Shown here piece by piece: positions 1-64,000 of a stretch of 64,000 bases of DNA (positions are counted from its first letter, which is position 1; each line of letters begins with the position of its first letter). The DNA comes from a virus: positions 159,303-223,302 of IMG/VR virus record IMGVR_UViG_3300032294_002797, one strand, 5' to 3'. The notes below the pieces were generated by a model, which worked only from the letters and a program-made list of their open reading frames with translations, made no database searches and was not told where the DNA came from. The position numbers and the translations under genes are program-made.

Positions 1-477
1 CAAATTAGCAGTTGCTCCAATTGCTCCAGCATTTGTGATATTACCGTGAGTGTGACTAAGCGGAGTACGAGAATCAGATAACCTACTATCATTACCTTGG
101 CAAAAGGTATTAGCTGTAGTACCAAATGATCCTGTTGTAATAGCGCCAGCTGTTGTTGTGATAAGCGGTAAATTTGCGGTAGATCCTATGGCTCCAGCAT
201 TAGTAATATTACCATGAGTATGGCCGCTGACACTAACAGCTATGCCACCAACGCTTAAACTAGTAAAATTACCGCTACTACTACTTAATAGGGCTCCGCT
301 TATAGAAACTCCGCTATTTGGCAAGATAGCATATGGTAAACTATTCCATGTAGAAGTACCATCTCCAAACTTTATGCGTCCGGTATCTGTTTCTAAAATC
401 ATCTCTCCAGCTAATAGAACGGGATTAACCGAAGCTAAATTAGCTGCTGTACCTCTTAAATTTTGTATTTGTGGCAT
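1..477 (-). CDS. tail fibre protein, N-terminal part (runs off the left edge)
   Basis: The first 159 codons of a gene that continues beyond the left edge. It starts at an ATG preceded by AGGAG. Residues 1-50 resemble the Mtd_N-type fibre domain: an xxNPVLLAGEM stretch, then TGRIKFGDGTSTWNSLP. After that come low-complexity Ser/Gly segments with two SGHTH or SHTHGN motifs. His-x-His motifs of this kind coordinate metal in the T4 short tail fibre, so a trimeric metal-threaded rod is a reasonable inference. It is the most distal fibre of the cluster in this window. Its receptor-binding C-terminus is not visible. Confidence 0.8.
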   Translation of the reverse strand, partial: MPQIQNLRGTAANLASVNPVLLAGEMILETDTGRIKFGDGTSTWNSLPYAILPNSGVSISGALLSSSSGNFTSLSVGGIAVSVSGHTHGNITNAGAIGSTANLPLITTTAGAITTGSFGTTANTFCQGNDSRLSDSRTPLSHTHGNITNAGAIGATANL

Positions 478-480
478 AAT

Positions 481-963
481 TTACTCCTGTAATGATCTCC
501 ACAACTCTATATCTTTAGAATATATGTAGTGTATTTTATCTAGCTCGTCAACAGATAAAGGCGTTATAGATCCGTAAGATTGATTACAAATCTCTAAGGG
601 TTTATATAAGCCCAACCATTTTGCACAATCTTGTAGCTGGGCTTCAAACAAAAAATACTTATCAAAATGTCCAGTGGGTAGTGGTTGCGGAGGTCTAGAG
701 AGCCAATAGTCAATATTATAATCTGGCTTATGTCTTAACATAGATACGAATCTATCTATTGGATTTCTAACTATAACGCATGTATTGCTCTGTGATCCAT
801 CATAAAATTCTTGTGTTGGTAAAAAAACTGCTGGATGAATATCTCTAACCGTAACGGTATTAGGCCAATAGCAATCAATAGCACACTTGGTAAAAGAAGT
901 AGATGCTGAACGATGAGTTAACACCAAAGATTTACCATTTGGCATTTTTAATATATTACTCAT
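481..963 (-). CDS. small sulfotransferase-like protein
   Basis: 160 residues. An early segment VLTHRSASTSF resembles the 5'-phosphosulfate loop of sulfotransferases. CVIVRNPIDRFVSMLRH matches the 3'-phosphate (PAPS) binding R-P-R-S pattern. The family normally runs to about 250 residues, so this is a compact version. The ATG at 963 is chosen because AGGAGG lies 8 nt upstream; an in-frame extension to 996 has no such site. The stop of the upstream fibre gene is 2 nt away. Its place inside a fibre operon suggests sulfation of a virion protein or surface glycan, which is inference. A catalytically dead relative cannot be excluded. Confidence 0.6.
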   Translation of the reverse strand: MSNILKMPNGKSLVLTHRSASTSFTKCAIDCYWPNTVTVRDIHPAVFLPTQEFYDGSQSNTCVIVRNPIDRFVSMLRHKPDYNIDYWLSRPPQPLPTGHFDKYFLFEAQLQDCAKWLGLYKPLEICNQSYGSITPLSVDELDKIHYIYSKDIELWRSLQE

Positions 964-964
964 A

Positions 965-3484
965 TTATGATCCTCCTGCCAATAGAGATATCTCACTATC
1001 CGTTAATATACTATCATATATTTTTAAATTATCTATTAAGCCATTGAATGATCCGTATTTAACAGATCCTCCTATGACGAAGGATGTAAATGCTGTTTTA
1101 GCACCAGTGGGGCCGGTCATAGACGTTTCAAAAATTCCATCTATATAAATTTTCATTTGTCCAGTAGAAGAATTTCTTGTGCAAGTTACGTGCTTCCAGG
1201 TTCCCGTGTTAATTAAAGAATTAGAAAGCAATGTTGTATCAGGATTGCCTACTCCAAAAGCCACTTTATTATTTAAATAAGTGATACCAAAATCATTGAC
1301 ACTTCCGGGTGCCTCTCCGTTCACTAAAGAAACTCCATCATACCAATTGCTATATGAAGGCGAAGAAGAAGACGTATTAACAAAAAATGCTATGGTCCAA
1401 TTTGTAGATATAGATCTTGGTATTGTGACATATTTAGCCCCAGTATTTAGTTGTATAGCATTATTAACTCGACCAGTAACAAAAGACGGAGAACCAAAAG
1501 CAGTACCATTATATGATGGATTAGTACTATTCACATTAGAATCAAATGGGTAAGCAGCTAATGGGGTTGTTAAAGACGGACCTGATGGAACAATAACTCC
1601 GCAATCTATTATGCCAATACCTATTGTATAATTATTTCCACTACTAGAAACAATAATACCACTAACCCCTGATATATTAATATTAGATATACCAGAACTA
1701 TTAATAGTAAAAATTCCGCTATTATTATTTATAGATATTCCGCTACCAGCTGTTATATTTTTAACGGCAAGTAGGCCACTAACACTACTATTAAAATTAC
1801 TAATTAACGAAGAATTAATTCCAGAGCTTGATGTTAATGAACCGCCTGTTGTTGTAACAACTAATAATCCGCTAGTAGAGCCAATTTTTCCTGTATATGC
1901 TGTTTCTTGTACTGTATTATCGCTAAATATAATTGCTTCGGGGGCTAACACCATACCACCATTGGCTATATAATCACCACTAATACCAATGAAAATACTA
2001 GAGCATTCAAACTGAACATCACTATTTGCAACTAATAATCCACTATCGCTAGTAGTAATAACACGATTAGCAACACTTCCGATTTGACCAGAACTATTTA
2101 TGTTTCCGTGGGAATGAACCAAGGGAGAGGCAAATATAGAATCTCGTAATTGAATATGTACATCATTAAGGATAGCTTCTGTACCCCAAACCGGCGTGGC
2201 ATCTGAAAAAGATAGAATATCCCAGTTGTTAACCGGATCATAAAGAATTTGCGATTTTGGCGCATAATCTGTTGTTGTAATGACTCCATCGACATCAGTA
2301 ATAAGAACCTTATTTCCAGAAGCTCCTATTGTTCCACTGCTTGTGATATTTCCATGGGAGTGTACCTCTAAACCTATAACGCCACCCCCATTATCTGGAA
2401 AAGTAAAAGTACTGTTTGTCGTCATATATGGAGAAGCTACTAGTCTACAATAATTACCATTAGTAGCATTTAAGTCTATCGTGGGTGGCTCGTCTGTAGG
2501 AGCAGGAGAGACATATCCGTTAACTATAAGTTTATTTGTTGTGGTAGAGCCTGGATTAATTGCATTATATATATTTTCTGGGATTATAGAGCCGACAGCC
2601 ATAATATCTCTAAAGTTGCCAGTTCCAGCAACATCTAATTTATAGACTGGAGAATCAACACCTATCCCAACATTTCCATCAGAGCCAAATTTCGCAACCT
2701 CATACTGATAACCAAAACCTCCAGCTTCAAATACAATAGCTGCTTGAGCACCAAAGGCTAGATTACCACCATTATCTCCTTTAACGTAACATTGGGTTGC
2801 GTCTGTTGCGTCAACGAACCCTAAAGGAATTTGACTGCCTTGACTTTTAATATTTAAAATAGTAGTACTAACATCATTGCTAGTTGCTTCGAATACAGTA
2901 TGCGTGTGTCCGCTCAAACTAACACCCGTCCCATTAACTAATAAACTTTGAGTAAAATTCCCACTAGGACTAGTAATAGAACCAGTAAAAGAAGCCCCAC
3001 TTAAATTAGCCTTACCAGCCAAACTATTTGTGACCGTTGTGCTAAAGTTAGCATCATTGCCGAGCGCAGTTGCTAATTCATTAAGAGTATCAAGGGTTGA
3101 TGGGGCAGATGCCACTAGATTACTGATTTCGGTTCTGACAAATGCTGTGCTGGCAATTTGATTAGTATTAGTACCACTAGATGCTGTGGGAGCTAGCGGA
3201 ACTCCTGTCAAGGTTGGGCTGTTTAGTGGAGCATAAATACCGTTGATCAAACCACTGACACTGCTGTTAAAATCAGTAATATTCGCAGAGGTATGGGTAT
3301 GACCACTAGCACTAACCGCAACGCCATTGATTAATAATCCGCTAGACGAACTAATACTTATATTGCCACTAGCGCTAGATAAAACTAAACTATTACCTGA
3401 CAAAGCCACACTAGCAGCATTATCACTAATATTTTGGCTAAATCTAATATTACCACTAGATGGTGTTATTAATACATCTGGCAT
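965..3484 (-). CDS. large tail fibre with C-terminal LamG-like domain
   Basis: 839 residues. The N-terminal two thirds are Ser/Gly/Asn-rich, with several SGHTHT or HSHGN motifs and a segment GVPLAPTASSGTNTNQIAST typical of phage fibre shafts. One repeat reads GNVGIGVDSPVYKLDV, the element repeated in the 972-residue fibre upstream. The last ~200 residues (from about AAYPFDSNVNST) form a LamG/concanavalin-like jelly roll: WTIAFFVNTSS, WKHVTCTRN, MKIYIDGIFE and GLIDNLKIYDSILTDSEI. The jelly roll is probably the receptor or glycan-binding tip. AAGGAA precedes the ATG. Confidence 0.85.
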   Translation of the reverse strand: MPDVLITPSSGNIRFSQNISDNAASVALSGNSLVLSSASGNISISSSSGLLINGVAVSASGHTHTSANITDFNSSVSGLINGIYAPLNSPTLTGVPLAPTASSGTNTNQIASTAFVRTEISNLVASAPSTLDTLNELATALGNDANFSTTVTNSLAGKANLSGASFTGSITSPSGNFTQSLLVNGTGVSLSGHTHTVFEATSNDVSTTILNIKSQGSQIPLGFVDATDATQCYVKGDNGGNLAFGAQAAIVFEAGGFGYQYEVAKFGSDGNVGIGVDSPVYKLDVAGTGNFRDIMAVGSIIPENIYNAINPGSTTTNKLIVNGYVSPAPTDEPPTIDLNATNGNYCRLVASPYMTTNSTFTFPDNGGGVIGLEVHSHGNITSSGTIGASGNKVLITDVDGVITTTDYAPKSQILYDPVNNWDILSFSDATPVWGTEAILNDVHIQLRDSIFASPLVHSHGNINSSGQIGSVANRVITTSDSGLLVANSDVQFECSSIFIGISGDYIANGGMVLAPEAIIFSDNTVQETAYTGKIGSTSGLLVVTTTGGSLTSSSGINSSLISNFNSSVSGLLAVKNITAGSGISINNNSGIFTINSSGISNINISGVSGIIVSSSGNNYTIGIGIIDCGVIVPSGPSLTTPLAAYPFDSNVNSTNPSYNGTAFGSPSFVTGRVNNAIQLNTGAKYVTIPRSISTNWTIAFFVNTSSSSPSYSNWYDGVSLVNGEAPGSVNDFGITYLNNKVAFGVGNPDTTLLSNSLINTGTWKHVTCTRNSSTGQMKIYIDGIFETSMTGPTGAKTAFTSFVIGGSVKYGSFNGLIDNLKIYDSILTDSEISLLAGGS

Positions 3485-3512
3485 AAAAATTCCTTAAAGT
3501 TTGAATAATATA

Positions 3513-3854
3513 TTATACACTATCTGGACTTGGCGGTTGATCATCATTATTGGCTATAATACCTTGATTTTGTCCAACCTTCATAATATAGTTCATTAAT
3601 CCAACAATTATACCCCCAAGCTCTGGATCAGTAGCTGCATTAGATAATAAATTATCCATATTCATAAAAACTACTTCATTAGACACTATAGCATTGCCGT
3701 CTGGACCAGTGGCAAATTTAATTAGTGTTACTTGTGCTGAGGCGTCCCCATTGGGATTTGGTGCTCCGATATCAATACGTTGAACCCACCATTTATCGTA
3801 TACAATGGCTGGTACTGTCGTTGGATTACTTGCTGATAATATTGGTAAACTCAT
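3513..3854 (-). CDS. hypothetical tail-associated protein
   Basis: 113 residues, no family recognised. It starts MSLPILSASNPTTVP, has a short strand-rich core and ends in a disordered tail with DDQPPSPDSV. A good AAGGAATTTTT ribosome site precedes the ATG. It sits between fibre and lectin genes in the same orientation, so a role in the virion or in fibre assembly is likely from context only. Confidence 0.7.
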   Translation of the reverse strand: MSLPILSASNPTTVPAIVYDKWWVQRIDIGAPNPNGDASAQVTLIKFATGPDGNAIVSNEVVFMNMDNLLSNAATDPELGGIIVGLMNYIMKVGQNQGIIANNDDQPPSPDSV

Positions 3855-3869
3855 AAAAATTCCTTATTG

Positions 3870-4517
3870 TTAAAGATTGAAACGACCCTTGATAGCATTA
3901 TAATTTTGTAAAATCTCGGAAGAAGATAAAGATCTGCTATAAATAGCTACAGGACCTATCGATCCACTAAAATATGTAGTCCCAGTTCTTCCTATCCTAA
4001 GAGGTTTAGTAGAGCCGGATCCAGTAAACGTCGTTGTTCCAATAAGTGTTCCATTTCTATATATAGGTCCAGTTCTATTCAAAACCAATTGGTTCCATTT
4101 TTGTAAATATATAGTAGATAATGATCCAATATTTGTTCCACCTCCACCAGGGTTACCCCTGCATAACATACTACCTCCATAAGGGAAAATACTCCAATCC
4201 CAAACGGCGCTATTATAACTATTGTCTCCCGCGCAAATTAATATTCTGTCTGATATAGAATTTAGATAAAACCATATTTCTATAGTTACAGCATTATTAA
4301 AGATATTATTACTTGGAAAATCAATATAATCATTAGAACCATCTAATACAACTACTCCTCTATTAGATGGAGATAATGTTGCTCCATTAGTTAAATTACC
4401 ATTACATCCATTATTAGTTAAATCAAAAATACTACTAGAAGTAGATGAAGCATATCCTGGATTCATATAAAAAATTAAACTATTTCTAGTAATACCGGGA
4501 CCATTTTGATAACTCAT
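3870..4517 (-). CDS. LamG/concanavalin A-like lectin protein
   Basis: 215 residues forming one jelly-roll domain. Visible elements are SLIFYMNPGYASS, IFDLTNNGCNGNLTNGATLS, GVVVLDGSNDYIDFPS, VTIEIWFYLNS, WNQLVLNRTGPIYRNGTLIG and LRIGRTGTTYFSGSIGPVAI. The C-terminus SEILQNYNAIKGRFNL nearly repeats that of the 234-residue protein encoded at 5336-6040, so the two are paralogues. Such stand-alone LamG proteins in large phages are thought to decorate virions and bind surface glycans. Confidence 0.75.
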   Translation of the reverse strand: MSYQNGPGITRNSLIFYMNPGYASSTSSSIFDLTNNGCNGNLTNGATLSPSNRGVVVLDGSNDYIDFPSNNIFNNAVTIEIWFYLNSISDRILICAGDNSYNSAVWDWSIFPYGGSMLCRGNPGGGGTNIGSLSTIYLQKWNQLVLNRTGPIYRNGTLIGTTTFTGSGSTKPLRIGRTGTTYFSGSIGPVAIYSRSLSSSEILQNYNAIKGRFNL

Positions 4518-4544
4518 TAAATTATTCTCTATCTTAATTAATTT

Positions 4545-5336
4545 TTAGTATGTTGGTAATAATAACCTATATCTAATAATAACTATTCCACTACCTCCAT
4601 ATCCAGATCTACCACCCCCACCACCACCTAAACCATCAACGCCTCTTTGGGCAGAATTTCCTCCTCCTCCTAATCCCCCGGCACCAGACGTAACAGTATT
4701 CCCATAACTATTCACCCCACCGGCACCACCACCACCATAATATTGAGATGTACCAGTAATATTCGACATTAATCCGATACCTCCATCTCCAGCTTTAGAA
4801 GTAGTACCATCCTGTCCATTCCCTCCGGCTCCACCACCACCTCCATAGGCATATAACCAAGATCCTATACCTCCACCATATCCCTGTCCCGTAGTTCCTA
4901 GCGTTCTAAAAAGCCCACAGCAACTATGTGCTAATCCTCCACCAGATGCCCCATTAGTCGGTTGCTGAGTATAGTATCCTCCTGGTCCTCCGCCAAGAGC
5001 AACAATATTATTAAAAGATGAATTATCTCCATTATTTGCCATATTAAATGTTGGATTCGAACTATTTGGAGTACCTCCTAGGCCAACTACAGCACCATAT
5101 CGTCCTTTGGATATATTCATAGACCCTGTTAAAACTCCACCACCTCCTCCTCCCCCACTATCTGCTAGAGGGGTTCCTCCACCACCACCAACTATTAAAT
5201 AATCTATATCTAGATTAGTTGTTGCAATAAAATTTGCAGTATTTTTAAATATATGTACAAAGTAAATATAATTATTTTGAATATATCTATAAAAATCTCC
5301 TCCTAATCCTAAATTTTTTCCATAAACTATTCCCAT
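4545..5336 (-). CDS. glycine-rich tail adhesin-like protein
   Basis: 263 residues. A short N-terminal strand region ends in TTNLDIDYLIVGGGGG, and the rest is dominated by glycine runs (GGGGGGG, GGGPGG, GGGGGAGG, GGGGNSAQRG) alternating with short hydrophobic or aromatic segments. This is the pattern of glycine-rich domains that pack as polyglycine-II helices, as in the T4-like Gp38 adhesin. It ends with the strand SGIVIIRYRLLLP. The ATG overlaps the upstream stop as TAATG, indicating translational coupling with the LamG gene. Receptor recognition is inferred. Confidence 0.7.
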   Translation of the reverse strand: MGIVYGKNLGLGGDFYRYIQNNYIYFVHIFKNTANFIATTNLDIDYLIVGGGGGTPLADSGGGGGGGVLTGSMNISKGRYGAVVGLGGTPNSSNPTFNMANNGDNSSFNNIVALGGGPGGYYTQQPTNGASGGGLAHSCCGLFRTLGTTGQGYGGGIGSWLYAYGGGGGAGGNGQDGTTSKAGDGGIGLMSNITGTSQYYGGGGAGGVNSYGNTVTSGAGGLGGGGNSAQRGVDGLGGGGGGRSGYGGSGIVIIRYRLLLPTY

Positions 5337-6040
5337 TATAATCCAAACCTTCCTTTTGAAGCATTATAATTTTGTAATATTTCGCTAGTACTTAATAATT
5401 TATTATAAATAGAAAAATTACTAATCAACATATTGCTATAACAATACCCGCAATTAACAGTATATGCCCCAAGTCTTAATAAATTAGTTAAATTAAATAC
5501 AGCTGGCATAAGATTAGAAAATGTCAATATGCCATTCCTATAAGTATAGATTATTTGAGTAGTATTACTATATGTAATAGTAAGATAGGTCCAAGTATTG
5601 ATAATACTAGTTGCATTAGAACTTATGCTCAAATATTTTGCAGTGGTGCTATTCGATCTGGCGGATACATCTAATCTATTTGTATTTCCATTAGTATACA
5701 TATTAATATAATCTCCATAGCCGCTGCTAATTTCGAAAATCATTCTAGTTGTTGGACATGGACATGAGCCGCCTCCGACTACCAAATTATTTATCCATAA
5801 ATTGATAGAAAAATCTGTATTTATTGTATAATTATTATCCGATGTAATGTATTGATTAGTTCCATTTAAAGTGAATCTTCCATTACTAAAAGAAGGATTA
5901 TTAGATAAAGTAAAATGTCTATTATTACCGCTAATATCGTACCATTTATTCCCACTTCCTGGATAACTACGGTTGTTAGCAGCGTCCAGATGTAGAGTTA
6001 AATTATTTGTAATTATATCTGGGCCGCCATATATGCTCAT
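5336..6040 (-). CDS. LamG/concanavalin A-like lectin protein
   Basis: 234 residues from MSIYGGPDIITNN. One jelly-roll domain: LTLHLDAANNRSYPGSGNKW, YDISGNNRHFTLSNNPSFS, FTLNGTNQYITSDN, FSINLWINN, WTYLTITYSN, TYRNGILTFS and SNFSIYNKLLS. The C-terminus SEILQNYNASKGRFGL is almost the same as that of the lectin at 3870-4517. The start at 6040 is preferred over an upstream in-frame codon because it overlaps the previous stop as ATGA, the style used throughout this operon. Confidence 0.75.
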   Translation of the reverse strand: MSIYGGPDIITNNLTLHLDAANNRSYPGSGNKWYDISGNNRHFTLSNNPSFSNGRFTLNGTNQYITSDNNYTINTDFSINLWINNLVVGGGSCPCPTTRMIFEISSGYGDYINMYTNGNTNRLDVSARSNSTTAKYLSISSNATSIINTWTYLTITYSNTTQIIYTYRNGILTFSNLMPAVFNLTNLLRLGAYTVNCGYCYSNMLISNFSIYNKLLSTSEILQNYNASKGRFGL

Positions 6041-8955
6041 AAGGAGTATTCTGTAACTATTTGAGGAATATCTTTTCTTAATCCGGTAAATGTCCAAAAG
6101 AAATCATATAGTCCATTAGTATCACAACCAACAGTAAACGTATTGTGTGGTATCTTAATGTCTTGTATATAAAGAATCTTATTGTGTTTATAGTTAGTAA
6201 TTTGTATATTAATACTATCGTCATCCAAAACTAAATCTTTAATATAGTCTGGTAAATTTACTACACAAACTCCATTTACAACAGTATCTTTTCCTGTTAA
6301 TCGTACTCCGTGATATGGGCTTTCTAATGAGCCGTATTCTAAAACATATCCAGGTTTTGATGGATGGCTTATTTTAAAGCTTTTAGTTGTAGCAGAAAAG
6401 GCTCCCGATACTGCCACATCTCCTACTACATCTAGTTTAACGGCTGGATTATTTTTACCAATTCCTACATTTCCTATATTATCTATTCTTAATCTTTCGG
6501 TGCCGCTAGTACTAATAGACAAGGTATTGGCTGATGGAGAAAATAAGCCTGTATCTGGATCATTGATAAATTCGAATGATGGTAAAGAAGAGGTACCCGA
6601 TCCTGCTATAAATGATCCTGTACAACTAACGTCTCCATTAAATGTACTGTTTCCAACTACATGAAATTTAGTTGAGGGTACTCCTGTTCCTATTCCAATA
6701 TTGCCGCCACTAGAAATCACAAAATCATTTTGATTAAATCTTCCTCCAATTATACTATCGTCACTAAATACTTCAAATATTGGCAAACCAGCATTATTAT
6801 TAACGCTCATTAAGCTACCGCTAAGACTGTCTACAACGCTGAATAGACTACCATTAGTACCTTCAACATTAAATACCAATTCTCCGCTAGTAGTAGAATA
6901 AACGTCTAATAAAGCATTAGGGACTAATCCAGTGGTTGAGGCAAATAATCCTGTTCCCACAACATGTAAACGTCCACTAGGAGCTGTTGTTCCTACTCCT
7001 AAATTACCAACCGACGTTAATCTCATTCTTTCGGTAGCAGCCGGAGAAAATCTGATATGTTGGTTAGCCGTTCCTGCATTATAACTATTTCCTATTTCAA
7101 CCTCTTGACTAAATGCTAAAACTCTTATTCTTCCAGCTTGACCTTCTAAATTAATTGTATTATCTCCACCCCTAACTATTAAACTATCACTAGTATCATT
7201 ATATAACCTATTATATGTTAGCGGTACTGCCGTACCTGATCGTGATATGTATAAAGAACCTTGAGAATAAGAATCTCCAAAAATATGTAAAAGACCACTT
7301 GGCGTTAATGTATTTATCCCAACAGCTCCAGCAAAATAGGCTCCTCCAGACGCATTAATATTAGAAAACATTATAGACCCATCTGCATTTCTGGTTTCTA
7401 TAGCGTTAGCAGTTTGACTGGCTACCTGTGATATGTAGATTCCTCTTCGACTAGGAATAACTGTGCTTACCTCCAATGAGGCGAGTCCGTTCCATGTTGT
7501 TTTAGAAACAGCTAATGTTGTATTATTAATAAATCCAGTTGAACCAAAAGATAAAAATCTTGTACCGCTTCCTTGACTAACATAAAAAGCATTCACGCTG
7601 TCTGTTCTAACATCTAAATCAAACGTTGGATTATTAGTGCCTATTCCTATTCTAGATGATACTATCCCGGTACCCAAAACATGTAGTTGTCCACTTGGTG
7701 TTGATGTTCCTATGCCAAAACTACCAGACGGTGTAATTCTAGCTTTTTCGCTACCGCCGGGATTAAACATAACATAAGCATTAGCAAATGCTGATCCTAT
7801 TTCGACTCCAACGCTTGATGATGACAGAACAAGTTTACCTCCATCTCCTTGTAGCTGTAAAGAATTACTTCCTCCAGCTAAAGTAAGATTTTGAGCACCA
7901 GCTCTTTGAATACTGCATCTATTTCTACTAGTGTCGGCGTAGTCTGTATCGTTTTGATTAAAATATAAAATTCCTTGAATTCTAGATTCTCCATTAATAT
8001 CCAAAACAGAGGATGGAGCAACCCGATTAACGGCTATGCCTGAAGAAAATATTCCCGTTCCTATAACATGTAATTGGCTACTAGGACTAGTTGTTCCTAT
8101 GCCCATATGTCCATTATTTCTGTTTATATGCAAAACATCAGACCAGCTTGTAGATCCTGCTCTGCGAGCAAGTCTAAGATTACCGTCAGTTGCTCTATCA
8201 AAAAATCCCCATCCATTATTTCCACTAGACAATTGAATATTATTGGTACTAGCTAAGAATGGAACTGAATCGTTATTGCCGACTCCGATGTGGGTCTTTA
8301 CTACATTGCTTGGATTACTTAAGAGTACGTAGCTATTATTAGCTACAATTCTTTCTATATGAAGTGCCCCGCTAGGATTAGTCGTTCCTATACCAACACT
8401 AGTATCATTATCAAAAATAACTCCACTAGTTAAACTATTACTTCCATTCCATCGTGAAACATAACCACTAATTCCAATTCCGGTAGTTAAATTAGCTGGA
8501 AATAGTCCACTTACGCTAGAGTTAAAATTAGTAATATTTGATGACGTATGAGTATGGCCGCTGACACTAATAGGAATATTGTTTAATAACCATGGTCCGC
8601 TAAAATTTAAAACTTCGTCGCCTTCGCTTGCTTCTATCGAGCCAGAAACATTATTACCATTAAAATATATTCTATGTATTCCATTAGAATTTATGGCTGG
8701 ATTTATTTCTATTCCACCTTCATAATAAGAAGGAGCATAAATCGATAAATTTTGAAATTGACCACTAGCTGGAGATATCAAACCAGAGGAACTAGCAACA
8801 TTTTTTAAACTATTCCAATTAGATACTCCGTCACCAATCTTTAAAATATTATTGGATAGATCATATCCTGGCTCTCCACTAGCTAGTATAGGATTGGTAC
8901 TGCTCCACTGAGATCCTGTTCCTTTTCGTATTGTAATGGCCGTATTAACTGGCAT
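6037..8955 (-). CDS. long tail fibre with Mtd_N-like head and GIGTxxPSGxLHV repeats
   Basis: 972 residues. Residues 1-50 match the Mtd_N pattern (ITIRKGTGSQW, NPILASGEPGYDLSNN, LKIGDGVSNWNSL). The shaft carries a SGHTHT motif and about seven copies of an element like GIGTTNPSGALHI or GVGTTAPSGRLHVVGTG, spaced by beta-rich segments. The last ~130 residues (SFKISHPSKPGYVLEYGSLE, then PYHGVRLTGKDTVV and FFWTFTGLRKD) form a terminal domain found in fibres of many T4-like environmental phages. No S74 chaperone catalytic pair was recognised. It is probably the main receptor-binding fibre. Confidence 0.85.
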   Translation of the reverse strand: MPVNTAITIRKGTGSQWSSTNPILASGEPGYDLSNNILKIGDGVSNWNSLKNVASSSGLISPASGQFQNLSIYAPSYYEGGIEINPAINSNGIHRIYFNGNNVSGSIEASEGDEVLNFSGPWLLNNIPISVSGHTHTSSNITNFNSSVSGLFPANLTTGIGISGYVSRWNGSNSLTSGVIFDNDTSVGIGTTNPSGALHIERIVANNSYVLLSNPSNVVKTHIGVGNNDSVPFLASTNNIQLSSGNNGWGFFDRATDGNLRLARRAGSTSWSDVLHINRNNGHMGIGTTSPSSQLHVIGTGIFSSGIAVNRVAPSSVLDINGESRIQGILYFNQNDTDYADTSRNRCSIQRAGAQNLTLAGGSNSLQLQGDGGKLVLSSSSVGVEIGSAFANAYVMFNPGGSEKARITPSGSFGIGTSTPSGQLHVLGTGIVSSRIGIGTNNPTFDLDVRTDSVNAFYVSQGSGTRFLSFGSTGFINNTTLAVSKTTWNGLASLEVSTVIPSRRGIYISQVASQTANAIETRNADGSIMFSNINASGGAYFAGAVGINTLTPSGLLHIFGDSYSQGSLYISRSGTAVPLTYNRLYNDTSDSLIVRGGDNTINLEGQAGRIRVLAFSQEVEIGNSYNAGTANQHIRFSPAATERMRLTSVGNLGVGTTAPSGRLHVVGTGLFASTTGLVPNALLDVYSTTSGELVFNVEGTNGSLFSVVDSLSGSLMSVNNNAGLPIFEVFSDDSIIGGRFNQNDFVISSGGNIGIGTGVPSTKFHVVGNSTFNGDVSCTGSFIAGSGTSSLPSFEFINDPDTGLFSPSANTLSISTSGTERLRIDNIGNVGIGKNNPAVKLDVVGDVAVSGAFSATTKSFKISHPSKPGYVLEYGSLESPYHGVRLTGKDTVVNGVCVVNLPDYIKDLVLDDDSINIQITNYKHNKILYIQDIKIPHNTFTVGCDTNGLYDFFWTFTGLRKDIPQIVTEYSL

Positions 8956-8992
8956 AAGAATAATCCATAGTAATTTACTTTATAATAATCAA

Positions 8993-9289
8993 CTATCTAA
9001 TAGCTAGCAAACTATTTAATTTATTTTCTAAATCATTACCAAACCTATTCAAAATCTCTTGGGTTATCTGCTCGTCTGTTAAACTATCCAAAGATTGATA
9101 ATTAGTTCCTGAGTATAAAAATATGGGTATTTTAGCCGGTTTTACCCAAACTTTAATAATACTATTTTCACTATCGTCTACCAATAATACATTTAATATT
9201 GAAGATATTTGTTCGGTATATCCACCGGAGCTATTTTGAACTTGTAGAGTAATACTTTGTTCTAAATTAATAATTAAATTTTTATTCAT
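8993..9289 (-). CDS. hypothetical protein in fibre cluster
   Basis: 98 residues from MNKNLIINLEQSITLQVQNS. Central strands (LNVLLVDDSENSIIKVWVKP, then IPIFLYSGTNYQSL) are followed by an amphipathic C-terminus with SLTDEQITQEILNRFG. The same layout (VWVKP or VRIVPCPYPLVLW, then a DYxxxxDYTxxQVxxRINELLG helix) appears in the protein at 10164-10466, so the two are distant paralogues. The start at 9289 lies just after the upstream stop. Function unknown; each paralogue sits directly downstream of a fibre or lectin gene. Confidence 0.65.
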   Translation of the reverse strand: MNKNLIINLEQSITLQVQNSSGGYTEQISSILNVLLVDDSENSIIKVWVKPAKIPIFLYSGTNYQSLDSLTDEQITQEILNRFGNDLENKLNSLLAIR

Positions 9290-9290
9290 G

Positions 9291-10160
9291 TTAATATGTA
9301 CAACTCCCATCATTCACATTAGCATTAGGATCATAATTGGTGGCGAATGAATCAGTACAACCATAATATAAACACCCATAAGTATAATCTGCAACAGAAT
9401 CATAGACTGGGTTACCAATCACATTACAGCCAACTCTGTATACTGATACTAAGTCGTTCGTGAAGCCATAGGTTCTTTTAGTTTTGTAATAAATTTTACT
9501 TATTTCATCAACTGATAGTGCTCTATTATAAAGGGCCGTTCGACCTATGCTCATGCTAAAGCCGGTATCTCCTATTTGTATATTATATTCATTATCAACT
9601 ATTGTTCCTGTAGCAGCTGTTCTATAAATATACAACTTATTATCATATCCAATATATAAATAGTGATTAAAACCCGATACAGAAGAATCGTAAGAATGAC
9701 CAATAAAATTCCAACCCAACACACTAGGATGAAAGCCCATACCATTTCTCTGATCAGTATTAAAGTCTGCTAAGATAAAATTTCCTCCCATCCATTCTAC
9801 TATAAGTCCATAGTCATAGAAAGCTGGCTTGCCAAATAACGTCTTAAACGAACCGGTAAGTTCATAATCGAATTTAGCCCAAATAATTTGAGTAAAACTA
9901 TCACTCATAACTAATGAGCTATTATGATTTACAGTAATATTATTCGACTGTAGGGGTAGTGCTGGACCATTCGTAGAAACTGAGCTAGAAATAGTTCCAT
10001 GATTATTAAGTCCACTCAAATCATAAATAGTATCTGATCCATTACTATTAAAACTATTACTATTAGCAGGATCAAAATAAAGCACAAGCCCGTTACTATT
10101 AGTTAGTATGGGGTCATATAAATTACACTGATTAGCTTTAGTTTTAATTCCATTTAACAT
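9291..10160 (-). CDS. LamG-like lectin with C-terminal Cys-rich GCTD..NYDP motif
   Basis: 289 residues. Residues ~20-215 are a LamG-like jelly roll: GLVLYFDPANSNSFNSNGSD, TIYDLSGLNNHGTI, FTQIIWAKFDYELTG, WNFIGHSYDSS and MSIGRTALYNRALSVDEISK. The end is different: YGCTDSFATNYDPNAN followed by NDGSC. That is the short cysteine motif seen at the ends or in repeats of secreted proteins from Bacteroidetes and other aquatic bacteria. Two further cysteines precede it. It is probably a virion-surface lectin. The tail motif suggests a module exchanged with bacterial surface proteins (inference). Confidence 0.75.
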   Translation of the reverse strand: MLNGIKTKANQCNLYDPILTNSNGLVLYFDPANSNSFNSNGSDTIYDLSGLNNHGTISSSVSTNGPALPLQSNNITVNHNSSLVMSDSFTQIIWAKFDYELTGSFKTLFGKPAFYDYGLIVEWMGGNFILADFNTDQRNGMGFHPSVLGWNFIGHSYDSSVSGFNHYLYIGYDNKLYIYRTAATGTIVDNEYNIQIGDTGFSMSIGRTALYNRALSVDEISKIYYKTKRTYGFTNDLVSVYRVGCNVIGNPVYDSVADYTYGCLYYGCTDSFATNYDPNANVNDGSCTY

Positions 10161-10163
10161 TAT

Positions 10164-10466
10164 TTATCTCTGTGGTGGAACAAATAAACCTTCTAATACT
10201 CCCACAGGATTGTCTCCTAATAATTCATTTATTCGATCTTCTACCTGAGCTGTAGTATAATCGCCAATGTTGGTATAGTCGGTATCTTTCCATAAAACTA
10301 AAGGATAAGGACAAGGAACTATTCTAACCATACAGGTTTTACGCTTAATATTATCAAATATAGTATAATCTAGTTCATTAATAGTGATAGGTTTTTGAAC
10401 TCTTACTTCTCCATTAGAGCGAGTGATGGTTGGAGGTTGTATAGTTATTGGGTTGTTTAGATTCAT
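10164..10466 (-). CDS. hypothetical protein, distant paralogue of 8993-9289
   Basis: 100 residues from MNLNNPITIQPPTITRSNGE. Mainly strands, with a cysteine pair in RKTCMVRIVPCPYPLVLWKD, then DYTTAQVEDRINELLG. The shared strand/helix order with the 98-residue protein at 8993-9289 suggests common ancestry. AAGGAA lies 6-11 nt before the ATG at 10466; the codon at 10487 has no comparable signal. No known family. Confidence 0.65.
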   Translation of the reverse strand: MNLNNPITIQPPTITRSNGEVRVQKPITINELDYTIFDNIKRKTCMVRIVPCPYPLVLWKDTDYTNIGDYTTAQVEDRINELLGDNPVGVLEGLFVPPQR

Positions 10467-10477
10467 TTTTGATTCCT

Positions 10478-11743
10478 TTATGGACAAGATGGTGGTGGGT
10501 TGGGAACAAAGGTTATGGCCGTGCCGAAGCCGGTTACGTTGCAGGCAGAGCCTGTGAAGGTGGCGGTGCCGGTCACTGTGGCTTCGTTGTACGAACTGTC
10601 GTTGAAATTCGCGTCTCCGGTGACGGTGCTGGGGTTGCCGTTGTACGAACTGTCATTAAACGTCGCGTCTCCGGTGCCGCCGCTGTAGTTGTACGCGGTG
10701 TCGTTGAATGTCGCGTCTCCGGTGACGGTGCCGTCGTTGTACGAACTGTTGTTGAACGTCGCATTGCCACTGACGGTGCCGCTGTAGTAGTTGTACGCGG
10801 TGTCGTTGAACGTCGCGTTGCCGGCGACGATCAAGGTGTTGCTCGAACTGTTGTTGAACGTAGCGTTGCCAGTGACGGTGCCGTTGTTGGACGCATTATC
10901 GTTGAACGTCGCGTCTACATTGACGGTGCTAAAGTTGCCCGAACTGTCGTTGAAATTACCGTCGCCAGATACGGTGTCGTAGTTACTCGAACTGTCGTTG
11001 AAAGTACCGTTGCCAGTGATCGTGCCGTCATTATTAGAACTTCCATTAAACGTTGCGTTGCCGTTGATAGTGCCAAAGAAGATGCTCGAATTGTCGTTAA
11101 AAGTAGCGTCTCCATTAATGGTACTGAAGTTAATAGAATTGTTGTTAAAAGTCGCATCTCCATTGACCGTACCACCATTGTTCTGCGAGTTATCATTGAA
11201 AATAGCGTTTCCATTGACCGTGGCGGTGTTGTACGAATAATCGTTGAATGTCACTTCCCCATAAGCGTAACTGAAGTTACGCGAAATATCGTTAAATGTC
11301 GGGTTGTTAGCGTCGCCTTGGTTGGACGAATAACTATTGAAAGCAGCATTACTGACGCTTCCGAAGTTTTGTGAGCTGTTGTTAAAATGCGCATCGCCAG
11401 TGATGGTGCCGACGTTGATCGAATTGTCATTGAAATTAGCGTTGCCAGTAACGGTAATGGATACGAAAAAGAAAAAGTTGCCATTAATAGTAAAGTTCAC
11501 CAGTGTCGGCTCGCTGGCACTATTGGTATTAACAGAGGCGCTCGCAATTACACTATCTATACTTCGTGGTAAATGAGTGGCAGGAACACTAAATTGATCA
11601 TCCAACCACCAATTACCCAAAGTATTCCAATCATTATCAACAGCACCATTAAAGTACAAAACCTTACTCGTTGCTACTCTTACCTTAGCAGCGCCGTTGA
11701 CTATTTTGAATTTATTTCCCCCTACAGCTCGGAAAAAGCTCAT
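10478..11743 (-). CDS. tandem-repeat beta protein (FND repeats), probable beta-solenoid fibre component
   Basis: 421 residues. An ~85-residue N-terminal domain (AAKVRVATSKVLYFNGAVD, NTLGNWWLDDQFSVPATHLP) precedes about 18-19 copies of a 17-20 residue repeat of the form GDATFNDNSxNxGTVT. The regular Asx/Ser/Thr turns and alternating pattern fit a right-handed beta-solenoid, which is inference. It ends in a proline-rich tail with a cysteine. GGAGG lies before the ATG. The repeat-coding DNA is much richer in G and C (GTCGCG-type codons) than its neighbours, especially in the 3' half, suggesting recent internal expansion or import. Confidence 0.8.
   Translation of the reverse strand: MSFFRAVGGNKFKIVNGAAKVRVATSKVLYFNGAVDNDWNTLGNWWLDDQFSVPATHLPRSIDSVIASASVNTNSASEPTLVNFTINGNFFFFVSITVTGNANFNDNSINVGTITGDAHFNNSSQNFGSVSNAAFNSYSSNQGDANNPTFNDISRNFSYAYGEVTFNDYSYNTATVNGNAIFNDNSQNNGGTVNGDATFNNNSINFSTINGDATFNDNSSIFFGTINGNATFNGSSNNDGTITGNGTFNDSSSNYDTVSGDGNFNDSSGNFSTVNVDATFNDNASNNGTVTGNATFNNSSSNTLIVAGNATFNDTAYNYYSGTVSGNATFNNSSYNDGTVTGDATFNDTAYNYSGGTGDATFNDSSYNGNPSTVTGDANFNDSSYNEATVTGTATFTGSACNVTGFGTAITFVPNPPPSCP
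10510..11490 (-). repeat. tandem ~54-nt coding repeats, GC-rich
   Basis: A block of degenerate 51-60 nt direct repeats inside the repeat protein gene. Each carries a version of AACGACAxTTCGxxxAAC and an ACGGTGACGG-like element. The copies nearest the gene's 3' end (lower coordinates) are the most alike and the most GC-rich, which is what recent duplication or gene conversion would leave. The periodic composition opens reading frames on the opposite strand; these are treated as by-products. Confidence 0.8.
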
Positions 11744-13782
11744 GGGGTACCTCCATCAACAAACTGAATAATAATATTAGCAGACCCATCAAAATTAGTG
11801 CCGTTAATAGTACGAGGAGTTTGTAGTGCTGTTGCTGTACTAGCATTACCAGTTAAGGCGCCCACAAAAGTTGTACTAGATACACTAGTTAAACCGCTCA
11901 CACTAACTACCGTATCACCAAGATTAATAGCAGTTGATCCGATAGTCACACGACTATTTTCTAGTTGAGAGTTACCAACACCAGATGCTCTGATACTAAC
12001 AGCACCGCTTGTTACACTAAAGTCACCACTATCAAAACTAGCTATACCTTTGACAGTTGTACTAGCATCAGGAATTAAACCAGAAGCAACGCTGGTAACT
12101 CGTCCATAACTATCAGTGGTTACTCCAACAACCACATTACCAGAACCACTATCAGTTCTACTAACTGTAGCAAGGTCAATATTGTCAGCATTTACAACGA
12201 TTCGACTACTACTAGCTGTTCCAACATTAAGAGTATTTCCACTCTTAACCATACCATCGCCCGCTGTAATTTGACCAGCACCGCTAAACTGAGCAAAATT
12301 CAAAGCGGTTCCAACAATGCCGTTAATAGTAATAGGATCGTTTGTAGTTAAAACCCAACCGCTATCAGCATTGACAGTACCTTCTGTTACAAAAACAAAC
12401 ATACCAGCCGTAACCTCTTCGCTACTATTTGCATCAGCAGCTCTGCTCCAAGATCCACTTGCGGCTACCCAGATACCGTTAATTCTTGGTTCTGCATGAT
12501 TTTTTACCAGTACTCTATCGCCTGCTACTAATGTGACTCCATCTATAGTTTGCAAACCGCTAACACTTAAAGAGCTATCAGCTGATGTTGTAGCAACCCT
12601 AACACTTTGCTTAACGTCTAATCCTGCTCTTGCAGCATCAACATACGCTTTTGTTGCAGCATCACTATCATCTGTTGGTGTTGCTAAATTAGTGATCTTT
12701 TGGCTATTTAACGACACACTACCTGTTGGAGCTGCCATTTGATCCAAACGAGATGTTCTTACCTGAGAGTCAAAGTTATTAATATTACTAGCAACTAAAC
12801 CACTACCTACTAAAGTAAGATTACCGCTAATGCTTGCATTATTACGAACTATTAAATTATTAGTATTAATAGTTTGCGCAGCATATACTTCTCCTAAAGA
12901 GCTAACAGAAAAAACGCCATCTCCAACATCAACAGCATTAACTCGAAGTAGACCCGTGGCGTTGATACCTGTTGCACCCAGATTCCCAATATACAATCCA
13001 GATGCCCTAACTTCTCCAACGTCTCCATAAATTACTGCTTTATTGGCAACAATAGTTTCGGGAGCGGACCCATCTAGCAAATTAAGTTCGCTAGCGCTAG
13101 AAGTCAAGTCTGTAATATCCGACACTTGAATAGTTGGATCACTTAAACTTACAATATAATTACCACCAGAGTGAGACAAACTAATACCACTACCAGCAGT
13201 TAATGGACTACTAACAGTAAGAGTATTATTTCCACTATTATATACAATATCAACACCAGATCCGGCCACAATACTAGTACTAACAGCACTATCAATCAGA
13301 CTGTTAACCCCACTAGCAAAATTTGTAATATCAGACACTTGAATGGTAGGATCACTAAGACTAATGGTTGTATAACCAGTAGTATCATTATAACTAACGG
13401 CAATACCACTAACGCCAGTAACCGATACCCCAATAATATCTTGTATAGTTTCACTATTAATAAGAGTATTAACAGCGCTAGCAAAATCATTAACTTGGCT
13501 AGATTGAATACCTGTTACACTAATAGTAATAGGCACTCCGGTTACAGAAGAAAATGATAATCCAATACCACTAGCTCCTATTAAGTCTGTATTACTAGGT
13601 AATATGGATGAGTATGCTAAACTATTCCATGGAGTTAGTCCATCTCCAATTTTATATCTTTTTGTGGTGGTATCTAGTCCCCATTCACCGGCGCTTAATG
13701 TAGGATTAAGTTGGCTCCAACCACTACCATTAGGAAGAGTAAGTTCTCCTCTACGCATTTGAATTCTTGTTTGAACAGCCAT
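11740..13782 (-). CDS. tail fibre with Mtd_N-like head
   Basis: 680 residues. Residues 1-60 are Mtd_N-like (QTRIQMRRGELTL, QLNPTLSAGEWGLD, RYKIGDGLTPWNSLAY). The shaft has repeated SDITNFASGVNSLI-type segments. Around residues 365-500 there is a conserved fibre block: NLATPTDDSDAATKAYVDAA, RAGLDVKQSVRVAT, LVAGDRVLVKN and GIWVAASGSWSRAADANS. The last ~150 residues are beta-rich repeats ending in NIIIQFVDGGTP. It overlaps the repeat-protein start by 4 nt. It is likely a proximal fibre or hinge component. Confidence 0.85.
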   Translation of the reverse strand: MAVQTRIQMRRGELTLPNGSGWSQLNPTLSAGEWGLDTTTKRYKIGDGLTPWNSLAYSSILPSNTDLIGASGIGLSFSSVTGVPITISVTGIQSSQVNDFASAVNTLINSETIQDIIGVSVTGVSGIAVSYNDTTGYTTISLSDPTIQVSDITNFASGVNSLIDSAVSTSIVAGSGVDIVYNSGNNTLTVSSPLTAGSGISLSHSGGNYIVSLSDPTIQVSDITDLTSSASELNLLDGSAPETIVANKAVIYGDVGEVRASGLYIGNLGATGINATGLLRVNAVDVGDGVFSVSSLGEVYAAQTINTNNLIVRNNASISGNLTLVGSGLVASNINNFDSQVRTSRLDQMAAPTGSVSLNSQKITNLATPTDDSDAATKAYVDAARAGLDVKQSVRVATTSADSSLSVSGLQTIDGVTLVAGDRVLVKNHAEPRINGIWVAASGSWSRAADANSSEEVTAGMFVFVTEGTVNADSGWVLTTNDPITINGIVGTALNFAQFSGAGQITAGDGMVKSGNTLNVGTASSSRIVVNADNIDLATVSRTDSGSGNVVVGVTTDSYGRVTSVASGLIPDASTTVKGIASFDSGDFSVTSGAVSIRASGVGNSQLENSRVTIGSTAINLGDTVVSVSGLTSVSSTTFVGALTGNASTATALQTPRTINGTNFDGSANIIIQFVDGGTP

Positions 13783-13819
13783 GATCGGTGCCTTTCTTTG
13801 GGAAATTATTTATTTAACA

Positions 13820-14083
13820 TTATGGGGATCCACAATCAAATTCATATTCGTCTAAGTATTCATCTAAGCCTTCTATTCTAGCCACATCTAAATTACCAAC
13901 TATTTTACTCATAGGAATATTGTCTGGTAAGTCACTAACTAATATTTTTTCAGTATTAACTATTTCCAAATTAAAACTATCAAAAAGTTCAATTTCAATA
14001 TTATTAACAATACTACCAAAAGAAGTTTCAACTTCTAATATATTTGTTGTAGGCTCCAATATTTCTAAGATAAAATCACTCAT
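13820..14083 (-). CDS. hypothetical protein (fibre attachment region)
   Basis: 87 residues from MSDFILEILEPTTN, acidic, strand-rich, ending DEYLDEYEFDCGSP. Not recognised. The ATG at 14083 is 5 nt after the upstream stop. A TTG 15 nt earlier is possible, but neither has a strong ribosome site. It is co-directional with the 133-residue BppU-like protein. Confidence 0.6.
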   Translation of the reverse strand: MSDFILEILEPTTNILEVETSFGSIVNNIEIELFDSFNLEIVNTEKILVSDLPDNIPMSKIVGNLDVARIEGLDEYLDEYEFDCGSP

Positions 14084-14088
14084 ATGAT

Positions 14089-14490
14089 TTATACACAATT
14101 AAGAGGTTGTTGAGCTTGACTAAAGCGTTTTACTATATTAACTGTGCCAAATAATAATCGCGTGGTATATTTACCACCACCAGCATACAAATCATCAGGA
14201 CTTTGTAATTCAAGATCATATTTAGCTGTATTAAAATTAAAAGAGTTTGTTGTACTTGATGGCATCATTAAGGTTAATTTGCCATTAGGATCATCTATAG
14301 TAAACTTATAAACATTATGATCAATATTGTCACTACTAAATATTTGAGTAATATTAGTATTAGTTTTCCATATTAATCTAGCACACCACCCTGTTAAATT
14401 TACTGGATTTCCACCATTGTCCTTATAAATTAATGATATTTTAAAAGATGTTCCTTGTTCGATAGTAAAATCGTATTTGCTAGCTGCCAT
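14089..14490 (-). CDS. BppU-N-like baseplate/tail protein
   Basis: 133 residues. The pattern IEQGTSFKISLIYKDNGGNP, VNLTGWCARLIWKT, FTIDDPNGKLTLMMP and YDLELQSPDD matches the small beta-sandwich at the N-terminus of lactococcal BppU-type baseplate proteins and of similar proteins in T4-like environmental phages. AAGGCC precedes the ATG. It probably anchors fibres to the baseplate (inference from fold pattern and location). Confidence 0.6.
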   Translation of the reverse strand: MAASKYDFTIEQGTSFKISLIYKDNGGNPVNLTGWCARLIWKTNTNITQIFSSDNIDHNVYKFTIDDPNGKLTLMMPSSTTNSFNFNTAKYDLELQSPDDLYAGGGKYTTRLLFGTVNIVKRFSQAQQPLNCV

Positions 14491-14621
14491 AATTTGGCCT
14501 TATTATATATAATAATACGAATGAGACAATAACTATAGATACACTAAATAGTATTAGTATTAATATGTCTGCAAACAATAGTAAAATTCAGTCGTTACTT
14601 TTTCTTTGCTATCAAAATAAT

Positions 14622-14834
14622 TTAGCCACCAACTACTGTTTGATTGCCTACTAATTGTACAAAAATACCATTATAGAATCTGTTGTCATATTTAGCTTCA
14701 ATACTACTCATAGCTGGAGTAGTTTTAACATCACGATTATATGTTTGGTATGCTCCGGTAAAAGAGGTTGATGTTACTACGGATCCATTTTTAACTGGAT
14801 TAGACGATATTGCTTTATTTATGTCATTAGCCAT
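14622..14834 (-). CDS. hypothetical small tail-region protein
   Basis: 70 residues, polar, with SFTGAYQTYNRDVKT in the middle and ending GIFVQLVGNQTVVGG. AAAGG is upstream of the ATG. No family recognised. The 131-nt gap after it (14491-14621) holds no supported gene. Confidence 0.6.
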   Translation of the reverse strand: MANDINKAISSNPVKNGSVVTSTSFTGAYQTYNRDVKTTPAMSSIEAKYDNRFYNGIFVQLVGNQTVVGG

Positions 14835-14843
14835 AATATTTTA

Positions 14844-15161
14844 TTACCTTTCTATTCTAGATTCTAAAGTTTCTAATGTTTTTGCTAGCATAGCTATTTG
14901 TACTTTCAGCTCATTCATAACATCACTATTTCTTTGAAGCGCAGAGGCAAAAGCCGCCTGGTTTTCTTTATTACTATTTAATCTTTCCATAATAAATTGC
15001 TTGTCATGTAAATAAGGACTTTGTGTTTCTATCATATGCAAAACTTCGGTTTTAGATGCCATATTACGTCCTATGGCTACCCAAAATCCCATCATAGTCA
15101 CTATTATTCCTACGCAGGTAGTTGCTAAATTTTCCCAGAAATGAATAATAGTATCACTCAT
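14844..15161 (-). CDS. membrane-anchored coiled-coil protein (holin/spanin-like candidate)
   Basis: 105 residues from MSDTIIHFWENLA. One hydrophobic helix (residues ~10-32, CVGIIVTMMGFWVAIG) is followed by a long charged helical region ending QIAMLAKTLETLESRIER, a likely coiled coil. GAGG sits ~9 nt before the ATG. It is the first gene after the terminator at 15.22 kb. The topology (short N-terminus, one membrane helix, coiled coil) resembles DUF-type phage membrane proteins and some inner-membrane spanins; no lysis enzyme is adjacent, so the lysis role is only a suggestion. Confidence 0.55.
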   Translation of the reverse strand: MSDTIIHFWENLATTCVGIIVTMMGFWVAIGRNMASKTEVLHMIETQSPYLHDKQFIMERLNSNKENQAAFASALQRNSDVMNELKVQIAMLAKTLETLESRIER

Positions 15162-15220
15162 AATAAATACCTCGTGGATGATCAATATGACAAAGCAAGA
15201 GTCTTTATATACACCTTATA

Positions 15221-15250
15221 CAAAAAGAACCAGGACAACGCCTGGTTCTC
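15221..15250 (-). terminator. Rho-independent terminator
   Basis: On the minus strand GAACCAGG, a 6-nt loop CGTTGT and CCTGGTTC form a perfect 8-bp stem followed by TTTTT. It lies 32 nt after the stop of the 190-residue gene encoded at 15282-15854 and before the next gene, so it separates the fibre/tail block from the genes to its right. Confidence 0.9.
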
Positions 15251-15281
15251 TATGTATACTCGATAGTAGTAAAACACTATA

Positions 15282-15854
15282 TTAGGTAGTTTTCCCAGAA
15301 TACCCTACGGATACCGGAGTTTTGCTGCCTAGCTTGTAGGTCAAATCACCAGGAGCCGTTCTGGTTACACTAGCAGCAACATCTGTAGAAGTTGTTGATG
15401 TACCGGTAGTGGCGCCCCAAAAATTATCTACTGCTGTAGTAGGAGGTGTAGTATATTGGCCAGTATATATGTTCCAGTATCCAGCCCTATATGCAGTAGT
15501 AAATCTGGTGCTTCTGACTTTTTCTTGGCGATGAATACTACGACGAGAAGCTAGGTCAGATGCACCACCCTTAAGAAAAGAATTGCTAACTGTACCAGCT
15601 AATACTGAAGTATATTTGATACTAATAGGTTTTTGATTATTATTAGCAAAAACACCACCACTTAATGCCGGATCGGCGTAGTCACTATTGGCATTAGAAA
15701 TTACTTTAGAGCCAAAAACGCCCAGGTCTTTTGTGCCAAGAGCGTTGTTCTGTAATACCGAAGACTTTGAACCCGCATTAGTTGCTACTCCGCGATTATT
15801 ACGGGTAGATGATTTGGTTGTCGCTGACGAACCGTCTGTTTGTACTGTAGCCAT
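15282..15854 (-). CDS. probable virion structural protein
   Basis: 190 residues from MATVQTDGSSATTK. The N-terminus is Ser/Thr/Asn-rich and disordered. The middle reads GSKVISNANSDYADPALSGG and SDLASRRSIHRQEKVRSTRF, and the C-terminus is Thr-rich. The start at 15854 is chosen for the GGAG six bases upstream; an ATG at 15866 lacks a site. It is followed by the strong terminator, as expected for the last gene of a highly expressed unit. No family could be named; composition and context suggest a virion component. Confidence 0.6.
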   Translation of the reverse strand: MATVQTDGSSATTKSSTRNNRGVATNAGSKSSVLQNNALGTKDLGVFGSKVISNANSDYADPALSGGVFANNNQKPISIKYTSVLAGTVSNSFLKGGASDLASRRSIHRQEKVRSTRFTTAYRAGYWNIYTGQYTTPPTTAVDNFWGATTGTSTTSTDVAASVTRTAPGDLTYKLGSKTPVSVGYSGKTT

Positions 15855-15910
15855 TTTAGTCTCCATAAAAAGTGGGATAGGTATTAATTACTTACCCCAA
15901 AATTTGCAGA

Positions 15911-16576
15911 TTAATGGTAATTTTGACTTTTTTTAGTAATTTTTTCTAAAGTATATATATTAGAGGTTTTGTATCCATAGATTTTGGTACTATTTAGTAT
16001 ATTATTGATTTGATCATCAGTCCATGCACTACCATTGACTATTATATTCATATTGGTATTTTTTTGACTAATTAACATAGCAGCTAGGATATTATCAGAG
16101 ATATTATCCATTAAAAAATTAGCAGATGGATAGATGGTATTAATGCCAAATTCGGTCAAAATACTAGCTGTTTTATATAGAAGTTCTGGAACAAAAATCT
16201 TATATTCTAGCACATATCTCAAATCCACTGATGATCGCTTGCATAGTTCGGTTTGCGCCTCTAGCTCTTTTCGAAATTTATCATATTTTCTATTGCATAG
16301 AATGTTTGATGGAGCTACCATCTCAATAATGTCAGTCCCATTTTGTATTGCATTTTCAATTAGTTTGTATCTAGAATCGCTGTCAGATAGTCCAAAAGGA
16401 TAATCTAAAATGGTACTTATGGGAATTTGATTTTTTAATAGAGGTTTTATTACTTTTACATAGTAAGGAAATACAGAAATAACAGTAGGATTGTAATAAA
16501 GAGATTTACTAATATTCTCTTTTGTCTCGTTTTCATTACTAGCTATATCATAGTAGCCATATTCTATAATATTCAT
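15911..16576 (-). CDS. DeoC-like (deoxyribose-phosphate aldolase fold) protein, catalytic lysines not conserved
   Basis: 221 residues. Clear DeoC-like barrel landmarks in order: VISVFPYYVKVIKPLL, STILDYPFGLSDSDSRYK (the FPlG strand), LIENAIQNGTDIIEMV, then DLRYVLEYKIF, FGINTIYPSANFL and NIIVNGSAWTDDQINNIL. In active DeoC the Schiff-base lysine lies in a KTSTG motif and a second lysine in a VKxxGG motif. Here the equivalent segments read IYPSANF and IVNGSAW, so both lysines seem lost. It may have another activity or be a binding protein. It overlaps the ClpP-like gene by 1 nt (stop/start junction). Confidence 0.65.
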   Translation of the reverse strand: MNIIEYGYYDIASNENETKENISKSLYYNPTVISVFPYYVKVIKPLLKNQIPISTILDYPFGLSDSDSRYKLIENAIQNGTDIIEMVAPSNILCNRKYDKFRKELEAQTELCKRSSVDLRYVLEYKIFVPELLYKTASILTEFGINTIYPSANFLMDNISDNILAAMLISQKNTNMNIIVNGSAWTDDQINNILNSTKIYGYKTSNIYTLEKITKKSQNYH

Positions 16577-17247
16577 TATTTAATTTTATTTTTGAGTATA
16601 TCGATATTAGGAAACTTTCTATCTCCAAGTACACCATCAGCAAACCCATACTCTACTGCTTCATTAGATTTTAAAATCCAATCACACTTATTTGCTAATT
16701 GAGAAGTAATATGTTTTCTTGCCATCATCTTTTTCCAATTTTTATTTTTAGCCATTTCACTTTCCATGCATCTATCCGTAAAAATATCTATCATTTTATC
16801 ACACTCATCTTCGTTCCATTTTACAGAACTAACGGCGGCTTTTGAGTGTTCTCCATCCAAACTAAAAGAACCGTAGTGTATCAACATTGTAGTATTGGGC
16901 ATCAAGATTCTTAAGCATGGAGATTGGAAGAGTACGCTACTAGATGATTCTACTTTGGCATAAGCTAAAATAGCAATTTTAGATTTGGAAAAACGCACTG
17001 TATCATACATACCTAAACAATCTTGCCAGTATCCGCCGGGTAGATGCATATGTACTAGAATCGGATCGTGAGACAATGTATTGAGATATCTAATATTCTT
17101 CTCAAATAAAACAGCTGACCTATAATCAACTCCGCTTTCTTCTTCTCCATCAATATATGAATGTAGATATACTTCTCTATTTTTTAGATCTAAACCAAAA
17201 TTATGAATATGGTTCAGCTCAGAGTCCGTGTTCAATGAATGATTCAT
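16576..17247 (-). CDS. ClpP-like serine protease (prohead protease candidate)
   Basis: 223 residues with a ClpP/crotonase-type core. DPILVHMHLPGGYWQDCLGM corresponds to the ClpP strand and glycine-rich oxyanion segment. The serine region reads AKVESSSSVLFQS and the histidine region TTMLIHYGSFSLDGEHS. The C-terminus DWILKSNEAVEYGFADGVLG matches the ClpP region around the third catalytic residue (D or E). Several phages use ClpP-fold enzymes as head maturation proteases, and the adjacent structural and sigma-factor genes fit that. A protease acting on host proteins is the alternative. Confidence 0.75.
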   Translation of the reverse strand: MNHSLNTDSELNHIHNFGLDLKNREVYLHSYIDGEEESGVDYRSAVLFEKNIRYLNTLSHDPILVHMHLPGGYWQDCLGMYDTVRFSKSKIAILAYAKVESSSSVLFQSPCLRILMPNTTMLIHYGSFSLDGEHSKAAVSSVKWNEDECDKMIDIFTDRCMESEMAKNKNWKKMMARKHITSQLANKCDWILKSNEAVEYGFADGVLGDRKFPNIDILKNKIK

Positions 17248-17702
17248 AATAATAATCCAGATAGGTAAGAATATATTGTTTGATTGATATTAGATAGTGT
17301 ATCGCTAGAGTTAAATAACTGGCCTATTCCTATGCGGAATCTATATCTTGTATACACATCTAAAACTTCCACCCCTTCATTATTCTCTATGATAGCGGCT
17401 ATTTTTGGCGTTAAATCGAAATTGGTATGCCCTATCCAAAAATTAAAAGAAGACCCTATATTATATTGATCATTATATGGCATCAGACCAAATGGCGTGA
17501 TAATAGCCTTAATATGTTTTTTTGCAAAGCTGTTTTCAGGCTCATCACTATGATCATTTGGATAGTGATCATCTTCGTTTATATCATCTATAAAGTCGGG
17601 AGATTTGACAAAATCTTCTGGAGATGAATATACAGACTCATCAGAAAATGGATCCTGCCACTTCTGCCAAACTATTTTAGGCGAAACTATTTTTGCATCC
17701 AT
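17244..17702 (-). CDS. hypothetical phage protein
   Basis: 152 residues. The acidic N-terminal half (DFIDDINEDDHYPNDHSDEP) is followed by a strand-rich domain: IKAIITPFGLMPYNDQY, FNFWIGHTNFDLTPKIAAII and VEVLDVYTRYRFRIGIGQLF. The same order occurs in uncharacterised T4-like phage neighbours of head genes, as far as I recall, but no function is assigned. It overlaps the ClpP-like start by 4 nt. Confidence 0.65.
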   Translation of the reverse strand: MDAKIVSPKIVWQKWQDPFSDESVYSSPEDFVKSPDFIDDINEDDHYPNDHSDEPENSFAKKHIKAIITPFGLMPYNDQYNIGSSFNFWIGHTNFDLTPKIAAIIENNEGVEVLDVYTRYRFRIGIGQLFNSSDTLSNINQTIYSYLSGLLL

Positions 17703-17709
17703 TATTGGT

Positions 17710-18114
17710 TTATGACGGTAAAAAACTTTTAAATACTTGTGATGGTCTAACTACCGGCATATTTTTCTCTGTGTTAGATTTTTGTTTTAGATAAGAAAGC
17801 TCCGTCAATTTATAATAAACATTCTGTGCAAAAAGTATATCATATGATTTATAACTTTTATAATTTTTGATAGTTGATATAATCTCTGATTCTAATAAAC
17901 CCTCATTAATAGCATCAAGCATTAAAGCATAATTATTAGATAGAGATAGTATTTGATCTTTATTATTTTCATTAAACTCTGGCCAATAGCATATTATATT
18001 GATAGTACCATCAATATTCATTTGTATATTTAAAGAACATGCTATATTTTTATTGGTTTTTTTATTATTCTGTTGTGAAAAGTGACCGAACAAATTTTGC
18101 AGAAATTTATACAT
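17710..18114 (-). CDS. hypothetical protein
   Basis: 134 residues from MYKFLQNLFGHFSQQNNKKT. A strand pair (ACSLNIQMNIDGTINIICYW) is followed by helices with SLSNNYALMLDAINEGLLES. The start at 18114 lies within the last codons of the upstream gene; the longer alternative at 18135 overlaps it further. Not recognised. Confidence 0.6.
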   Translation of the reverse strand: MYKFLQNLFGHFSQQNNKKTNKNIACSLNIQMNIDGTINIICYWPEFNENNKDQILSLSNNYALMLDAINEGLLESEIISTIKNYKSYKSYDILFAQNVYYKLTELSYLKQKSNTEKNMPVVRPSQVFKSFLPS

Positions 18115-18484
18115 ACGCCATAGCCTTCCTTGCAACAGGATTTATAACTGCTAAATTCGGACTAATCAAGAAAGCGTTTTTTACTTTGGTGTCTGATGGT
18201 AGAATAGTTGTATAATTAATTTCTAATATACTTCCATTCTTTTTAACCCCCAATAAATTATAATAAGGAGTATATTTCTCTGGACTAGTAGTTATATTTT
18301 TTTCTATATGATCATATAAAAAATTAGTTAGATGATCATCTAAAGTTAGGTTGTGTGTATCTTTATCAAGATTCAAGAAAAAAGATAAAGGCATATAGTG
18401 TCCATCGGTAGATGAGACAAAATATCTATTGCTTTTATCTTTTATATAGATAGCTGCCACTAGATTACATTTAACTTCAGGCAT
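18107..18484 (-). CDS. hypothetical protein
   Basis: 125 residues. Alpha/beta with CNLVAAIYIKDKSNRYFVSS, HLTNFLYDHIEKNITTS and LLGVKKNGSILEINYTTILP. The strand-helix-strand order is reminiscent of a Nudix fold, but the Nudix box (GX5EX7REUXEEXGU) is absent, so no enzymatic call is made. It overlaps the sigma-factor gene by 8 nt and may be regulated with it. Confidence 0.6.
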   Translation of the reverse strand: MPEVKCNLVAAIYIKDKSNRYFVSSTDGHYMPLSFFLNLDKDTHNLTLDDHLTNFLYDHIEKNITTSPEKYTPYYNLLGVKKNGSILEINYTTILPSDTKVKNAFLISPNLAVINPVARKAMAYV

Positions 18485-19067
18485 ATTGTCTGATCCTGGA
18501 TAGACCCTTTTGAATATTTTGTCTAATTGCTTCTCTAGTGACGCTGTATTTATTACCTATCTCTAGTAATGTCTTATTATTAAAATAATATTCATAGATT
18601 TGATCTTTTTGCTTATCAGACAAGATATCTGAATTCAAAATACATTCTATATATTTTGCTATCATATCTTTCTCTTCTTGTTCGGATACAATTTCAAAGG
18701 GATCAGACACTCCCTTGGTCTCTATATTTGATATATAGCTACGATTTTCCTTGTTATCGGAGGCATATTGATCCAGAGAATAATTGGTATTTTTCTTTTT
18801 ATAACGATTAGATAAATATGTTTTAATAGCCCATAAACCGCACTGATTACGATAAGAATACTTGGTTTTCGATTTACCATTGTATCCCGTGCGAGTCTTG
18901 TCCCATTTCCAATCTGCTATCATTATAGCTTCTGCAATTTCTGATATTGCTTCTTCATTAGATAATAATTCTTGTCTTAAATTATTGTAAAATGACGGAG
19001 CAAACTTAGAAATAATTTTTTTAGCTAAATTTATATAGGTATCCAGAGTCTCAAATTGCTGTTCCAT
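18477..19067 (-). CDS. RNA polymerase sigma factor (sigma70 family, phage late type)
   Basis: 196 residues. Region 2-like helices (residues ~35-85) include AISEIAEAIMIADWKWDKTR and KYSYRNQCGLWAIKTYLSNR. Region 4 is clear near the C-terminus: LSDKQKDQIYEYYFNNKTLL, then EIGNKYSVTREAIRQNIQKG and LSRIRQYA, the canonical helix-turn-helix for -35 recognition. The size and the lack of regions 1 and 3 fit T4 gp55-like late sigma factors. AAGGACAT precedes the ATG. It probably redirects host polymerase to late promoters for the structural genes (inference). Confidence 0.85.
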   Translation of the reverse strand: MEQQFETLDTYINLAKKIISKFAPSFYNNLRQELLSNEEAISEIAEAIMIADWKWDKTRTGYNGKSKTKYSYRNQCGLWAIKTYLSNRYKKKNTNYSLDQYASDNKENRSYISNIETKGVSDPFEIVSEQEEKDMIAKYIECILNSDILSDKQKDQIYEYYFNNKTLLEIGNKYSVTREAIRQNIQKGLSRIRQYA

Positions 19068-19096
19068 TTAATGTCCTTATAAAAGTAAATTTTGGC

Positions 19097-19528
19097 TTAT
19101 TTTTTCTGAGTCTTTTTTGTCAGTTCTTCCCATTGTTTGGGATTAGGTCTATCTTTATCTCCGGGCTTGGCTGGTCTGTATTTTTTACCCTCTCTTTCTC
19201 TTTTTTTACGGATGTTTTCCCACAGACCCGGGCGAGAACTACCAGTAGATTCATCGTCACTTTCTGTGACATACATCACAAAATCATGGATGGTTCTAAC
19301 ATAATCCTCAGTTATGGCAATTTTACCCTGAAGCCAGCTCTCTGTCAAGTTTTCTTTTACGTGCGGAGAGTCAATAGAATTTATTATATTATTGATATTA
19401 GCCACCATGGCTTTTAAAGATCCTAGACTCATTTCATAGAAATCTTCTTTGTATTCTTGTAGATCATCATTAGTCGAAGACAGTACCTGATCGATATGTG
19501 ATAGAATTTCATTCTTACGATTGGTCAT
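19097..19528 (-). CDS. phage protein with C-terminal GLWENIRKKR motif
   Basis: 143 residues from MTNRKNEILSHIDQVLSS. The N-terminal ~85 residues are helical (SLGSLKAMVANINNIINSID; IAITEDYVRTIHDFVMYVTE). The end carries RPGLWENIRKKRERE, GKKYRPAKPGDKDRPNP and KQWEELTK, a conserved basic segment found at the ends of many phage structural and maturation proteins. AAGGTGATAATA precedes the ATG at 19528. It overlaps the phosphatase gene by 14 nt. Exact role unknown. Confidence 0.65.
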   Translation of the reverse strand: MTNRKNEILSHIDQVLSSTNDDLQEYKEDFYEMSLGSLKAMVANINNIINSIDSPHVKENLTESWLQGKIAITEDYVRTIHDFVMYVTESDDESTGSSRPGLWENIRKKREREGKKYRPAKPGDKDRPNPKQWEELTKKTQKK

Positions 19529-20207
19529 TATTATCACCTTTAGTATATTGTATTAAGTCGTTAAAAAGATTTTTTACTAATAGCACTGATGCGTCATTAT
19601 CGCTAGGAAAATGAACTCCTTGCTTAACTCTAGCTAACATTACTTTGCGAGTAGCTTCTGCTAATTCATCTTTCAAATGAGGGAATTCGACAGTTAATAG
19701 TTGTTCGGCAAGTGCCGCGTATGCTACATGACCCGAGGGATAAGCTGGCGTATGATGAGTTCCAGTGTGTATTACATCTATATTAAGATTATAGAATTCA
19801 GCTATTTGATTAGGTCTGGGTCTATTAAATAGTATTTTTAAATCAGACACAATCTCATACAATAAAGCATATAGTGTATCAAATTTGTTTTGGGGAAAAG
19901 GTAGACTATATTTTTTAAGTATCGTCTTATAAATAATTAATGGATCCTCATCTATTAAGAGAATAGTTTCTTTGATATTAAGAGGGATATTTGAAGTTTC
20001 TTTAATAAGATGCTGAATTTCTGCCTTAGTAATATCACTAGAATTACTTGGAGGACAATCTATTAGATCTATATATTTAAAAGGTAAATAAGATTCTAAT
20101 TCTGTAGGTCTACTCTTATGTATATAATTTTTATATACTAAATTATCTAAATTGGATTGTTTTTTATTAACAATAATATCTTGTATTTTTTTGATTAAAC
20201 TGAACAT
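19515..20207 (-). CDS. PAP2-type acid phosphatase
   Basis: 230 residues with the full PAP2 signature. KX6RP is K124 to R131-P132 (KILFNRPRP), PSGH is at 157-160, and RX5HX3D is R193, H199, D203 (RVKQGVHFPSDND). The family hydrolyses phosphate monoesters or lipid phosphates. No signal peptide and no multi-helix membrane bundle are obvious, so a soluble acid-phosphatase-like protein is more likely than a lipid phosphatase. Substrate unknown; nucleotides or phosphosugars are possible in this metabolic cluster. Confidence 0.85.
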   Translation of the reverse strand: MFSLIKKIQDIIVNKKQSNLDNLVYKNYIHKSRPTELESYLPFKYIDLIDCPPSNSSDITKAEIQHLIKETSNIPLNIKETILLIDEDPLIIYKTILKKYSLPFPQNKFDTLYALLYEIVSDLKILFNRPRPNQIAEFYNLNIDVIHTGTHHTPAYPSGHVAYAALAEQLLTVEFPHLKDELAEATRKVMLARVKQGVHFPSDNDASVLLVKNLFNDLIQYTKGDNNDQS

Positions 20208-20212
20208 ATTTA

Positions 20213-20773
20213 TTATACTTGTAATGTTAAAAAATTATCTATTCCCATTTGTTCTATCAATTTAAGATATCCTTCATATAGTTTAATGCCATCTTCACTA
20301 CCTTGAAGTAGCGGGATCATAGTATTGGCCGTAAGTTCGTCTCCTACGGCTCGTGCAGCAACAATAGTGGCTCGTTCTGCTGTCGATGCTTCTCTAACTG
20401 AGGCTAGATTGTAATTAATCATTGCCACCATATCATGTCTTGTCCATCTTGGTAGAGATACATTAAGTGGCTGGTAATCAACATCAAAAAACTCTAAACG
20501 TGTTAAGTTTATCATAGCATGTTCATGTTCTTCCAAAGCATCAGCTTTAATAATTGCTGCTAATTTTTTATAGCCCCATCTTTCAAGATGCACTGCTTGT
20601 GCCGATAATACTGTTGTTTGTTGCCAGTGAATATTAAGAGATTTTTTAAGAAGTTCTATCACCGTTTCTGTAGAATATTTTGTGACTTCTTGAGCTTGTG
20701 TGTTTTCTGATTTGTTGTCCATATTAGATATTTTGCTTTCTTGATCTTGTAATAGTTCTGATATAGGTTTCAT
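20213..20773 (-). CDS. ferritin-like protein (bacterioferritin family)
   Basis: 186 residues. After a ~38-residue polar leader the four-helix bundle aligns with bacterioferritin: LLKKSLNIHWQQTTVLSAQA, VHLERWGYKKLA, ADALEEHEHAMINLTRLEFF, ASVREASTAERATIVAARAV and the family's typical end LIEQMGIDNFL. By eye, the first-helix Glu ligand is His here and the last His ligand is Gly, so the ferroxidase centre looks altered. It may store or bind iron differently, or be structural. Ferritin-like proteins occur in other large phages; DNA protection is a possible role. Confidence 0.75.
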   Translation of the reverse strand: MKPISELLQDQESKISNMDNKSENTQAQEVTKYSTETVIELLKKSLNIHWQQTTVLSAQAVHLERWGYKKLAAIIKADALEEHEHAMINLTRLEFFDVDYQPLNVSLPRWTRHDMVAMINYNLASVREASTAERATIVAARAVGDELTANTMIPLLQGSEDGIKLYEGYLKLIEQMGIDNFLTLQV

Positions 20774-20777
20774 ATTA

Positions 20778-21338
20778 TCACCAAGCTTTGCATGACCAGT
20801 ATCGGGCTTTATACTTAGGTCCAGGATTATCGCAGTTGTGTCGTGCTCTAAAACTTTTACGTCTTTCGGGAATATTTTTTTTAATTTTCATATTAGGATC
20901 ACCAAATCTAACTATTATAACCTTGCCTTTTTCATTTTTAACATAAACCGCAGATTTTTTAGGTCCATCAGGAGTTCTGAAAGGTTTATTAAGAGTTACT
21001 TTCCGTCCTTGATATTCTGATGCTATCAGATGAGAAATATCATATTCTTCTATTTCTTCACCAAAGTCAATATAGTCTTCTTCTTTAGGAATCAATAGAT
21101 TTGATAATGTAAGAAGTTCTTCTGGATCATCACAATCCTCACAATCATAGGCTAGGCTGAAACCTAATATCTCCATGACCTGATCAATCAAACTACTCTT
21201 AGATTTTTTGGTTTGACCCAAACATACGGACACTCTTTGTTTGGTGTCTTTATAGTCTTTTTTCATTGTTTCGTCACTCATGCAACGACTAACAAATTTT
21301 TGACTATCTTCATCTTTTCTTGGCTTTGGAATTGGCAT
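20778..21338 (-). CDS. phage protein with conserved YWSCKAW C-terminal domain
   Basis: 186 residues, two conserved modules. The N-terminus PIPKPRKDEDSQKFVSRCMS plus DTKQRVSVCLGQ is a module widespread at the start of phage capsid and maturation proteins. The C-terminal ~80 residues (GRKVTLNKPFRTPDGPKKSA, VYVKNEKGKVIIVRFGDPNM, SFRARHNCDNPG, ARYWSCKAW) are a domain often fused to phage prohead proteases. The linker is acidic and Cys-containing. GGAGATAC precedes the ATG. It probably belongs to virion assembly, but no catalytic motif is visible. Confidence 0.7.
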   Translation of the reverse strand: MPIPKPRKDEDSQKFVSRCMSDETMKKDYKDTKQRVSVCLGQTKKSKSSLIDQVMEILGFSLAYDCEDCDDPEELLTLSNLLIPKEEDYIDFGEEIEEYDISHLIASEYQGRKVTLNKPFRTPDGPKKSAVYVKNEKGKVIIVRFGDPNMKIKKNIPERRKSFRARHNCDNPGPKYKARYWSCKAW

Positions 21339-21392
21339 AGAGTATCTCCTAGATAAATATTAATACACCAATAAAATAACTGAATTTGACCA

Positions 21393-22463
21393 CTAAATGT
21401 GGTTTTTTAAACAGTCTATGGTGCTGGACCAGCTAAGTTTTTTAGCAGTTTCTAAGCCATTGCTATTTGTTCTGATATTATTCTTATACACGTGTTGCAT
21501 ATAACCTATAGTCTGATCTATTTGTGATTGTCCTAATTTCGCCCAATTTCCATTACCAAAAAACCATTTATTATCTATCGCAGGTTCTTTATCTTCGATT
21601 TGCACAAGATAACTATTGTTTTCATTACAATATTCTGTATGAGCAGAATAATTCGATGCTATAACAGGTTTATTCATAGCCATAGTTTCTAATAATTCCA
21701 TATTCCAGCCTTCTCCTCTGGAGATATAGACACCACAATCTGTATAAGAAATAATTTTTGCTACATCTTTTTGTGATGGTACTCTAGGGAAAATTTTAAT
21801 TTTATCTTTTAGTTTGCATTCCATGACTTTGGTAATCCAGACATTTTCTTCTTCAGGAGTAAGAAAGCCGTTATGAGTCAACATCCATAATTCTACATTA
21901 TCATTTGTATTAAAAGCTTTATTAAAACAATCTATAATAGTATCATGTGCTTTTCTTTTTTCCCATTTTCCTATAGTAATAAAAATGTATTTATCTCGTG
22001 GTATGGCTTGATGAGTATTTAGAGCGTTGTCAAAAATAGATCTATCTACTCCTAGTTTTACTATATCAATTTTAGTTTTAATATCATTATCTATCAATAC
22101 TTGTTTGGCCCAAGATGAGGAAACTATGATTTGATCTGGAAAATTTAGATTAATTTTATCTTTATTAGACAGAGAATCCGTCTCAAAAAATGGCATAGCC
22201 ATATATTTCCCCTTGCCTATACGAGACATAAGATCAAACTGGTGCCATATTTTCAGACATGTTGCATTGTATTCTATACTGTCTAGGTTAGACATATATT
22301 TTTTTACAATGGACGCATCGTCTTCATGATCTATACTAGGATTTCCTATGGGGTATAAGCCAATATTATCTAAATTATGATCTATATAAAATCCCTTAAG
22401 AATATTTAACCCGACATAACCATATCCAGTATATCCTATTGGACTCATAATTGTAGTTTGCAT
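21393..22463 (-). CDS. GT4-type glycosyltransferase (GT-B fold)
   Basis: 356 residues. The N-terminal Rossmann half starts IMSPIGYTGYGYVGLNILKG. The linker has DIVKLGVDRSIF, and the donor-binding half contains YIFITIGKWEKRKAHDTIID, IKIFPRVPSQKDVAKIISYT and the signature GVYISRGEGWNMELLETMAM with NKPVIAS (E-x7-E pattern). GT4 enzymes are usually retaining and use NDP-sugars. Possible targets are phage DNA, a virion protein or host surface glycan; the fibre and sulfotransferase genes favour glycan or virion decoration (inference). Confidence 0.85.
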   Translation of the reverse strand: MQTTIMSPIGYTGYGYVGLNILKGFYIDHNLDNIGLYPIGNPSIDHEDDASIVKKYMSNLDSIEYNATCLKIWHQFDLMSRIGKGKYMAMPFFETDSLSNKDKINLNFPDQIIVSSSWAKQVLIDNDIKTKIDIVKLGVDRSIFDNALNTHQAIPRDKYIFITIGKWEKRKAHDTIIDCFNKAFNTNDNVELWMLTHNGFLTPEEENVWITKVMECKLKDKIKIFPRVPSQKDVAKIISYTDCGVYISRGEGWNMELLETMAMNKPVIASNYSAHTEYCNENNSYLVQIEDKEPAIDNKWFFGNGNWAKLGQSQIDQTIGYMQHVYKNNIRTNSNGLETAKKLSWSSTIDCLKNHI

Positions 22464-22469
22464 AGTAAC

Positions 22470-23594
22470 TTATATTCCTAATAATGGATTTTTATTATTG
22501 TGTATTGTATTCGCTTTACAAAATTGGCTGCACTTTGACATGTATTTAATCTGAGAAGCCCCTATGTAACAACAGCAGGAGCGTATGCCTCCTAACAGTT
22601 CTTGTATTACTTTGTCTAAAGAACCTTTATATTTAACTATTATTTTTGTGCCTTCACTTGCTCTATACTCTTTCACTGTATCTTCGTATAGTTGTTGAGA
22701 GTGGTGTGTGCTCATACCATAATAAGAAAATTTAACTTTACGTTTTTCTGTTGGGTATCCAGGATCATTTGGTTGATAAAAATTGCCATGACGAACTAGA
22801 TATTCATATTCCCATTCTCCGTCGCACGGATCACTTCCAGCAAAATAACCACCCAACATAACAAAATCTGCCCCAGCACATAGAGCCTTAGAAACATCTC
22901 CAGAAGTCTTATGTCCTCCATCAGAAACGATTAAGCCGAGTTTCTTGGGTCCATTTTGAAGACCATGAGCGACATAAGCATTTTCTAAACAGGCGGATAA
23001 CTGAGGCATTCCGCAGCCGGTTAGGAATCTTGTGGTACAGGCCGATCCCCCGCCTATTCCGACTTTTACTATGTCTACGCCGCCATAAATCAAAAGTTCT
23101 TGAGTAGATGATGTATTAGTGACATTTCCTGCAATAATAATTGATTCTGGAAAATGCTCTCTAACCTTATGACAATACTTAACAAAAACATCCATATGAC
23201 CATTGGGAACATCAATGCAGATATTTGGTTGTTTGCCTAGTTTTTGTTTAAGTTCTAGCAAATGAGCTAGGTCACTCTTTTTATATCCTATAGATACGAA
23301 AGTATAGTCAATATTGTTCGGATGTTTTATAAAATAATTTACTAATTCATCTACACTATGGTATTTATGTAAACATGCTATTATCTTATGATTAGCTAAG
23401 TCTTTAGCCATATCAAAACTACAAAAACTCATATTAGCACACATGATAGGTATACCAGTCCAAGTTCTTGGACTATGGTAAAAACTAAATGTTCTTTCTA
23501 AATGAATTTCTGATCGACTAGTTAGAGTGGATCGTTGAGGTACTATAAGAATATCATCAAAATCCAATTTGGTTTCATCAATAATTTTTTGCAT
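22470..23594 (-). CDS. guaC: GMP reductase (GuaC/IMPDH family)
   Basis: 374 residues, close to the ~347 of bacterial GuaC. It shows the IMPDH/GMPR barrel in order: KLDFDDILIVPQRSTLTSRS, GIPIMCANMSF, IIIAGNVTNTSSTQELLIYG, GVDIVKVGIGGGSACTTR with the active-site Cys at 186, MPQLSACLENAYVAHG, LIVSDGGHKTSGDVSKALCA and GADFVMLGGYFAG. GMPR rather than IMPDH is favoured by the length, the lack of CBS domains and the VGIG-S-CTTR wording. It converts GMP to IMP with NADPH, a route from guanine to adenine nucleotides that suits an AT-rich phage. The C-terminal extension is Cys-rich (RSCCCYIGAS). Confidence 0.85.
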   Translation of the reverse strand: MQKIIDETKLDFDDILIVPQRSTLTSRSEIHLERTFSFYHSPRTWTGIPIMCANMSFCSFDMAKDLANHKIIACLHKYHSVDELVNYFIKHPNNIDYTFVSIGYKKSDLAHLLELKQKLGKQPNICIDVPNGHMDVFVKYCHKVREHFPESIIIAGNVTNTSSTQELLIYGGVDIVKVGIGGGSACTTRFLTGCGMPQLSACLENAYVAHGLQNGPKKLGLIVSDGGHKTSGDVSKALCAGADFVMLGGYFAGSDPCDGEWEYEYLVRHGNFYQPNDPGYPTEKRKVKFSYYGMSTHHSQQLYEDTVKEYRASEGTKIIVKYKGSLDKVIQELLGGIRSCCCYIGASQIKYMSKCSQFCKANTIHNNKNPLLGI

Positions 23595-23600
23595 ATAATA

Positions 23601-24080
23601 TTACTTATCTTCCTTGTGAATAGTATTCTTTCCTTCTGGAAATTGATATAATACTCCGTAACTTATAAAAATTTCTTGGTTTTCTCGTATTGGTTGAGTT
23701 GCTTTACATCTACCTATAAGTTGTGTGTAATCTATTACAATCTCTGCATTGGGGTCGTCTTGATGATTATATATTCCTCCATACCCTAATCTTAGACATA
23801 AAACTTCTCCGTGTCTTTTGCATTCCTCACACTCGCATTTTTTTGCAACAGAGTACTCTAGGACTCTGGTATCTCCTTGGTAATGTGTGCGGAAATACAA
23901 CGGCACCAAAGGAAATATTTCTATCACATCGCCTATAGAAAAATTTTTCTTTGCAAAAACCCCTATACCATGAACATCCGAAGCTTTAACATAAACTAAT
24001 TCTGAGGAGCATGCTATTTCAGGTAGTTTTGTAGACTCTGGTATATTTGGTATGGCTTTGGTTTTTGTTGTATCTAGCAT
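23601..24080 (-). CDS. SET-domain protein (putative lysine methyltransferase)
   Basis: 159 residues, a minimal SET fold. SDVHGIGVFAKKNFSIGDVI (residues 35-52) is the classic SET start. GYGGIYNHQDDPNAEIVID contains the NHxxxPNA pseudoknot (N105, H106), and ENQEIFISYG ends with the catalytic-type tyrosine (Y141). Cysteines C82, C84, C87 and C95 form a probable inserted zinc site. SET proteins are mostly eukaryotic but occur in bacteria, giant viruses and a few phages. It may methylate a host or phage protein; the target is unknown. Confidence 0.8.
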   Translation of the reverse strand: MLDTTKTKAIPNIPESTKLPEIACSSELVYVKASDVHGIGVFAKKNFSIGDVIEIFPLVPLYFRTHYQGDTRVLEYSVAKKCECEECKRHGEVLCLRLGYGGIYNHQDDPNAEIVIDYTQLIGRCKATQPIRENQEIFISYGVLYQFPEGKNTIHKEDK

Positions 24081-24090
24081 TATGACTTCC

Positions 24091-24624
24091 TTATTTTAAG
24101 TTGAAAAAGCACCATCTTTTATTATGATAATCGGAATTAGTATTATTTATTTTATCTAGATATAGGATCATTTCATCCCAGTGACTAAAAATAAATTCAT
24201 GTGGCAATGTACCGAATAGCCAATCTGGCGCGTGATGTTTGCCTTGTTCCATCCTAACAAGAATCGGTTTTTTTTGTCTATTAGCCCAAAAAATTTCTTC
24301 CAAGGTTCCGCAAGGATGGGTATTGAGATCTAGATTAACTATCAAGAAATCACTGATATCCACCATCCTCAAATCTATAGATCTAATCTCTTTCATTAAT
24401 ATAGATAATTCATCGAAAGACCCTTGCTCTTTAAGAGATTTCTTTTTTGCTACGACATTCTCATTTTCGACACCAGCACCTATAGGCTTATGTATAGGAT
24501 TAAGAACATGTACTCCATAACCTACTAATATGGGACTGATATAATCTCTCCATCCTACTCCTCTGTCGGGCACTCTGTCCATAGCACCAGCCAAGTAACA
24601 TCTTTGATTAGAAAGTTTATTCAT
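24091..24624 (-). CDS. nucleoside 2-deoxyribosyltransferase-like protein
   Basis: 177 residues. The start RCYLAGAMDRVPDRGVGWRD matches the glycine-rich YLAGp motif of the Nuc_deoxyrib_tr family as seen in phages. Then VLNPIHKPIG, IRSIDLRMVDISDFLIVNLD (the D-x-x-x-x-D-h-h-V strand) and HPCGTLEEIFWANRQKKPIL (catalytic Glu region GTxxE) follow. The family exchanges or hydrolyses deoxyribose-base bonds. Beside GMP reductase it would join nucleotide salvage, or degrade host or modified nucleotides. Confidence 0.75.
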   Translation of the reverse strand: MNKLSNQRCYLAGAMDRVPDRGVGWRDYISPILVGYGVHVLNPIHKPIGAGVENENVVAKKKSLKEQGSFDELSILMKEIRSIDLRMVDISDFLIVNLDLNTHPCGTLEEIFWANRQKKPILVRMEQGKHHAPDWLFGTLPHEFIFSHWDEMILYLDKINNTNSDYHNKRWCFFNLK

Positions 24625-24630
24625 GAAATA

Positions 24631-24762
24631 TTATTTTCCTAAGAAAAAATCTATCACTGATCTATCTGAATTCTTTACAGTTTTAAAATTTGGAGAATAT
24701 AATTTTACTAAGCCGTCTATAAAACCACATATGATCATTAACAAAAAAGCAAAATAAAGCAT
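24631..24762 (-). CDS. small membrane protein
   Basis: 43 residues from MLYFAFLLMIICGFIDGLVK, one membrane helix then a polar tail ending DRSVIDFFLGK. The ATG at 24762 follows the macro-domain stop by 4 nt. In-frame starts at 24810 and 24822 would add another hydrophobic stretch but overlap the upstream gene by ~50 nt without a ribosome site. Function unknown. Confidence 0.5.
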   Translation of the reverse strand: MLYFAFLLMIICGFIDGLVKLYSPNFKTVKNSDRSVIDFFLGK

Positions 24763-24766
24763 ATTT

Positions 24767-25312
24767 TTATTTCGAAGAGATAGGATTGTAAATAAATACA
24801 GGAATGTCATTCCATATGTCATGTATCAAACATTCGATAAATTTCCATTGACCACCAGCAAGTCCGCTGCCAAATTTGGGAGCATGAATCTCTACGGTTG
24901 ATGTGTCTGATTGAGAATTAAGATTTTTAACAAGATGCTTGATATTTAACATACACATAGACAATGCTCCGTAATTTAATGGTCTTATATTTTGTTTATT
25001 AATTAAACCATTTTGAGCAATCATATTAATTACTATCAATTCATGTCCATATTGTTTATTTTTCATGACTAATATATTTTGATTCTGACCAAGTACAGGC
25101 TTGCGTAAAAGATGAAAATTTTCTTTGACTATAGGAAATGTATGAGCAATAGCATCAGCAAATCCAGCCCCAAAAGCATTAACATTATTACATACATGAG
25201 GTATAATAACTGTCGCTCCTGTAGAAGCGGATTCTACTCGGTCTTTGGTTATGGTAAAGATATTTTTGTTTAGATAGTGCAGCTTAGAAGATGAATCGGT
25301 TTGAATGGTCAT
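24767..25312 (-). CDS. macro domain protein (ADP-ribose binding/hydrolysing)
   Basis: 181 residues. Macro-domain landmarks in order: TVIIPHVCNNVNAFGAGFAD (nucleotide-binding N-x-x-x-x-x-G-x-G loop), FPIVKENFHLL, LIVINMIAQNG, IRPLNYGALSMCMLNIKHLV and VEIHAPKFGSGLAGGQWKFI with the phosphate-binding G-S-G-x-A-G-G loop. It resembles the yeast Poa1-like ADP-ribose-1''-phosphate phosphatase branch. GGAG lies 6 nt before the ATG at 25312. Likely roles are processing of ADP-ribose from tRNA-splicing-type reactions or removal of ADP-ribose added by host defences (inference). Confidence 0.8.
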   Translation of the reverse strand: MTIQTDSSSKLHYLNKNIFTITKDRVESASTGATVIIPHVCNNVNAFGAGFADAIAHTFPIVKENFHLLRKPVLGQNQNILVMKNKQYGHELIVINMIAQNGLINKQNIRPLNYGALSMCMLNIKHLVKNLNSQSDTSTVEIHAPKFGSGLAGGQWKFIECLIHDIWNDIPVFIYNPISSK

Positions 25313-25557
25313 TTTTTGCTCCATTTACCTAAAGGACATTCTTGATCCGCCCAGGCTAATTTATTTAAGAATACTTTCTTTCGATTCACATTACATCCAC
25401 AGACCATACAAGTAGAATCTTTTGTATTATACATGTCACATCCTCCTGAACAAATAGCAAATCGTTCAAAAATTTCTTGCTTAGAACACTTGGGAAATCC
25501 TGCATAAATATGAAAAAACAAGGATTTCAAAAAAGTCTTAATTTTTAGTATGGTCAT
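25309..25557 (-). CDS. Cys-rich zinc-binding small protein
   Basis: 82 residues. A basic N-terminus is followed by AICSGGCDMYNTKDSTCMVC and GCNVNRKKVFLNKLAWADQE, ending CPLGKW. The C-x3-C...C-x2-C-x-C...CPLGKW pattern is a small zinc module widespread in large phages, of unknown function. It overlaps both neighbours. Confidence 0.65.
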   Translation of the reverse strand: MTILKIKTFLKSLFFHIYAGFPKCSKQEIFERFAICSGGCDMYNTKDSTCMVCGCNVNRKKVFLNKLAWADQECPLGKWSKK

Positions 25558-25783
25558 TGCTATTATCTTGTATTGGTATTATATTCTTATCTTTATCAAT
25601 ATAATAAATTTCTGTAGATTCTACCGTAGTGTTTTCTGGTAGCCATATTCCGGCTCCGCTAGTTATGTTGATAGCATAACAATATTTATTTTTATCTCTA
25701 AACTTAAAGTCTATAGTCAAGACAAATATATTCTCTCTATAAAAGAATATGTTCCCGGGTTTTAGTTCCTCAAGATATTTCAT
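25538..25783 (-). CDS. hypothetical protein
   Basis: 81 residues. A small beta domain (LKPGNIFFYRENIFVLTIDF; YCYAINITSGAGIWLPENTT; TEIYYIDKDKNIIPI) with a polar tail. It has the look of an SH3-like barrel but no named family. It overlaps the 82- and 61-residue neighbours by 20 and 14 nt. Confidence 0.6.
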   Translation of the reverse strand: MKYLEELKPGNIFFYRENIFVLTIDFKFRDKNKYCYAINITSGAGIWLPENTTVESTEIYYIDKDKNIIPIQDNSNDHTKN

Positions 25784-25955
25784 TCTCCCAGTCTTCCCAA
25801 AGTTCTTCTGCTCTTAGTTGTTGTTTTTTTTGTTTGAACTGTTTTTTAAGTTTATTGCGATCTTTAGATTCTACAATACCGTCATCTCTAGCATCGAGAT
25901 GCTTTTTCTTAAAACTGTCTCTTCTCTGAATTTTTCTATCGTTTTCTTCGTTCAT
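25770..25955 (-). CDS. small highly charged helical protein
   Basis: 61 residues, one long basic/acidic helix (RNKLKKQFKQKKQQLRAEEL). First gene after the promoter at 25.97 kb. GAAAGATCG lies upstream of the ATG. No family recognised. Confidence 0.55.
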   Translation of the reverse strand: MNEENDRKIQRRDSFKKKHLDARDDGIVESKDRNKLKKQFKQKKQQLRAEELWEDWENEIS

Positions 25956-25971
25956 ATCGATCTTTCATATA

Positions 25972-25999
25972 ATTATACAACAACCGGGGAATGGGTCAA
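25972..25999 (-). promoter_or_regulatory. sigma70-type promoter
   Basis: TTGACC, 16-bp spacer, TATAAT on the minus strand, 17 nt upstream of the 61-residue gene. It is the leftmost of the consensus promoters seen and would transcribe toward the metabolic cluster. Confidence 0.75.
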
Positions 26000-26009
26000 G
26001 AATCGTTTT

Positions 26010-26930
26010 TTACATAGTTGGTCTAATAATACCATTACCTTCGTATCTCCTTAATCCTCTATATTTAGCATTATTTAATGGCATAGTATTTTTTTTAAAA
26101 TGATCTATGTATTCTTTTTGTTGAGGTTTTGCTAAGGGATCTTTTTTTCTCAATAAGGAAAGCCATAAAGCTGCACACCCCACAGCAAAAGGAGTAGACA
26201 TACTAGTACCAGACATTACGGCATAACTATTGCCTGGTGCTGCGCTAATAATATCTGCTCCTGGGGCTAGGAAATCCAAAGAATCACCAGTACAACTAAA
26301 TTGACAAATATCTAGACTCCGATCAATTGCTCCTATACTTATAGTCTCATCATATTTAGCAGGAAAATTTATTTCATGTTTTAATCCACTATTACCGGCG
26401 GCACAAAAAATAATCACTCCCTTACCTGTAGCATATAGCAATGCTCTTTCAATGGCTAAAGAAGGATAAGTTGATCCAAGTGACATTGTTATTATATCTG
26501 CCCCATGATCTGTCGCCCATACTATAGCAGAACCGACGTTGTTATTGGAACCCATACCACTATCATCAAGTGCTTTTATAGGCATAATTTTAACTGATGG
26601 AGCCACCCCTACTATTCCTCTATTATTATTGATAGCGGCGATAGTTCCTGCAACATGAGTTCCGTGTCCATTAACATCTATGGGATCTGTATTCGGTTGA
26701 ATAATATTGTACCCGTCAACTAGATTATCTTTAATATCATCATGATTGATATCACAACCGGTATCTATTACAGCAACAGTAACTCCTACCCCATTTGTTT
26801 TAGACCAACATGTTGGAACATCGAATAATGATATAGACCAAGGGAATATTTGTCCTGCAGAAGCTGATAATCCGTATATAGGCTCTTTAATATGCGGTAA
26901 CAGTCTACATTCTTTACGATTTCTATTCAT
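26010..26930 (-). CDS. subtilisin-like serine protease (S8)
   Basis: 306 residues. The full catalytic triad is present: Asp56 in VAVIDTGCD, His89 in NGHGTHVAGT and Ser243 in SGTSMSTPFA, with oxyanion Asn180 in CAAGNSG. There is no signal peptide and no large prodomain: the mature-type domain starts within 45 residues, so it is either intracellular or active without maturation. It overlaps the secreted trypsin-like gene by 8 nt, so the two are made together. It might degrade host proteins, process virion proteins or act at lysis; the context does not decide. Confidence 0.9.
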   Translation of the reverse strand: MNRNRKECRLLPHIKEPIYGLSASAGQIFPWSISLFDVPTCWSKTNGVGVTVAVIDTGCDINHDDIKDNLVDGYNIIQPNTDPIDVNGHGTHVAGTIAAINNNRGIVGVAPSVKIMPIKALDDSGMGSNNNVGSAIVWATDHGADIITMSLGSTYPSLAIERALLYATGKGVIIFCAAGNSGLKHEINFPAKYDETISIGAIDRSLDICQFSCTGDSLDFLAPGADIISAAPGNSYAVMSGTSMSTPFAVGCAALWLSLLRKKDPLAKPQQKEYIDHFKKNTMPLNNAKYRGLRRYEGNGIIRPTM

Positions 26931-27708
26931 GGGGAGACACTTTCTCTAATAGTTGTTTATTTGTATCAATCCAATCTATATAATAGCTGATTCTTGTGTG
27001 TCCACTCTCATCTCCATAATTAGAGTCTGTTAATCTATCTGAGGCAAATACGCACGAGTGAATACCAGCTAATTTTTTATCTATAAATAATCCACCTCCA
27101 CTATCACCAGGAGTGATTAAACACTCTAATGAGGTTTTTGGTTTGTCATCATTAGTACAAATAAGTAAATGATTTTCTATCCTATTGATTATATTGGAGC
27201 CTGCTCTTTTTTTATTTGCTGGTATATTTTTATCAAACCCTGTAATAAAATTGCCGGGGGATCCGAAACCGGCCTGACTACTAACTTTTCCTACCTCGTT
27301 AGTCTCATTATAAAGATTAGGATAAAAATTAAGCTTAATAGGGATTTCTAATTTGCCGATTGCTATGTCATAAAAACCTATCTTTCCACGCAAAAATTTG
27401 TCATGTATTATAAAAGAAGAGCAGGGATAAATATTTTTATCAAATAAAACCATAGGCTTATCTGAACCATCCAAGATGTGTGCGGCGGTTAAAAAATAAT
27501 AATCTCCAATTAACACACAAGATCCACGATAAGGAGTATGTAATTCATCTTTATAATTACCGATTATAGATAATACGCATTCATGTTGCGCCCCATAATT
27601 AAGATATTCATCGTCTGATCGCACAGGATCCATAGTAATACTATAACTAGTAGTACTATATAATAAAATAGAAATACAAATAATAATTTTTAAAATATAT
27701 GTAAACAT
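26923..27708 (-). CDS. secreted trypsin-like serine protease (S1)
   Basis: 261 residues. Residues 1-23 are a signal peptide (ILKIIICISILLYSTTSYS). The triad is visible: His77 in FLTAAHILDG, Asp114 in GFYDIAIGKL and Ser203 in TPGDSGGGLF. Six or more cysteines suggest disulfides and export. Chymotrypsin-fold enzymes with signal peptides are unusual in phages. It overlaps the subtilisin gene by 8 nt and the HNH stop/start by 1 nt. Possible jobs are envelope remodelling, superinfection control or lysis (inference). Confidence 0.85.
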   Translation of the reverse strand: MFTYILKIIICISILLYSTTSYSITMDPVRSDDEYLNYGAQHECVLSIIGNYKDELHTPYRGSCVLIGDYYFLTAAHILDGSDKPMVLFDKNIYPCSSFIIHDKFLRGKIGFYDIAIGKLEIPIKLNFYPNLYNETNEVGKVSSQAGFGSPGNFITGFDKNIPANKKRAGSNIINRIENHLLICTNDDKPKTSLECLITPGDSGGGLFIDKKLAGIHSCVFASDRLTDSNYGDESGHTRISYYIDWIDTNKQLLEKVSPHE

Positions 27709-28019
27709 TATTTACTCTTTTTAAGCTTAGCATTATATGCTAGACTATCAGATACAATATCAGGATTCCAGCTTTTCCAGTTCATTAAGTGTCCAAATAT
27801 AAAATGACAATATTTATCACAAAGAGTAATTAAATTATTAGAATCTAATTCTTTGTCACTATCTATATGAACAGGAATGATATGATGAACTTCTGGATTT
27901 TTTTTCGAACCACAAGCCATGCAATTAGGATATATTTTTAGATGCTCGTTTCTGATAGATTTCCATTTAGGGGATCTATATGCTTCACGAATACGAGTAT
28001 TTAATGGCCAAATTCTCAT
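27708..28019 (-). CDS. HNH endonuclease
   Basis: 103 residues. Zinc-type HNH: C33-x2-C36 (NCMACGSKKNPEVHHIIPVH with H45-H46), DKELDSNNLITLC with Asn61 and Cys67, and C71 with GH at 76-77. It is in the same orientation as its neighbours and overlaps them by 1 nt, unlike the plus-strand homing-type genes, so it is more likely a resident phage nuclease. Phage HNH proteins of this size assist packaging or DNA breakdown. Confidence 0.8.
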   Translation of the reverse strand: MRIWPLNTRIREAYRSPKWKSIRNEHLKIYPNCMACGSKKNPEVHHIIPVHIDSDKELDSNNLITLCDKYCHFIFGHLMNWKSWNPDIVSDSLAYNAKLKKSK

Positions 28020-28023
28020 TGTA

Positions 28024-29022
28024 TTATAATGATGCGGCTATTAGGCATCCTTTAGCTACAGCGTGTAACGGATTAGTAGACATACTGATTTCGGATATTG
28101 CTAGTGGAAAATTACATTCTGTTAATTTTTGAGATAAACTTTCTATATAACCATCGGCTTGGGAAGTGCCTCCAGCAACTATAATTTTAATTGGTTTTTT
28201 AAACTTAGGCAAAGATTTATGATTACTTAATGCATAAGATAACTGTTTTGCTGTATATTCAACCAATCTTTCATAGTATGATGACACCGCGTTTAAAACC
28301 GGATTGTCATTGGGGTGTCCGACTTTAAATCCGCCCGCCTCCTTCTCGATCTGAACTACGCTATCGGGTTCCCCTGTGGCAACAGAACTCATTCTATCAA
28401 TCCAATCGCCGGATTTTGTTGTGGAGAATACAACGGTGGGCTCGCCGTTTAACATAACACATACATTAGTCATCCCGGCACCACAACTTATACCAATACC
28501 AGTATAATCATCTCTTTCTAATTCTGCATAACATAAAGCTTCGGCTTCGTTGATAGATTTAGCATCATATCCCACCTCTGATAGTATAGTTTTAACGACA
28601 TCTTCATGATATCCTACATCAAAATCATCATCTTCTTGATCTATCGGCTGTGCAGGAACGCAGAATACTAATTTTTCATTTGCTTCTGTGGCTTTTCCTA
28701 CTACTTCTTTTAAAATAAAGGCGAGTATTCGTTTAGCATCTTTTTCTTTTACTGACACCACTCCTCTATACATTGGTCTTCTTGCAGTTTCATTTCTTTC
28801 TACGGCTTTTTCTATAGCATCTTTACCCAATAAGATAAATGATCCATCCGTATCTCTGATAAAAATTTTGCCTTTTAATCCTTTTTCTATCATTTTATTA
28901 GCAACGGGGGTTGAAGGCTTAATAACATAAAAAGCATCTCTGAATTCTTTGAAAATTAAACCCTTAGAACCTTGTTCAGACATGACTATAAAAGATGTTC
29001 CTACGTCTAAACCTTTACTCAT
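28024..29022 (-). CDS. actin/ParM-like ATPase
   Basis: 332 residues. Actin-superfamily motifs: phosphate-1 GLDVGTSFIVMSE (residues 4-16), phosphate-2 YTGIGISCGAGMTNVCVMLN (~173-192) and the adenosine loop KIIVAGGTSQADGYI. KLVFCVPAQPIDQ and INEAEALCYAELERDD are the connecting strands typical of ParM/Alp/MamK relatives. The length fits prokaryotic actins. AAAGGTTAATT precedes the ATG. Such filaments position or segregate phage DNA or capsids. The membrane protein just upstream is a candidate partner. Confidence 0.8.
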   Translation of the reverse strand: MSKGLDVGTSFIVMSEQGSKGLIFKEFRDAFYVIKPSTPVANKMIEKGLKGKIFIRDTDGSFILLGKDAIEKAVERNETARRPMYRGVVSVKEKDAKRILAFILKEVVGKATEANEKLVFCVPAQPIDQEDDDFDVGYHEDVVKTILSEVGYDAKSINEAEALCYAELERDDYTGIGISCGAGMTNVCVMLNGEPTVVFSTTKSGDWIDRMSSVATGEPDSVVQIEKEAGGFKVGHPNDNPVLNAVSSYYERLVEYTAKQLSYALSNHKSLPKFKKPIKIIVAGGTSQADGYIESLSQKLTECNFPLAISEISMSTNPLHAVAKGCLIAASL

Positions 29023-29024
29023 AA

Positions 29025-29321
29025 TTAACCTTTCATATCTTTTAATTTATTAATTGATGATATTATATCCAGAGACACTTCTTTGTTTTCTGTGATGGTG
29101 TCATATTTTTTTTCCAAACTATTGGTATTAATTGATCCTACCACTTTTGTTTCGTCGATTGATACTTTAGGAGTAGTATTTTGACCTATTTTTTTAGATG
29201 ATGTGACTCTACTCTCTATAGTTATACACATATTTTTACCAATGAAAATACCTCCAATAAACAATAATAATTGTAATGAAGAAAAAATTAAGTATAAAAT
29301 AATACTAATATTATATTCCAT
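29025..29321 (-). CDS. single-pass membrane protein, candidate actin-like partner
   Basis: 98 residues from MEYNISIILYLIFSSLQLLL. One N-terminal membrane helix ending GGIFIG is followed by a polar cytoplasmic-type tail with a short helix SLDIISSINKLKDMKG. Its stop is 2 nt from the actin-like start. A start at 29369 is also possible; neither has a clear ribosome site. The partner role is inferred from adjacency only. Confidence 0.55.
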   Translation of the reverse strand: MEYNISIILYLIFSSLQLLLFIGGIFIGKNMCITIESRVTSSKKIGQNTTPKVSIDETKVVGSINTNSLEKKYDTITENKEVSLDIISSINKLKDMKG

Positions 29322-29395
29322 GAATAAATAAATTGATAAGGGTGTATATCTTATTAGATTTTTTTGCATTATTACTATAATACACTAAATAAGCC

Positions 29396-29728
29396 ATGCT
29401 GACTACACAAAAATCATGGGGTGAAACTAACCTGGTATTCGATAATAGTACTGTACATGTATATATGGCTCATGTCAATAAAAAAGGATATTCTTCTAAA
29501 CATTATCATAAATATAAAAAAAATCTACTTTTTGTCCATAGTGGATCTTTATTAATTAGAAGATGGGTAGATAACGAACAGATAATAGAAACCCTATTGA
29601 AGAAAGGCGAATCTATTGTTATTCCCAATGAACAATGGCATCAATTTATTGCTCAAGAAGATACAGATCTTCTAGAAATTTATTATACGGTATTAGATCA
29701 TGAAGATATTATCAGATCTATTTTTTAG
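29396..29728 (+). CDS. cupin-fold protein
   Basis: 110 residues on the plus strand. A single cupin barrel: TQKSWGETNLVFDNSTVHVY, YSSKHYHKYKKNLLFVHSGS (motif 1 with His-x-His and a later Lys/Asn in place of Glu) and GESIVIPNEQWHQFIAQED (motif 2). The wording resembles the C-terminal cupin of mannose-6-phosphate isomerases. TATAAT lies ~15 nt before the ATG. Together with the next gene it forms a two-gene island against the general direction of transcription, which suggests insertion of a cargo unit. Confidence 0.7.
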   Translation: MLTTQKSWGETNLVFDNSTVHVYMAHVNKKGYSSKHYHKYKKNLLFVHSGSLLIRRWVDNEQIIETLLKKGESIVIPNEQWHQFIAQEDTDLLEIYYTVLDHEDIIRSIF

Positions 29729-30359
29729 GAATCATTCACTCGATGTGAGTCATTTTTTTCTATTTGCTAATACAGAATATAGTAAAAATACAGAAAAACA
29801 ATTGTGGGAATCGTCTGCGTTTTTAAGCAAGAAATCTATTTGTATATTATTTAATTTAGCAAAGCCCTTGGACTACTATAGTATAGTTCAAAAACATGCA
29901 AATAAATGGATTTTTTTTCGGCTATTAGCAGACAATACAAATAATACTTATTATAGAAATTTGGATTTACTAAATTTGTATGATTTTCAAAAATTTTTTT
30001 TAATACCAGATATGTATGACGCTATCTATTTTGGCCCTAAAAAACAAGCGATATTAGAAACAATATCATATATTAAACAAAAGAATATAGACATAACAAA
30101 AATGAATCATATGGATATAAATAATAAAGTGCTGGAATCTGTCAAATCTTTATATCCAATCCAAGAAAATAAAGGAACTATGAGTAGTGGATTATGGACT
30201 TATCTATATCTGAAAACAAAATATCCCTTATCAAAATTTACTTTAATAGACTATGCTTTAAATATGAAATCTGCTTATCATAATTCGTTATTTGAACAGG
30301 GATTTATATTATCAGAAATATTGAGCAACCAATGTGAATACATTGGCGATCATTTATGA
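29700..30359 (+). CDS. unknown protein, possible GT29-like glycosyltransferase
   Basis: 219 residues, overlapping the cupin gene by 29 nt. The N-terminus has SHFFLFANTEYSKN, and the middle has YDAIYFGPKKQAILETISYI. The C-terminal stretch TMSSGLWTYLYLKTKYPLSK followed by FTLIDYALNMKSAYHN and ...EQGFILSEI is reminiscent of the sialyltransferase-like (GT29) pattern TG...Y......HxxxxE. I would not assign activity. Convergent with ruvB, overlapping its end by 6 nt. Confidence 0.6.
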   Translation: MKILSDLFFRNHSLDVSHFFLFANTEYSKNTEKQLWESSAFLSKKSICILFNLAKPLDYYSIVQKHANKWIFFRLLADNTNNTYYRNLDLLNLYDFQKFFLIPDMYDAIYFGPKKQAILETISYIKQKNIDITKMNHMDINNKVLESVKSLYPIQENKGTMSSGLWTYLYLKTKYPLSKFTLIDYALNMKSAYHNSLFEQGFILSEILSNQCEYIGDHL

Positions 30360-31259
30360 TGATAAAATTCTACCTTTAGACGTTCTAACAATATATCCCA
30401 TTCGTACTAAGAATGGTTCCACGGTATTTTCTATGGTCTCTACTGCTATGCCAGTCATTGCAGAAATACTTTTAACTCCTAGAGGAGAACCCTTCATCTT
30501 TTTCAGAGCATCTAGATATAATCTATCATGCATATCTAAACCATTTTGATCTATACCCTGATCTTTAAAGATTTTGTCTATATCTACAGTTTGATCTTTA
30601 TAATAAGATACATAATTTTTATACCAACTCAATCTAGCATTAAGAATACGAGGAGTACCCTTGCTTCTTTTAGCAATTTCAATCAGATGACTATCATCAA
30701 TCATTAGTCCAAGTTTATTTGCGTTCAACCTTGCAAGTTTAGCTAATTCATCGCTGTTATAATAAGATAGGTGTTCTTTAATTGTAAATCTATCATAAAA
30801 AGGCTGACTTAAGCTGCCTCCACTTGTGGTTGCTCCAGCGATAGTAAATTGTGGAAGATCGATGGTTTCTGGACGGTCTTTATCATCCTCTCCCTTTACT
30901 GTGATATTAATAGCAAAATCTTCCATTACAGGATAAAGAAATTCTTCTACAATTTTTGGTAGTCTATGAATTTCGTCAATAAACAAAAGAGATCTTGGAG
31001 CAATACCCATGAGATAAGGCAGAAGATTTTTTACGCTACGGATATTAGCTGCGTTGACTGTATAGAGATTAACACCTAGTTCATTAGATATTGCTTGTGC
31101 TATAGTGGTTTTACCAAGACCAGGAGGCCCATCAATTAGAACATGAGGTAAAACTCCGTCCGATTCCTTGCATCCGTGAATAATAATTTTTAGTCTGTCG
31201 ATAACAGATGATTGTCCAATAATTCCATCAAAACTAGACGGTCTTAGATTGTTAGCCAT
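30354..31259 (-). CDS. ruvB: RuvB-like Holliday junction branch-migration ATPase
   Basis: 301 residues versus ~335 for bacterial RuvB. The start LRPSSFDGIIGQ is the RuvB N-terminus. Walker A is GPPGLGKTT (44-52), Walker B LLFIDEIHRL (91-100) and sensor 1 IAGATTSGGSLSQPFYDRF. The C-terminal winged helix carries KGSPLGVKSISAMTG, ETIENTVEPFLVRMG and RTSKGRIL, diagnostic of RuvB rather than clamp loaders. Its start overlaps a gene for a protein with a RuvA domain-III-like tail, indicating a working pair. Role: motor for Holliday or replication-fork remodelling. Confidence 0.9.
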   Translation of the reverse strand: MANNLRPSSFDGIIGQSSVIDRLKIIIHGCKESDGVLPHVLIDGPPGLGKTTIAQAISNELGVNLYTVNAANIRSVKNLLPYLMGIAPRSLLFIDEIHRLPKIVEEFLYPVMEDFAINITVKGEDDKDRPETIDLPQFTIAGATTSGGSLSQPFYDRFTIKEHLSYYNSDELAKLARLNANKLGLMIDDSHLIEIAKRSKGTPRILNARLSWYKNYVSYYKDQTVDIDKIFKDQGIDQNGLDMHDRLYLDALKKMKGSPLGVKSISAMTGIAVETIENTVEPFLVRMGYIVRTSKGRILSS

Positions 31260-31689
31260 TATTTCTTATCTCCAATAGGGTGTTTTTAATCCAAATAGAT
31301 ATATCTTCAGTAGGTTGTTTAATGTAAGCAGAAGTTAATGCATCGATAGCCTCTTGTTTTGTAAAACCAAGATCAACTAAACAAGGTATTGCTTTATTTA
31401 GTAAACTTTCATTTGGCTTTGGCTGATTAGGGTTTTTAATCTCTGGCTTTTCCGGCGTTTTGCTTGAATCATCTGGTTTCAGTAACTTGTCATCATATAT
31501 AATTTTAAGAGTTTTTATTTTTTTGGGCTTAAAAACCGTACCGCAATCACAAACAATTTTAAAATTTTTGGTTTGAGTTTCTAATAAAGACAACCAATGT
31601 TCGTATCCGCAGTTGTTGTTTGGACATCTATATTTTAGATGAACATCTAAACTAATTGGTTTTTGGTTTTTTATTGATTTTGTTATCAT
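31252..31689 (-). CDS. zinc-ribbon protein with RuvA domain III-like C-terminus
   Basis: 145 residues. Cysteines C22, C27, C47 and C49 (RCPNNNCGYEHW; VCDCGTVFKP) form a zinc ribbon. A disordered proline/lysine linker (~70-95) leads to LLNKAIPCLVDLGFTKQEAI and DALTSAYIKQPTEDISIWIK, which follows the RuvA domain III pattern (A-x2-AL-x2-LG[YF]-x4-A). In bacteria that domain contacts RuvB. The RuvA DNA-binding OB and HhH domains are missing. It overlaps ruvB by 8 nt. It is probably a loader or adaptor for the phage RuvB, the zinc ribbon taking over substrate binding (inference). Confidence 0.7.
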   Translation of the reverse strand: MITKSIKNQKPISLDVHLKYRCPNNNCGYEHWLSLLETQTKNFKIVCDCGTVFKPKKIKTLKIIYDDKLLKPDDSSKTPEKPEIKNPNQPKPNESLLNKAIPCLVDLGFTKQEAIDALTSAYIKQPTEDISIWIKNTLLEIRNNG

Positions 31690-32077
31690 CTTCTTTTACC
31701 CAAAAAACGAAATCGTTCAAATCATCATCATAAGCAGATTCGATTAAGCCTCTTTTATTTAAGTTAGATAAAATATTACTGACTAGTCTTGCGTTTAAAG
31801 CCTCTAGTATATCTGTAAATATTTTTTCATTAACAATGTATCTAATTTGTTTTGTTGTTTTGTTGGTTTGCTTGCGTGTTAAAGACTCTACGATAAGCAT
31901 AGATTCTTGCTGGCTTAATACTTCGTTCATCTCAGTTTCTTCTTCACCAGATAATTGTGTAACCATATCGGTAAAATCGTCTTGTGTTTCTTCTACTGCC
32001 TTCCCGAAACCGCTAAAGACTAATCGTCTTGCACTTTCAGTAAATTCCTCCAAGTCTTTTATTTCGTATTTTGCCAT
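31652..32077 (-). CDS. hypothetical protein, paralogue of 46766-47110
   Basis: 141 residues. SARRLVFSGFGKAVEETQDD, LSQQESMLIVESLTRKQTNK, then LNKRGLIESAYDDDLNDFVF with WVKED. The last ~75 residues share layout with the 114-residue protein at 46766-47110 (a VESVILENTD-like helix, a small domain, then AWDDEQNCMVFWYNE). This looks like a winged-helix-type fold, but no function is known. It overlaps the zinc-ribbon/RuvA-III gene by 38 nt. Confidence 0.65.
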   Translation of the reverse strand: MAKYEIKDLEEFTESARRLVFSGFGKAVEETQDDFTDMVTQLSGEEETEMNEVLSQQESMLIVESLTRKQTNKTTKQIRYIVNEKIFTDILEALNARLVSNILSNLNKRGLIESAYDDDLNDFVFWVKEDDNKINKKPKTN

Positions 32078-32082
32078 AATGT

Positions 32083-32490
32083 TTAATTCAGTATGTCGAA
32101 TAATCCTTTATAGTAATGGGGCTGTTTTATAAAGTGTATTGCATGAGATTGTATGTGGTTTATATATTGATGTTGAAGAGGGTCGCAAATAAAATATTTC
32201 TTTTTCCAAACCTGACTATTCTGATAGTTACTCCCCAAATACTGGAAGGTTTTATCCTTGCCAGTATTGGAGAAATAACTACTCACAGGAAACGACTCTT
32301 TTGGCAAATTACCAATATACCACACGTTTGGAGAATTTTCAACTAGGCCATCTAGAGCATCATATAGTATTTTCCCCCAAGCGTCCCATGCTTCTGGATC
32401 AAACTTGAAATAATGCTTATACTGACTCTCTAAATCGTCATGACTATCACCGTAGTCATCGTCACCATAGTTGTCATATTCTTCGTGCAT
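32083..32490 (-). CDS. hypothetical protein
   Basis: 135 residues. An acidic, Tyr/Asp-rich N-terminus (EEYDNYGDDDYGDSHDDLES) precedes a compact domain with FDPEAWDAWGKILYDALDGL and a His-rich end. Located 6 nt from the primase gene, so probably co-translated with it. Not recognised. Confidence 0.6.
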   Translation of the reverse strand: MHEEYDNYGDDDYGDSHDDLESQYKHYFKFDPEAWDAWGKILYDALDGLVENSPNVWYIGNLPKESFPVSSYFSNTGKDKTFQYLGSNYQNSQVWKKKYFICDPLQHQYINHIQSHAIHFIKQPHYYKGLFDILN

Positions 32491-32496
32491 TCTATG

Positions 32497-33546
32497 TTAA
32501 CCTATGCAAAATTTATCACTAAGTTGAGATGCGAGGTCTTTGGCAGCACTGGACAGAAACCGATTGTTGCTAAAGTACAGTGCTGTAGACGCTTGGTTTA
32601 GGTACTCGACCACCGTTTTTAAAAGTTTGGTCTGTGACCCATCAAGGTTTATATCCTCGTCTGGGAGCGACTCTAGCATATCATTCTGGTCAACAGGAAC
32701 GACAGGCATAGGATCACCATAAGAACGGGACTGTAATTCATTAAGAATTTTAGTAGCAACATCTGCTGATACTGGAACACCAGTTTCATCGGCTTGCTTA
32801 TAAGCCTTAGCATACCCCTTATACCATTCGTCACTACATTTATCGGGAATAATCTGTAGAGTTGCTGGCTGACCAGTAAGAGCACTCTTAAGATCGGCCA
32901 CATTAACTACTTGACCAGTGCTACCGGGAAGCAGACTTGTAAAGTACGGAGCCTTCTTTTCCCAGCCTTTACGCCACCAAGTATAAGGAACACGATAAAT
33001 CTGGTTAGGCTTAATTGCTCGTGGATCACCACCAAAATAGTTAACCAGTTTCTTTTGCAAGCCATTCCAGAAAGTTTTATTTGAACCAATCATTTGGCGA
33101 CTAGCATCATCAAAAATCCAGTAGCACTGATACCCATTACGAGTATCAACAACCCAACTTGGCTTGACCGGAAACTCATTAATCTTTTTGAGGAACTGCT
33201 TCTTCTTTGTCATCACAACACTAGGTTTGAAATAGTTACCTTCGTTATCTCGACCAGCATCCATATCACAAAAACAACAAGTAAACTCTTTAATAGCATA
33301 TAGTTTACGTCCGCCATTTACATAAAAATAAACATCAGAACTATTATTGATATTAGCATTAATAGCCTCGTCAAGAGTATTAGTATGATACATATTACTA
33401 ATCTTTTTACGAGGATTACCATTATGGCAAAAAATATTATTTTGCTTGAAAGAATTCAAGAAACGATTTCTCTCAATAACATTGCCATTAGCAAAAACAT
33501 TGTTATCGTTTGAAAAAGGGTTAAATCCAAGATTATCATTAAACAT
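32497..33546 (-). CDS. AEP-type primase (RepB-primase-like)
   Basis: 349 residues. The archaeo-eukaryotic primase pattern is visible: FTCCFCDMDAGRD with the D-x-D at 94-96, PSWVVDTRNGYQCYWIFDDA (the strand with the sGxxhYw-type motif) and DPRAIKPNQIYRVPYTWW with the second conserved Asp/Arg. The N-terminus is Asn-rich and the C-terminus helical. No helicase domain is fused. It is likely the replication primase, sited between recombination genes and rIIB. Codon use here and in rIIA/B is slightly richer in G and C than in the small-gene block. Confidence 0.8.
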   Translation of the reverse strand: MFNDNLGFNPFSNDNNVFANGNVIERNRFLNSFKQNNIFCHNGNPRKKISNMYHTNTLDEAINANINNSSDVYFYVNGGRKLYAIKEFTCCFCDMDAGRDNEGNYFKPSVVMTKKKQFLKKINEFPVKPSWVVDTRNGYQCYWIFDDASRQMIGSNKTFWNGLQKKLVNYFGGDPRAIKPNQIYRVPYTWWRKGWEKKAPYFTSLLPGSTGQVVNVADLKSALTGQPATLQIIPDKCSDEWYKGYAKAYKQADETGVPVSADVATKILNELQSRSYGDPMPVVPVDQNDMLESLPDEDINLDGSQTKLLKTVVEYLNQASTALYFSNNRFLSSAAKDLASQLSDKFCIG

Positions 33547-33622
33547 ATTATTTCCAACTTTCCTGTGTACTATCTATCCAGATATTGGGACAGCAACCTT
33601 TACTATCATTAGCAATATCAAA

Positions 33623-33703
33623 AAGATGGTAGAGGAATCGAACCTCTATTGTAGGATAGTAAAAACTATATAGGTACTATCTTACAAGTTCCAAACACCA
33701 CCT
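33623..33703 (-). tRNA. tRNA-like sequence with abnormal anticodon region
   Basis: Minus strand. AGGTGGT and ACCATCT make a 7-bp acceptor stem with one G-T pair, and AGAGG-TTCGATT-CCTCT is a perfect T-arm. The middle does not fold as a normal tRNA: the D-arm is shortened, and a long hairpin (GTAAGATAGT paired with ACTATCCTAC around a 15-nt loop) replaces the usual 5-bp/7-nt anticodon arm. Anticodon unassigned. It may be a degenerate tRNA, a tRNA with a short insertion, or a tRNA mimic. Confidence 0.45.
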
Positions 33704-33716
33704 TAACTATTTAATT

Positions 33717-34583
33717 TTAGTAGTTTCCGTAGAGCCCATTGTCCAAATCTGACTCGTCTTCATCTTCTTCATCGTCAAAACTGTTCCAATAAGCATCATC
33801 ATATTCATCATACAGAGCCTCTTCTTCGTCATCATAATCGTCTTCACTAAACTCACTCTTATAGAGAGGCTTGAGAAGTTCGCCTTGATACTCGCCAACT
33901 ACTTCATAGCGACAAGTACGAAGTTTTTCACAATTACAATCATTAGGAACACTAACAACGTCCTTGGGATTAATCTTGACAATTACGATCTTGTCACCAG
34001 AATCTACGCTACCATAACTAGCAACATAGTTCAAAGCACCAGCATGAAGTCCCTGAGAGCATCCAACTCCACGATTATCATCAACCTTTGCTCGTCTCAT
34101 TTCGCAAATGCTACCAACACGGTTGTCAAATGTACCGGCATACTTATCCTTATAATCATTTCGCACAGCCTTATAAGCCAAGAAATGACCATCCTCAGTA
34201 ATAGGAAGATACTGATGCTCCAAGAAATCATACAGTTCAGTCTGACTCTGCATACTTGGATTTTCCATCAGATTATCAAGAAAATTAACAAGAGGCTGAA
34301 AAGGCAAACCCTTACTCATAAACTCCAGAATACGCTTGCTGATCGCCCCATGAACTTCTTCGCCATCATAAAGCACCTGACCATTCTTGACCTCAACCCT
34401 GCCCTGACTAAATGTAGCCACAGCAGTTTGAATATCTACAAGTTCCAGCAACTCATCTTCGCTGGCAGATTGCAGACTATCCATAATCAACCTATAGTTA
34501 ATATGATCCGGCAATACCTGATGAGCCTTATTCTTAAGGATCAGTGTAAGATTGCCATCAACCCACATAAAAGGAACGCTCAT
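33717..34583 (-). CDS. rIIB: RIIB-like protein
   Basis: 288 residues. It matches T4-like rIIB relatives of marine phages: SVPFMWVDGNLTLILKN, FLDNLMENPSMQSQTELYDF, LEHQYLPITEDGHFLAYKAV, GVGCSQGLHAGALNYVASYG and NPKDVVSVPNDCNCEKLRTC. The C-terminal ~50 residues are an acidic tail (EDDYDDEEEALYDEYDD) not needed for the family. Immediately downstream of rIIA, as in T4. In T4 the pair blocks lysis under superinfection by lambda; the general role in membrane or replication complexes is unresolved. Confidence 0.85.
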   Translation of the reverse strand: MSVPFMWVDGNLTLILKNKAHQVLPDHINYRLIMDSLQSASEDELLELVDIQTAVATFSQGRVEVKNGQVLYDGEEVHGAISKRILEFMSKGLPFQPLVNFLDNLMENPSMQSQTELYDFLEHQYLPITEDGHFLAYKAVRNDYKDKYAGTFDNRVGSICEMRRAKVDDNRGVGCSQGLHAGALNYVASYGSVDSGDKIVIVKINPKDVVSVPNDCNCEKLRTCRYEVVGEYQGELLKPLYKSEFSEDDYDDEEEALYDEYDDAYWNSFDDEEDEDESDLDNGLYGNY

Positions 34584-34608
34584 TATATTTCTCCTGTTTC
34601 CTGTGAAA

Positions 34609-37272
34609 TTAAATTATCGAATTACCAATCAACTCTTTAAACTTATCAACATTATCAAACTTTGTTGACCAAGAACTTTTCTTGCTATAGTAACTATTAC
34701 TAGAACCAAAACTGAGAGGATTAGTTGAACGAAGTTCACGCAAATCGCCTCGACACTCTTGGCTACACACAATATACTTCAACATCGGCTGTTTGTCAAG
34801 AGCCTCTTTAATACTATTACGCAACTCATCGACTTTCGGCAGTTTATCTTTGAGCGAATAATCTGGCTTGATAAGTTTGGTCATAGATTCTTGCTCATTA
34901 GAACTACCATACAATGTAGCAACCCATCGAATGAGACTATTATAGAGAATATTATTCTGACGAATATCTTTACTATTGATTCCATTCAGCCCAATATTGT
35001 GCAACAGTTTCGTGATATGGGTAAAATAATCAACAGCCTTAAACTTTTGAATATCAAATGATGGTCTATAAATAGTGTCAGCAAAGAATTCAAGAGTCAT
35101 ACACTGATCCATTAGAGATACAAGTTGCTGATCTTTAATGTATTGACCATATTCCAGTCCAAGTAGGTTTAGAACATGAAACATAAACTGCTTATCAATA
35201 CTACCATAGTTATAGTAATTGTAATCACTACCTTTCTGGACTTTATTGTATTCAGACCTAGCGTGTTCTGTAAGACCATTATATTCGGCTAAATCCTTAA
35301 ACTTATTCTCATACAGTTTCTCTAGTCTTTCCTTAAAGAACTTATTGAAACTAATAAGGTTATAGCCCTTCTTGATTAGATCATTAGCATAACTGCTCTT
35401 TATCGCAAAGATTTTAGTATCTCCGAAAAGTTCAGTAGCAAGTGTGCTGTCCTGCTCTTTAATAAAGAGATTCAGATCATGAATACCAGGAAATCCTTCA
35501 ACAGAAGCATATCGCAAGATAGGAATGTATACGATCTCATCCTGTTCAAGAACATCGTCTCTTTCTTCCTGATCCTTAATTTCAAGAAGATACTGAGCAT
35601 CGTTCATAAGATTATCGCTTACGATAGCCCCAGCACTCTTAATCTTACCATGAATCAAGAATAGACTATCCTTACTGACAGAACCAAGAGGATCAACAGT
35701 GCGACCCTTCTTTGAAGGACTACTCAAAAGACTCTTAAAATCCGAGACCTTAAGGAGTTTATCTTCTCCCCCAATATCAGAAATAATCTTTTCAAAACCC
35801 TCAGACGAATCTTCTGGATGGTCGCTGTCGATAAAAAGATAGGCATAGCAATCGTTCTGATTACAATACTTTGTAACAATCTTCTTGGCAGACTCTTCTC
35901 CCTTAACGTCACAAACAAAGAACGCCATAGGATTACTTTTACGATTATTCTGCCAGTAATACTGACCCTTGCCATTCAATGTTTCGGAGTGAATCTTATC
36001 TGTAAGATAAACCATCCTACGAGAACGGTATCCAGAGGTTCTAAAGTTAAAGACGTACAGATTCTTACTCTTTTTAAGAGTGTACTCTAGGTCTTTTCCA
36101 GACTGCAATTCATGAACCTTATTATTAGTATCCGTCCATGATGCTCCCGCAGTCCAGCCACCAGCAAGATCACTAAGATTATAGTATGTTTGATAAGCCT
36201 CAACCAAACTCTTGGCGGTTGACAACTTATTGCTCATATCCTGCTTAAGTTCAAGATAGATTTCTTGAGTACGATCACGCAGAGTCTTGATAACATTTTT
36301 AGTATACTGCAAACCCTCGCGGCTTACATCCATCTCAAGTTCACCAATACCAAATTGGATCTCAAGATATAATCCGGCATTAAGAATCTCTCTGACTAGA
36401 CTCTTCCAATTATCAACGTCGGCTTTACCAAAAGCCCTATTCCACTTTTGAATATGGTCTGGTTGATCGGGCCTATCTTCGCCCACAATTTTACTAGAGT
36501 CTACTGGATACGCAATATTACCCATGATAGCAACAACACCACTACCGGGACTATTATGACCACTAGGATATTTGGTGTGTTCATTACTAACTCGTCCAAT
36601 CTTCCAACCCTTACCTTCGATCACAACATTGTGATGAGAATACGAGCCATCATTAATCGATGAACAAACACCACCATTGATAATAGGCTTAAGTTTGAAA
36701 TAATGGAAAATTCTCTTTGCCTTAGCAGTAAACTCATGAAAGTCATACTGCTTAACAGCAAAACTAATTTCTAGTCCATTCGGTTCCTTGGTATCTGTGA
36801 CACTAACCAAATTCAAACTAGGAACACCGCTTTCATCCATAGCCGCGATATAAGATAGTTTCTTACCATCATAATAAGAAATAGTGCTAAAACTCTTGGT
36901 ATAAGCAAAAGGACTCTTACTACCAAGACCAAGACAACCAACAAAATCATTGCTATCATTCTTGTTAGATGCCCCGTATGTTGTATACAATTCCTCCATA
37001 TCGGTCTGACTAAGACCAGTACCAAAATCTCTAACAGTAAAAGAGGGATTGGTTTGTGTGGGGAGAGTTACCCTAAAAGGGTTTTGATTTTTTGCAGCAA
37101 TATGGGCGTCATAAGCATTTGTGCTAAGTTCACGAATAACCGCCATAACCTTATCGGAATAAAGAGAATCCGAAAGGATCTTAAACATTTTGCTGGTTTG
37201 TGCGATACTAAACTGATTAGCCGACTGAATACCAACCGAATGAATCTCAACCGTCCTGTCTGCCAACTTCAT
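34609..37272 (-). CDS. rIIA: RIIA-like protein (GHKL ATPase)
   Basis: 887 residues. The N-terminal GHKL ATP-binding domain shows the N box (IRELSTNAYDAH), G1 (VRDFGTGLSQTD) and G2 (CLGLGSKSPFAYTKSF). The middle is beta-rich, and the C-terminal part is helical with several Asn/Tyr-rich stretches. Length and order match rIIA of T4-like environmental phages. GGAG precedes the ATG, and a near-consensus promoter lies 42 nt upstream, so rIIA-rIIB form an early unit. Confidence 0.9.
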   Translation of the reverse strand: MKLADRTVEIHSVGIQSANQFSIAQTSKMFKILSDSLYSDKVMAVIRELSTNAYDAHIAAKNQNPFRVTLPTQTNPSFTVRDFGTGLSQTDMEELYTTYGASNKNDSNDFVGCLGLGSKSPFAYTKSFSTISYYDGKKLSYIAAMDESGVPSLNLVSVTDTKEPNGLEISFAVKQYDFHEFTAKAKRIFHYFKLKPIINGGVCSSINDGSYSHHNVVIEGKGWKIGRVSNEHTKYPSGHNSPGSGVVAIMGNIAYPVDSSKIVGEDRPDQPDHIQKWNRAFGKADVDNWKSLVREILNAGLYLEIQFGIGELEMDVSREGLQYTKNVIKTLRDRTQEIYLELKQDMSNKLSTAKSLVEAYQTYYNLSDLAGGWTAGASWTDTNNKVHELQSGKDLEYTLKKSKNLYVFNFRTSGYRSRRMVYLTDKIHSETLNGKGQYYWQNNRKSNPMAFFVCDVKGEESAKKIVTKYCNQNDCYAYLFIDSDHPEDSSEGFEKIISDIGGEDKLLKVSDFKSLLSSPSKKGRTVDPLGSVSKDSLFLIHGKIKSAGAIVSDNLMNDAQYLLEIKDQEERDDVLEQDEIVYIPILRYASVEGFPGIHDLNLFIKEQDSTLATELFGDTKIFAIKSSYANDLIKKGYNLISFNKFFKERLEKLYENKFKDLAEYNGLTEHARSEYNKVQKGSDYNYYNYGSIDKQFMFHVLNLLGLEYGQYIKDQQLVSLMDQCMTLEFFADTIYRPSFDIQKFKAVDYFTHITKLLHNIGLNGINSKDIRQNNILYNSLIRWVATLYGSSNEQESMTKLIKPDYSLKDKLPKVDELRNSIKEALDKQPMLKYIVCSQECRGDLRELRSTNPLSFGSSNSYYSKKSSWSTKFDNVDKFKELIGNSII

Positions 37273-37314
37273 TTTAATTCTCCAAAGTGTCGTTTTCTGT
37301 CCTGTGATCTCCCA

Positions 37315-37343
37315 AGTATACTATCGGTTGTCACGCTTGTCAA
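37315..37343 (-). promoter_or_regulatory. sigma70-type promoter of rIIA-rIIB
   Basis: TTGACA, exactly 17 bp, TATACT on the minus strand, 42 nt before the rIIA start. The -35 element lies in the last codons of the small membrane gene upstream. One of the best consensus matches in the window. Confidence 0.9.
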
Positions 37344-37596
37344 GCATGAGTTTTTTATTTGCCTCTCGTCTTGTATTAATAGCCATCAGTCCTAAACCAG
37401 CAGAAACTAAACCTAGCCAACGTATGCCCGCGATAGGTAGTAGAAAAAACCATACTCCTATAAATATTGTCAAAATACTAATTAGATATACAATAATATT
37501 TGGAATAATTTGGATCTTAGAAAGCAATAAGCATATCGGGCCACTTAATATAACGGATAGTGCTACTATTGAGGCCAATAATGCTAAACTTGCCAT
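37321..37596 (-). CDS. small membrane protein
   Basis: 91 residues with three hydrophobic segments (ALLASIVALSVILSGPICLL; NIIVYLISILTIFIGVWFFL; WLGLVSAGLGLMAI) and a basic C-terminus REANKKLMLDKRDNR. Its start shares a base with the upstream stop. The rIIA promoter lies in its 3' end. No family recognised. Confidence 0.65.
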   Translation of the reverse strand: MASLALLASIVALSVILSGPICLLLSKIQIIPNIIVYLISILTIFIGVWFFLLPIAGIRWLGLVSAGLGLMAINTRREANKKLMLDKRDNR

Positions 37597-37916
37597 TAAA
37601 TATCCTCTTCATCATCATCGTCGCGGTTTTCTTCCCAATTATTTACTTCTGGAAGCCATCCTTCATTAGACTGGTATTCTTCTTCACCATCATCTTCGTC
37701 CAGAATAGATTCAGCATCTTCTATAAAGATAGTTAATGTGTTTAAAATTTCTAATACATCATCAAGTTTATTAGACAAAGATTTTACATCCTTTTTTAGA
37801 CCTTGGATTTCTCTGTCTAATTCACCGATTTCTTTAGATATTCTGTCATCTACTTTATGTAGTTCTTTATTACTTTTAATTACTTCCCTGATGATATCAT
37901 TAAATTCACGAGACAT
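37596..37916 (-). CDS. coiled-coil protein
   Basis: 106 residues from MSREFNDIIREVIKSNKEL. A long heptad region (ISKEIGELDREIQGLKKDVK; SLSNKLDDVLEILNTLTIFI) is followed by a very acidic tail with DDDDEEDI. AAGGAA precedes the ATG at 37916. It overlaps the next gene upstream by 11 nt. Unknown function; an oligomer is likely. Confidence 0.65.
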   Translation of the reverse strand: MSREFNDIIREVIKSNKELHKVDDRISKEIGELDREIQGLKKDVKSLSNKLDDVLEILNTLTIFIEDAESILDEDDGEEEYQSNEGWLPEVNNWEENRDDDDEEDI

Positions 37917-38208
37917 TTTTATATTCCTTAATATCGCCATTTTGTACTATTTTCTTATCTTCATACGGACTAGCCACACGACGATAATACTCTTGCTTTA
38001 TATTCTCTAATACACCAGTAATCATAGCAATATTATTGTAGGTGGGCTCACCCATTAAACTCGCTAGAATACGAGAAAAACTATAGTTAATATCGCCCAA
38101 AATTTCTTCCATAGAACCAGTATTATATCTTCCACCGTCCAAACAATGTGTGATTTCTTCTATACAAAAATTTAAACGATCTCTACGATCTTCTTTAATA
38201 TATGGCAT
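37906..38208 (-). CDS. conserved phage protein (MPYIKEDRR family)
   Basis: 100 residues. PYIKEDRRDRLNFCIEEITH, GDINYSFSRILASLMGEPTY, MITGVLENIKQEYYRRVASP and YEDKKIVQNGDI form a conserved small family seen in many T4-like and jumbo phages. All-helical; function unknown. Confidence 0.75.
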   Translation of the reverse strand: MPYIKEDRRDRLNFCIEEITHCLDGGRYNTGSMEEILGDINYSFSRILASLMGEPTYNNIAMITGVLENIKQEYYRRVASPYEDKKIVQNGDIKEYKNVS

Positions 38209-38210
38209 AA

Positions 38211-38738
38211 TTAATCCTCACTACATCTACATTGGTATTCTTCACAGTAGCAACATTTTGGCCCAGGTTCAGACATTCCCCAAGCATTACTTATTCCGCT
38301 AAAACTTTCTTTGCCAGTATCTATACAAACCAACTTTTTTTTGTCTGCTCTTAATACTAAGCCGACATTAAACCAGTGACAATCCCAAAATTTAAGCCCC
38401 GTCTTATCTTGTATAATTTCTACAAGACTTTGAATTTTTCTCATACTACTATCAGTATGCTTAACAGGATAGGCTCTTTCTGTAATATATCCCCAATCAC
38501 TAGGTTCGTCAGGCTTATAACCATCATCTTCTGCAAATTCTAGTTTGATAATCTTACTATAAAGTTTTGGAGCAAGATCAAGACCGGCCAGTAATTTGTG
38601 GTATTTGTAAGATTCTTGGGCTTTTCTTTTATTGCGAAACTCTTTAAATACCCAGCCTTTTTTGTCCTTAATTGGATATACTTGACAATATCCACCTTCA
38701 TCACACCAGTCGCTATAGTCGATAAGATATTTAGTCAT
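38211..38738 (-). CDS. protein kinase-like protein
   Basis: 175 residues with a minimal kinase-like layout. DEGGYCQVYPI (glycine-loop-like) and GWVFKEFRNKRKAQESYKYH (the VAIK-type strand and helix C) are followed by GLDLAPKLYS. Later LKFWDCHWFNVGLVLRADKK then KLVCIDTGKESF reproduce the catalytic HxDxxxxN...DxG pattern with changes (D-C-H-W-F-N; I-D-T-G). The tail is a cysteine cluster (KCCYCEEYQCRCSED), perhaps a zinc knuckle. It may be a small active kinase or a kinase-fold scaffold. Confidence 0.6.
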   Translation of the reverse strand: MTKYLIDYSDWCDEGGYCQVYPIKDKKGWVFKEFRNKRKAQESYKYHKLLAGLDLAPKLYSKIIKLEFAEDDGYKPDEPSDWGYITERAYPVKHTDSSMRKIQSLVEIIQDKTGLKFWDCHWFNVGLVLRADKKKLVCIDTGKESFSGISNAWGMSEPGPKCCYCEEYQCRCSED

Positions 38739-38739
38739 A

Positions 38740-39057
38740 TTAGTACGAGATAATTTGAGGAATTTCTCCGGTCAAATTATAAAGAAATTCTTTGGCTGAC
38801 TCTATTGTAAAGAAATCACCAAGAAAAATTGGCTTACTTAACTTATCATCAATATATCGTTTGCCATATATTTTATAGAATGGCTCATCAATAGCGTTCC
38901 AATCATTAATTAGGAACTGCTCCGCACTTTTTACTTGTTCAAGTATAGTGCCATTCTCATAATCGTCATATTCTCGTACTGTTACCAATTCAAAATATGC
39001 TATTGGAGATTTTGGATTGTTGTTTTTGATCAAGCCATTACATAGAGTATTAGACAT
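38740..39057 (-). CDS. hypothetical protein
   Basis: 105 residues from MSNTLCNGLIKNNNPKS. Alpha/beta with SPIAYFELVTVREYDDYENG, DDKLSKPIFLGDFFTIESAK and EFLYNLTGEIP. The start at 39057 overlaps the upstream stop by 8 nt. Not recognised. Confidence 0.6.
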   Translation of the reverse strand: MSNTLCNGLIKNNNPKSPIAYFELVTVREYDDYENGTILEQVKSAEQFLINDWNAIDEPFYKIYGKRYIDDKLSKPIFLGDFFTIESAKEFLYNLTGEIPQIISY

Positions 39058-39466
39058 TCTTAACAATCATATATAGAGGAATAACTTTAGTTTGATCATC
39101 GTAGGGATTATTTTTAATGCCTATATCATAGAGCCAACCATCATCCGTTATTTTAGCGTAAGCAACTGGTTTGTCAATAAAGCCTTTTATGGAACCTAAT
39201 TCTTCCGCTACTTTCAGATACTCATTGGTTTGTTCAACAGCAGATTCGTTTGCCTTATAAACTTCTTGCACCCATTCTTTTTGTTTTTCTCTGAGTTTTT
39301 TAAGTTCGTCCTTAGCATTATTAACAAAAAATAAATCTGCTCCGCTAGCCCAAGCAAAATCAATAATAGCATCTAAAGGATTGGCAACTTTGTCCATAAG
39401 AATACTTAATTCTATAAAGGTTAAACGAGTCTCATCTTCCCAAGATAAATCTTCAAGCAAAACCAA
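39050..39466 (-). CDS. hypothetical protein
   Basis: Up to 138 residues. Helical N-terminal part (ILMDKVANPLDAIIDFAWAS) and a charged central helix (NAKDELKKLREKQKEWVQEV). The C-terminus is beta: DKPVAYAKITDDGWLYDIGI. The start is uncertain: a TTG at 39466 overlapping the upstream gene, or the first ATG at 39397 (115 residues); neither has a convincing ribosome site. Confidence 0.55.
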   Translation of the reverse strand: MVLLEDLSWEDETRLTFIELSILMDKVANPLDAIIDFAWASGADLFFVNNAKDELKKLREKQKEWVQEVYKANESAVEQTNEYLKVAEELGSIKGFIDKPVAYAKITDDGWLYDIGIKNNPYDDQTKVIPLYMIVKNV

Positions 39467-39668
39467 TTCTCATTTTGTCTGCAAGAGTTACTTCGATTTC
39501 ATTAGGAGCAAAAGATTGGGTTGAATATGAACGACTATTCCACCAACCACACTCATACGTAACATTATTATCACCATGAATAGTGATACTAATAATTGTA
39601 CCAAAAACATCTTCTGTTAACTTAACTCTACTTCCGATCTTATATAGCTCTAGAACATTTTTGCTCAT
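39453..39668 (-). CDS. small conserved phage protein
   Basis: 71 residues. YKIGSRVKLTEDVFGTIISI, VTYECGWWNSRSYSTQ and FAPNEIEV form an SH3-like barrel pattern common in phage mini-genes. AAGGAATAAAT precedes the ATG. It is the first gene downstream of the intron-bearing tRNA. Confidence 0.65.
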   Translation of the reverse strand: MSKNVLELYKIGSRVKLTEDVFGTIISITIHGDNNVTYECGWWNSRSYSTQSFAPNEIEVTLADKMRIGFA

Positions 39669-39715
39669 TATTTATTCCTTATTATAATACTACTTATTAT
39701 CTAATTACAAATTAA

Positions 39716-39989
39716 TAGGGGCTATCGGATTCGAACCGATACTGTACGGATTTTCTTACTACTATAACTTTCGTTACCATTTCTGTTTGTAGTCTGGACT
39801 TTACCTTAACCATAGTTTTCACTTTAGGTTCCTGCCGTCAAGTCTCTACACCTTCATATTTCTATGCTTGGCTCGGTATTGCCATTTTACAGGTTTCACC
39901 GAATTTGACAAGTTCTACTTTAAAGATTTCTCTCTAAGCACTCCAATTTAACTAAAAGTCCGATGACTCTGCCGTTGGTCTAAGCCCCC
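39716..39989 (-). tRNA. tRNA with UAA anticodon, interrupted by a group I intron
   Basis: 5' exon 39956-39989 (34 nt), intron 39755-39955, 3' exon 39716-39754 (39 nt). Spliced, the acceptor is GGGGGCT/AGCCCCT (7 bp), the D-arm GACC-AACGGCAGA-GTC, the anticodon arm TCGGA-CTTAAAA-TCCGT, the variable loop ACAGT and the T-arm ATCGG-TTCGAAT-CCGAT, with discriminator A and no encoded CCA. The intron splits U34 from A35. Anticodon UAA reads UUA (Leu), but the 5-nt variable loop is class I, unlike normal tRNA-Leu, so the charging identity is uncertain. Flank 39990-40093 holds nothing else I can identify. Confidence 0.85.
39755..39955 (-). ncRNA. group I intron (tRNA-Leu UAA / IC3-like), 201 nt
   Basis: Core elements in order on the minus strand: GGAGT near the 5' end pairs with exon ACTT(T) as P1 with a U-G splice pair; AAATTCGGTGAAACC and GGCAATACCGAGCCAAGC are the P/Q-P3-P4-P6 strands; GGTGTAGAGACTTGACGGCA is R; AAGGTAAAGTCCAGACTACA is S; GTAACGAAAGTTATAGTAG is P9, ending in the terminal G before exon AAAATCC. 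These blocks follow the cyanobacterial and chloroplast trnL intron almost word for word. No internal ORF. It is shorter than the usual 230-300 nt, mostly through small peripheral loops. Confidence 0.88.
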
Positions 39990-40093
39990 ATAATAACCCT
40001 GACTACACAAACCACTGATTTGAGGTTGACTAATGTTGTGCCTCTATCATATCTGTGTAGCCAGAGTTTATTATAAGTTGAAATTTACAAAAA

Positions 40094-40375
40094 TCAACCG
40101 TTGCTGTGAGCCTTGAGGCGACGAACAATGTCGGCCATAGCCTCAACATTATCAACCGTCTTAATGGGCTTCGCACGTTCCATAGTGGGCAGTTCAATAC
40201 CCTTCTTAGAAAGAGCGGCCTTGGTACGAGCAAAACGAGCCATCGTACTAGCAACCTTCTGACCAGTCTTTGACGCAATTTCGGCATACGTCTTAGACGA
40301 AAAAACAGCCTCAAGAAACTGCTCGTCACTGCAACGAACTCTTGTCTGCTTATCAACCGTAGTAACTTCAGCCAT
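40094..40375 (-). CDS. small helix-turn-helix-like protein
   Basis: 93 residues from MAEVTTVDKQTRVRCSDEQF. LEAVFSSKTYAEIASKTGQK followed by VASTMARFARTKAALSKKGI is a helix-turn-helix-like layout, and the end NVEAMADIVRRLKAHSNG is helical. GGAGG lies 9 nt before the ATG at 40375, and a consensus promoter is 76 nt upstream. G+C and codon choice (GTC, GCC, CGT) are higher than in neighbours, as for a highly expressed or imported gene. Possible transcription regulator. Confidence 0.65.
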   Translation of the reverse strand: MAEVTTVDKQTRVRCSDEQFLEAVFSSKTYAEIASKTGQKVASTMARFARTKAALSKKGIELPTMERAKPIKTVDNVEAMADIVRRLKAHSNG

Positions 40376-40450
40376 AATCAACCTCCAAATCATTTTCCAA
40401 ACTTGTTGAGCAAGTCGATCACGCGACCGAATCCTTGCATCAACTCACCC

Positions 40451-40479
40451 ATTCTACAACACTGTATCGGCACTGTCAA
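40451..40479 (-). promoter_or_regulatory. sigma70-type promoter
   Basis: TTGACA, 17 bp, TAGAAT on the minus strand between the secreted metalloprotease gene and the HTH-like gene. It would transcribe the HTH gene and probably the intron-bearing tRNA. Confidence 0.85.
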
Positions 40480-40523
40480 TAGGCTTCCTTGAAAAATTTT
40501 CCGCACCTGACCAATTTTTAGAG

Positions 40524-41345
40524 TTAGTCAACAAAAATCCCGTCAAACTCAGTTTTTAAAAACTGTCTAATAGGCTCTGCGTCCTTGTGATTTAAAAGAG
40601 CCTGTTGTAACCTATCCTGTTCCTTATTACGAAATTCTGGAACGTCCGCACCAGCACTAAAAGCCCGCTCAGACCGAATCAAATTATACTTGATAAAACC
40701 TTTAAACTGAGTATTAGTTTCCCAAAATACTGGATCATTTTCTTTTACTGCTATTGCTAACGCAGTAGCATATATGCTGAATTCTAATGCTCCAGACACA
40801 GCATTAGTTTTTTCTAATTGTCTATTTCTTTTAAAGTCATCTACAGCACACTCAGCACCAAGTACATAAGAGTTCCATTCGTCTAAAATATATGTAGGAA
40901 CCTCATCCCAATATACTAATTGATCTTCTAAATATAGTTTGTATCTTGATGATCTTAAAACTTCTGGAATATATCTTTGTATATGACGAATTTTTATATT
41001 TGGATCTTCCACAATAACACATTTGCTGTCTAAACAATAAAATCCATTCACAGATTTTTTAAGTAATGGCTTATACTTTTGTCTTAGTTCGTTGTGTATG
41101 CCGTGTGCTGTTTCATGAACATTGGTATATCGGCCGTCTTTATCTCCATGAGGCTGTTGTTTAGAATGACTTAAAACGTCGCTATATATATCGTCCCCAG
41201 ATAAATTTCTATACTTTGGTACAAACAAAAAATCTAAAGATTCATGTTTTGGCTGAACTATTTTTGGTACTATTGCAGTATAATTTTGTCCAAAATATTG
41301 CTGCTGTTGACCAAAAAAGAAAAGTAAGAAAATGGTAGGTAACAT
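40524..41345 (-). CDS. exported zinc metalloprotease-like protein (HETAH)
   Basis: 273 residues. A hydrophobic N-terminus (LPTIFLLFFFG) suggests a short signal peptide. VHETAHGIHNELR supplies HExxH at H77-E78-H81. Downstream acidic and Tyr-rich segments (IQRYIPEVLRSSRYKLYLED; DEVPTYILDEWNSYVLGAEC) probably carry the third ligand in a gluzincin-like E (DEWNSY), which is inference. A role outside the cytoplasm, for example on the host envelope, is likely. Confidence 0.65.
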   Translation of the reverse strand: MLPTIFLLFFFGQQQQYFGQNYTAIVPKIVQPKHESLDFLFVPKYRNLSGDDIYSDVLSHSKQQPHGDKDGRYTNVHETAHGIHNELRQKYKPLLKKSVNGFYCLDSKCVIVEDPNIKIRHIQRYIPEVLRSSRYKLYLEDQLVYWDEVPTYILDEWNSYVLGAECAVDDFKRNRQLEKTNAVSGALEFSIYATALAIAVKENDPVFWETNTQFKGFIKYNLIRSERAFSAGADVPEFRNKEQDRLQQALLNHKDAEPIRQFLKTEFDGIFVD

Positions 41346-41406
41346 AGCATCACCATAATGTATTCTAAATTGTCCATAATATAGAATACACTATAAGCGT
41401 ATGCTA

Positions 41407-41589
41407 TTATTCTTCGTTTGGTAATATTATTGCTAACAATAAATATGCCCAAAATACCAGACTACCAGAAAAAATAGCACCTAATACAAAGGCTATTCTT
41501 ACTAATGTAACGTCTATGCCGCTCCATTGTGCTATCCCTCCACACACGCCAAAAAGCGATTTATTTTTAGACTTAACTAATTTAGCCAT
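41407..41589 (-). CDS. PspC-domain membrane protein
   Basis: 60 residues, essentially a complete PspC domain: KSLFGVCGGIAQWSGIDVTL, VRIAFVLGAIF and a membrane helix FWAYLLLAIILPNEE. In bacteria PspC senses envelope stress and controls PspA; small stand-alone PspC proteins are rare in phages. It may protect membrane potential during infection or dampen the host response (inference). Confidence 0.85.
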   Translation of the reverse strand: MAKLVKSKNKSLFGVCGGIAQWSGIDVTLVRIAFVLGAIFSGSLVFWAYLLLAIILPNEE

Positions 41590-41669
41590 GTTGAAATATC
41601 CATTGGGTTATATCCATTTAACAGTAATGCTTGATATAAGCCTATCACTGGCTCTAACTCATGTATCAT
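41577..41669 (-). CDS. micro-protein of 30 residues
   Basis: MIHELEPVIGLYQALLLNGY then NPMDISTWLN. Supported by AAGGAATAAATT directly before the ATG and by a 13-nt overlap with the PspC start, the usual gene joint here. Unknown function. Confidence 0.45.
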   Translation of the reverse strand: MIHELEPVIGLYQALLLNGYNPMDISTWLN

Positions 41670-41672
41670 AAT

Positions 41673-41942
41673 TTATTCCTTATTGTTAAGAGTAACTTTA
41701 ACTATAATATAGTCTTTTTGTTCTGAGTCAATAAGATCAATTCCAATCACTTTGCCCCTACCCAAAAAGTTATGACCAATATGAACCAAAGGCCCACAAT
41801 CAAAGTCTATATAACTTATAGCATACTCGCTTTCGCCGCCAATTTTTGTATTATCTGAATTGCCTTCAATCAAAAACTGAGTATCACTAATTTGAGTAAA
41901 TGTTAATTGTTTACCACTCTTACATTTGGGTGGACTAGACAC
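41673..41942 (-). CDS. hypothetical beta-rich protein (GTG start)
   Basis: 89 residues. KQLTFTQISDTQFLIEGNSD, SEYAISYIDFDCGPLVHIGH and GKVIGIDLIDSEQKDYIIVK. The GTG at 41942 overlaps the upstream stop by 8 nt. A small beta-sandwich is likely; no family recognised. Confidence 0.6.
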   Translation of the reverse strand: MSSPPKCKSGKQLTFTQISDTQFLIEGNSDNTKIGGESEYAISYIDFDCGPLVHIGHNFLGRGKVIGIDLIDSEQKDYIIVKVTLNNKE

Positions 41943-42135
41943 AAATTGCCTCGCTGTCGAGAACTAAATCTGTATTATTTTCTGACGCTAGATTTATAAG
42001 AACGTCTTTGAGTCTATGGTTTTCAGACTCTAATGTATTTATAATACTCTGTGCCTGAGTTAGTGCAAATTGTAGATGTTTTACTTTATTAGCAAGTTCA
42101 TCAGCCACATAACTGTTCATACTTCTTACTACCAT
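41935..42135 (-). CDS. short coiled-coil protein
   Basis: 66 residues. One continuous helix, ADELANKVKHLQFALTQAQS followed by IINTLESENHRLKDVLINLA, with leucine heptads. GGAGG precedes the ATG. It is probably a dimerising accessory protein; function unknown. Confidence 0.6.
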   Translation of the reverse strand: MVVRSMNSYVADELANKVKHLQFALTQAQSIINTLESENHRLKDVLINLASENNTDLVLDSEAICV

Positions 42136-42184
42136 AGGTAAACCTCCTTGAAAAAAGAAGATTGGCTCACCATAATATACACCA

Positions 42185-42469
42185 CTATGATCGTAGATCT
42201 AAGCCTGATAAAAAAGTTTTAAGATCACTTAGTTGCTTATTATCTAACATTATTTGATCGGCATACGGTTTTTTGTGGAATAAAACCTGCCAACAGTACC
42301 GTAGTCTCTGCCATAATGACATCTTTGATTTATAGGCTACTTGATGTTCATAAATAGCAAAATCAGCCATTTGCATTTCATGATCATATTCTATCATAAG
42401 AATTTCACTACGACAACCACAAGGAATAAAAAGAGTCTTATTTGTTTTTAGATTTGTTGTGCTTCCCAT
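42185..42469 (-). CDS. conserved phage protein (FIPCGCRSE family)
   Basis: 94 residues. LFIPCGCRSEILMIEYDHEM, ADFAIYEHQVAYKSKMSLWQ, RLRYCWQVLFHKKPYADQIM and LDNKQLSDLKTFL. This order is conserved in many T4-like cyanophage-type genomes as an uncharacterised protein. It overlaps the 42-residue basic gene by 32 nt. Confidence 0.7.
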   Translation of the reverse strand: MGSTTNLKTNKTLFIPCGCRSEILMIEYDHEMQMADFAIYEHQVAYKSKMSLWQRLRYCWQVLFHKKPYADQIMLDNKQLSDLKTFLSGLDLRS

Positions 42470-42566
42470 CTTTTTCTTTCTTAAAGATTCTTTCGTAGTT
42501 TTTATCCCAGGTTTCCTGAGAAATCAATCGCGGTCTTTTTTTAGAACCTTTACCGTTTTGACTCAT
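42438..42566 (-). CDS. small basic conserved phage protein
   Basis: 42 residues: MSQNGKGSKKRPRLISQETW then DKNYERIFKKEKDGKHNKSK. The N-terminal NGKGSKxRPR block followed by W/F-D-x-N-Y/W-x-x-IF is a family seen in many phages of this type. GGAG lies 5 nt before the ATG, and its ATG abuts the HhH-protein stop. Confidence 0.75.
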   Translation of the reverse strand: MSQNGKGSKKRPRLISQETWDKNYERIFKKEKDGKHNKSKNK

Positions 42567-43265
42567 TTAATTCTCCAGAACAAAACTCCAGTACCGACTA
42601 TCTTCTTTCTTTTGAAGATCATCCCAATAAATCGAGCGGGCGATATAGGATGGAACCTTGAGTTTACCACAATTAATCATCCAATGACGCTCCATCTTCT
42701 TATAAATCGATGATCCCAACTTACTTTTATTATACTTTAGAGACTCAACATCGTAAAGTCGAAGTTGATGTATATCTCCACACAATACTCTAGCCTCATT
42801 AGGATGAATCATCTCTAGAGCAAAACTAATCTTTGCCAAACCAATACCCCTAATTTTATTCAAGATACTGTCTCGTTTCTTGACATGATACTTTTTAGTA
42901 GTAAAATAAAAGTCTTTAGGATTAGTCCAAAACTTGGTACTAAAATCCCAAATATAATTAGTGCGATTATTATGCAGTCCTACGCCGCTCTTGTGGAGTT
43001 TTGTCAAAAGAATTTCTTTGTTATCCACCCACTCGCTAAAATTCTTTATAGCATTATATCCTTTAACATTACCCTGCCAAGTGGTATGGACGCTGCAAAA
43101 AGAAAAGAGATAGCGACGGAAAATATCTTCGTCAGTCTTGGGGCGAACAGTTTCCCAATAGTCTTTATAGGCAACCACCTTATCCTTTGGGAAGTTCTTA
43201 AAGAACTCGTCAGCCTTGCTCGTACTCATAACAACGGGTTTTTTCTCAACAACAATCTCTGTCAT
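42567..43265 (-). CDS. HhH-type DNA glycosylase-like protein
   Basis: 232 residues from MTEIVVEKKPVVMSTSKADE. The core ILNKIRGIGLAKISFALEMI followed by EARVLCGDIHQLRLY is a helix-hairpin-helix motif and the segment where HhH-GPD glycosylases hold the catalytic Asp (D in CGDIH). GAGGA precedes the ATG at 43265, and a consensus promoter follows upstream. Possible base-excision or structure-binding role in DNA repair; no Fe-S cluster cysteines are seen. Confidence 0.65.
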   Translation of the reverse strand: MTEIVVEKKPVVMSTSKADEFFKNFPKDKVVAYKDYWETVRPKTDEDIFRRYLFSFCSVHTTWQGNVKGYNAIKNFSEWVDNKEILLTKLHKSGVGLHNNRTNYIWDFSTKFWTNPKDFYFTTKKYHVKKRDSILNKIRGIGLAKISFALEMIHPNEARVLCGDIHQLRLYDVESLKYNKSKLGSSIYKKMERHWMINCGKLKVPSYIARSIYWDDLQKKEDSRYWSFVLEN

Positions 43266-43302
43266 ATTGTCCTCAAAGGTTAGTTCCAAAGTGTATGCTG
43301 CT

Positions 43303-43331
43303 ATTCTACACTTATCGTATCGTCTTGTCAA
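43303..43331 (-). promoter_or_regulatory. sigma70-type promoter
   Basis: TTGACA, 17 bp, TAGAAT on the minus strand, 38 nt before the HhH-protein gene. A plus-strand HNH gene begins 72 nt beyond it. Confidence 0.88.
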
Positions 43332-43403
43332 GACCCGTTTCTTTAGGTTTTGTAGCCAACTGGTGTATAAAAGTGTAAGGTTTCATATTACGAGGATTGA
43401 TCT

Positions 43404-44042
43404 ATGAAAAAACAATGTGCTAAATGTCTAAAAAAATTTCCCGCTACAAATGAATACTTTTATAAAGATAAAAGAGCATCGTCTGGCTGTTGTTCTAGAT
43501 GTAAAAGATGTCATAATAAACAAAGAAAAGAATATTTAATGAATCAAGATAACTCTAATAAGCATAAAGAAAGATGCAAAAAATATTATCGCGCACATAA
43601 AAATAAAATAGCAGAATATTATAAAGATAATAGAGATCAAATACTAAAAAGAAAAAAAGAATACAGACATAAAAATAAAAAGAAAATTGCTGAATATAAA
43701 TATTGGTATCATAAAAATAGGTATAAAAATGATTTACAGTATAGGCTATTGCATAACTGTGGAAATCATATAAGAAAATATCTAAAACAAAATAAAAACG
43801 ATAAACGGTCAACAGAATTGTTGGGATGTTCTACACTAGAATTGAAGGCATATCTAGAAAAACAATTTGATAATAAAATGTCATGGAAAAATTATGGTAC
43901 TTATTGGCATATCGACCATATCATTCCATGTTCTAGTTTTGACTTTACCGATCCCATACAACAACAACAGTGTTTTCATTATACAAATTTACAGCCATTA
44001 GAGGCAAAAGCAAATATTAAAAAAGGAAATAAAATACTTTAG
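43404..44042 (+). CDS. HNH homing-type endonuclease (plus strand)
   Basis: 212 residues. An N-terminal zinc finger (CAKCLKKFPATNEYF... CSRCKRCHNKQ) is followed by a long basic KxxY-rich helix region (~50-115) and a C-terminal HNH-like domain: LLGCSTLELKAYLEKQFDNK, MSWKNYGTYWHIDHIIPCSS with DHI and H, then HYTNLQPLEAKANIKKGNK. It lies opposite to all neighbours and converges on the ligase gene (4-nt overlap), typical of a free-standing homing nuclease inserted between resident genes. It is related to the HNH at 60764-61435. Confidence 0.85.
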   Translation: MKKQCAKCLKKFPATNEYFYKDKRASSGCCSRCKRCHNKQRKEYLMNQDNSNKHKERCKKYYRAHKNKIAEYYKDNRDQILKRKKEYRHKNKKKIAEYKYWYHKNRYKNDLQYRLLHNCGNHIRKYLKQNKNDKRSTELLGCSTLELKAYLEKQFDNKMSWKNYGTYWHIDHIIPCSSFDFTDPIQQQQCFHYTNLQPLEAKANIKKGNKIL

Positions 44043-45352
44043 ATATCTCTGTTATCTCCATATATGTATGCCAGTGTGGGAAATCTTAGGGATGTTGTTC
44101 CGTCTTGGTTCTTCGTTTCTTCAAAATAGTTAACTCGAATAATTTTACCCAAAATATCTTGTGGATTTTCATAAAAGTACTGTCTTTGTTCAATATTAAA
44201 TCCGCTTCCTACCCTCACCTTATATCCTTTATGTTCGATAGTTACACATGACAGCATCTCTTCCTCACACTCTGCACCATCTTTAACATATCGAAATGGC
44301 CCCATCTCAACTTCAAGTACAGAATATTCTGCGTCTTGAAATTCCTTAAACTTTAGCAAATCTTTGCTTCTTTTTCCCTTATAAGGCTCATCTGCTCGTA
44401 GCATAAGTCCTTCATACCCATAGTCTTTGCTCTTTTTAATCCACTCTTGAAAATGATCGTCATCTTTAATCAATTCTTGACCAAGAACACTAAGACAAAC
44501 ACAAGAATTATTCTTCATAACTTCTCGTAGATTATTATAGCGATGGGTATAAGTTTTATTTTTATCACCCTTCTTGCTATAAAATTCGTCATGAGAGATC
44601 ATATCAAAAATTTTGTAAGAAGGATTAGGAATGGTATGATCCTTCTTTTTAAGTTGCTTCATGATTCCTTGGAAATCTTCATTACCATCATCATCAACCA
44701 AACAAAGTTCGCCATCAAATACTACATTAGATACGCCAAGAGCCTTAATACCACCGCGAACAATATCCAAAGTATCAAATTCTTTTCCCGTGCGGGAATA
44801 AAAAGTAGCGTACCCATTACTATCAACAATAGCGATACATCTAGCACCGTCAATTTTACGGCTAACATACCATTCATCCTTCCAGTCTACAAGTTTAGGC
44901 TCGTATTTATCTGCCAAGGCAACGCTAAACTCTGGAATATGGTCAGGAATAGCCTTGTTGATAATCTTATCACCAGCACGGGTTTTCAAATCCTTGTCAA
45001 TAATACAATGGATAAGTTCCTCGTATTCAGAATAGTGTTCAATAAAACTATTAACAGCAGATATAGCATCATGCCCGGTAATCTGTCTGCTTTTAAGAGC
45101 ATCAAGAAGATCAAAGAAGTTTTTATATTCATTCTTTCTGGCTACAAGATGATTCTTCTTCTTGAGATTGTCGCTAGTGACATTGTATTGCCACAACGGA
45201 TGATAGGTATACAACAGAATATTCTTCGTAAAACTAGCAGCGGCACTACTATGATTACAATAGTCCTCAATAATGCCCTGCTTATCAATAGTGCTGCTGG
45301 TGGCTCTAAGATCACGAACCATTCCCCAAACATAATCAAAATCGTGAATCAT
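44039..45352 (-). CDS. ATP-dependent DNA ligase
   Basis: 437 residues, near T4 ligase size. The adenylation motif is WYVSRKIDGARC with Lys166. Motif III-like VVFDGELCLVDDDG, motif IV GYEGLMLRADEPYKG and motif V LLKFKEFQDAEYSVLEVEMG are visible, followed by an OB-fold C-terminus (VRVGSGFNIEQRQYF; GKIIRVNYFE). The N-terminal ~150 residues form the DNA-binding domain. Seals nicks in replication and repair. Driven by the promoter at 45.38 kb. Confidence 0.9.
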   Translation of the reverse strand: MIHDFDYVWGMVRDLRATSSTIDKQGIIEDYCNHSSAAASFTKNILLYTYHPLWQYNVTSDNLKKKNHLVARKNEYKNFFDLLDALKSRQITGHDAISAVNSFIEHYSEYEELIHCIIDKDLKTRAGDKIINKAIPDHIPEFSVALADKYEPKLVDWKDEWYVSRKIDGARCIAIVDSNGYATFYSRTGKEFDTLDIVRGGIKALGVSNVVFDGELCLVDDDGNEDFQGIMKQLKKKDHTIPNPSYKIFDMISHDEFYSKKGDKNKTYTHRYNNLREVMKNNSCVCLSVLGQELIKDDDHFQEWIKKSKDYGYEGLMLRADEPYKGKRSKDLLKFKEFQDAEYSVLEVEMGPFRYVKDGAECEEEMLSCVTIEHKGYKVRVGSGFNIEQRQYFYENPQDILGKIIRVNYFEETKNQDGTTSLRFPTLAYIYGDNRDI

Positions 45353-45376
45353 CTTTTTTCTCCGGTGTGTCCTACC

Positions 45377-45405
45377 ATTCTACACTACACAGTCGCCTTT
45401 GTCAA
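45377..45405 (-). promoter_or_regulatory. sigma70-type promoter of DNA ligase
   Basis: TTGACA, 17 bp, TAGAAT on the minus strand, 25 nt before the ligase start. The -35 box touches the end of the DUF6356-like gene. Confidence 0.88.
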
Positions 45406-45629
45406 GTATCGTCAATTCGTGATCGTTTCTTGAATACAGAAGCCAGCATTTTGACCAGATCGCTACCAGCGGTTTGATAAAAACATGGGAATATTGCATG
45501 AATTAATAGATATATAGATGCAAGAAAACATAAGCCACTATATAAAAGAGCAAAAAACATATGCTCAAAATAACTCATGCTATTTTCAGTTAAATGTTTA
45601 ATCCATAAGTTCTTAAATTTAGTTAGCAT
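45402..45629 (-). CDS. DUF6356-like small membrane protein
   Basis: 75 residues from MLTKFKNLWIKHLTENSMSY. YFEHMFFALLYSGLCFLASI, YLLIHAIFPCFYQTAGSDLV. The order FEHM...A...LIHAxxPxxF..ags matches a small membrane family found in bacteria and phages. The ATG at 45629 overlaps the upstream stop; a start at 45668 would extend into that gene. Confidence 0.65.
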   Translation of the reverse strand: MLTKFKNLWIKHLTENSMSYFEHMFFALLYSGLCFLASIYLLIHAIFPCFYQTAGSDLVKMLASVFKKRSRIDDT

Positions 45630-45972
45630 TTTTTCTATTTCTTGACTTGACAAAATAATTAAACGCATTAACTATGCCCTGTAAATTATCTCCCAATTTT
45701 CCTATACCAGTATTACACTTAGTACAGAGCCATCCTCTAAAAGTATCATCAGAATGATCGTGGTCTAATGCCCATTGTATAGGGATTTTACCACAGCACT
45801 CACAAACTTCTGGTCTTGGAGGGGCTATTTTATGCAGACCACTTCTGATCTTAGAATGTTTCTTGACACATTTTTTACATCGTGTATCAAGATTATCTTT
45901 ATACATACTGTGCTTAGGGAAACTCCCCTTGTTTTTTCTTTTTCCACAGTAACTACAAATTTTTCTATTCAT
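45619..45972 (-). CDS. endonuclease VII-like nuclease
   Basis: 117 residues. An N-terminal zinc finger (CSYCGKRKNKGSFPKH; CKKCVKKH) is followed by the Endonuclease_7 core: VCECCGKIPIQWALDHDHSD, DTFRGWLCTKCNTGIGKLGD and N. T4 endonuclease VII resolves branched DNA before packaging; this compact version could do so, in keeping with the RuvB-like motor elsewhere in the genome, or be a homing-type nuclease. It lies 7 nt from the tmRNA 3' end. Confidence 0.8.
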   Translation of the reverse strand: MNRKICSYCGKRKNKGSFPKHSMYKDNLDTRCKKCVKKHSKIRSGLHKIAPPRPEVCECCGKIPIQWALDHDHSDDTFRGWLCTKCNTGIGKLGDNLQGIVNAFNYFVKSRNRKNAN

Positions 45973-45979
45973 AATATAA

Positions 45980-46335
45980 TGGAGGCGGCGGGGTACTGCC
46001 CCCCGCGTCTTGTTATATTGTCCACAATATTTTCTACAAGTTTATTTTGTTCATAAATTTTAAACAAGATTAAAGAGCAAACAACATTCATCTTGTCGTA
46101 CCAACTAGTCTCAGGCTAGAACCCGTTGGCTATTCTAGCAGCCGAAGGATTTTACGACAATCTTTTGAACGCTACCTTCATCGCTTTCTAAGATTGTTAC
46201 TGCTTTTTATTAAGCAGCAAGGGCTAACTGAGTATTGCCAGTTAAAGCACTTGATATGATGATTAAAGAGGCCAACATATCATCCTCTACTTGCTTATAT
46301 GGTTTCTAATATTCAATCGATTCTAATTCGCCCCC
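45980..46335 (-). ncRNA. ssrA: tmRNA (ssrA), phage-encoded
   Basis: 356 nt on the minus strand. The ends pair as an acceptor stem GGGGGCG/CGCCTCC with discriminator A. The 5' part TTAGAATCGATTGAATATTA and GTTGGCCTC follow the E. coli tmRNA order, and ACGCGGG near the 3' end leads the T-arm. A tag frame ends GCTGCTTAATAA within a hairpin (GCTGCTT...AAGCAG), as in bacterial tmRNAs, and several paired segments (pseudoknot region) follow. The T-loop reads GGCAGTA instead of TTCGATT. No CCA is encoded. Would rescue stalled ribosomes and tag products. Confidence 0.9.
46210..46248 (-). other. tmRNA tag-peptide reading frame
   Basis: Predicted tag ALTGNTQLALAA followed by TAATAA. The resume codon is taken as the GCT at 46248, preceded by ATATCAAGT, comparable to the ATAGTC before the E. 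coli resume codon. The LALAA end resembles the ALAA protease-recognition end of bacterial tags. The frame is open upstream, so a longer tag beginning at an earlier Ala codon cannot be excluded. Confidence 0.75.
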
Positions 46336-46353
46336 CATTCTTTTAGAATACAC

Positions 46354-46554
46354 CTATTCGTACTTTGTATTTTCTAATCTTTTAATTTCTTCTACTATTC
46401 TCTGGTATTCTAAAGGAGTAACCCATCTATTACGTTGAATACTACTCTCTAGTCTTTGCACTGACTGACTCAGATGCCAATTATATCCCAAAGAAACTAA
46501 AAGGCAACCGGCCAAAATTACAAAAAATGTTAGTTCTTTCTTTCTGTGTATCAT
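46354..46554 (-). CDS. small membrane protein with coiled coil
   Basis: 66 residues from MIHRKKELTFFVILAGCLLV. One membrane helix (ILAGCLLVSLGYNW) is followed by a charged helix (LSQSVQRLESSIQRNR; YQRIVEEIKRLENTKYE). The ATG at 46554 overlaps the upstream stop as ATGA, with AAAGGAAAAG before it. Topology resembles an inner-membrane spanin, but no lysis genes are near. Ends 19 nt from the tmRNA 5' end. Confidence 0.6.
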   Translation of the reverse strand: MIHRKKELTFFVILAGCLLVSLGYNWHLSQSVQRLESSIQRNRWVTPLEYQRIVEEIKRLENTKYE

Positions 46555-46769
46555 ACTTTTCCTTTTGATAGTAAGGTTAAATATTCTTCTGTACTCAACC
46601 AAATGTCATCATACAAAACATCTCCACCGGCAAATATAGGATACCATATTTTTTTGCGTCCTCTATACGCCCATGCAAATTTAATCGGCTTACCGCTGAT
46701 ATAACAATGTCGTTTTAAAAAACTAAAACGATGACTCCAAGCCCTATGTTTTAGAATTTTATCAATCAT
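46551..46769 (-). CDS. conserved small phage protein
   Basis: 72 residues, basic and aromatic. FLKRHCYISGKPIKFAWAYR, KKIWYPIFAGGDVLYDDIWL and STEEYLTLLSKG. The CxxSGKxI...W segment followed by a Trp/Leu-rich end is found in mini-genes of T4-like phages. Function unknown. Confidence 0.65.
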   Translation of the reverse strand: MIDKILKHRAWSHRFSFLKRHCYISGKPIKFAWAYRGRKKIWYPIFAGGDVLYDDIWLSTEEYLTLLSKGKV

Positions 46770-47110
46770 TGTTTTGAACTTGTTTCGTTATACCAGAAAA
46801 CCATACAATTTTGTTCATCGTCCCAAGCACACTGAATTTTATCTTCTGCTGCCAATTTAGATAGTCCGGAATTAATTATCCAGTTGGTTACTTCATCAAA
46901 AATAGTATTGTACTGATCCTCATCCATTATAATATTGTTTTCCTCGTCTTTGTCAGTATTCTCCAATATAACACTCTCTACTTGAGAGATACTCACAAAA
47001 GTATCCAAATCTTCATTTTCTGTATCCCCAACACTCATAGCGGCATTTTTACGAATACTAGACGCCAAATGAGTTAGATCGTTCACAACATATCTGTCGT
47101 TCTCGTTCAT
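46766..47110 (-). CDS. hypothetical protein, paralogue of 31652-32077
   Basis: 114 residues. VSISQVESVILENTDKDEEN, a DEVTNWIINSGLSKLAAEDK helix and the end QCAWDDEQNCMVFWYNE. The parallel with SAYDDDLNDFVFWVKED of the 141-residue protein near ruvB supports common origin. Overlaps neighbours by 4 nt each. Confidence 0.65.
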   Translation of the reverse strand: MNENDRYVVNDLTHLASSIRKNAAMSVGDTENEDLDTFVSISQVESVILENTDKDEENNIIMDEDQYNTIFDEVTNWIINSGLSKLAAEDKIQCAWDDEQNCMVFWYNETSSKQ

Positions 47111-47385
47111 ATATACTTTTTCAACCCCTTATCTACGGATTCGCCATTTTTATCTAAAAGCCTAACGATAGTATGTTGCATAGTCTGTTCGCCTCTAGGC
47201 AACCATCTATCGTCTACATATAATGCTGTGGTAATTTGAGGGATATAGTGTTGATAGGCTACTTCAAATTCTTCTGGGAAATATACTTTAAGTATACGTT
47301 CTATATGAAATAGACTATCAGTTATTTGATCTCTATACTCAATGAGTTCGTTTAATTGATGTTTTTGTTCGTTAGTAAAAGTCAC
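47107..47385 (-). CDS. hypothetical helical protein (GTG start)
   Basis: 92 residues. EQKHQLNELIEYRDQITDSL, FHIERILKVYFPEEFEVAYQ then a strand part TTALYVDDRWLPRGEQTMQH. The GTG overlaps the upstream TGA as GTGA. Not recognised. Confidence 0.6.
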   Translation of the reverse strand: MTFTNEQKHQLNELIEYRDQITDSLFHIERILKVYFPEEFEVAYQHYIPQITTALYVDDRWLPRGEQTMQHTIVRLLDKNGESVDKGLKKYI

Positions 47386-47795
47386 GACACAACTTCCCTT
47401 GGTTTAAGTTTCAACAGTTTATGGGCCGTTTTCCAAACGCCAGTTTCCTTATTCTGTATATCTCCATTCATATAAATATGACAGAAACCAGTGTGCTTAT
47501 CAATACCATAAGCACGAATACCATGTTCATCAAGACTTTCAACAATGAATCGACCTCTATATCCCATAGGAATAAATTCGCCGCGAGAAACATAGTACGG
47601 GCCACCGGCAACCTTAATTCTGTCACCCTTGACCAGTTCACGCCAATTAAAGTCACGCACAATCTTTGTATTCTTTGCTTCCTTACTCTTAGCCTTAAAT
47701 ACGAAAGGAGTATTGCAGTTCTTGCAAAAATAGGCACGGGGGCCGGTTATTGTTCCGCACTTAGGACAAGCCTTTTTACCTTTTCCAATACCCAT
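47382..47795 (-). CDS. zinc-ribbon protein with SH3-like domain
   Basis: 137 residues. GKGKKACPKCGTITGPRAYF followed by CKNCNTPF is a CPxC...CxxC ribbon. WRELVKGDRIKVAGGPYYVS and RGRFIVESLDEHGIRAYGID form a KOW/SH3-like barrel. The protein is conserved in T4-like environmental phages. G+C and codon use are higher than in neighbours. GGAG precedes the ATG; first gene downstream of the promoter at 47.83 kb. Confidence 0.7.
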   Translation of the reverse strand: MGIGKGKKACPKCGTITGPRAYFCKNCNTPFVFKAKSKEAKNTKIVRDFNWRELVKGDRIKVAGGPYYVSRGEFIPMGYRGRFIVESLDEHGIRAYGIDKHTGFCHIYMNGDIQNKETGVWKTAHKLLKLKPREVVS

Positions 47796-47833
47796 AATCT
47801 AATCTCCTGTGATTGAGTAACTGATATGCTCTA

Positions 47834-47861
47834 AGTATAGCATACTAATCGGCGTTGTCAA
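47834..47861 (-). promoter_or_regulatory. sigma70-type promoter
   Basis: TTGACA, 16 bp, TATACT on the minus strand, 38 nt before the zinc-ribbon gene. Confidence 0.88.
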
Positions 47862-47871
47862 GCAGTGTTCT

Positions 47872-48297
47872 TTAAGAATTTCTATGAGCCTCACAACGAG
47901 TCGAAATCCAACCCTGTTTATTGGCTTCTCCTTTGTTGCCACAAACATCACAAATCTTATAACTCATGGCTTCTGCCATACTCACTAAACCTTCTATATA
48001 TTGATCGCCACCACTAAAATAGACTCTAAGCCCGCCATATTTTTCTTTTATTTGATCAAACTTTACTGGAAAATAATCCGACTTATATTCTGGATTTGTT
48101 TTTTGATTCCATTCTGTTTGCCAAATAATGCTATCTTCATACTGTTTAATCATCCAACAAAGAGAAGACAGTATTTCATACCAACCTTCGCCTGTCTCTA
48201 TGCCGAAACACATACAACTTTGCATAGGGGTTTTATCTTTGTTAACAAAAAGTTGAGGATACTTTTCGTATAATTTATTTTGTAGTTCGCTATTCAT
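47872..48297 (-). CDS. conserved phage protein with Cys/His end
   Basis: 141 residues. SCMCFGIETGEGWYEILSSL, a helix, then KFDQIKEKYGGLRVYFSGGD and AMSYKICDVCGNKGEANKQG followed by WISTRCEAH. The GLRxYF and CxxCG...W..T.CxxH modules recur in many phages (possible zinc site). Function unknown. Confidence 0.7.
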   Translation of the reverse strand: MNSELQNKLYEKYPQLFVNKDKTPMQSCMCFGIETGEGWYEILSSLCWMIKQYEDSIIWQTEWNQKTNPEYKSDYFPVKFDQIKEKYGGLRVYFSGGDQYIEGLVSMAEAMSYKICDVCGNKGEANKQGWISTRCEAHRNS

Positions 48298-48542
48298 AGT
48301 CTTTGTTTCTTCTTAAGTTCTGGACTCTTATAATCTGGTTCTGGAATAATAGTTAGTTTACCAGAATTATAATGGCAAAAATAACTACTTTGTATTTTAC
48401 GCTTAATCAAGCCTTCTTCTTCTATTTCAACATATACATTAACCCTATAGCGAGTATCCCACAAGTTTATAACCTTAGTCATAAAATGATTTTTGGGCTT
48501 TTCGACTTGTTTAAACAACAAACTTTCGATTTCTATATCCAT
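48294..48542 (-). CDS. hypothetical protein
   Basis: 82 residues. VINLWDTRYRVNVYVEIEEE then IQSSYFCHYNSGKLTIIPEP, small beta fold with a basic tail. Overlaps both neighbours (4 nt; 1 nt). Not recognised. Confidence 0.6.
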   Translation of the reverse strand: MDIEIESLLFKQVEKPKNHFMTKVINLWDTRYRVNVYVEIEEEGLIKRKIQSSYFCHYNSGKLTIIPEPDYKSPELKKKQRL

Positions 48543-48736
48543 TAGTTATCCTTACTATGATTAATAATTAAAACAAGTCCATCATTCTCAGACTGTGAAT
48601 AATAAGTATCACAATCGCATAATTCTCCGGTAGCGTTGTCAAATACTTTAACTCTTTTATTCCAGTCAAAAGTTCCTACAGCATTAACGTTGTTTGCTCT
48701 TTCGTGTAGAAAGTTATATAGATCAAGCCAATTCAT
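48542..48736 (-). CDS. hypothetical small protein
   Basis: 64 residues. MNWLDLYNFLHERANNVNAV, then WNKRVKVFDNATGELCDCDT and NDGLVLIIN. The LYxFLxxxA...W...V.VxDxxTGE pattern recurs in phage mini-proteins. Unknown function. Confidence 0.6.
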   Translation of the reverse strand: MNWLDLYNFLHERANNVNAVGTFDWNKRVKVFDNATGELCDCDTYYSQSENDGLVLIINHSKDN

Positions 48737-48738
48737 AT

Positions 48739-48957
48739 TTACCTCGCACGACGATTTGCTCTATCAAGAATACGAATAGTTTGAGTAGCATTAGATGGAA
48801 CCATTACTAAACTAGGAGCAGTTTTATGAGACCAATCAAGAAAGCCCACAGCCTTATTTTCTACGCTACATTCCTTACAAATTATATTACGACCAGTTTC
48901 AACAAGAAATTCGTAACGATCAACACCAACACAATTTTTGCAGTAAATACAATTCAT
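48739..48957 (-). CDS. small zinc-finger protein
   Basis: 72 residues. MNCIYCKNCVGVDRYEFLVE, IICKECSVENKAVGFLDWSH and TQTIRILDRANRRAR. Two CxxC pairs form a zinc finger, followed by a basic Arg-rich end (DNA or RNA contact is possible). First gene after the promoter at 48.98 kb, with GGAGG nearby. Confidence 0.65.
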   Translation of the reverse strand: MNCIYCKNCVGVDRYEFLVETGRNIICKECSVENKAVGFLDWSHKTAPSLVMVPSNATQTIRILDRANRRAR

Positions 48958-48976
48958 AGTATCCTCCGTTGAACGA

Positions 48977-49004
48977 ATTATACCATACTCATCGGCATTG
49001 TCAA
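48977..49004 (-). promoter_or_regulatory. sigma70-type promoter
   Basis: TTGACA, 16 bp, TATAAT on the minus strand. It overlaps the last codons of the deaminase gene and ends 19 nt before the small zinc-finger gene. Confidence 0.88.
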
Positions 49005-49436
49005 CTCGCCCACTGCAACCTTTTCTCCCAAACTGTCACAAAAATCACCATCGTCTGTGCTGTAAAAAACAGTGTTAAGTCCAACAGCACTCAATAGTTT
49101 ACTACAGTTTTCGCAAGGTCTACTTCCTAAGATTAATCCTCTTCTGTTAATTCGCATAACAACAATTGACCAATTAGGATCAATGGTATTGTAGCGATCA
49201 AGCAGTTTAGATATAAGATGAGACTCGGCATGGTAAAATGGGTGTTCCTTATATTTGGGTAAGTTAAAATCTTCGCCTATTTTATAAGCCCCTGTGTGTG
49301 TTTTAATAGGATTGTTTTGGGTAAATCCTATAAGTTTTGTTCCATCAAAAGCCGCAGAGTAATGGTAGCAACGAATTTCCCTACAAGGATTCCAATTATT
49401 GTATGCTTTCCGAATTGTCTTTTGAATTATTTTCAT
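48978..49436 (-). CDS. cytidine/dCMP deaminase-like protein
   Basis: 152 residues. HAE at 69-71 (PFYHAESHLI) and PCENC at 107-111 (SRPCENCSKLLSAVGL) are the zinc and proton-transfer motifs of the deaminase fold. The N-terminus CYHYSAAFDGTKLIGFTQNN provides the substrate-side strands. A dCMP deaminase would supply dUMP to ThyX, encoded 2.4 kb away. Substrate not proven; other members act on free bases or RNA. Confidence 0.75.
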   Translation of the reverse strand: MKIIQKTIRKAYNNWNPCREIRCYHYSAAFDGTKLIGFTQNNPIKTHTGAYKIGEDFNLPKYKEHPFYHAESHLISKLLDRYNTIDPNWSIVVMRINRRGLILGSRPCENCSKLLSAVGLNTVFYSTDDGDFCDSLGEKVAVGELTMPMSMV

Positions 49437-49566
49437 GTTCCAAAGGTTTTATAGCAGTAATATATCCGTAATCGTCGTAAAGTAATTTTATAGGTTCCAA
49501 AGGAATCTTTTGTACTGTTTTTGAGGACGGGGCATCTGTTAATTTAATTTTAACTGGTTCTTTCAT
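49399..49566 (-). CDS. hypothetical small protein
   Basis: 55 residues: MKEPVKIKLTDAPSSKTVQK, then IPLEPIKLLYDDYGYITAI and a polar end. AAGGATACTT stands before the ATG, and the 3' end overlaps the deaminase start by 38 nt. Unknown function. Confidence 0.6.
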
Positions 49567-49574
49567 AAGTATCC

Positions 49575-49721
49575 TTACTTACTAGCAAGCATATATAATC
49601 CAATATTAGCACTAGCATATCCTAGATATGTTATAAGCATACCAATATTTCCTTTATAACCTTGCTCGGCAGCAACATATAAGTATATTACTCCCGTTAA
49701 TGCTATAAGCCATGCACTCAT
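49575..49721 (-). CDS. small membrane protein
   Basis: 48 residues: MSAWLIALTGVIYLYVAAEQ, GYKGNIGMLITYLGYASANI, GLYMLASK. Two membrane helices with a short GYKGN turn, resembling small phage-encoded membrane proteins with the same wording. Starts 5 nt after the upstream stop. Confidence 0.65.
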   Translation of the reverse strand: MSAWLIALTGVIYLYVAAEQGYKGNIGMLITYLGYASANIGLYMLASK

Positions 49722-49726
49722 ATTAT

Positions 49727-49873
49727 TTAATTTTTGTTGATAGGAATATAACGAGTACCATCCGGTAGTACTTCTTCTTTACCTATAGTAACTTTAGGAT
49801 CGGTTTTGGCTAGTTCAATGAATTTAGCAACATTAATATTTTCAGAAATAACAATAGCACCTATTTGAGACAT
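49727..49873 (-). CDS. hypothetical small protein
   Basis: 48 residues: MSQIGAIVISENINVAKFIE, LAKTDPKVTIGKEEVLPDGT, RYIPINKN. Overlaps the end of the UvdE gene by 13 nt; GGAG lies 10 nt before the ATG. Unknown function. Confidence 0.6.
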   Translation of the reverse strand: MSQIGAIVISENINVAKFIELAKTDPKVTIGKEEVLPDGTRYIPINKN

Positions 49874-50805
49874 TCTGTAACTCCTTTAGTAAAAAAATCC
49901 GGATAAAGTTTATTATAATGATTAATGGCAGAACATTTGCCTTTGAGTTCAAAATCAAGATCAAATTCTAAGTCATAAGTATTAATAGGCTTATCTGCAA
50001 ACTCCGCATGAGCCCTTGGATTATTTCCTTCCCTACTTTCGCTATAATGAAATAGTGGGCGGGTTTGCCAAGTATCATAGCACATATTAATTGCTTCAAC
50101 TTCTGTAGTATTGTTAGGATGACATTTGTGGTGCAAGTAATCAAAGCAAATCGGAATACGAGTAATAGGATGAAAAATATCTACCAGTTCTCGTACACTC
50201 CAACAGTTTAGTTTATCGTCATTTTCTATGGTTACTCTGGCCTGACAATTCTCATCCAATTTTTTGAAGTTTTCATAAAAACGACGAGAAATTTCTTCTC
50301 TAGTACCATTATTATTATGAATATGAAAATTCATTGGAGCATTTGTATTTGCTGGTAAGCCAATTCTGTCAAAAAAACTACTGTAAAAATTAAGTTCTAT
50401 AATAGTCTTATCAACAACTTTAGGAGATAGGCTAGATAAACTGTTAAACTCCGATGGATGGGCTGAGACACGCACATTAGTATCCTTAATGGTTTGTTCT
50501 ATATTGTCAAACTCATCTTGAATTTCATCATGCTGGGGCAAATCTTCTAAACTTATATTAGCCTCATCATAAGTAATTAGTGGGAATATATCAGATGATA
50601 CTCTATAGACCCAATTATTCTCACCGCAAAATCTGATGGTTTCGCTGGTGGTTTGAAGGTTATTAAGAATCCTACCCCCTAGAATCTCTAGGGCTTCATT
50701 ACGAGGCAGGGATGAAAATCTTTTGTATGTCATAGTCTGAAATTTAACCGGAGGATCACGCTCTTGCAAACTCAAACTGATGCAACAAAGACCGGGACGA
50801 ACCAT
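49861..50805 (-). CDS. uvdE: UV damage endonuclease (UvdE/UvsE family)
   Basis: 314 residues from MVRPGLCCISLSLQE. The TIM-barrel landmarks are present: FQTMTYKRFSSL, RILNNLQTTSETIRFCGENN, WVYRVSSDIFPLITYDEA, VRVSAHPSEFNSLSSLSP, FHIHNNNGTREEISRRF, ARVTIENDDKL (metal-binding E) and IPICFDYLHHKCHP. The enzyme nicks 5' to UV photoproducts. GGAGG lies 6 nt before the ATG at 50805. T4 uses a different enzyme (DenV), so this is an alternative UV-repair strategy fitting a sunlit habitat. Confidence 0.9.
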   Translation of the reverse strand: MVRPGLCCISLSLQERDPPVKFQTMTYKRFSSLPRNEALEILGGRILNNLQTTSETIRFCGENNWVYRVSSDIFPLITYDEANISLEDLPQHDEIQDEFDNIEQTIKDTNVRVSAHPSEFNSLSSLSPKVVDKTIIELNFYSSFFDRIGLPANTNAPMNFHIHNNNGTREEISRRFYENFKKLDENCQARVTIENDDKLNCWSVRELVDIFHPITRIPICFDYLHHKCHPNNTTEVEAINMCYDTWQTRPLFHYSESREGNNPRAHAEFADKPINTYDLEFDLDFELKGKCSAINHYNKLYPDFFTKGVTECLK

Positions 50806-50825
50806 AAAACCTCCGTAGTGAGCCA

Positions 50826-50853
50826 ATTATACAGTGTATCGTCGTTTTGTCAA
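50826..50853 (-). promoter_or_regulatory. sigma70-type promoter of uvdE
   Basis: TTGACA, 16 bp, TATAAT on the minus strand, 20 nt before the uvdE start; the -35 box touches the stop of the next gene upstream. Confidence 0.9.
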
Positions 50854-51500
50854 CCGACACTTGAATTTGTTTCGTATTCTTGCAAAAGAGCGTTTTTAAT
50901 TTCTGGGGTCAAATTATTTTTATCTAGATAATAGTTCAGATTAGAGTTAAAAACATTTGGCATATAAGGCAATACTCTGTCTGAATATATGGGATTTTTT
51001 GGTCTTATTCTTAACTCTCTATTAATATGATATGACCATAAATAGGCGTTAACAGCCTTGATGTATTTGTCCGTATCAAAATTTTCTATAGGATTATTTG
51101 CTACTAATTTTAGAACTCTTTTTTCACAATCATGTTCTATTTCTAATATATCATGTAAACTTTGGTCTAGTTGTTCATTTGTATATTGGCAGTCTTTAAT
51201 ATCTTCGCAGTATTTTAAAGATGGAAAACTGATCCAATCAAATAAAATATCATAAGTTGATGTGCTCTTCTCCCATAACTGTCGATCATGCTTCCACTGT
51301 AAAAAATGACAGTATTCATGAATAAGTATTTCAAAACCCATGTGATGTTTCATAGCCACCACAAATTCTTCCTCGCCTTCGTCTGTGCCAAACCAGCCTC
51401 CATACCCATCTATACTTTCTTTGTTATGAAGAAATACGGAGAAATTATGACTTAATAGTTCTTTAACTACTTTGGTTGTAAAACTGAGTTTAGTATCCAT
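50850..51500 (-). CDS. putative zinc metallopeptidase (HEYCH)
   Basis: 216 residues. ILIHEYCHFLQWKHD has HExxH at H61-E62-H65 inside a helix, preceded by a strand EEFVVAMKHHMGF as in SprT/WLM-like peptidases. A later DILEIEHDCEKRVLKLVANN contains E-x-x-H-D-C-E, a plausible third ligand. No signal peptide, so probably intracellular. The family recurs in large phages. Target unknown. Confidence 0.65.
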   Translation of the reverse strand: MDTKLSFTTKVVKELLSHNFSVFLHNKESIDGYGGWFGTDEGEEEFVVAMKHHMGFEILIHEYCHFLQWKHDRQLWEKSTSTYDILFDWISFPSLKYCEDIKDCQYTNEQLDQSLHDILEIEHDCEKRVLKLVANNPIENFDTDKYIKAVNAYLWSYHINRELRIRPKNPIYSDRVLPYMPNVFNSNLNYYLDKNNLTPEIKNALLQEYETNSSVG

Positions 51501-51501
51501 A

Positions 51502-51681
51502 CTATATTGGTTCTACTGAGTAAATTTTTATAACTTTATGAGTGGGTTCAAAATATTGCTGAAAAGCAAGTTGTGCTTCCAATTTAGTTGCCGTAAAAAA
51601 TGTTTCATGCAGCAAAATAGTTTGCTTATATTCATCATTCTTTTCGTATCCCTGACCAGTAACAAGATATTCTTTAGTCAT
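51502..51681 (-). CDS. hypothetical small protein
   Basis: 59 residues from MTKEYLVTGQGYEKNDEYKQ. The pattern (strand, helix AFFTATKLEAQLAFQQYF-like, strand VIKIYSVE) is a small ferredoxin-like fold common in phage mini-genes. GAGGAATAAT precedes the ATG at 51681. Confidence 0.6.
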   Translation of the reverse strand: MTKEYLVTGQGYEKNDEYKQTILLHETFFTATKLEAQLAFQQYFEPTHKVIKIYSVEPI

Positions 51682-51682
51682 A

Positions 51683-51808
51683 TTATTCCTCATTGTTTCC
51701 TATAAACCATTCCCACCAAACTTTAAGCCCATAAACAGTACACTCCAATACCAATATCGCTATTGGCATAAAAATAATAATACTTAGTGGAATATCTGTC
51801 ATTTCCAT
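51683..51808 (-). CDS. micro membrane protein
   Basis: 41 residues: MEMTDIPLSIIIFMPIAILV, LECTVYGLKVWWEWFIGNNE. One membrane helix and an aromatic, acidic end. GAGG lies 7 nt before the ATG, which overlaps the ThyX stop region by 10 nt. Confidence 0.6.
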   Translation of the reverse strand: MEMTDIPLSIIIFMPIAILVLECTVYGLKVWWEWFIGNNEE

Positions 51809-52434
51809 TCTAAAGCCTCACTAATTGTAGGAAATTGAGATACGAAAATAGATTTACATTCATTAGCAATATCCATGTGCTCTTTTTGAGTACCGTGTGC
51901 TGATCGTAAGTTTATATAATGAATCCATGATCGTATACTACCAGAGACATAAATTCTAGTAGGGGTTGCCAATGGCAATACAAACCTAGCACACTCTTTA
52001 GCAACTCCATCTGCTATCATGCCGTCATAAATACTCTTGGCTTTTGAGAAGTGTTCTCTGATTTTCATATTCCATTTAGCTTTAATCTCATCGTCAATAT
52101 CATTGATACTATTTTGACGATTTTTATTATCTTGACGCCTTAATTCAAAAGTAGGAATATCTTCTGCTAAAAGTGTGGCATCGGCATATCTTTGGCTAAA
52201 TTCTTGAAAGGTAAACGATCTGTGTCTCAGAATTTGAGCAGCGATTCCTCTGGTAGTATTAATCTCAAGAGTTAAAAACGCCATTTCAAAAATAGACCAA
52301 TGTTGATGATCTATACAGTATTTTAGAAGTTTAGAATAGTTATCGCTATCTTGCCCTTTTGGATTGGATACTCTAGCACAGTATGCCATTTGTTTTTCTG
52401 CGTCTGGAGTTAGACTAATTAATTTTACATTCAT
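51799..52434 (-). CDS. thyX: flavin-dependent thymidylate synthase
   Basis: 211 residues. The ThyX signature is RHRSFTFQEFSQRY (RHRX7S). Supporting segments are KLISLTPDAEKQMAYCARVS, LKYCIDHQHWSIFEMAFLTL, ECARFVLPLATPTRIYVSGS and RSWIHYINLRSAHGTQKEHM. It makes dTMP from dUMP using FAD, NADPH and methylene-tetrahydrofolate, consistent with an AT-rich genome and the nearby deaminase. Starts 4 nt inside the upstream gene's stop. Confidence 0.95.
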   Translation of the reverse strand: MNVKLISLTPDAEKQMAYCARVSNPKGQDSDNYSKLLKYCIDHQHWSIFEMAFLTLEINTTRGIAAQILRHRSFTFQEFSQRYADATLLAEDIPTFELRRQDNKNRQNSINDIDDEIKAKWNMKIREHFSKAKSIYDGMIADGVAKECARFVLPLATPTRIYVSGSIRSWIHYINLRSAHGTQKEHMDIANECKSIFVSQFPTISEALEWK

Positions 52435-52667
52435 AATTGATCCTCAGTATATGATATATCAAACTCTTCTAGAGGGCAAAGTTCTTCATCCCAAAAATTA
52501 TTTCTTAAACCTCTTCCTAAGATATGTCCTGCTTTTATCCATACATTCTCGTAATTTTCTTTAGTCATTCTTTTCAGAGTCCTTCCCCAATCACACATAG
52601 TAGCGTCAAAAACCTCTGTTCCAGAATCAAACCATTCGTCTGGTTTTGATATGAATTTGACATACAT
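52431..52667 (-). CDS. hypothetical conserved small protein
   Basis: 78 residues from MYVKFISKPDEWFDSGTEVF. Then DWGRTLKRMTKENYENVWIK, AGHILGRGLRNNFWDEELCP. The PDEWFxxGTEV wording recurs in phage mini-genes. The ATG at 52667 overlaps the upstream stop as TAATG. Unknown function. Confidence 0.65.
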   Translation of the reverse strand: MYVKFISKPDEWFDSGTEVFDATMCDWGRTLKRMTKENYENVWIKAGHILGRGLRNNFWDEELCPLEEFDISYTEDQL

Positions 52668-52837
52668 TATTCTTTTTCCCAATATTTAGTAAGTTTTTGC
52701 CACAATGGTCTAAAAAAGTATACAGCAACGTATGCTACTATACCATTAATAGCAGAAGAAATTATACTACCTAAAGTAACAGTAACAGTTACGCACTGAC
52801 TTTTGAAACTTTTATCGGAATCCGAATCCTTGGTCAT
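52667..52837 (-). CDS. small membrane protein
   Basis: 56 residues: MTKDSDSDKSFKSQCVTVTV, TLGSIISSAINGIVAYVAVY, FFRPLWQKLTKYWEKE. One membrane helix with polar ends, followed by the TAATG joint to the next gene. Overlaps the upstream gene's end by 26 nt. Confidence 0.6.
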   Translation of the reverse strand: MTKDSDSDKSFKSQCVTVTVTLGSIISSAINGIVAYVAVYFFRPLWQKLTKYWEKE

Positions 52838-53075
52838 GGATAATATCTTCTATATTTTGTTGGTATGACTGTTGATACTCTACATGAGTATTATCTGTCA
52901 TATGATTATAAACAGCAAATGCCAATTTACTAACACTACTAGCCTCGCCAGATACAACAGGATCGTCCATTTTAGACCAAGTATAATGATATGAATTAGT
53001 AGACCCTGTTACCTTAGTTCTATCTGTTTTGTAGCCCTTTTCTTTCGACCAAGACTTAATTTCTTTCCAGAGCAT
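52812..53075 (-). CDS. hypothetical protein
   Basis: 87 residues. IKSWSKEKGYKTDRTKVTGS, NSYHYTWSKMDDPVVSGEAS, then KLAFAVYNHMTDNTHVEYQQ. A pattern (helix, Y-x-W strand, helix) recurring in phage mini-genes. It overlaps the next gene upstream by 67 nt, unusually long for this region. Confidence 0.6.
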   Translation of the reverse strand: MLWKEIKSWSKEKGYKTDRTKVTGSTNSYHYTWSKMDDPVVSGEASSVSKLAFAVYNHMTDNTHVEYQQSYQQNIEDIIHDQGFGFR

Positions 53076-53230
53076 ATATCACTTCCTTTAGAGTTCCACT
53101 TAGTATCATATAACTTAGTAAGTACAGAATTAATATCACTAATTTGTTGCTGGTTCAAACTGGTTGATCTTAGTGCTTGATAACAAATATTTATTATTAG
53201 ATCAATATCTTTATGGTCTAAGCAGTTCAT
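53009..53230 (-). CDS. hypothetical helical protein
   Basis: 73 residues: LDHKDIDLIINICYQALRST, LNQQQISDINSVLTKLYDTK and a basic tail (KKLSLGRKKRATKQIELR). The ATG overlaps the upstream stop. The basic tail lies wholly in the overlap with the next gene, so the true end may be a derived extension. Confidence 0.55.
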   Translation of the reverse strand: MNCLDHKDIDLIINICYQALRSTSLNQQQISDINSVLTKLYDTKWNSKGSDICSGKKLSLGRKKRATKQIELR

Positions 53231-53583
53231 TTTTGCATCATTTCTTGGTAACGCATATTTCTTTTATATTCATAACCATTGGCAAAAGCAGCAATATAGG
53301 CTTGTCTAATCAAGTCTAAATCTGCATCTATAAGAATATCTTTATTAGATGAGGCCCAATAAACCCAAGATGTTTCTTCGTCGCTTTCGTCTGTCATCTT
53401 TTCAAGATAAAGATCAGCATAATTATACTTTAAACCTACAGATTCTTCCACAAGAAATTCAATATTGTCTAATCTGCCAGAAAGATTATAGAATTTTGTT
53501 TTTCCCACAACCTTAAGTGGCTCTCTAAAACAATTATATACTATATCTCCAGCATTAATACCTTCTGCAATATCTAATCTCAT
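53227..53583 (-). CDS. hypothetical protein
   Basis: 118 residues. EGINAGDIVYNCFREPLKVV, LDNIEFLVEESVGLKYNYAD, then an acidic loop and LDLIRQAYIAAFANGYEYKR. A beta domain plus C-terminal helix. Overlaps neighbours by 4 nt. Not recognised. Confidence 0.6.
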   Translation of the reverse strand: MRLDIAEGINAGDIVYNCFREPLKVVGKTKFYNLSGRLDNIEFLVEESVGLKYNYADLYLEKMTDESDEETSWVYWASSNKDILIDADLDLIRQAYIAAFANGYEYKRNMRYQEMMQK

Positions 53584-53858
53584 GGTAGTATTTTTTCTTC
53601 TGATGTAAGGGGAGAGTCTTGTTTAATTTTACCCGTGCTGTAGTCTGTATAAGTGAAATTAGCCCTACAAACGTCAATAGATTCGTATACGGCAGCATTG
53701 AGATTGCTAGGGTTCTTTAGACTACGCTCAAGTAATGATCTAACAGTTGCTATAGCCTTAGTTAGTCTAGCATTTTTATCGACCATATCTGCGATAGTTT
53801 GTTCGCTATCTCTTTGATAGGCCAGAATATCTCCTATAACATTATTCAGGGAATCCAT
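53580..53858 (-). CDS. hypothetical helical protein
   Basis: 92 residues from MDSLNNVIGDILAYQRDSEQ. NARLTKAIATVRSLLERSLK then CRANFTYTDYSTGKIKQDSP. The start may be 53858 or 53867 (both ATG, both inside the upstream gene's end). Unknown function. Confidence 0.55.
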   Translation of the reverse strand: MDSLNNVIGDILAYQRDSEQTIADMVDKNARLTKAIATVRSLLERSLKNPSNLNAAVYESIDVCRANFTYTDYSTGKIKQDSPLTSEEKILP

Positions 53859-54066
53859 TGTACCCATCCAACTGTAAAGCCTGAGTAAAAGTATCAAACA
53901 AAACTCTTTCGTGAGAATCTATCAGTATTGCCAACCCCTCAAGAGCATTGGCTATTTGGTCTATTGACATACCATCTTCTAGAACATTATGGCTCAAATC
54001 TCGTAGATGTTCAGCAAAAGTTCCAGTAAAGTTTATCTTTTGTTCAAGATCAAATCGGTCTTTCAT
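53842..54066 (-). CDS. conserved small phage protein
   Basis: 74 residues: MKDRFDLEQKINFTGTFAEH, LRDLSHNVLEDGMSIDQIAN, ALEGLAILIDSHERVLFDTF, ending DGYNGF. The R-x-x-LE-x-x-I start and L-x-G-x-x-x-L-x2-x-R/H-x-x-x-L-x-D-T-F helix are conserved in many T4-like phages. TAGGAGCAAGC precedes the ATG. Confidence 0.65.
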   Translation of the reverse strand: MKDRFDLEQKINFTGTFAEHLRDLSHNVLEDGMSIDQIANALEGLAILIDSHERVLFDTFTQALQLDGYNGFPE

Positions 54067-54074
54067 GCTTGCTC

Positions 54075-54218
54075 CTATTCAACAGTATATTGTTCTGGAA
54101 AAAGATCCAGATAAAGATCACCAAACGGTACGAACTCACCGTCTGCGTATTCTACCCCATAGATCGGCAGATTGCAAGACTCTTCTGAACTATTTTTAGT
54201 TTGTTCTTCACTATTCAT
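54075..54218 (-). CDS. hypothetical small acidic protein
   Basis: 47 residues: MNSEEQTKNSSEESCNLPIY, GVEYADGEFVPFGDLYLDLF, PEQYTVE. The upstream gene overlaps it by 8 nt, and its stop is followed at once by the ribosome site of the next gene. Unknown function. Confidence 0.55.
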   Translation of the reverse strand: MNSEEQTKNSSEESCNLPIYGVEYADGEFVPFGDLYLDLFPEQYTVE

Positions 54219-54546
54219 GGTTTGGATTTATTAAAAAACTTACTGGATATCCATCATCATCATACTCATAAGTCATACTCATTTCTTCTTTGTGCCACTT
54301 AATAACCTCTTCTAATGCCTCATCTAAAGAATCATAGTAGTGGGTTCTATGAGGCCCAAATACATAAGAGCCTATGCAAACTCCTTTAATTTTACACTCA
54401 CAATTAGGATCGCTCCAATAGTCTCCAAATTCTAGACTAATAAAACCTTCGCCACTTTTACAGTGTCCATCTGAATGTTTAAAATAATGATCGTATGCTT
54501 CTTTTAAAAGACGACGAATTTTAATAAGTTTTTCTTTGTTTGTCAT
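54211..54546 (-). CDS. hypothetical protein
   Basis: 111 residues. KEKLIKIRRLLKEAYDHYFK then a Cys-bearing beta part (GFISLEFGDYWSDPNCECKI; GVCIGSYVFGPHRTHYYDSL) and a helix ALEEVIKWHKEEM. Overlaps the upstream stop as ATGA. Not recognised. Confidence 0.6.
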   Translation of the reverse strand: MTNKEKLIKIRRLLKEAYDHYFKHSDGHCKSGEGFISLEFGDYWSDPNCECKIKGVCIGSYVFGPHRTHYYDSLDEALEEVIKWHKEEMSMTYEYDDDGYPVSFLINPNHE

Positions 54547-54713
54547 ACGAATAACCTATCTTGAAGTAATTCTTTAACAATTGTTGTTACATTAATTCCA
54601 TCAACAGTAATATTATCACCACCATCCTTAATGGGATTTGGAGGTATAGTTTTAGCCACTCTATTATAGAGCCAGAATATAACAAACTTTTGTTCAGGCG
54701 TTAAGTTCGTCAT
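54543..54713 (-). CDS. hypothetical small protein, paralogue of the C-terminus of 57710-58105
   Basis: 56 residues: MTNLTPEQKFVIFWLYNRVA, KTIPPNPIKDGGDNITVDGI, NVTTIVKELLQDRLFV. The same order (RDQEFAIWWLYDREAG, IIVNGINITDTIRDLLKDRL) ends the 131-residue protein at 57710-58105, indicating duplication within this gene block. ATGA joint to the next gene. Confidence 0.65.
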   Translation of the reverse strand: MTNLTPEQKFVIFWLYNRVAKTIPPNPIKDGGDNITVDGINVTTIVKELLQDRLFV

Positions 54714-55047
54714 TTAGTCCTTTCTCCTTCATTAGATCCGCTACAAATGATATCAAATTAAATAAATCCACAGTCTTTATTTTTTCTCCGTCTGATACTT
54801 GTAAAAAACTTCTACCCTTATCGTTCACTCCAAAAACTAAATTATGAGCTTTTGGATTTATAGAATTATGTCTAATACTAACCCCGGCATAATCAAAAGA
54901 TGGACTAATTTCTAAACCTATGGTATATTTATCTGTTTTTAGCCAAGCACATTTCTTATCTTCTCCTTTTGTCCAAGTTTGAAATATATTTCCAAAATTT
55001 GTATGAAAGTTATGATCATCATTATTAAAAGTTTTTGTTGTCATCAT
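54694..55047 (-). CDS. hypothetical protein
   Basis: 117 residues. FGNIFQTWTKGEDKKCAWLK, TIGLEISPSFDYAGVSIRHN, HNLVFGVNDKGRSFLQVSDG and a terminal helix. Beta-rich core; no family recognised. TAATG joint to the upstream gene. Confidence 0.6.
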   Translation of the reverse strand: MMTTKTFNNDDHNFHTNFGNIFQTWTKGEDKKCAWLKTDKYTIGLEISPSFDYAGVSIRHNSINPKAHNLVFGVNDKGRSFLQVSDGEKIKTVDLFNLISFVADLMKEKGLNDELNA

Positions 55048-55574
55048 TATTCTCCTTTTTTAAGTTTTTCTTCTTGTTCATATTCTTCTTGAGTGTACCA
55101 TTTATTTGTTTTGGGATTTTTACTTAATATTTGAAATTGACCAGCACCCATACATTTTCCGCACATTGTTTTCTCAAACTTTGATCCTTCTTTTTCATAG
55201 TCTTTGAAAAAACTGTCATATTTTTCTTTTACTTCATCGCAATAATCATATTCACCATTGGGTAGTTTCTCACACTTTTCGCATTTGTCAACCATCATAT
55301 GTTTATTAAAATAAAGTTGTACCTTTGCCATAAACATGAGTTTATTTACATCTTCAATTCTTTCTCCAGTGCCCTTACAATAGATGCAGGTTAATAGTGG
55401 GGGTTTATGTTCTTGATTATAAGATTCTAGTCTTTTTGCTTTAATATAATCGTACAAGTTATACTTATCTGGAATAAAAAAAGACAATACGAATAATATT
55501 ATTGTTACTACTATAAGCATTTGTTCGTAAGGTTTTAATGGTATATTCACGATATTAACTCCACAAATTTCCAT
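55047..55574 (-). CDS. membrane protein with DnaJ-type CxxC zinc motifs
   Basis: 175 residues from MEICGVNIVNIPLKPYEQML. One membrane helix (IVVTIILFVLSFFIP) is followed by CIYCKGTGE, CEKCEKLP and CGKCMGAGQF, spaced as in the DnaJ cysteine-rich domain, with charged helices between. Starts at 55595 and 55574 are possible; both overlap the upstream gene. Possible chaperone adaptor or redox/zinc scaffold (inference). Confidence 0.6.
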   Translation of the reverse strand: MEICGVNIVNIPLKPYEQMLIVVTIILFVLSFFIPDKYNLYDYIKAKRLESYNQEHKPPLLTCIYCKGTGERIEDVNKLMFMAKVQLYFNKHMMVDKCEKCEKLPNGEYDYCDEVKEKYDSFFKDYEKEGSKFEKTMCGKCMGAGQFQILSKNPKTNKWYTQEEYEQEEKLKKGE

Positions 55575-55684
55575 ATTCCTAGTCCAATCAAACATAATGC
55601 CGTTATTACTCCCAATACAGCAAAACTGGCTACGAAAAAAACCACAAAAGTAGTTACTGGATCAGTATAGTTTTTAAAGTCCAT
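55547..55684 (-). CDS. micro membrane protein
   Basis: 45 residues: MDFKNYTDPVTTFVVFFVAS, FAVLGVITALCLIGLGIWKF, VELIS. One long membrane helix. Overlaps both neighbours (by 11 and 28 nt), in the style of the block. Confidence 0.55.
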   Translation of the reverse strand: MDFKNYTDPVTTFVVFFVASFAVLGVITALCLIGLGIWKFVELIS

Positions 55685-55910
55685 AATCAAAACACTCTAC
55701 TTTCTTAATTATTTTACGTTTATCGTATTTTATATCATCATTAATATGTTTTTGTGCTTGTTCTATATTAGAGAATTTATCAATGGTTCTAAGCGGCCCA
55801 ACTCCTGTATACGATGACATATAAGACCAGAATAACCATCCCTTTTTTAAAATTTGATACCATTCTTCATCGTTATCATTAACAAATTTACATATTTTAT
55901 ATTTATTCAT
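55674..55910 (-). CDS. hypothetical protein
   Basis: 78 residues from MNKYKICKFVNDNDEEWYQI. LKKGWLFWSYMSSYTGVGPL and FSNIEQAQKHINDDIKYDKR. A small beta-beta-beta-helix pattern; not recognised. The ATG at 55910 overlaps the upstream stop by 8 nt. Confidence 0.6.
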   Translation of the reverse strand: MNKYKICKFVNDNDEEWYQILKKGWLFWSYMSSYTGVGPLRTIDKFSNIEQAQKHINDDIKYDKRKIIKKVECFDYGL

Positions 55911-56115
55911 ATCTTGTTTCCCATATAACATCATTAAATTCCATTAATCCTATTTCGCTATGTATCATGGGGTAATATCCCCATAAGTATACAGCATGAC
56001 CTCTTGTCCAACCTAGTTCATCTGGTATGCAAAACCATACTGGAGTATTATGCTGTAAAGTATAGTGTTGACCAATAGGTATTAGTAATAGAATCAATGA
56101 GTAAATATATTTCAC
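55903..56115 (-). CDS. small exported or membrane-anchored protein (GTG start)
   Basis: 70 residues if translated from the GTG at 56115: MKYIYSLILLLIPIGQHYTL is a signal-like N-terminus, followed by HNTPVWFCIPDELGWTRGHA and VYLWGYYPMIHSEI. The GTG is favoured because GGAGG lies 6 nt upstream and it overlaps the previous stop as GTGA. Confidence 0.55.
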   Translation of the reverse strand: MKYIYSLILLLIPIGQHYTLQHNTPVWFCIPDELGWTRGHAVYLWGYYPMIHSEIGLMEFNDVIWETRYE

Positions 56116-56534
56116 TCCATTCCTCCCATCAACCACTTCTTAACATTAATAGGATGGTCATTACTAAATTGTGGAGTTGAACTAATATAGCCAGCAGCCA
56201 TAGATATTACTACGTTTTGTTTTTCAATAACTCGTTCCAGATCTATATTTCTAGATTTAAGATTGTAGTAATCTGTTTGGCATTTTTGAATTTCTTTATT
56301 GGCTTTCGCCATAGTATCTATTAGTCTATCAATTTCTTTATTTTTTTCTTGTTCCAGTTTTTCTAACTTTTCTTCTAATTCTTTATAACTTTTACCTGGA
56401 GCATAAACTCTTGCTGTACATTTATTGTATTCTTCTTGTTGTTTTTTGAAATTTTTTAGATCAGCAATTTTATATCTTAGTTCTTCATTTATTTGAACTA
56501 ATTCATCATAACTTAATTTATTATAATCGCTCAT
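56112..56534 (-). CDS. coiled-coil protein
   Basis: 140 residues, nearly all helix: NEELRYKIADLKNFKKQQEE, YKELEEKLEKLEQEKNKEID, RLIDTMAKANKEIQKCQTDY and a short globular end (SSTPQFSNDHPINVKKWLMG). Probable extended oligomer. Overlaps neighbours by 4 and 14 nt. Confidence 0.6.
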   Translation of the reverse strand: MSDYNKLSYDELVQINEELRYKIADLKNFKKQQEEYNKCTARVYAPGKSYKELEEKLEKLEQEKNKEIDRLIDTMAKANKEIQKCQTDYYNLKSRNIDLERVIEKQNVVISMAAGYISSTPQFSNDHPINVKKWLMGGME

Positions 56535-57168
56535 TTAACATCCTTTTCAATTTCTTAATAGCCATAGTTCTGCTATCTTTCATAAGTTCATCAATAAGAT
56601 CATCAACCCTCTCATCCAGCGTCAATTCTGCTGGTTTAGGCGGTACAGGCGGGTTTATCAAATCTGTAAATATTGATCTTAGATTCGTTATCATACCATT
56701 GTCATACAAACCTATGTTATACATTTGTGCTGAAAAACTATCACAATTGGTGATAAAATAGTTGTTCTTGAAAAATAAGTCATGCTCACTATCTGTTGTA
56801 TGCTTATCGGTTTTATGAACCATAATAAACTTATCAAAGATGGTAATTTCATTATTAAGGTTGAGCGTTAAAATATCGTTTTTAGCATCATGCTTATCAT
56901 AAGTTAGTGGATGATTAATAAAATCAGATTTCTTATAGCGATTCAAAGTAACAAAACTATCAGTGTGCTGTTCATGACTGAACTTGATATCTGAATCATA
57001 ATAATAATGATGACCATAATCTAATAAATTTGATGGGCCGTATGTTTGAAACGATTGTATAGAGTAGATGCGATCATTAATAACCCAGCGATACTTTATA
57101 TCATAAAAGTCGCTGCCCGGTTTTTGTGCAAAATTTAAGCAATATGGTATTATATCTTTAAGTCTCAT
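56521..57168 (-). CDS. hypothetical protein
   Basis: 215 residues. YDIKYRWVINDRIYSIQSFQ, ILTLNLNNEITIFDKFIMVH, then a proline hinge (NPPVPPKPAELT) and a helical end DERVDDLIDELMKDSRTMAI. Beta-rich body; no family recognised. Confidence 0.6.
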   Translation of the reverse strand: MRLKDIIPYCLNFAQKPGSDFYDIKYRWVINDRIYSIQSFQTYGPSNLLDYGHHYYYDSDIKFSHEQHTDSFVTLNRYKKSDFINHPLTYDKHDAKNDILTLNLNNEITIFDKFIMVHKTDKHTTDSEHDLFFKNNYFITNCDSFSAQMYNIGLYDNGMITNLRSIFTDLINPPVPPKPAELTLDERVDDLIDELMKDSRTMAIKKLKRMLNERL

Positions 57169-57177
57169 CTTATTCCC

Positions 57178-57333
57178 TTAGCTAAAATACATAGTATCTA
57201 GTTTCTTGATAATATTAATATAAACTTCTGGCTTATCATATATTTCAATACCTTCTGGCCCATTATCTATTTCTTTAAGTTTATCTTCTAATAATTCTAT
57301 TAGAATATCTAAATCTTGATTAGTTAGTTTCAT
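57178..57333 (-). CDS. hypothetical small helical protein
   Basis: 51 residues: MKLTNQDLDILIELLEDKLK, EIDNGPEGIEIYDKPEVYIN, IIKKLDTMYFS. This helix-turn-helix pattern (LT..D...L...L) is common in phage mini-proteins. Ends 9 nt before the next gene. Confidence 0.6.
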   Translation of the reverse strand: MKLTNQDLDILIELLEDKLKEIDNGPEGIEIYDKPEVYINIIKKLDTMYFS

Positions 57334-57338
57334 TTTTC

Positions 57339-57713
57339 TTAAAACCCCTTAGCGGTAATGTGATATCTATGATTATCTTTTTTATCTCTATGAGCATGAA
57401 AGAGTATTTCACTAAATGAGACTGAATAGAATTGGTTAATCATTTCTTTATGAAAATACTGTAGCAAGTCTTTTGGGGTGAACTCCCTATCATCTTTCCA
57501 GTAAACGGCATAACCGTAATCTTGTTTATCTACTTCAGCCCAACCATATACCTCGTTCATATTTTCTGTTTCGAGTGTTTTTGCTGTAAAAATACTAAGA
57601 CTGTTTATTTGACCAATACTCTCTTTGTTTAAAGACGGTAGTAGTTTAGTAAAACCCAACATAAATTCTGCGTAGGCTTCTGGTATACTGTTAACAATTA
57701 TTTTTGTTGTCAT
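57339..57713 (-). CDS. hypothetical protein
   Basis: 124 residues. IPEAYAEFMLGFTKLLPSLN, VYGWAEVDKQDYGYAVYWKD, EFTPKDLLQYFHKEMINQFY and a His/Lys-rich end. Alpha/beta; not recognised. ATGA joint to the upstream gene. Confidence 0.6.
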   Translation of the reverse strand: MTTKIIVNSIPEAYAEFMLGFTKLLPSLNKESIGQINSLSIFTAKTLETENMNEVYGWAEVDKQDYGYAVYWKDDREFTPKDLLQYFHKEMINQFYSVSFSEILFHAHRDKKDNHRYHITAKGF

Positions 57714-58105
57714 ATGAATAATCTATCTTTTAGTAAGTCTCGTATCGTGTCTGTAATATTAATTCCATTAACTATAATACTATCTTTATCTGGATATCTT
57801 CCAGCCTCTCTATCATACAGCCACCAAATAGCAAACTCTTGGTCTCTGGTTAATTTAATATTGCTTTTAACATTCTTGTTCATATCCAGCAACAACTGAT
57901 TCATAGTCTCTTTGCTAGCATAAATAACTTCTGACGATGATGGATCGGTAGAAGTGATATCTATAGCCATATTAAACGCCCCAGTATTTGGATATGCAGC
58001 ATATTTTCCCCAACCCATTTTATCATATAGTTCTTGCATACTATCATCAAGAGTTTTAGGAAACATCCAATCAAATAAACTTAAAAAGCCATTTAAAAAA
58101 CTCAT
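57710..58105 (-). CDS. hypothetical protein; C-terminus repeats 54543-54713
   Basis: 131 residues. The N-terminal part LFDWMFPKTLDDSMQELYDK contains short helices; the middle has MAIDITSTDPSSSEVIYASK; the end TRDQEFAIWWLYDREAG plus INITDTIRDLLKDRL duplicates the 56-residue protein at 54543-54713. Function unknown. Confidence 0.6.
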   Translation of the reverse strand: MSFLNGFLSLFDWMFPKTLDDSMQELYDKMGWGKYAAYPNTGAFNMAIDITSTDPSSSEVIYASKETMNQLLLDMNKNVKSNIKLTRDQEFAIWWLYDREAGRYPDKDSIIVNGINITDTIRDLLKDRLFI

Positions 58106-58314
58106 GACTCTACCTCTTCTGGTCTTAATACTTTTAGTTCTAGTGCTGATGTTAACAGCAAGTGTTTATTATTGATATTGCTGTCTTTTTTCCAATCTAT
58201 AATTTTTTGTTCAACTCTGTGATAAGTTTCAGCACTTAGTTTATCTACAGTAGAGAATACTAGAACATCGTCTGGTTTTAAACTCATTACTGATATTTGT
58301 GGTAAATCATTCAT
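58102..58314 (-). CDS. hypothetical small protein
   Basis: 70 residues from MNDLPQISVMSLKPDDVLVF. STVDKLSAETYHRVEQKIID followed by LLLTSALELKVLRPEE. The start MSLKPDDVLVF...DKLSxETxxRxxxxI is common in bacterial and phage small proteins of unknown role. The ATG at 58314 overlaps the upstream TGA. Confidence 0.6.
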   Translation of the reverse strand: MNDLPQISVMSLKPDDVLVFSTVDKLSAETYHRVEQKIIDWKKDSNINNKHLLLTSALELKVLRPEEVES

Positions 58315-58592
58315 TTTGATAATATCCATAGCGTTGTGATAAATAAAGATGCTTGAACTATTGGAAAAACAGCAACATAAAGCGACCAACGATTAAGAGC
58401 CACAGGAATAGCTGAACAGATAAAACAAACAACGGGAAAAGTTAATATAATCCACATCATTATATGAGCCAATATACTATCTTGTGCTTGAGGACTATCC
58501 ATGCTCATTAGTCCTGCCATTAAACATGGAAGAAAACTAACCACACCCAATACTAAATTAAAGAAGCACAATACTTTTGTTAGAAGAATCAT
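58311..58592 (-). CDS. membrane protein, three helices
   Basis: 93 residues. VLCFFNLVLGVVSFLPCLMA, IMMWIILTFPVVCFICSAIP and YVAVFPIVQASLFITTLWIL are membrane helices. Overlaps neighbours by 4 nt. The small membrane gene next to it may form a pair. Confidence 0.65.
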   Translation of the reverse strand: MILLTKVLCFFNLVLGVVSFLPCLMAGLMSMDSPQAQDSILAHIMMWIILTFPVVCFICSAIPVALNRWSLYVAVFPIVQASLFITTLWILSK

Positions 58593-58774
58593 TTTCTAAC
58601 TCCTGCTCCACCAGTAACTAATCCAGTAAGCCACAAGGTTGCTAAATATGTCCATATATTCATTGGGATATTAGTATGGAACAAAGTATTCATCGCCCAT
58701 ATAGTGATAAATGGACAAACTATAACAAGTATAACGATAAAAATTAAGAACCAAACAAACATATCAGTTTTCAT
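58589..58774 (-). CDS. small membrane protein
   Basis: 61 residues. VWFLIFIVILVIVCPFITIW and NIWTYLATLWLTGLVTGGAG are two membrane helices. Overlaps both neighbours. Unknown function. Confidence 0.6.
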   Translation of the reverse strand: MKTDMFVWFLIFIVILVIVCPFITIWAMNTLFHTNIPMNIWTYLATLWLTGLVTGGAGVRK

Positions 58775-59450
58775 TATTTTGCTTTCTAATTTGATATAAA
58801 TTTATACCCTTTTTAATGTTTTTAACAACAGTACATATCTTTTTTATAATATCTGTACCTGATATAGTTTTACCATCAATTATAGTATACGAATCACCAA
58901 CATAAATGGCTAACTGCTCAGACGCTTTAATCATATCATCTGTGATCTGGTTGTCAAGATATTCTAGATCGTGGCTTAGTCCTTTAATTGTCCAGCCTTT
59001 GAGTTTAAGTTCATTTCTGAGTTCTATATTTTCTTGTCTAGTTTGAGAAGTAGGTTCAACCCAAGGAAAATCTCTGACAATCCTTTTATAGAATTCTAGA
59101 TTCTTGCGGTGCCTTTTATTGCTGGTTTGAAGTTTCTTAATCTTTTTTTCTAGTCGTTGAATTCTAATTTGTTCTGGTGATGGTGTTGAATAATTTTTCT
59201 CATCTCTTTTATCAGAGAAAACGGGCCATTCTAATGCTAGCTCCTTTAAAAGATCATGAGGTTTTTTGTGAAGTATATCAAAATAAAAGGTGTCTTCGTA
59301 TGAACCAGTAATTTGATGATATTTTTGCGGCCAGACTTTAGACAATTCATCCAATATAATTTGGCCGTACCTTAATCGTTCAGACTCAGGTTTATCACCT
59401 TGATCCGCATAAATCTTCTCAATATTGTCAATAAACTTTTTAAATGTCAT
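58764..59450 (-). CDS. hypothetical charged helical protein
   Basis: 228 residues. The N-terminal ~70 residues (ERLRYGQIILDELSKVWPQK; YHQITGSYEDTFYFD) are a small domain; residues ~95-135 are a basic helix RLEKKIKKLQTSNKRHRKNL; the C-terminus is mixed. The GQxxxxxLxxxWPxxxxxIxGtxxDxF wording recurs in phage mini-genes. Function unknown. Confidence 0.6.
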   Translation of the reverse strand: MTFKKFIDNIEKIYADQGDKPESERLRYGQIILDELSKVWPQKYHQITGSYEDTFYFDILHKKPHDLLKELALEWPVFSDKRDEKNYSTPSPEQIRIQRLEKKIKKLQTSNKRHRKNLEFYKRIVRDFPWVEPTSQTRQENIELRNELKLKGWTIKGLSHDLEYLDNQITDDMIKASEQLAIYVGDSYTIIDGKTISGTDIIKKICTVVKNIKKGINLYQIRKQNNEN

Positions 59451-59610
59451 TTACATCACCATTAAAAAATACTTCATTTCCTAAAAATCCTAGTATAAAC
59501 CCCATAGAAAGCATAGCCGCGAATGGATCATTCCACCATAAACAAGAAAGTATAAAAATAACAGCAGCACTATATGCTATAATAAGTTTTTGAATTTGTG
59601 ATTTAGTCAT
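59440..59610 (-). CDS. small membrane protein
   Basis: 56 residues from MTKSQIQKLIIAYSAAVIFI. Two membrane helices (the second AAMLSMGFILGFLGNEVFF). ATGs at 59610 and 59625 are both possible; neither has a clear ribosome site. Confidence 0.55.
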   Translation of the reverse strand: MTKSQIQKLIIAYSAAVIFILSCLWWNDPFAAMLSMGFILGFLGNEVFFNGDVNDI

Positions 59611-59612
59611 TA

Positions 59613-59861
59613 TTATAATATCCATTCTCTTAGGTCAATTATATTAAACCAATCATATGTTTTATCAGTATTGATGTGCAAATATTGTATTTCTGGTTCT
59701 TTTTTGTATTGAATCCCATTTAGATCAAAAGTTCCGCGTTCTTTAGTTATAACTGTGAAAGAATTTATCGCTTCCTCTCTTGAGGAAAAGGTTCCTATCC
59801 AATTCTTATCGCCAGACTGAGGATAATAATCATTACCCATAGTTAATAGATAAAATTTCAT
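59613..59861 (-). CDS. hypothetical small protein
   Basis: 82 residues: FYLLTMGNDYYPQSGDKNWI, GTFSSREEAINSFTVITKER, then a strand part ending IIDLREWIL. The pattern (strand, GxFxSxEEA helix, strand) is the small ferredoxin-like fold frequent in phage accessory proteins. Confidence 0.6.
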   Translation of the reverse strand: MKFYLLTMGNDYYPQSGDKNWIGTFSSREEAINSFTVITKERGTFDLNGIQYKKEPEIQYLHINTDKTYDWFNIIDLREWIL

Positions 59862-60058
59862 CTTCCCAAAATCCTTTCCTCTAAGAACATAAAATATCCA
59901 TTATAAAATACTTTGCACATTATATGCAATATTTCTTCATCGTTTTGTGCGTTCTTGATACTGTATAGTAGATATTCTCTTTTGTTAGAAAATTTCGGAC
60001 TACTCCAATCTATTTCGTCTAAAAAAGTTTCAAATTTTTCTCTAATACTCTTACTCAT
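59858..60058 (-). CDS. hypothetical small helical protein
   Basis: 66 residues: IREKFETFLDEIDWSSPKFS, NKREYLLYSIKNAQNDEEIL, HIMCKVFYNGYFMFLEERIL. All helix; ends 1 nt before the next gene. Unknown function. Confidence 0.6.
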   Translation of the reverse strand: MSKSIREKFETFLDEIDWSSPKFSNKREYLLYSIKNAQNDEEILHIMCKVFYNGYFMFLEERILGR

Positions 60059-60059
60059 A

Positions 60060-60404
60060 TCAATATATAGACTCGATAGGAAAAGGTTTGTTATGTGTTT
60101 CTGGTTGTTGAACTTCTTTAAGAAATTGTTCTCCAGAAATTTTTCTTGTTATTGCTGTAAAGTTTCCATTAAATGTATAAGAGTTACCACTATAGTCCAT
60201 AAAAGTATTGTTGCTTAATTCATAAAGATTTCTGTATGTTTTCCCACTACTATCAGTAACATCAACAACAGTATATATTTTTTGAGGATCTATTACTCTG
60301 CATGATTTAATTCCTGACCCAATAGTAATTATCAGAAATAAAATGGACAATCCAACAACTGTTCCATGAATGAATGTAAAAAGATAGTGGTTAAATTTTT
60401 CCAT
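60060..60404 (-). CDS. membrane-anchored small protein
   Basis: 114 residues. An N-terminal membrane helix (HGTVVGLSILFLIITIGSGI) is followed by an external-type beta domain: IYTVVDVTDSSGKTYRNLYE, LSNNTFMDYSGNSYTFNGNF. It may be a lipoprotein-like or periplasm-facing protein. Unknown function. Confidence 0.6.
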   Translation of the reverse strand: MEKFNHYLFTFIHGTVVGLSILFLIITIGSGIKSCRVIDPQKIYTVVDVTDSSGKTYRNLYELSNNTFMDYSGNSYTFNGNFTAITRKISGEQFLKEVQQPETHNKPFPIESIY

Positions 60405-60619
60405 TATTTTCCTACCTTAACTATTTCAAAACCCCAACCAAAAATTCTAAAATTAAAACCCTTCCCCCAATCGTATGTATAATAATACATTTCGGTAGTT
60501 AAATTTAAAGATATACCATATTCATAAAGATCATCGCTGGGATGCCAGTTTTTATCTAAAAAATTAGGCATTTTAAAAAACAATAAATCAAAAGGATGAA
60601 AAAATTTAATAGATATCAT
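60404..60619 (-). CDS. hypothetical small protein
   Basis: 71 residues from MISIKFFHPFDLLFFKMPNF. YGISLNLTTEMYYYTYDWGK and a hydrophobic end FNFRIFGWGFEIVKVGK. A TTG at 60682 would add 21 residues. First gene after the promoter at 60.69 kb; with the ATG the leader is 72 nt, with the TTG only 9 nt. Confidence 0.5.
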   Translation of the reverse strand: MISIKFFHPFDLLFFKMPNFLDKNWHPSDDLYEYGISLNLTTEMYYYTYDWGKGFNFRIFGWGFEIVKVGK

Positions 60620-60690
60620 TGCTGGTGTACTTATACTTATAAGATAAATGTCTGTCGTGGGATATTTATTTTTACAAAACAACTTATCGT

Positions 60691-60719
60691 ATGATAACAG
60701 AAGCCTATGGGTTTGTCAA
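60691..60719 (-). promoter_or_regulatory. sigma70-type promoter
   Basis: TTGACA, 17 bp, TATCAT on the minus strand, in the gap beside the plus-strand HNH gene. Confidence 0.82.
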
Positions 60720-60763
60720 CCACGACTGACACTCCTATGGGCTTTTTGTTTTGAGGTTTAAAA

Positions 60764-61435
60764 ATGCTTATCATAGTCAAAAAGTGCCCTAAATGCAAAG
60801 AGCATAAAATATTAGATAGTTTTTATAAAAGTAAAACACATTTATTTGAAAGAACATCTATATGTAAAATTTGTTGGAATAAATCTGGTAAAAAATATGT
60901 TCAAAAAAATAAAACAAAAGTTAAAGAATATAAAAAAGAGTATTATCAAAAAAATAAACAGAAAATAAAAGAAAAATATGAAGAACGACTTGTATCTAAT
61001 AAAGAAAAAATTTTAGAAAATAAAAGAAAATACTATCATAATAATAAAAAAATCCTAAAGAAAAAAATTAAATACTATCGACAAAATAATAAAGAAAAAA
61101 GAAATGCTCATGAAAGGAATAGAAGAAAAATAGATATTGTTTATAGAATCAAATTAAATTATAGATCTAGAATTTCTGGCATCATTAATGGAATAGGAAG
61201 AAAAAGCAAAAAAACAGAAGAAATGTTGGGTTGTTCATGGGAAACTTTTGTTAAATATTTAGAACAAAATTTCAAAAAAGGTATGAATTGGAATAATTAT
61301 GGGGATTGGCATATAGATCATGTGATACCTTTATGTACAGCAAAAACAGTGGATGAACTAAATAAATTAACTCATTATACTAATTGTCAACCCCTTTGGG
61401 CAGAAGAAAACTTGAAGAAGGGTGCAAAAATTTAA
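60764..61435 (+). CDS. HNH homing-type endonuclease (plus strand)
   Basis: 223 residues. N-terminal zinc-type motif CPKCKEHKILDSFYKS and CKICW; a long Lys/Tyr-rich basic helix (KKEYYQKNKQKIKEKYEERL); C-terminal domain MLGCSWETFVKYLEQNFKKG, MNWNNYGDWHIDHVIPLCTA, HYTNCQPLWAEENLKKG. The architecture matches the HNH at 43404-44042. GAGG is 7 nt before the ATG. Opposite orientation to all neighbours and insertion next to a promoter are typical of a mobile homing nuclease. Confidence 0.85.
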   Translation: MLIIVKKCPKCKEHKILDSFYKSKTHLFERTSICKICWNKSGKKYVQKNKTKVKEYKKEYYQKNKQKIKEKYEERLVSNKEKILENKRKYYHNNKKILKKKIKYYRQNNKEKRNAHERNRRKIDIVYRIKLNYRSRISGIINGIGRKSKKTEEMLGCSWETFVKYLEQNFKKGMNWNNYGDWHIDHVIPLCTAKTVDELNKLTHYTNCQPLWAEENLKKGAKI

Positions 61436-61443
61436 TAACTTAG

Positions 61444-61644
61444 TTAAGTAAGAAATTCATCTTGACAATCATTACAAACCCAAAGACCACCAACAGACTC
61501 TACTCCATTGTTATGACTTTTGACTGGACAAAGATAACTATCATTAACAGATTCTTTTCTTTCACAAGTATAGATATATCGCCCACAAACCATACAAGTT
61601 TCAGTAGGAGCATCTGGATCGCAACATTTAATATTATTAGTCAT
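61444..61644 (-). CDS. small Cys-rich protein
   Basis: 66 residues from MTNNIKCCDPDAPTETCMVC. GRYIYTCERKESVNDSYLCP and GGLWVCNDCQDEF. Three to four CxxC-like pairs form one or two zinc sites. The ATG at 61644 overlaps the upstream stop by 8 nt. Unknown function. Confidence 0.6.
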   Translation of the reverse strand: MTNNIKCCDPDAPTETCMVCGRYIYTCERKESVNDSYLCPVKSHNNGVESVGGLWVCNDCQDEFLT

Positions 61645-61834
61645 AGAGTTTGCTTTTATAAATGTCTGGGTGAAAATTAACAATATTTGCAGTGGTATCC
61701 TCTATACCTAGAGCATACAAGACGTATGTGAAAAAAGCAAGACCTTCGTATCTATGTTTTGGATATTCTCCACAGCGTTTATCATAGTCTATAATCAATG
61801 GTCGTAGCTTGTCTAAAAATTCTTGATTAGTCAT
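61637..61834 (-). CDS. hypothetical small protein
   Basis: 65 residues: MTNQEFLDKLRPLIIDYDKR, CGEYPKHRYEGLAFFTYVLY, ALGIEDTTANIVNFHP. Helical; unknown function. Confidence 0.6.
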   Translation of the reverse strand: MTNQEFLDKLRPLIIDYDKRCGEYPKHRYEGLAFFTYVLYALGIEDTTANIVNFHPDIYKSKLYD

Positions 61835-61836
61835 AT

Positions 61837-62034
61837 CTATATTGTAAAAATTATGAGTTTAAAGTACCATAATATAAAAATTAACACTGGTATACCAGAA
61901 ATTATTGTTGCTAAAATTTCTGATCCTAATGTCAAATTACTACCAAATCTTAATAGTAAAGTAAAGAAATATAAAAATGCCCAAGCAAGTATGCAAATGA
62001 AACTAAAAGCAATATAAGATATAGATATAATCAT
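61837..62034 (-). CDS. small membrane protein
   Basis: 65 residues from MIISISYIAFSFICILAWAF. Two membrane helices (second ATIISGIPVLIFILWYFKLI). The ATG at 62034 overlaps the upstream stop as ATGA. Confidence 0.6.
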   Translation of the reverse strand: MIISISYIAFSFICILAWAFLYFFTLLLRFGSNLTLGSEILATIISGIPVLIFILWYFKLIIFTI

Positions 62035-62372
62035 AGAACTTCTGTAAGAATTCTCCAACTTTTAAGTTTGAGTCCTTCATTAATAACTTCTATTGGTTTA
62101 CCTTGAAGTTCATCAATAGTTTTAACTTTAGCATCTTTTAGTAACTGGTTGATCTTTTTGACCATCTCTGCTCTTTGTATTTGACGATCTTTTTCTGTCC
62201 ATTTAGTATATTTATCAACTTGAACCGTTTCGCCCCACCCACCACTAATAAAATCGAAAGAGCCACACCCACCAAAACTTAATTCCACAGTTAAACCAAA
62301 CTGAGCATCTTGGTATCCGCCATATCCAAAATATACCTTTTCAATTTTACCAAGTTCTTTTTTAGAATTCAT
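62031..62372 (-). CDS. conserved phage protein (WRILTEVL end)
   Basis: 113 residues. LGKIEKVYFGYGGYQDAQFG, LTVELSFGGCGSFDFISGGW, KWTEKDRQIQRAEMVKKINQ, LLKDAKVKTIDELQGKPIEV and SWRILTEVL. A widely conserved accessory protein family of bacteria and phages with the AKVxxxxxLxGxPxEV...SWRILTE signature; function unknown. Confidence 0.75.
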   Translation of the reverse strand: MNSKKELGKIEKVYFGYGGYQDAQFGLTVELSFGGCGSFDFISGGWGETVQVDKYTKWTEKDRQIQRAEMVKKINQLLKDAKVKTIDELQGKPIEVINEGLKLKSWRILTEVL

Positions 62373-62625
62373 CTTCTGTTACCTCTCTAAAGTCACTAGT
62401 ATGTCTCATAACCTCAATTCTGCCATTATCTAAGTCTGCCAAAACACAATGACCAGGAGCGTTTTTAATTTCGGTTAAGAATACAAAAAACTTTTTCTTA
62501 TTTGATCCATATCCCAACGAATCATAATATTTAATTTTATCTTGGTCTGATAATTGATTCCAAAAATCTGGATTAAAATTTTTTGGTTCAAAAACAACTA
62601 CTGTGCCGGGAGTAAAAGTATTCAT
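62362..62625 (-). CDS. conserved phage protein
   Basis: 87 residues: TFTPGTVVVFEPKNFNPDFW, NQLSDQDKIKYYDSLGYGSN, FFVFLTEIKNAPGHCVLADL, RHTSDFREVTEDEF. An SH3-like small protein with a signature (FWNxLS...KYYxxLGYG...HTSDFR) seen in many T4-like phages. Unknown function. Confidence 0.7.
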   Translation of the reverse strand: MNTFTPGTVVVFEPKNFNPDFWNQLSDQDKIKYYDSLGYGSNKKKFFVFLTEIKNAPGHCVLADLDNGRIEVMRHTSDFREVTEDEF

Positions 62626-62627
62626 AT

Positions 62628-62882
62628 TTAGTCTTCTTTTGCTGCTTTAATTACATCTTCTCTTGAGATAATTACTGTAACACGATAATGATTTGACTTC
62701 CATTGTTCCCAAGCCTTACATAATACGCATCTAGGCTCATAGTCTGTACAAGGTTCTCCATAAATATCAATCATTTCATTCATAGTTAAAGGCAATGTAA
62801 CTTCAACAAAATTTAAACTAAATCCATAATGTGCTTTTAGATTTTCTAATTGATCTTTTTGAGTTAGTGGACTTTTATACAT
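62628..62882 (-). CDS. hypothetical small protein
   Basis: 84 residues: KDQLENLKAHYGFSLNFVEV, LTMNEMIDIYGEPCTDYEPR, CVLCKAWEQWKSNHYRVTVI. Contains a Cys pair CVLC. Unknown function. Confidence 0.6.
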   Translation of the reverse strand: MYKSPLTQKDQLENLKAHYGFSLNFVEVTLPLTMNEMIDIYGEPCTDYEPRCVLCKAWEQWKSNHYRVTVIISREDVIKAAKED

Positions 62883-62883
62883 C

Positions 62884-63087
62884 TTATTTATCTAGTGTAG
62901 AATTCCACTTAAATTCAACTTTTCCTGTGTCATCCACTATTATCCAATGAGCCGCTCTATTGATAATGGCTTGTCTTTTAAATTTATGGTCTGTCCAGTT
63001 TGTTCCACAACCCCAGCCTATAACAAAACCAACTAATAGTATTAATGCTGCTGGTATAAAAAGTTCATTATACTTATCATCTATCAT
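62884..63087 (-). CDS. small membrane protein, tandem paralogue 1
   Basis: 67 residues. A membrane helix IPAALILLVGFVIGWGCGTN then FKRQAIINRAAHWIIVDDTG and KVEFKWN. Same layout as the next protein upstream (63089-63283); the pair is a tandem duplication. Small phage membrane proteins ending xAxW...G.xxFxW are common; unknown function. Confidence 0.65.
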   Translation of the reverse strand: MIDDKYNELFIPAALILLVGFVIGWGCGTNWTDHKFKRQAIINRAAHWIIVDDTGKVEFKWNSTLDK

Positions 63088-63088
63088 A

Positions 63089-63283
63089 TTATTGTTGTCC
63101 TATAAAATTCCATTCAAATTCTACTGTTCCATCTTCATTAAGAGTCCAATGTGCGGCTTTATGTTCAATCGCTTGTTTTTTAAACTCTTGCGATGTTATA
63201 TGATTGCCCAATAAGACGCCTAACACCAAAAAACATAAACACATAACAGCACAAATACATCCAGCACCTTCATGTTCATACAT
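63089..63283 (-). CDS. small membrane protein, tandem paralogue 2
   Basis: 64 residues. A membrane helix ICAVMCLCFLVLGVLLGNHI then FKKQAIEHKAAHWTLNEDGT and VEFEWN. Duplicate of the 67-residue gene, 1 nt away. Confidence 0.65.
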   Translation of the reverse strand: MYEHEGAGCICAVMCLCFLVLGVLLGNHITSQEFKKQAIEHKAAHWTLNEDGTVEFEWNFIGQQ

Positions 63284-63288
63284 ATTGT

Positions 63289-64000
63289 TTACTCTTTAAG
63301 TAAGAAATCATTATTTATGGCTTTGAAACTAATTTCTCCACATATACTACGAATAACAATCCCCTCACGATCCTGAGATTCTTTTGCAGAAGGGAAGTGA
63401 GTTTTATACTTGCCTCTCGCCATTTCCAGTAGATCGGTCTTAGTATAAGCGAAACTTGAGCCTTTGTCAACTATAGGAACAAAATTCAAACCAAGTTGAG
63501 AGGTTACAATTAAAGATTTATCTAAACATAATTTTTGACCTGTTCTAATATCTACCACATTAAATATATAAAGATCAACATGAGATAATCCTAATGGGTT
63601 TTTTTGAATACCCGGCCCAACAACTTCTCCCTGTAATGCTAGTCTGTGACCTTTTTCCCAAAAATTCCTTAAACCCTGCTCAATATTGTATTTTCTACTT
63701 AAGACCCAAAAGTTATGGGTGTCGTTTTCTTTATAGGAGAAATTTCTTCCACAAACATGATAAGTTTCATCTTTGGGATCAATTAAAAATGTACTAGAAG
63801 TTCCATCTAATTTAAGACTAATATAGTAAGACTTTCCAGTTAATCTTTCAATAAATCCATACTCATCGTCTAATTGAACACGTACTTCATCTGTTTTACT
63901 TATGGGCCAGTTAAAACTTCGTGCATCTCCTACTATTTGTACTGGAATTGGTGGTTCGTATTTTTCAATACCTAATAGATCAGTAACATCAGCCCCAGCA
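63289..64000 (-). CDS. RNA ligase (Rnl2-like), C-terminal part, runs off the right edge
   Basis: At least 236 residues; the start lies beyond the right edge. Nucleotidyltransferase motifs: I, YYISLKLDGTSSTF (KxDG); III-like, RLALQGEVVGPG and VDLYIFNVVDI; IV, DREGIVIRSIC; V, EISFKAINNDFLLKE. The order and spacing match the phage/bacterial RNA ligase family related to T4 Rnl2. It repairs or joins RNA, for example tRNAs cut by host defence nucleases (inference). A consensus-like promoter occurs inside the frame. Confidence 0.85.
   Translation of the reverse strand, partial: AGADVTDLLGIEKYEPPIPVQIVGDARSFNWPISKTDEVRVQLDDEYGFIERLTGKSYYISLKLDGTSSTFLIDPKDETYHVCGRNFSYKENDTHNFWVLSRKYNIEQGLRNFWEKGHRLALQGEVVGPGIQKNPLGLSHVDLYIFNVVDIRTGQKLCLDKSLIVTSQLGLNFVPIVDKGSSFAYTKTDLLEMARGKYKTHFPSAKESQDREGIVIRSICGEISFKAINNDFLLKE
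63442..63470 (-). promoter_or_regulatory. possible internal sigma70-type promoter
   Basis: TTGACA, 17 bp, TATACT on the minus strand, in the reading frame of the RNA ligase gene. It matches as well as the intergenic promoters but could be chance, because the bases also encode conserved-looking residues. Confidence 0.35.

Follow-up and report, generated by a model that had tools for sequence, protein, structure and literature searches.

The window analysed here, a 64,000-nt stretch of a 223,302-base virus record (IMG/VR record IMGVR_UViG_3300032294_002797), comes from a large uncultured phage and contains on its minus strand (39989-39716) a tRNA-Leu(UAA) gene in whose anticodon loop a 201-nt group I intron separates U34 from A35. 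This intron is very probably of the self-splicing type and an optional passenger that is exchanged among phage tRNA-Leu genes. Its structure, its exact boundaries, its absence from a sister phage, its sharing between unlike tRNA bodies and its kinship with other phage introns are each documented by the comparisons presented below, and the coordinates of the features are given in Table 1. The ribozyme class and the insertion site are known ones; the setting is unusual and evidently common.

The split tRNA gene and the fold of its intron

The Rfam model Intron_gpI (RF00028) matches positions 39965-39774 of the minus strand at 56.3 bits (E=1.3e-11 for the 64-kb window), a score modestly higher than the gathering cut-off of 50 bits. 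The split tRNA is the sole group I locus found by the Rfam scan in the whole virus record. With its intron option on, ARAGORN reports a tRNA-Leu(taa) that holds a 201-nt intron, and without that option it calls no tRNA at the locus. The intron is flanked by CGGACTT and AAAATCCG, and the joined exons read GGGGGCTTAGACCAACGGCAGAGTCATCGGACTT up to the junction and AAAATCCGTACAGTATCGGTTCGAATCCGATAGCCCCTA after it. Hence, the sequence-only reading of this DNA, which had described a phage tRNA split by a 201-nt group I intron and had proposed the Rfam model as a check, was correct in the class, length, coordinates, flanks and insertion point of the element.

Table 1. Features of the split tRNA-Leu(UAA) locus (window coordinates)
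Feature	Position	Strand	Evidence
Conserved leader hairpin RNA, ~95 nt, directly 5' of tRNA	39988..40083	-	fold z=-7.5; covariance model R1
5' exon of tRNA-Leu(UAA), ends at U34	39956..39989	-	ARAGORN with introns; intron-less L412 allele
Group I intron, 201 nt, without ORF	39755..39955	-	RF00028 56.3 bits; covariation; exact absence in L412
Internal guide GAG, pairs with exon CUU (P1; U.G at 5' splice site)	39941..39943	-	invariant, 46/46
P3, 5' strand	39907..39912	-	both bases changed in 4/6 pairs; all cells (100%) pair
P7, 5' strand (helix of the guanosine site; pseudoknot with P3)	39840..39844	-	covariation
P3, 3' strand	39831..39836	-	covariation
P7, 3' strand	39797..39801	-	covariation
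Terminal guanosine (omega G)	39755..39755	-	G in 97/98 phage tRNA-Leu introns among matches listed
3' exon of tRNA-Leu(UAA), A35 to A73	39716..39754	-	sequence; ARAGORN with introns

Covariation was assessed in an alignment of 46 tRNA-Leu(UAA) introns with their exon edges, 42 from phage and 4 from bacterial genomes. Across this alignment 95.9% of pair cells form, which is far beyond chance, compared with 81.2% for shuffled partners and 25-43% for slid partners, although the percentage is biased towards the window because the P1-P9 layout was drawn partly on its own sequence. Changes on both sides of a pair depend less on that layout, and 34 pairs are altered in this way in at least one of the 46 sequences. 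For example, P3 contains no broken cell while most of its pairs vary, and the P7 pair 122:161 is U-A in 25 sequences and A-U in 21. Such covariation, with controls, extends over P3, P5, P7, P8 and P9, and the exon CUU and the terminal G are as invariant as the guide GAG; every aligned intron forms U.G at its 5' splice site. By its layout, the intron is IC3-like.

The boundaries are fixed by an intron-less allele in L412, an 11-kb contig from a syntenic sister phage that carries the same tRNA-Leu gene behind an almost identical leader hairpin. This contig is 81.6% identical to the window at 37000-38775 and 83.6% identical at 39956-43345. Its alignments abut at the adjacent positions 6212/6213, which correspond to 39956/39754 of the window, so that the insert is exactly 39755-39955 and the splice positions predicted from the sequence coincide with the L412 junction. 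The intron is likewise absent from 20 loci located behind the same hairpin motif. A further comparison, in which intron-plus loci always read GGACTT/AAAATCC and intron-less loci vary, was not counted as proof: the loci are related, and the exons of the intron-plus loci were mis-set in the count.

The window's tRNA has both the UAA anticodon and the A73 of a tRNA-Leu, while the CCA end is not encoded in its 3' exon. Its body is type I, 73-75 nt long, with a variable loop of 5 nt in place of the long variable arm of bacterial type II tRNAs. A type I body is unusual for bacterial tRNA-Leu and makes charging of this tRNA with leucine uncertain. Intron-less type I tRNA-Leu(UAA) genes are found in cultured cyanophages (e.g., S-CREM1 and P-SSM7) and in Lactobacillus phage LP65. 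Short variable loops were observed in the tRNA-Leu genes of loci L134, L135, L136 (Lactobacillus phage LP65) and L137, and those of LP65 include UAG and CAA besides UAA. The window has a GC content of 34%, and TTA is the commonest leucine codon in 21 of its ORFs (36%).

Two other readings of the locus were weighed against this evidence. The short variable loop would also fit a tRNA-Phe(GAA), spliced after U33 with the G staying in the 3' exon, and several related loci are indeed called Phe(gaa) by ARAGORN. Such splicing would deprive the intron of the terminal G that is kept almost throughout the phage introns (Table 1), and both the intron-less alleles and the intron-less homologues in cultured phages, which are annotated as tRNA-Leu, read CTTAAAA. 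As the uninterrupted loop of L412 has this same sequence, the Phe reading is excluded at this locus, and we consider it extremely unlikely overall; the labels Phe(gaa) and Tyr(ata) that ARAGORN attaches to the same introns are a product of shifted boundaries. The intron might instead have decayed into a relic that no longer splices and that silences the tRNA gene, a suggestion favored by the moderately stable minimum-energy fold of the single copy (z -1.7), which is weak as evidence. This too is very unlikely, given that every core pair and invariant position is intact in the window's intron and that relatives display compensatory change.

Kinship with phage introns and with cyanobacterial trnL

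Cyanobacterial and plastid tRNA-Leu(UAA) IC3 introns share the U34/A35 site, the CUU/GAG P1 and the P3-P9 core with the window's intron, which the sequence-only reading had assigned to the cyanobacterial type, with transfer from cyanobacteria as an implied origin. The shared insertion site stands, and the same site of tRNA-Leu(UAA) is also used in proteobacteria. Descent does not follow. The P, Q, R and S blocks, which the sequence-only reading had matched to trnL introns, are common to the whole tRNA and phage group I family, and cyanobacterial trnL introns are longer at the loci examined (221-312 nt versus 201 nt), forming a separate clade in cellular genes with long variable arms.

Phage introns have the highest core identity (92-95%). 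Lower values were obtained for phage introns outside tRNA genes (in capsid genes; 81%), for tRNA-Leu introns of proteobacteria (79%) and for a cyanobacterial tRNA-fMet intron (78%), and cyanobacterial trnL introns reach 69.5% at most. Over 78 nt, the core is up to 96% identical to introns in phage protein genes, such as the capsid genes of pelagiphages HTVC120P and KM23-C739, the value of 96% being that for a capsid-gene intron of a marine podophage; these introns use another guide sequence. The introns of proteobacterial tRNA-Leu(UAA), tRNA-Arg(CCU) and tRNA-Ile/Met(CAU) and of cyanobacterial tRNA-fMet also have the same core and an anticodon-loop insertion, but are cellular and do not exceed 79% core identity.

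Phylogenies reconstructed on approximately 130 columns, with plastid introns left out and many forks not firm, agree with these values. A quick tree of 205 cores placed the window in an almost wholly phage group of 81 rows (SH-aLRT 90), with cyanobacterial trnL elsewhere. In a careful tree, a grouping of the phage Leu introns with cyanobacterial trnL was rejected (p-AU 4e-5). An extended tree, to which the cyanobacterial loci best matching the window were added, again grouped the window with phages (99/84 with locus L025 and 98/82 for eight phage rows) and recovered cyanobacterial trnL as a clade of its own (100/100). No tree, within this plastid-free sampling, grouped the window with cyanobacterial trnL.

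An intron that descended from cyanobacterial or plastid trnL and reached the phage through a cyanobacterial host would account for the common insertion site and be in keeping with the type I tRNA-Leu genes of cyanophages, intron-less as they are there. When the window alone was joined to cyanobacterial trnL, the AU test was borderline: the grouping was just rejected in the careful tree (p=0.046) and not rejected in the extended tree (p=0.17). Against this origin stand the low core identity to trnL, the separate trnL clade, the rejections in the careful tree (clear for the phage Leu introns together, narrow for the window), the predominance of tRNA-fMet introns among the matches that scored best in 292 cyanobacterial genomes, and the fact that no psbA-type gene, a cyanophage marker, occurs in the genome. 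We therefore regard a cyanobacterial origin as highly improbable. The comparisons firmly place the window's intron in the phage branch instead of the cyanobacterial and chloroplast branch. It should be noted that this placement concerns near kinship, where the phage grouping is steady, and not the deep root, which the value of p=0.17 leaves without a firm position.

The leader hairpin and the genome surroundings

A conserved hairpin RNA lies directly upstream of the tRNA gene. The covariance model R1, constructed from ten relatives with the window excluded, finds it at 61.1 bits (E=1.4e-12) as the single match in the whole record. The motif was detected in a total of 38 IMG/VR contigs, all 38 with a tRNA-Leu(UAA) downstream; the tRNA contains the intron in 18 of them and none in the other 20, and in two of these 20 an HNH gene separates hairpin and tRNA. 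The leader hairpin belongs with the tRNA gene and not with the intron. No family was found at the hairpin in an Rfam scan of the window, and BLAST against cultured-phage records returned no real match.

The virus record is that of a tailed phage, with genes for RIIA, tail fibres and DNA ligase. Nine further tRNAs, all intron-less, are located ~180 kb from the split tRNA, in a cluster (G000:C1:18994-22651) that encloses the sole HNH match in the genome (19637-19711). Other features of the window include a phage-encoded tmRNA at 45977-46335 (minus strand; Rfam 100 bits), which ARAGORN does not call and in which one reading frame ends in ...GNTQLALAA; an Endonuclease VII-like ORF at 43404-44042 on the plus strand, opposite to its neighbours; and a RuvB-like Holliday junction helicase gene at 30354-31259 (minus strand).

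Exchange among phage tRNA genes

The introns nearest to the window's are in phages; that of locus L107 is 98% identical to it over 201 aligned bases (95% with gaps counted). The tRNA body of L107 is type II with a long variable arm and matches the window's tRNA at only 52% overall, and its leader hairpin is of another subfamily. Near-identical introns in such unlike bodies show that the intron has moved between unlike tRNA-Leu genes of related phages. The window's intron contains no ORF of at least 80 aa and encodes no homing endonuclease, nor was an HNH gene detected next to it. Among its relatives, an HNH endonuclease ORF (L003:1100-1564) lies within the tRNA-Leu intron, 700 nt long, of LR756511, a phage of 595 kb, and at L402 and L410 an HNH endonuclease gene in opposite orientation separates the leader hairpin from an intron-less tRNA-Leu(UAA). 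These proteins may cut the tRNA-Leu site and are possible drivers of the intron.

The IMG/VR pattern GGACTT..GAGCCAAG..AAAATCC matched at least 120 contigs, and of 121 pattern matches ~20 were dropped as chance occurrences without a tRNA or core. At least 98 loci are tRNA-Leu(UAA) genes with the intron, representing at least 69 distinct introns in at least 34 short type I and at least 64 long type II bodies. A core-only scan extended the family, among the matches listed, to other tRNAs and to sites outside tRNAs in viral contigs, and in bacteria mainly to tRNA-Leu(UAA), tRNA-Arg(CCU) and Met/Ile(CAU). Both scans need exact motifs, and their counts are lower bounds from a biased sample. The family is thus present in tRNA genes of at least ~100 other uncultured phage sequences, which bears out the second suggestion of the sequence-only reading, a largely unrecognised phage reservoir. 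Published phages are represented by LR756501 (735 kb), LR756511 and Agrobacterium phage Atu_ph07, whose tRNA-Leu introns have the same site and core as the window's but, unlike it, long-variable-arm bodies; LR756511 also differs in its intron-borne HNH gene. The intron is missing from the listed features of Atu_ph07, and the other two records are without annotation. A further observation concerns L010 (LR756508, a 484-kb phage), in which ARAGORN calls intron-split tRNA-Lys(UUU) and tRNA-Arg(UCU) genes near each other, with a HEARO RNA close by.

Taken as a working model, the transcript would run from the leader hairpin through the 5' exon and the intron to the 3' exon. The intron would fold into P1-P9 and bind guanosine in P7; cleavage would follow U34, held as U.G by the guide GAG, and U34 would be joined to A35 after the terminal G of the intron. 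The freed tRNA, if aminoacylated, would read UUA, the commonest leucine codon of the phage. Sister phages may have or lack the intron at one and the same locus, and different tRNA-Leu genes of phages have exchanged it; this optional passenger would likely travel by DNA recombination, at times driven by HNH homing endonucleases whose genes lie in or next to this tRNA gene in some relatives. More tentatively, and in our view less likely than not, phage tRNA introns might constitute a large, freely exchanging pool that is a source and not a sink for some bacterial tRNA introns, and tRNA-Leu(UAA) and the undescribed leader hairpin might be one unit, with the hairpin acting on tRNA expression or processing.

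A 2014 review places every phage group I intron known at that time in a protein gene, although phages have many tRNA genes (PMC3984707). Introns in phage tRNA genes are described for Lak megaphages by Devoto et al. 2019 (PMC6784885), where tRNA-Tyr and tRNA-Thr are named as hosts and the main-text passages on them do not use the term group I. This was the only such report found in a search of openly available papers, and earlier ones may exist; the recent papers on phage introns covered by the search are silent on introns in phage tRNAs.

These results indicate that tRNA introns are common in phages, including huge, jumbo and uncultured ones, and that phage tRNA sets are under-counted, since tRNA finders without an intron option miss split genes. 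Phages are now candidate carriers of an intron family that has long served as the textbook example of ancient vertical descent. Sister phages with and without the intron make its gain and loss directly testable.
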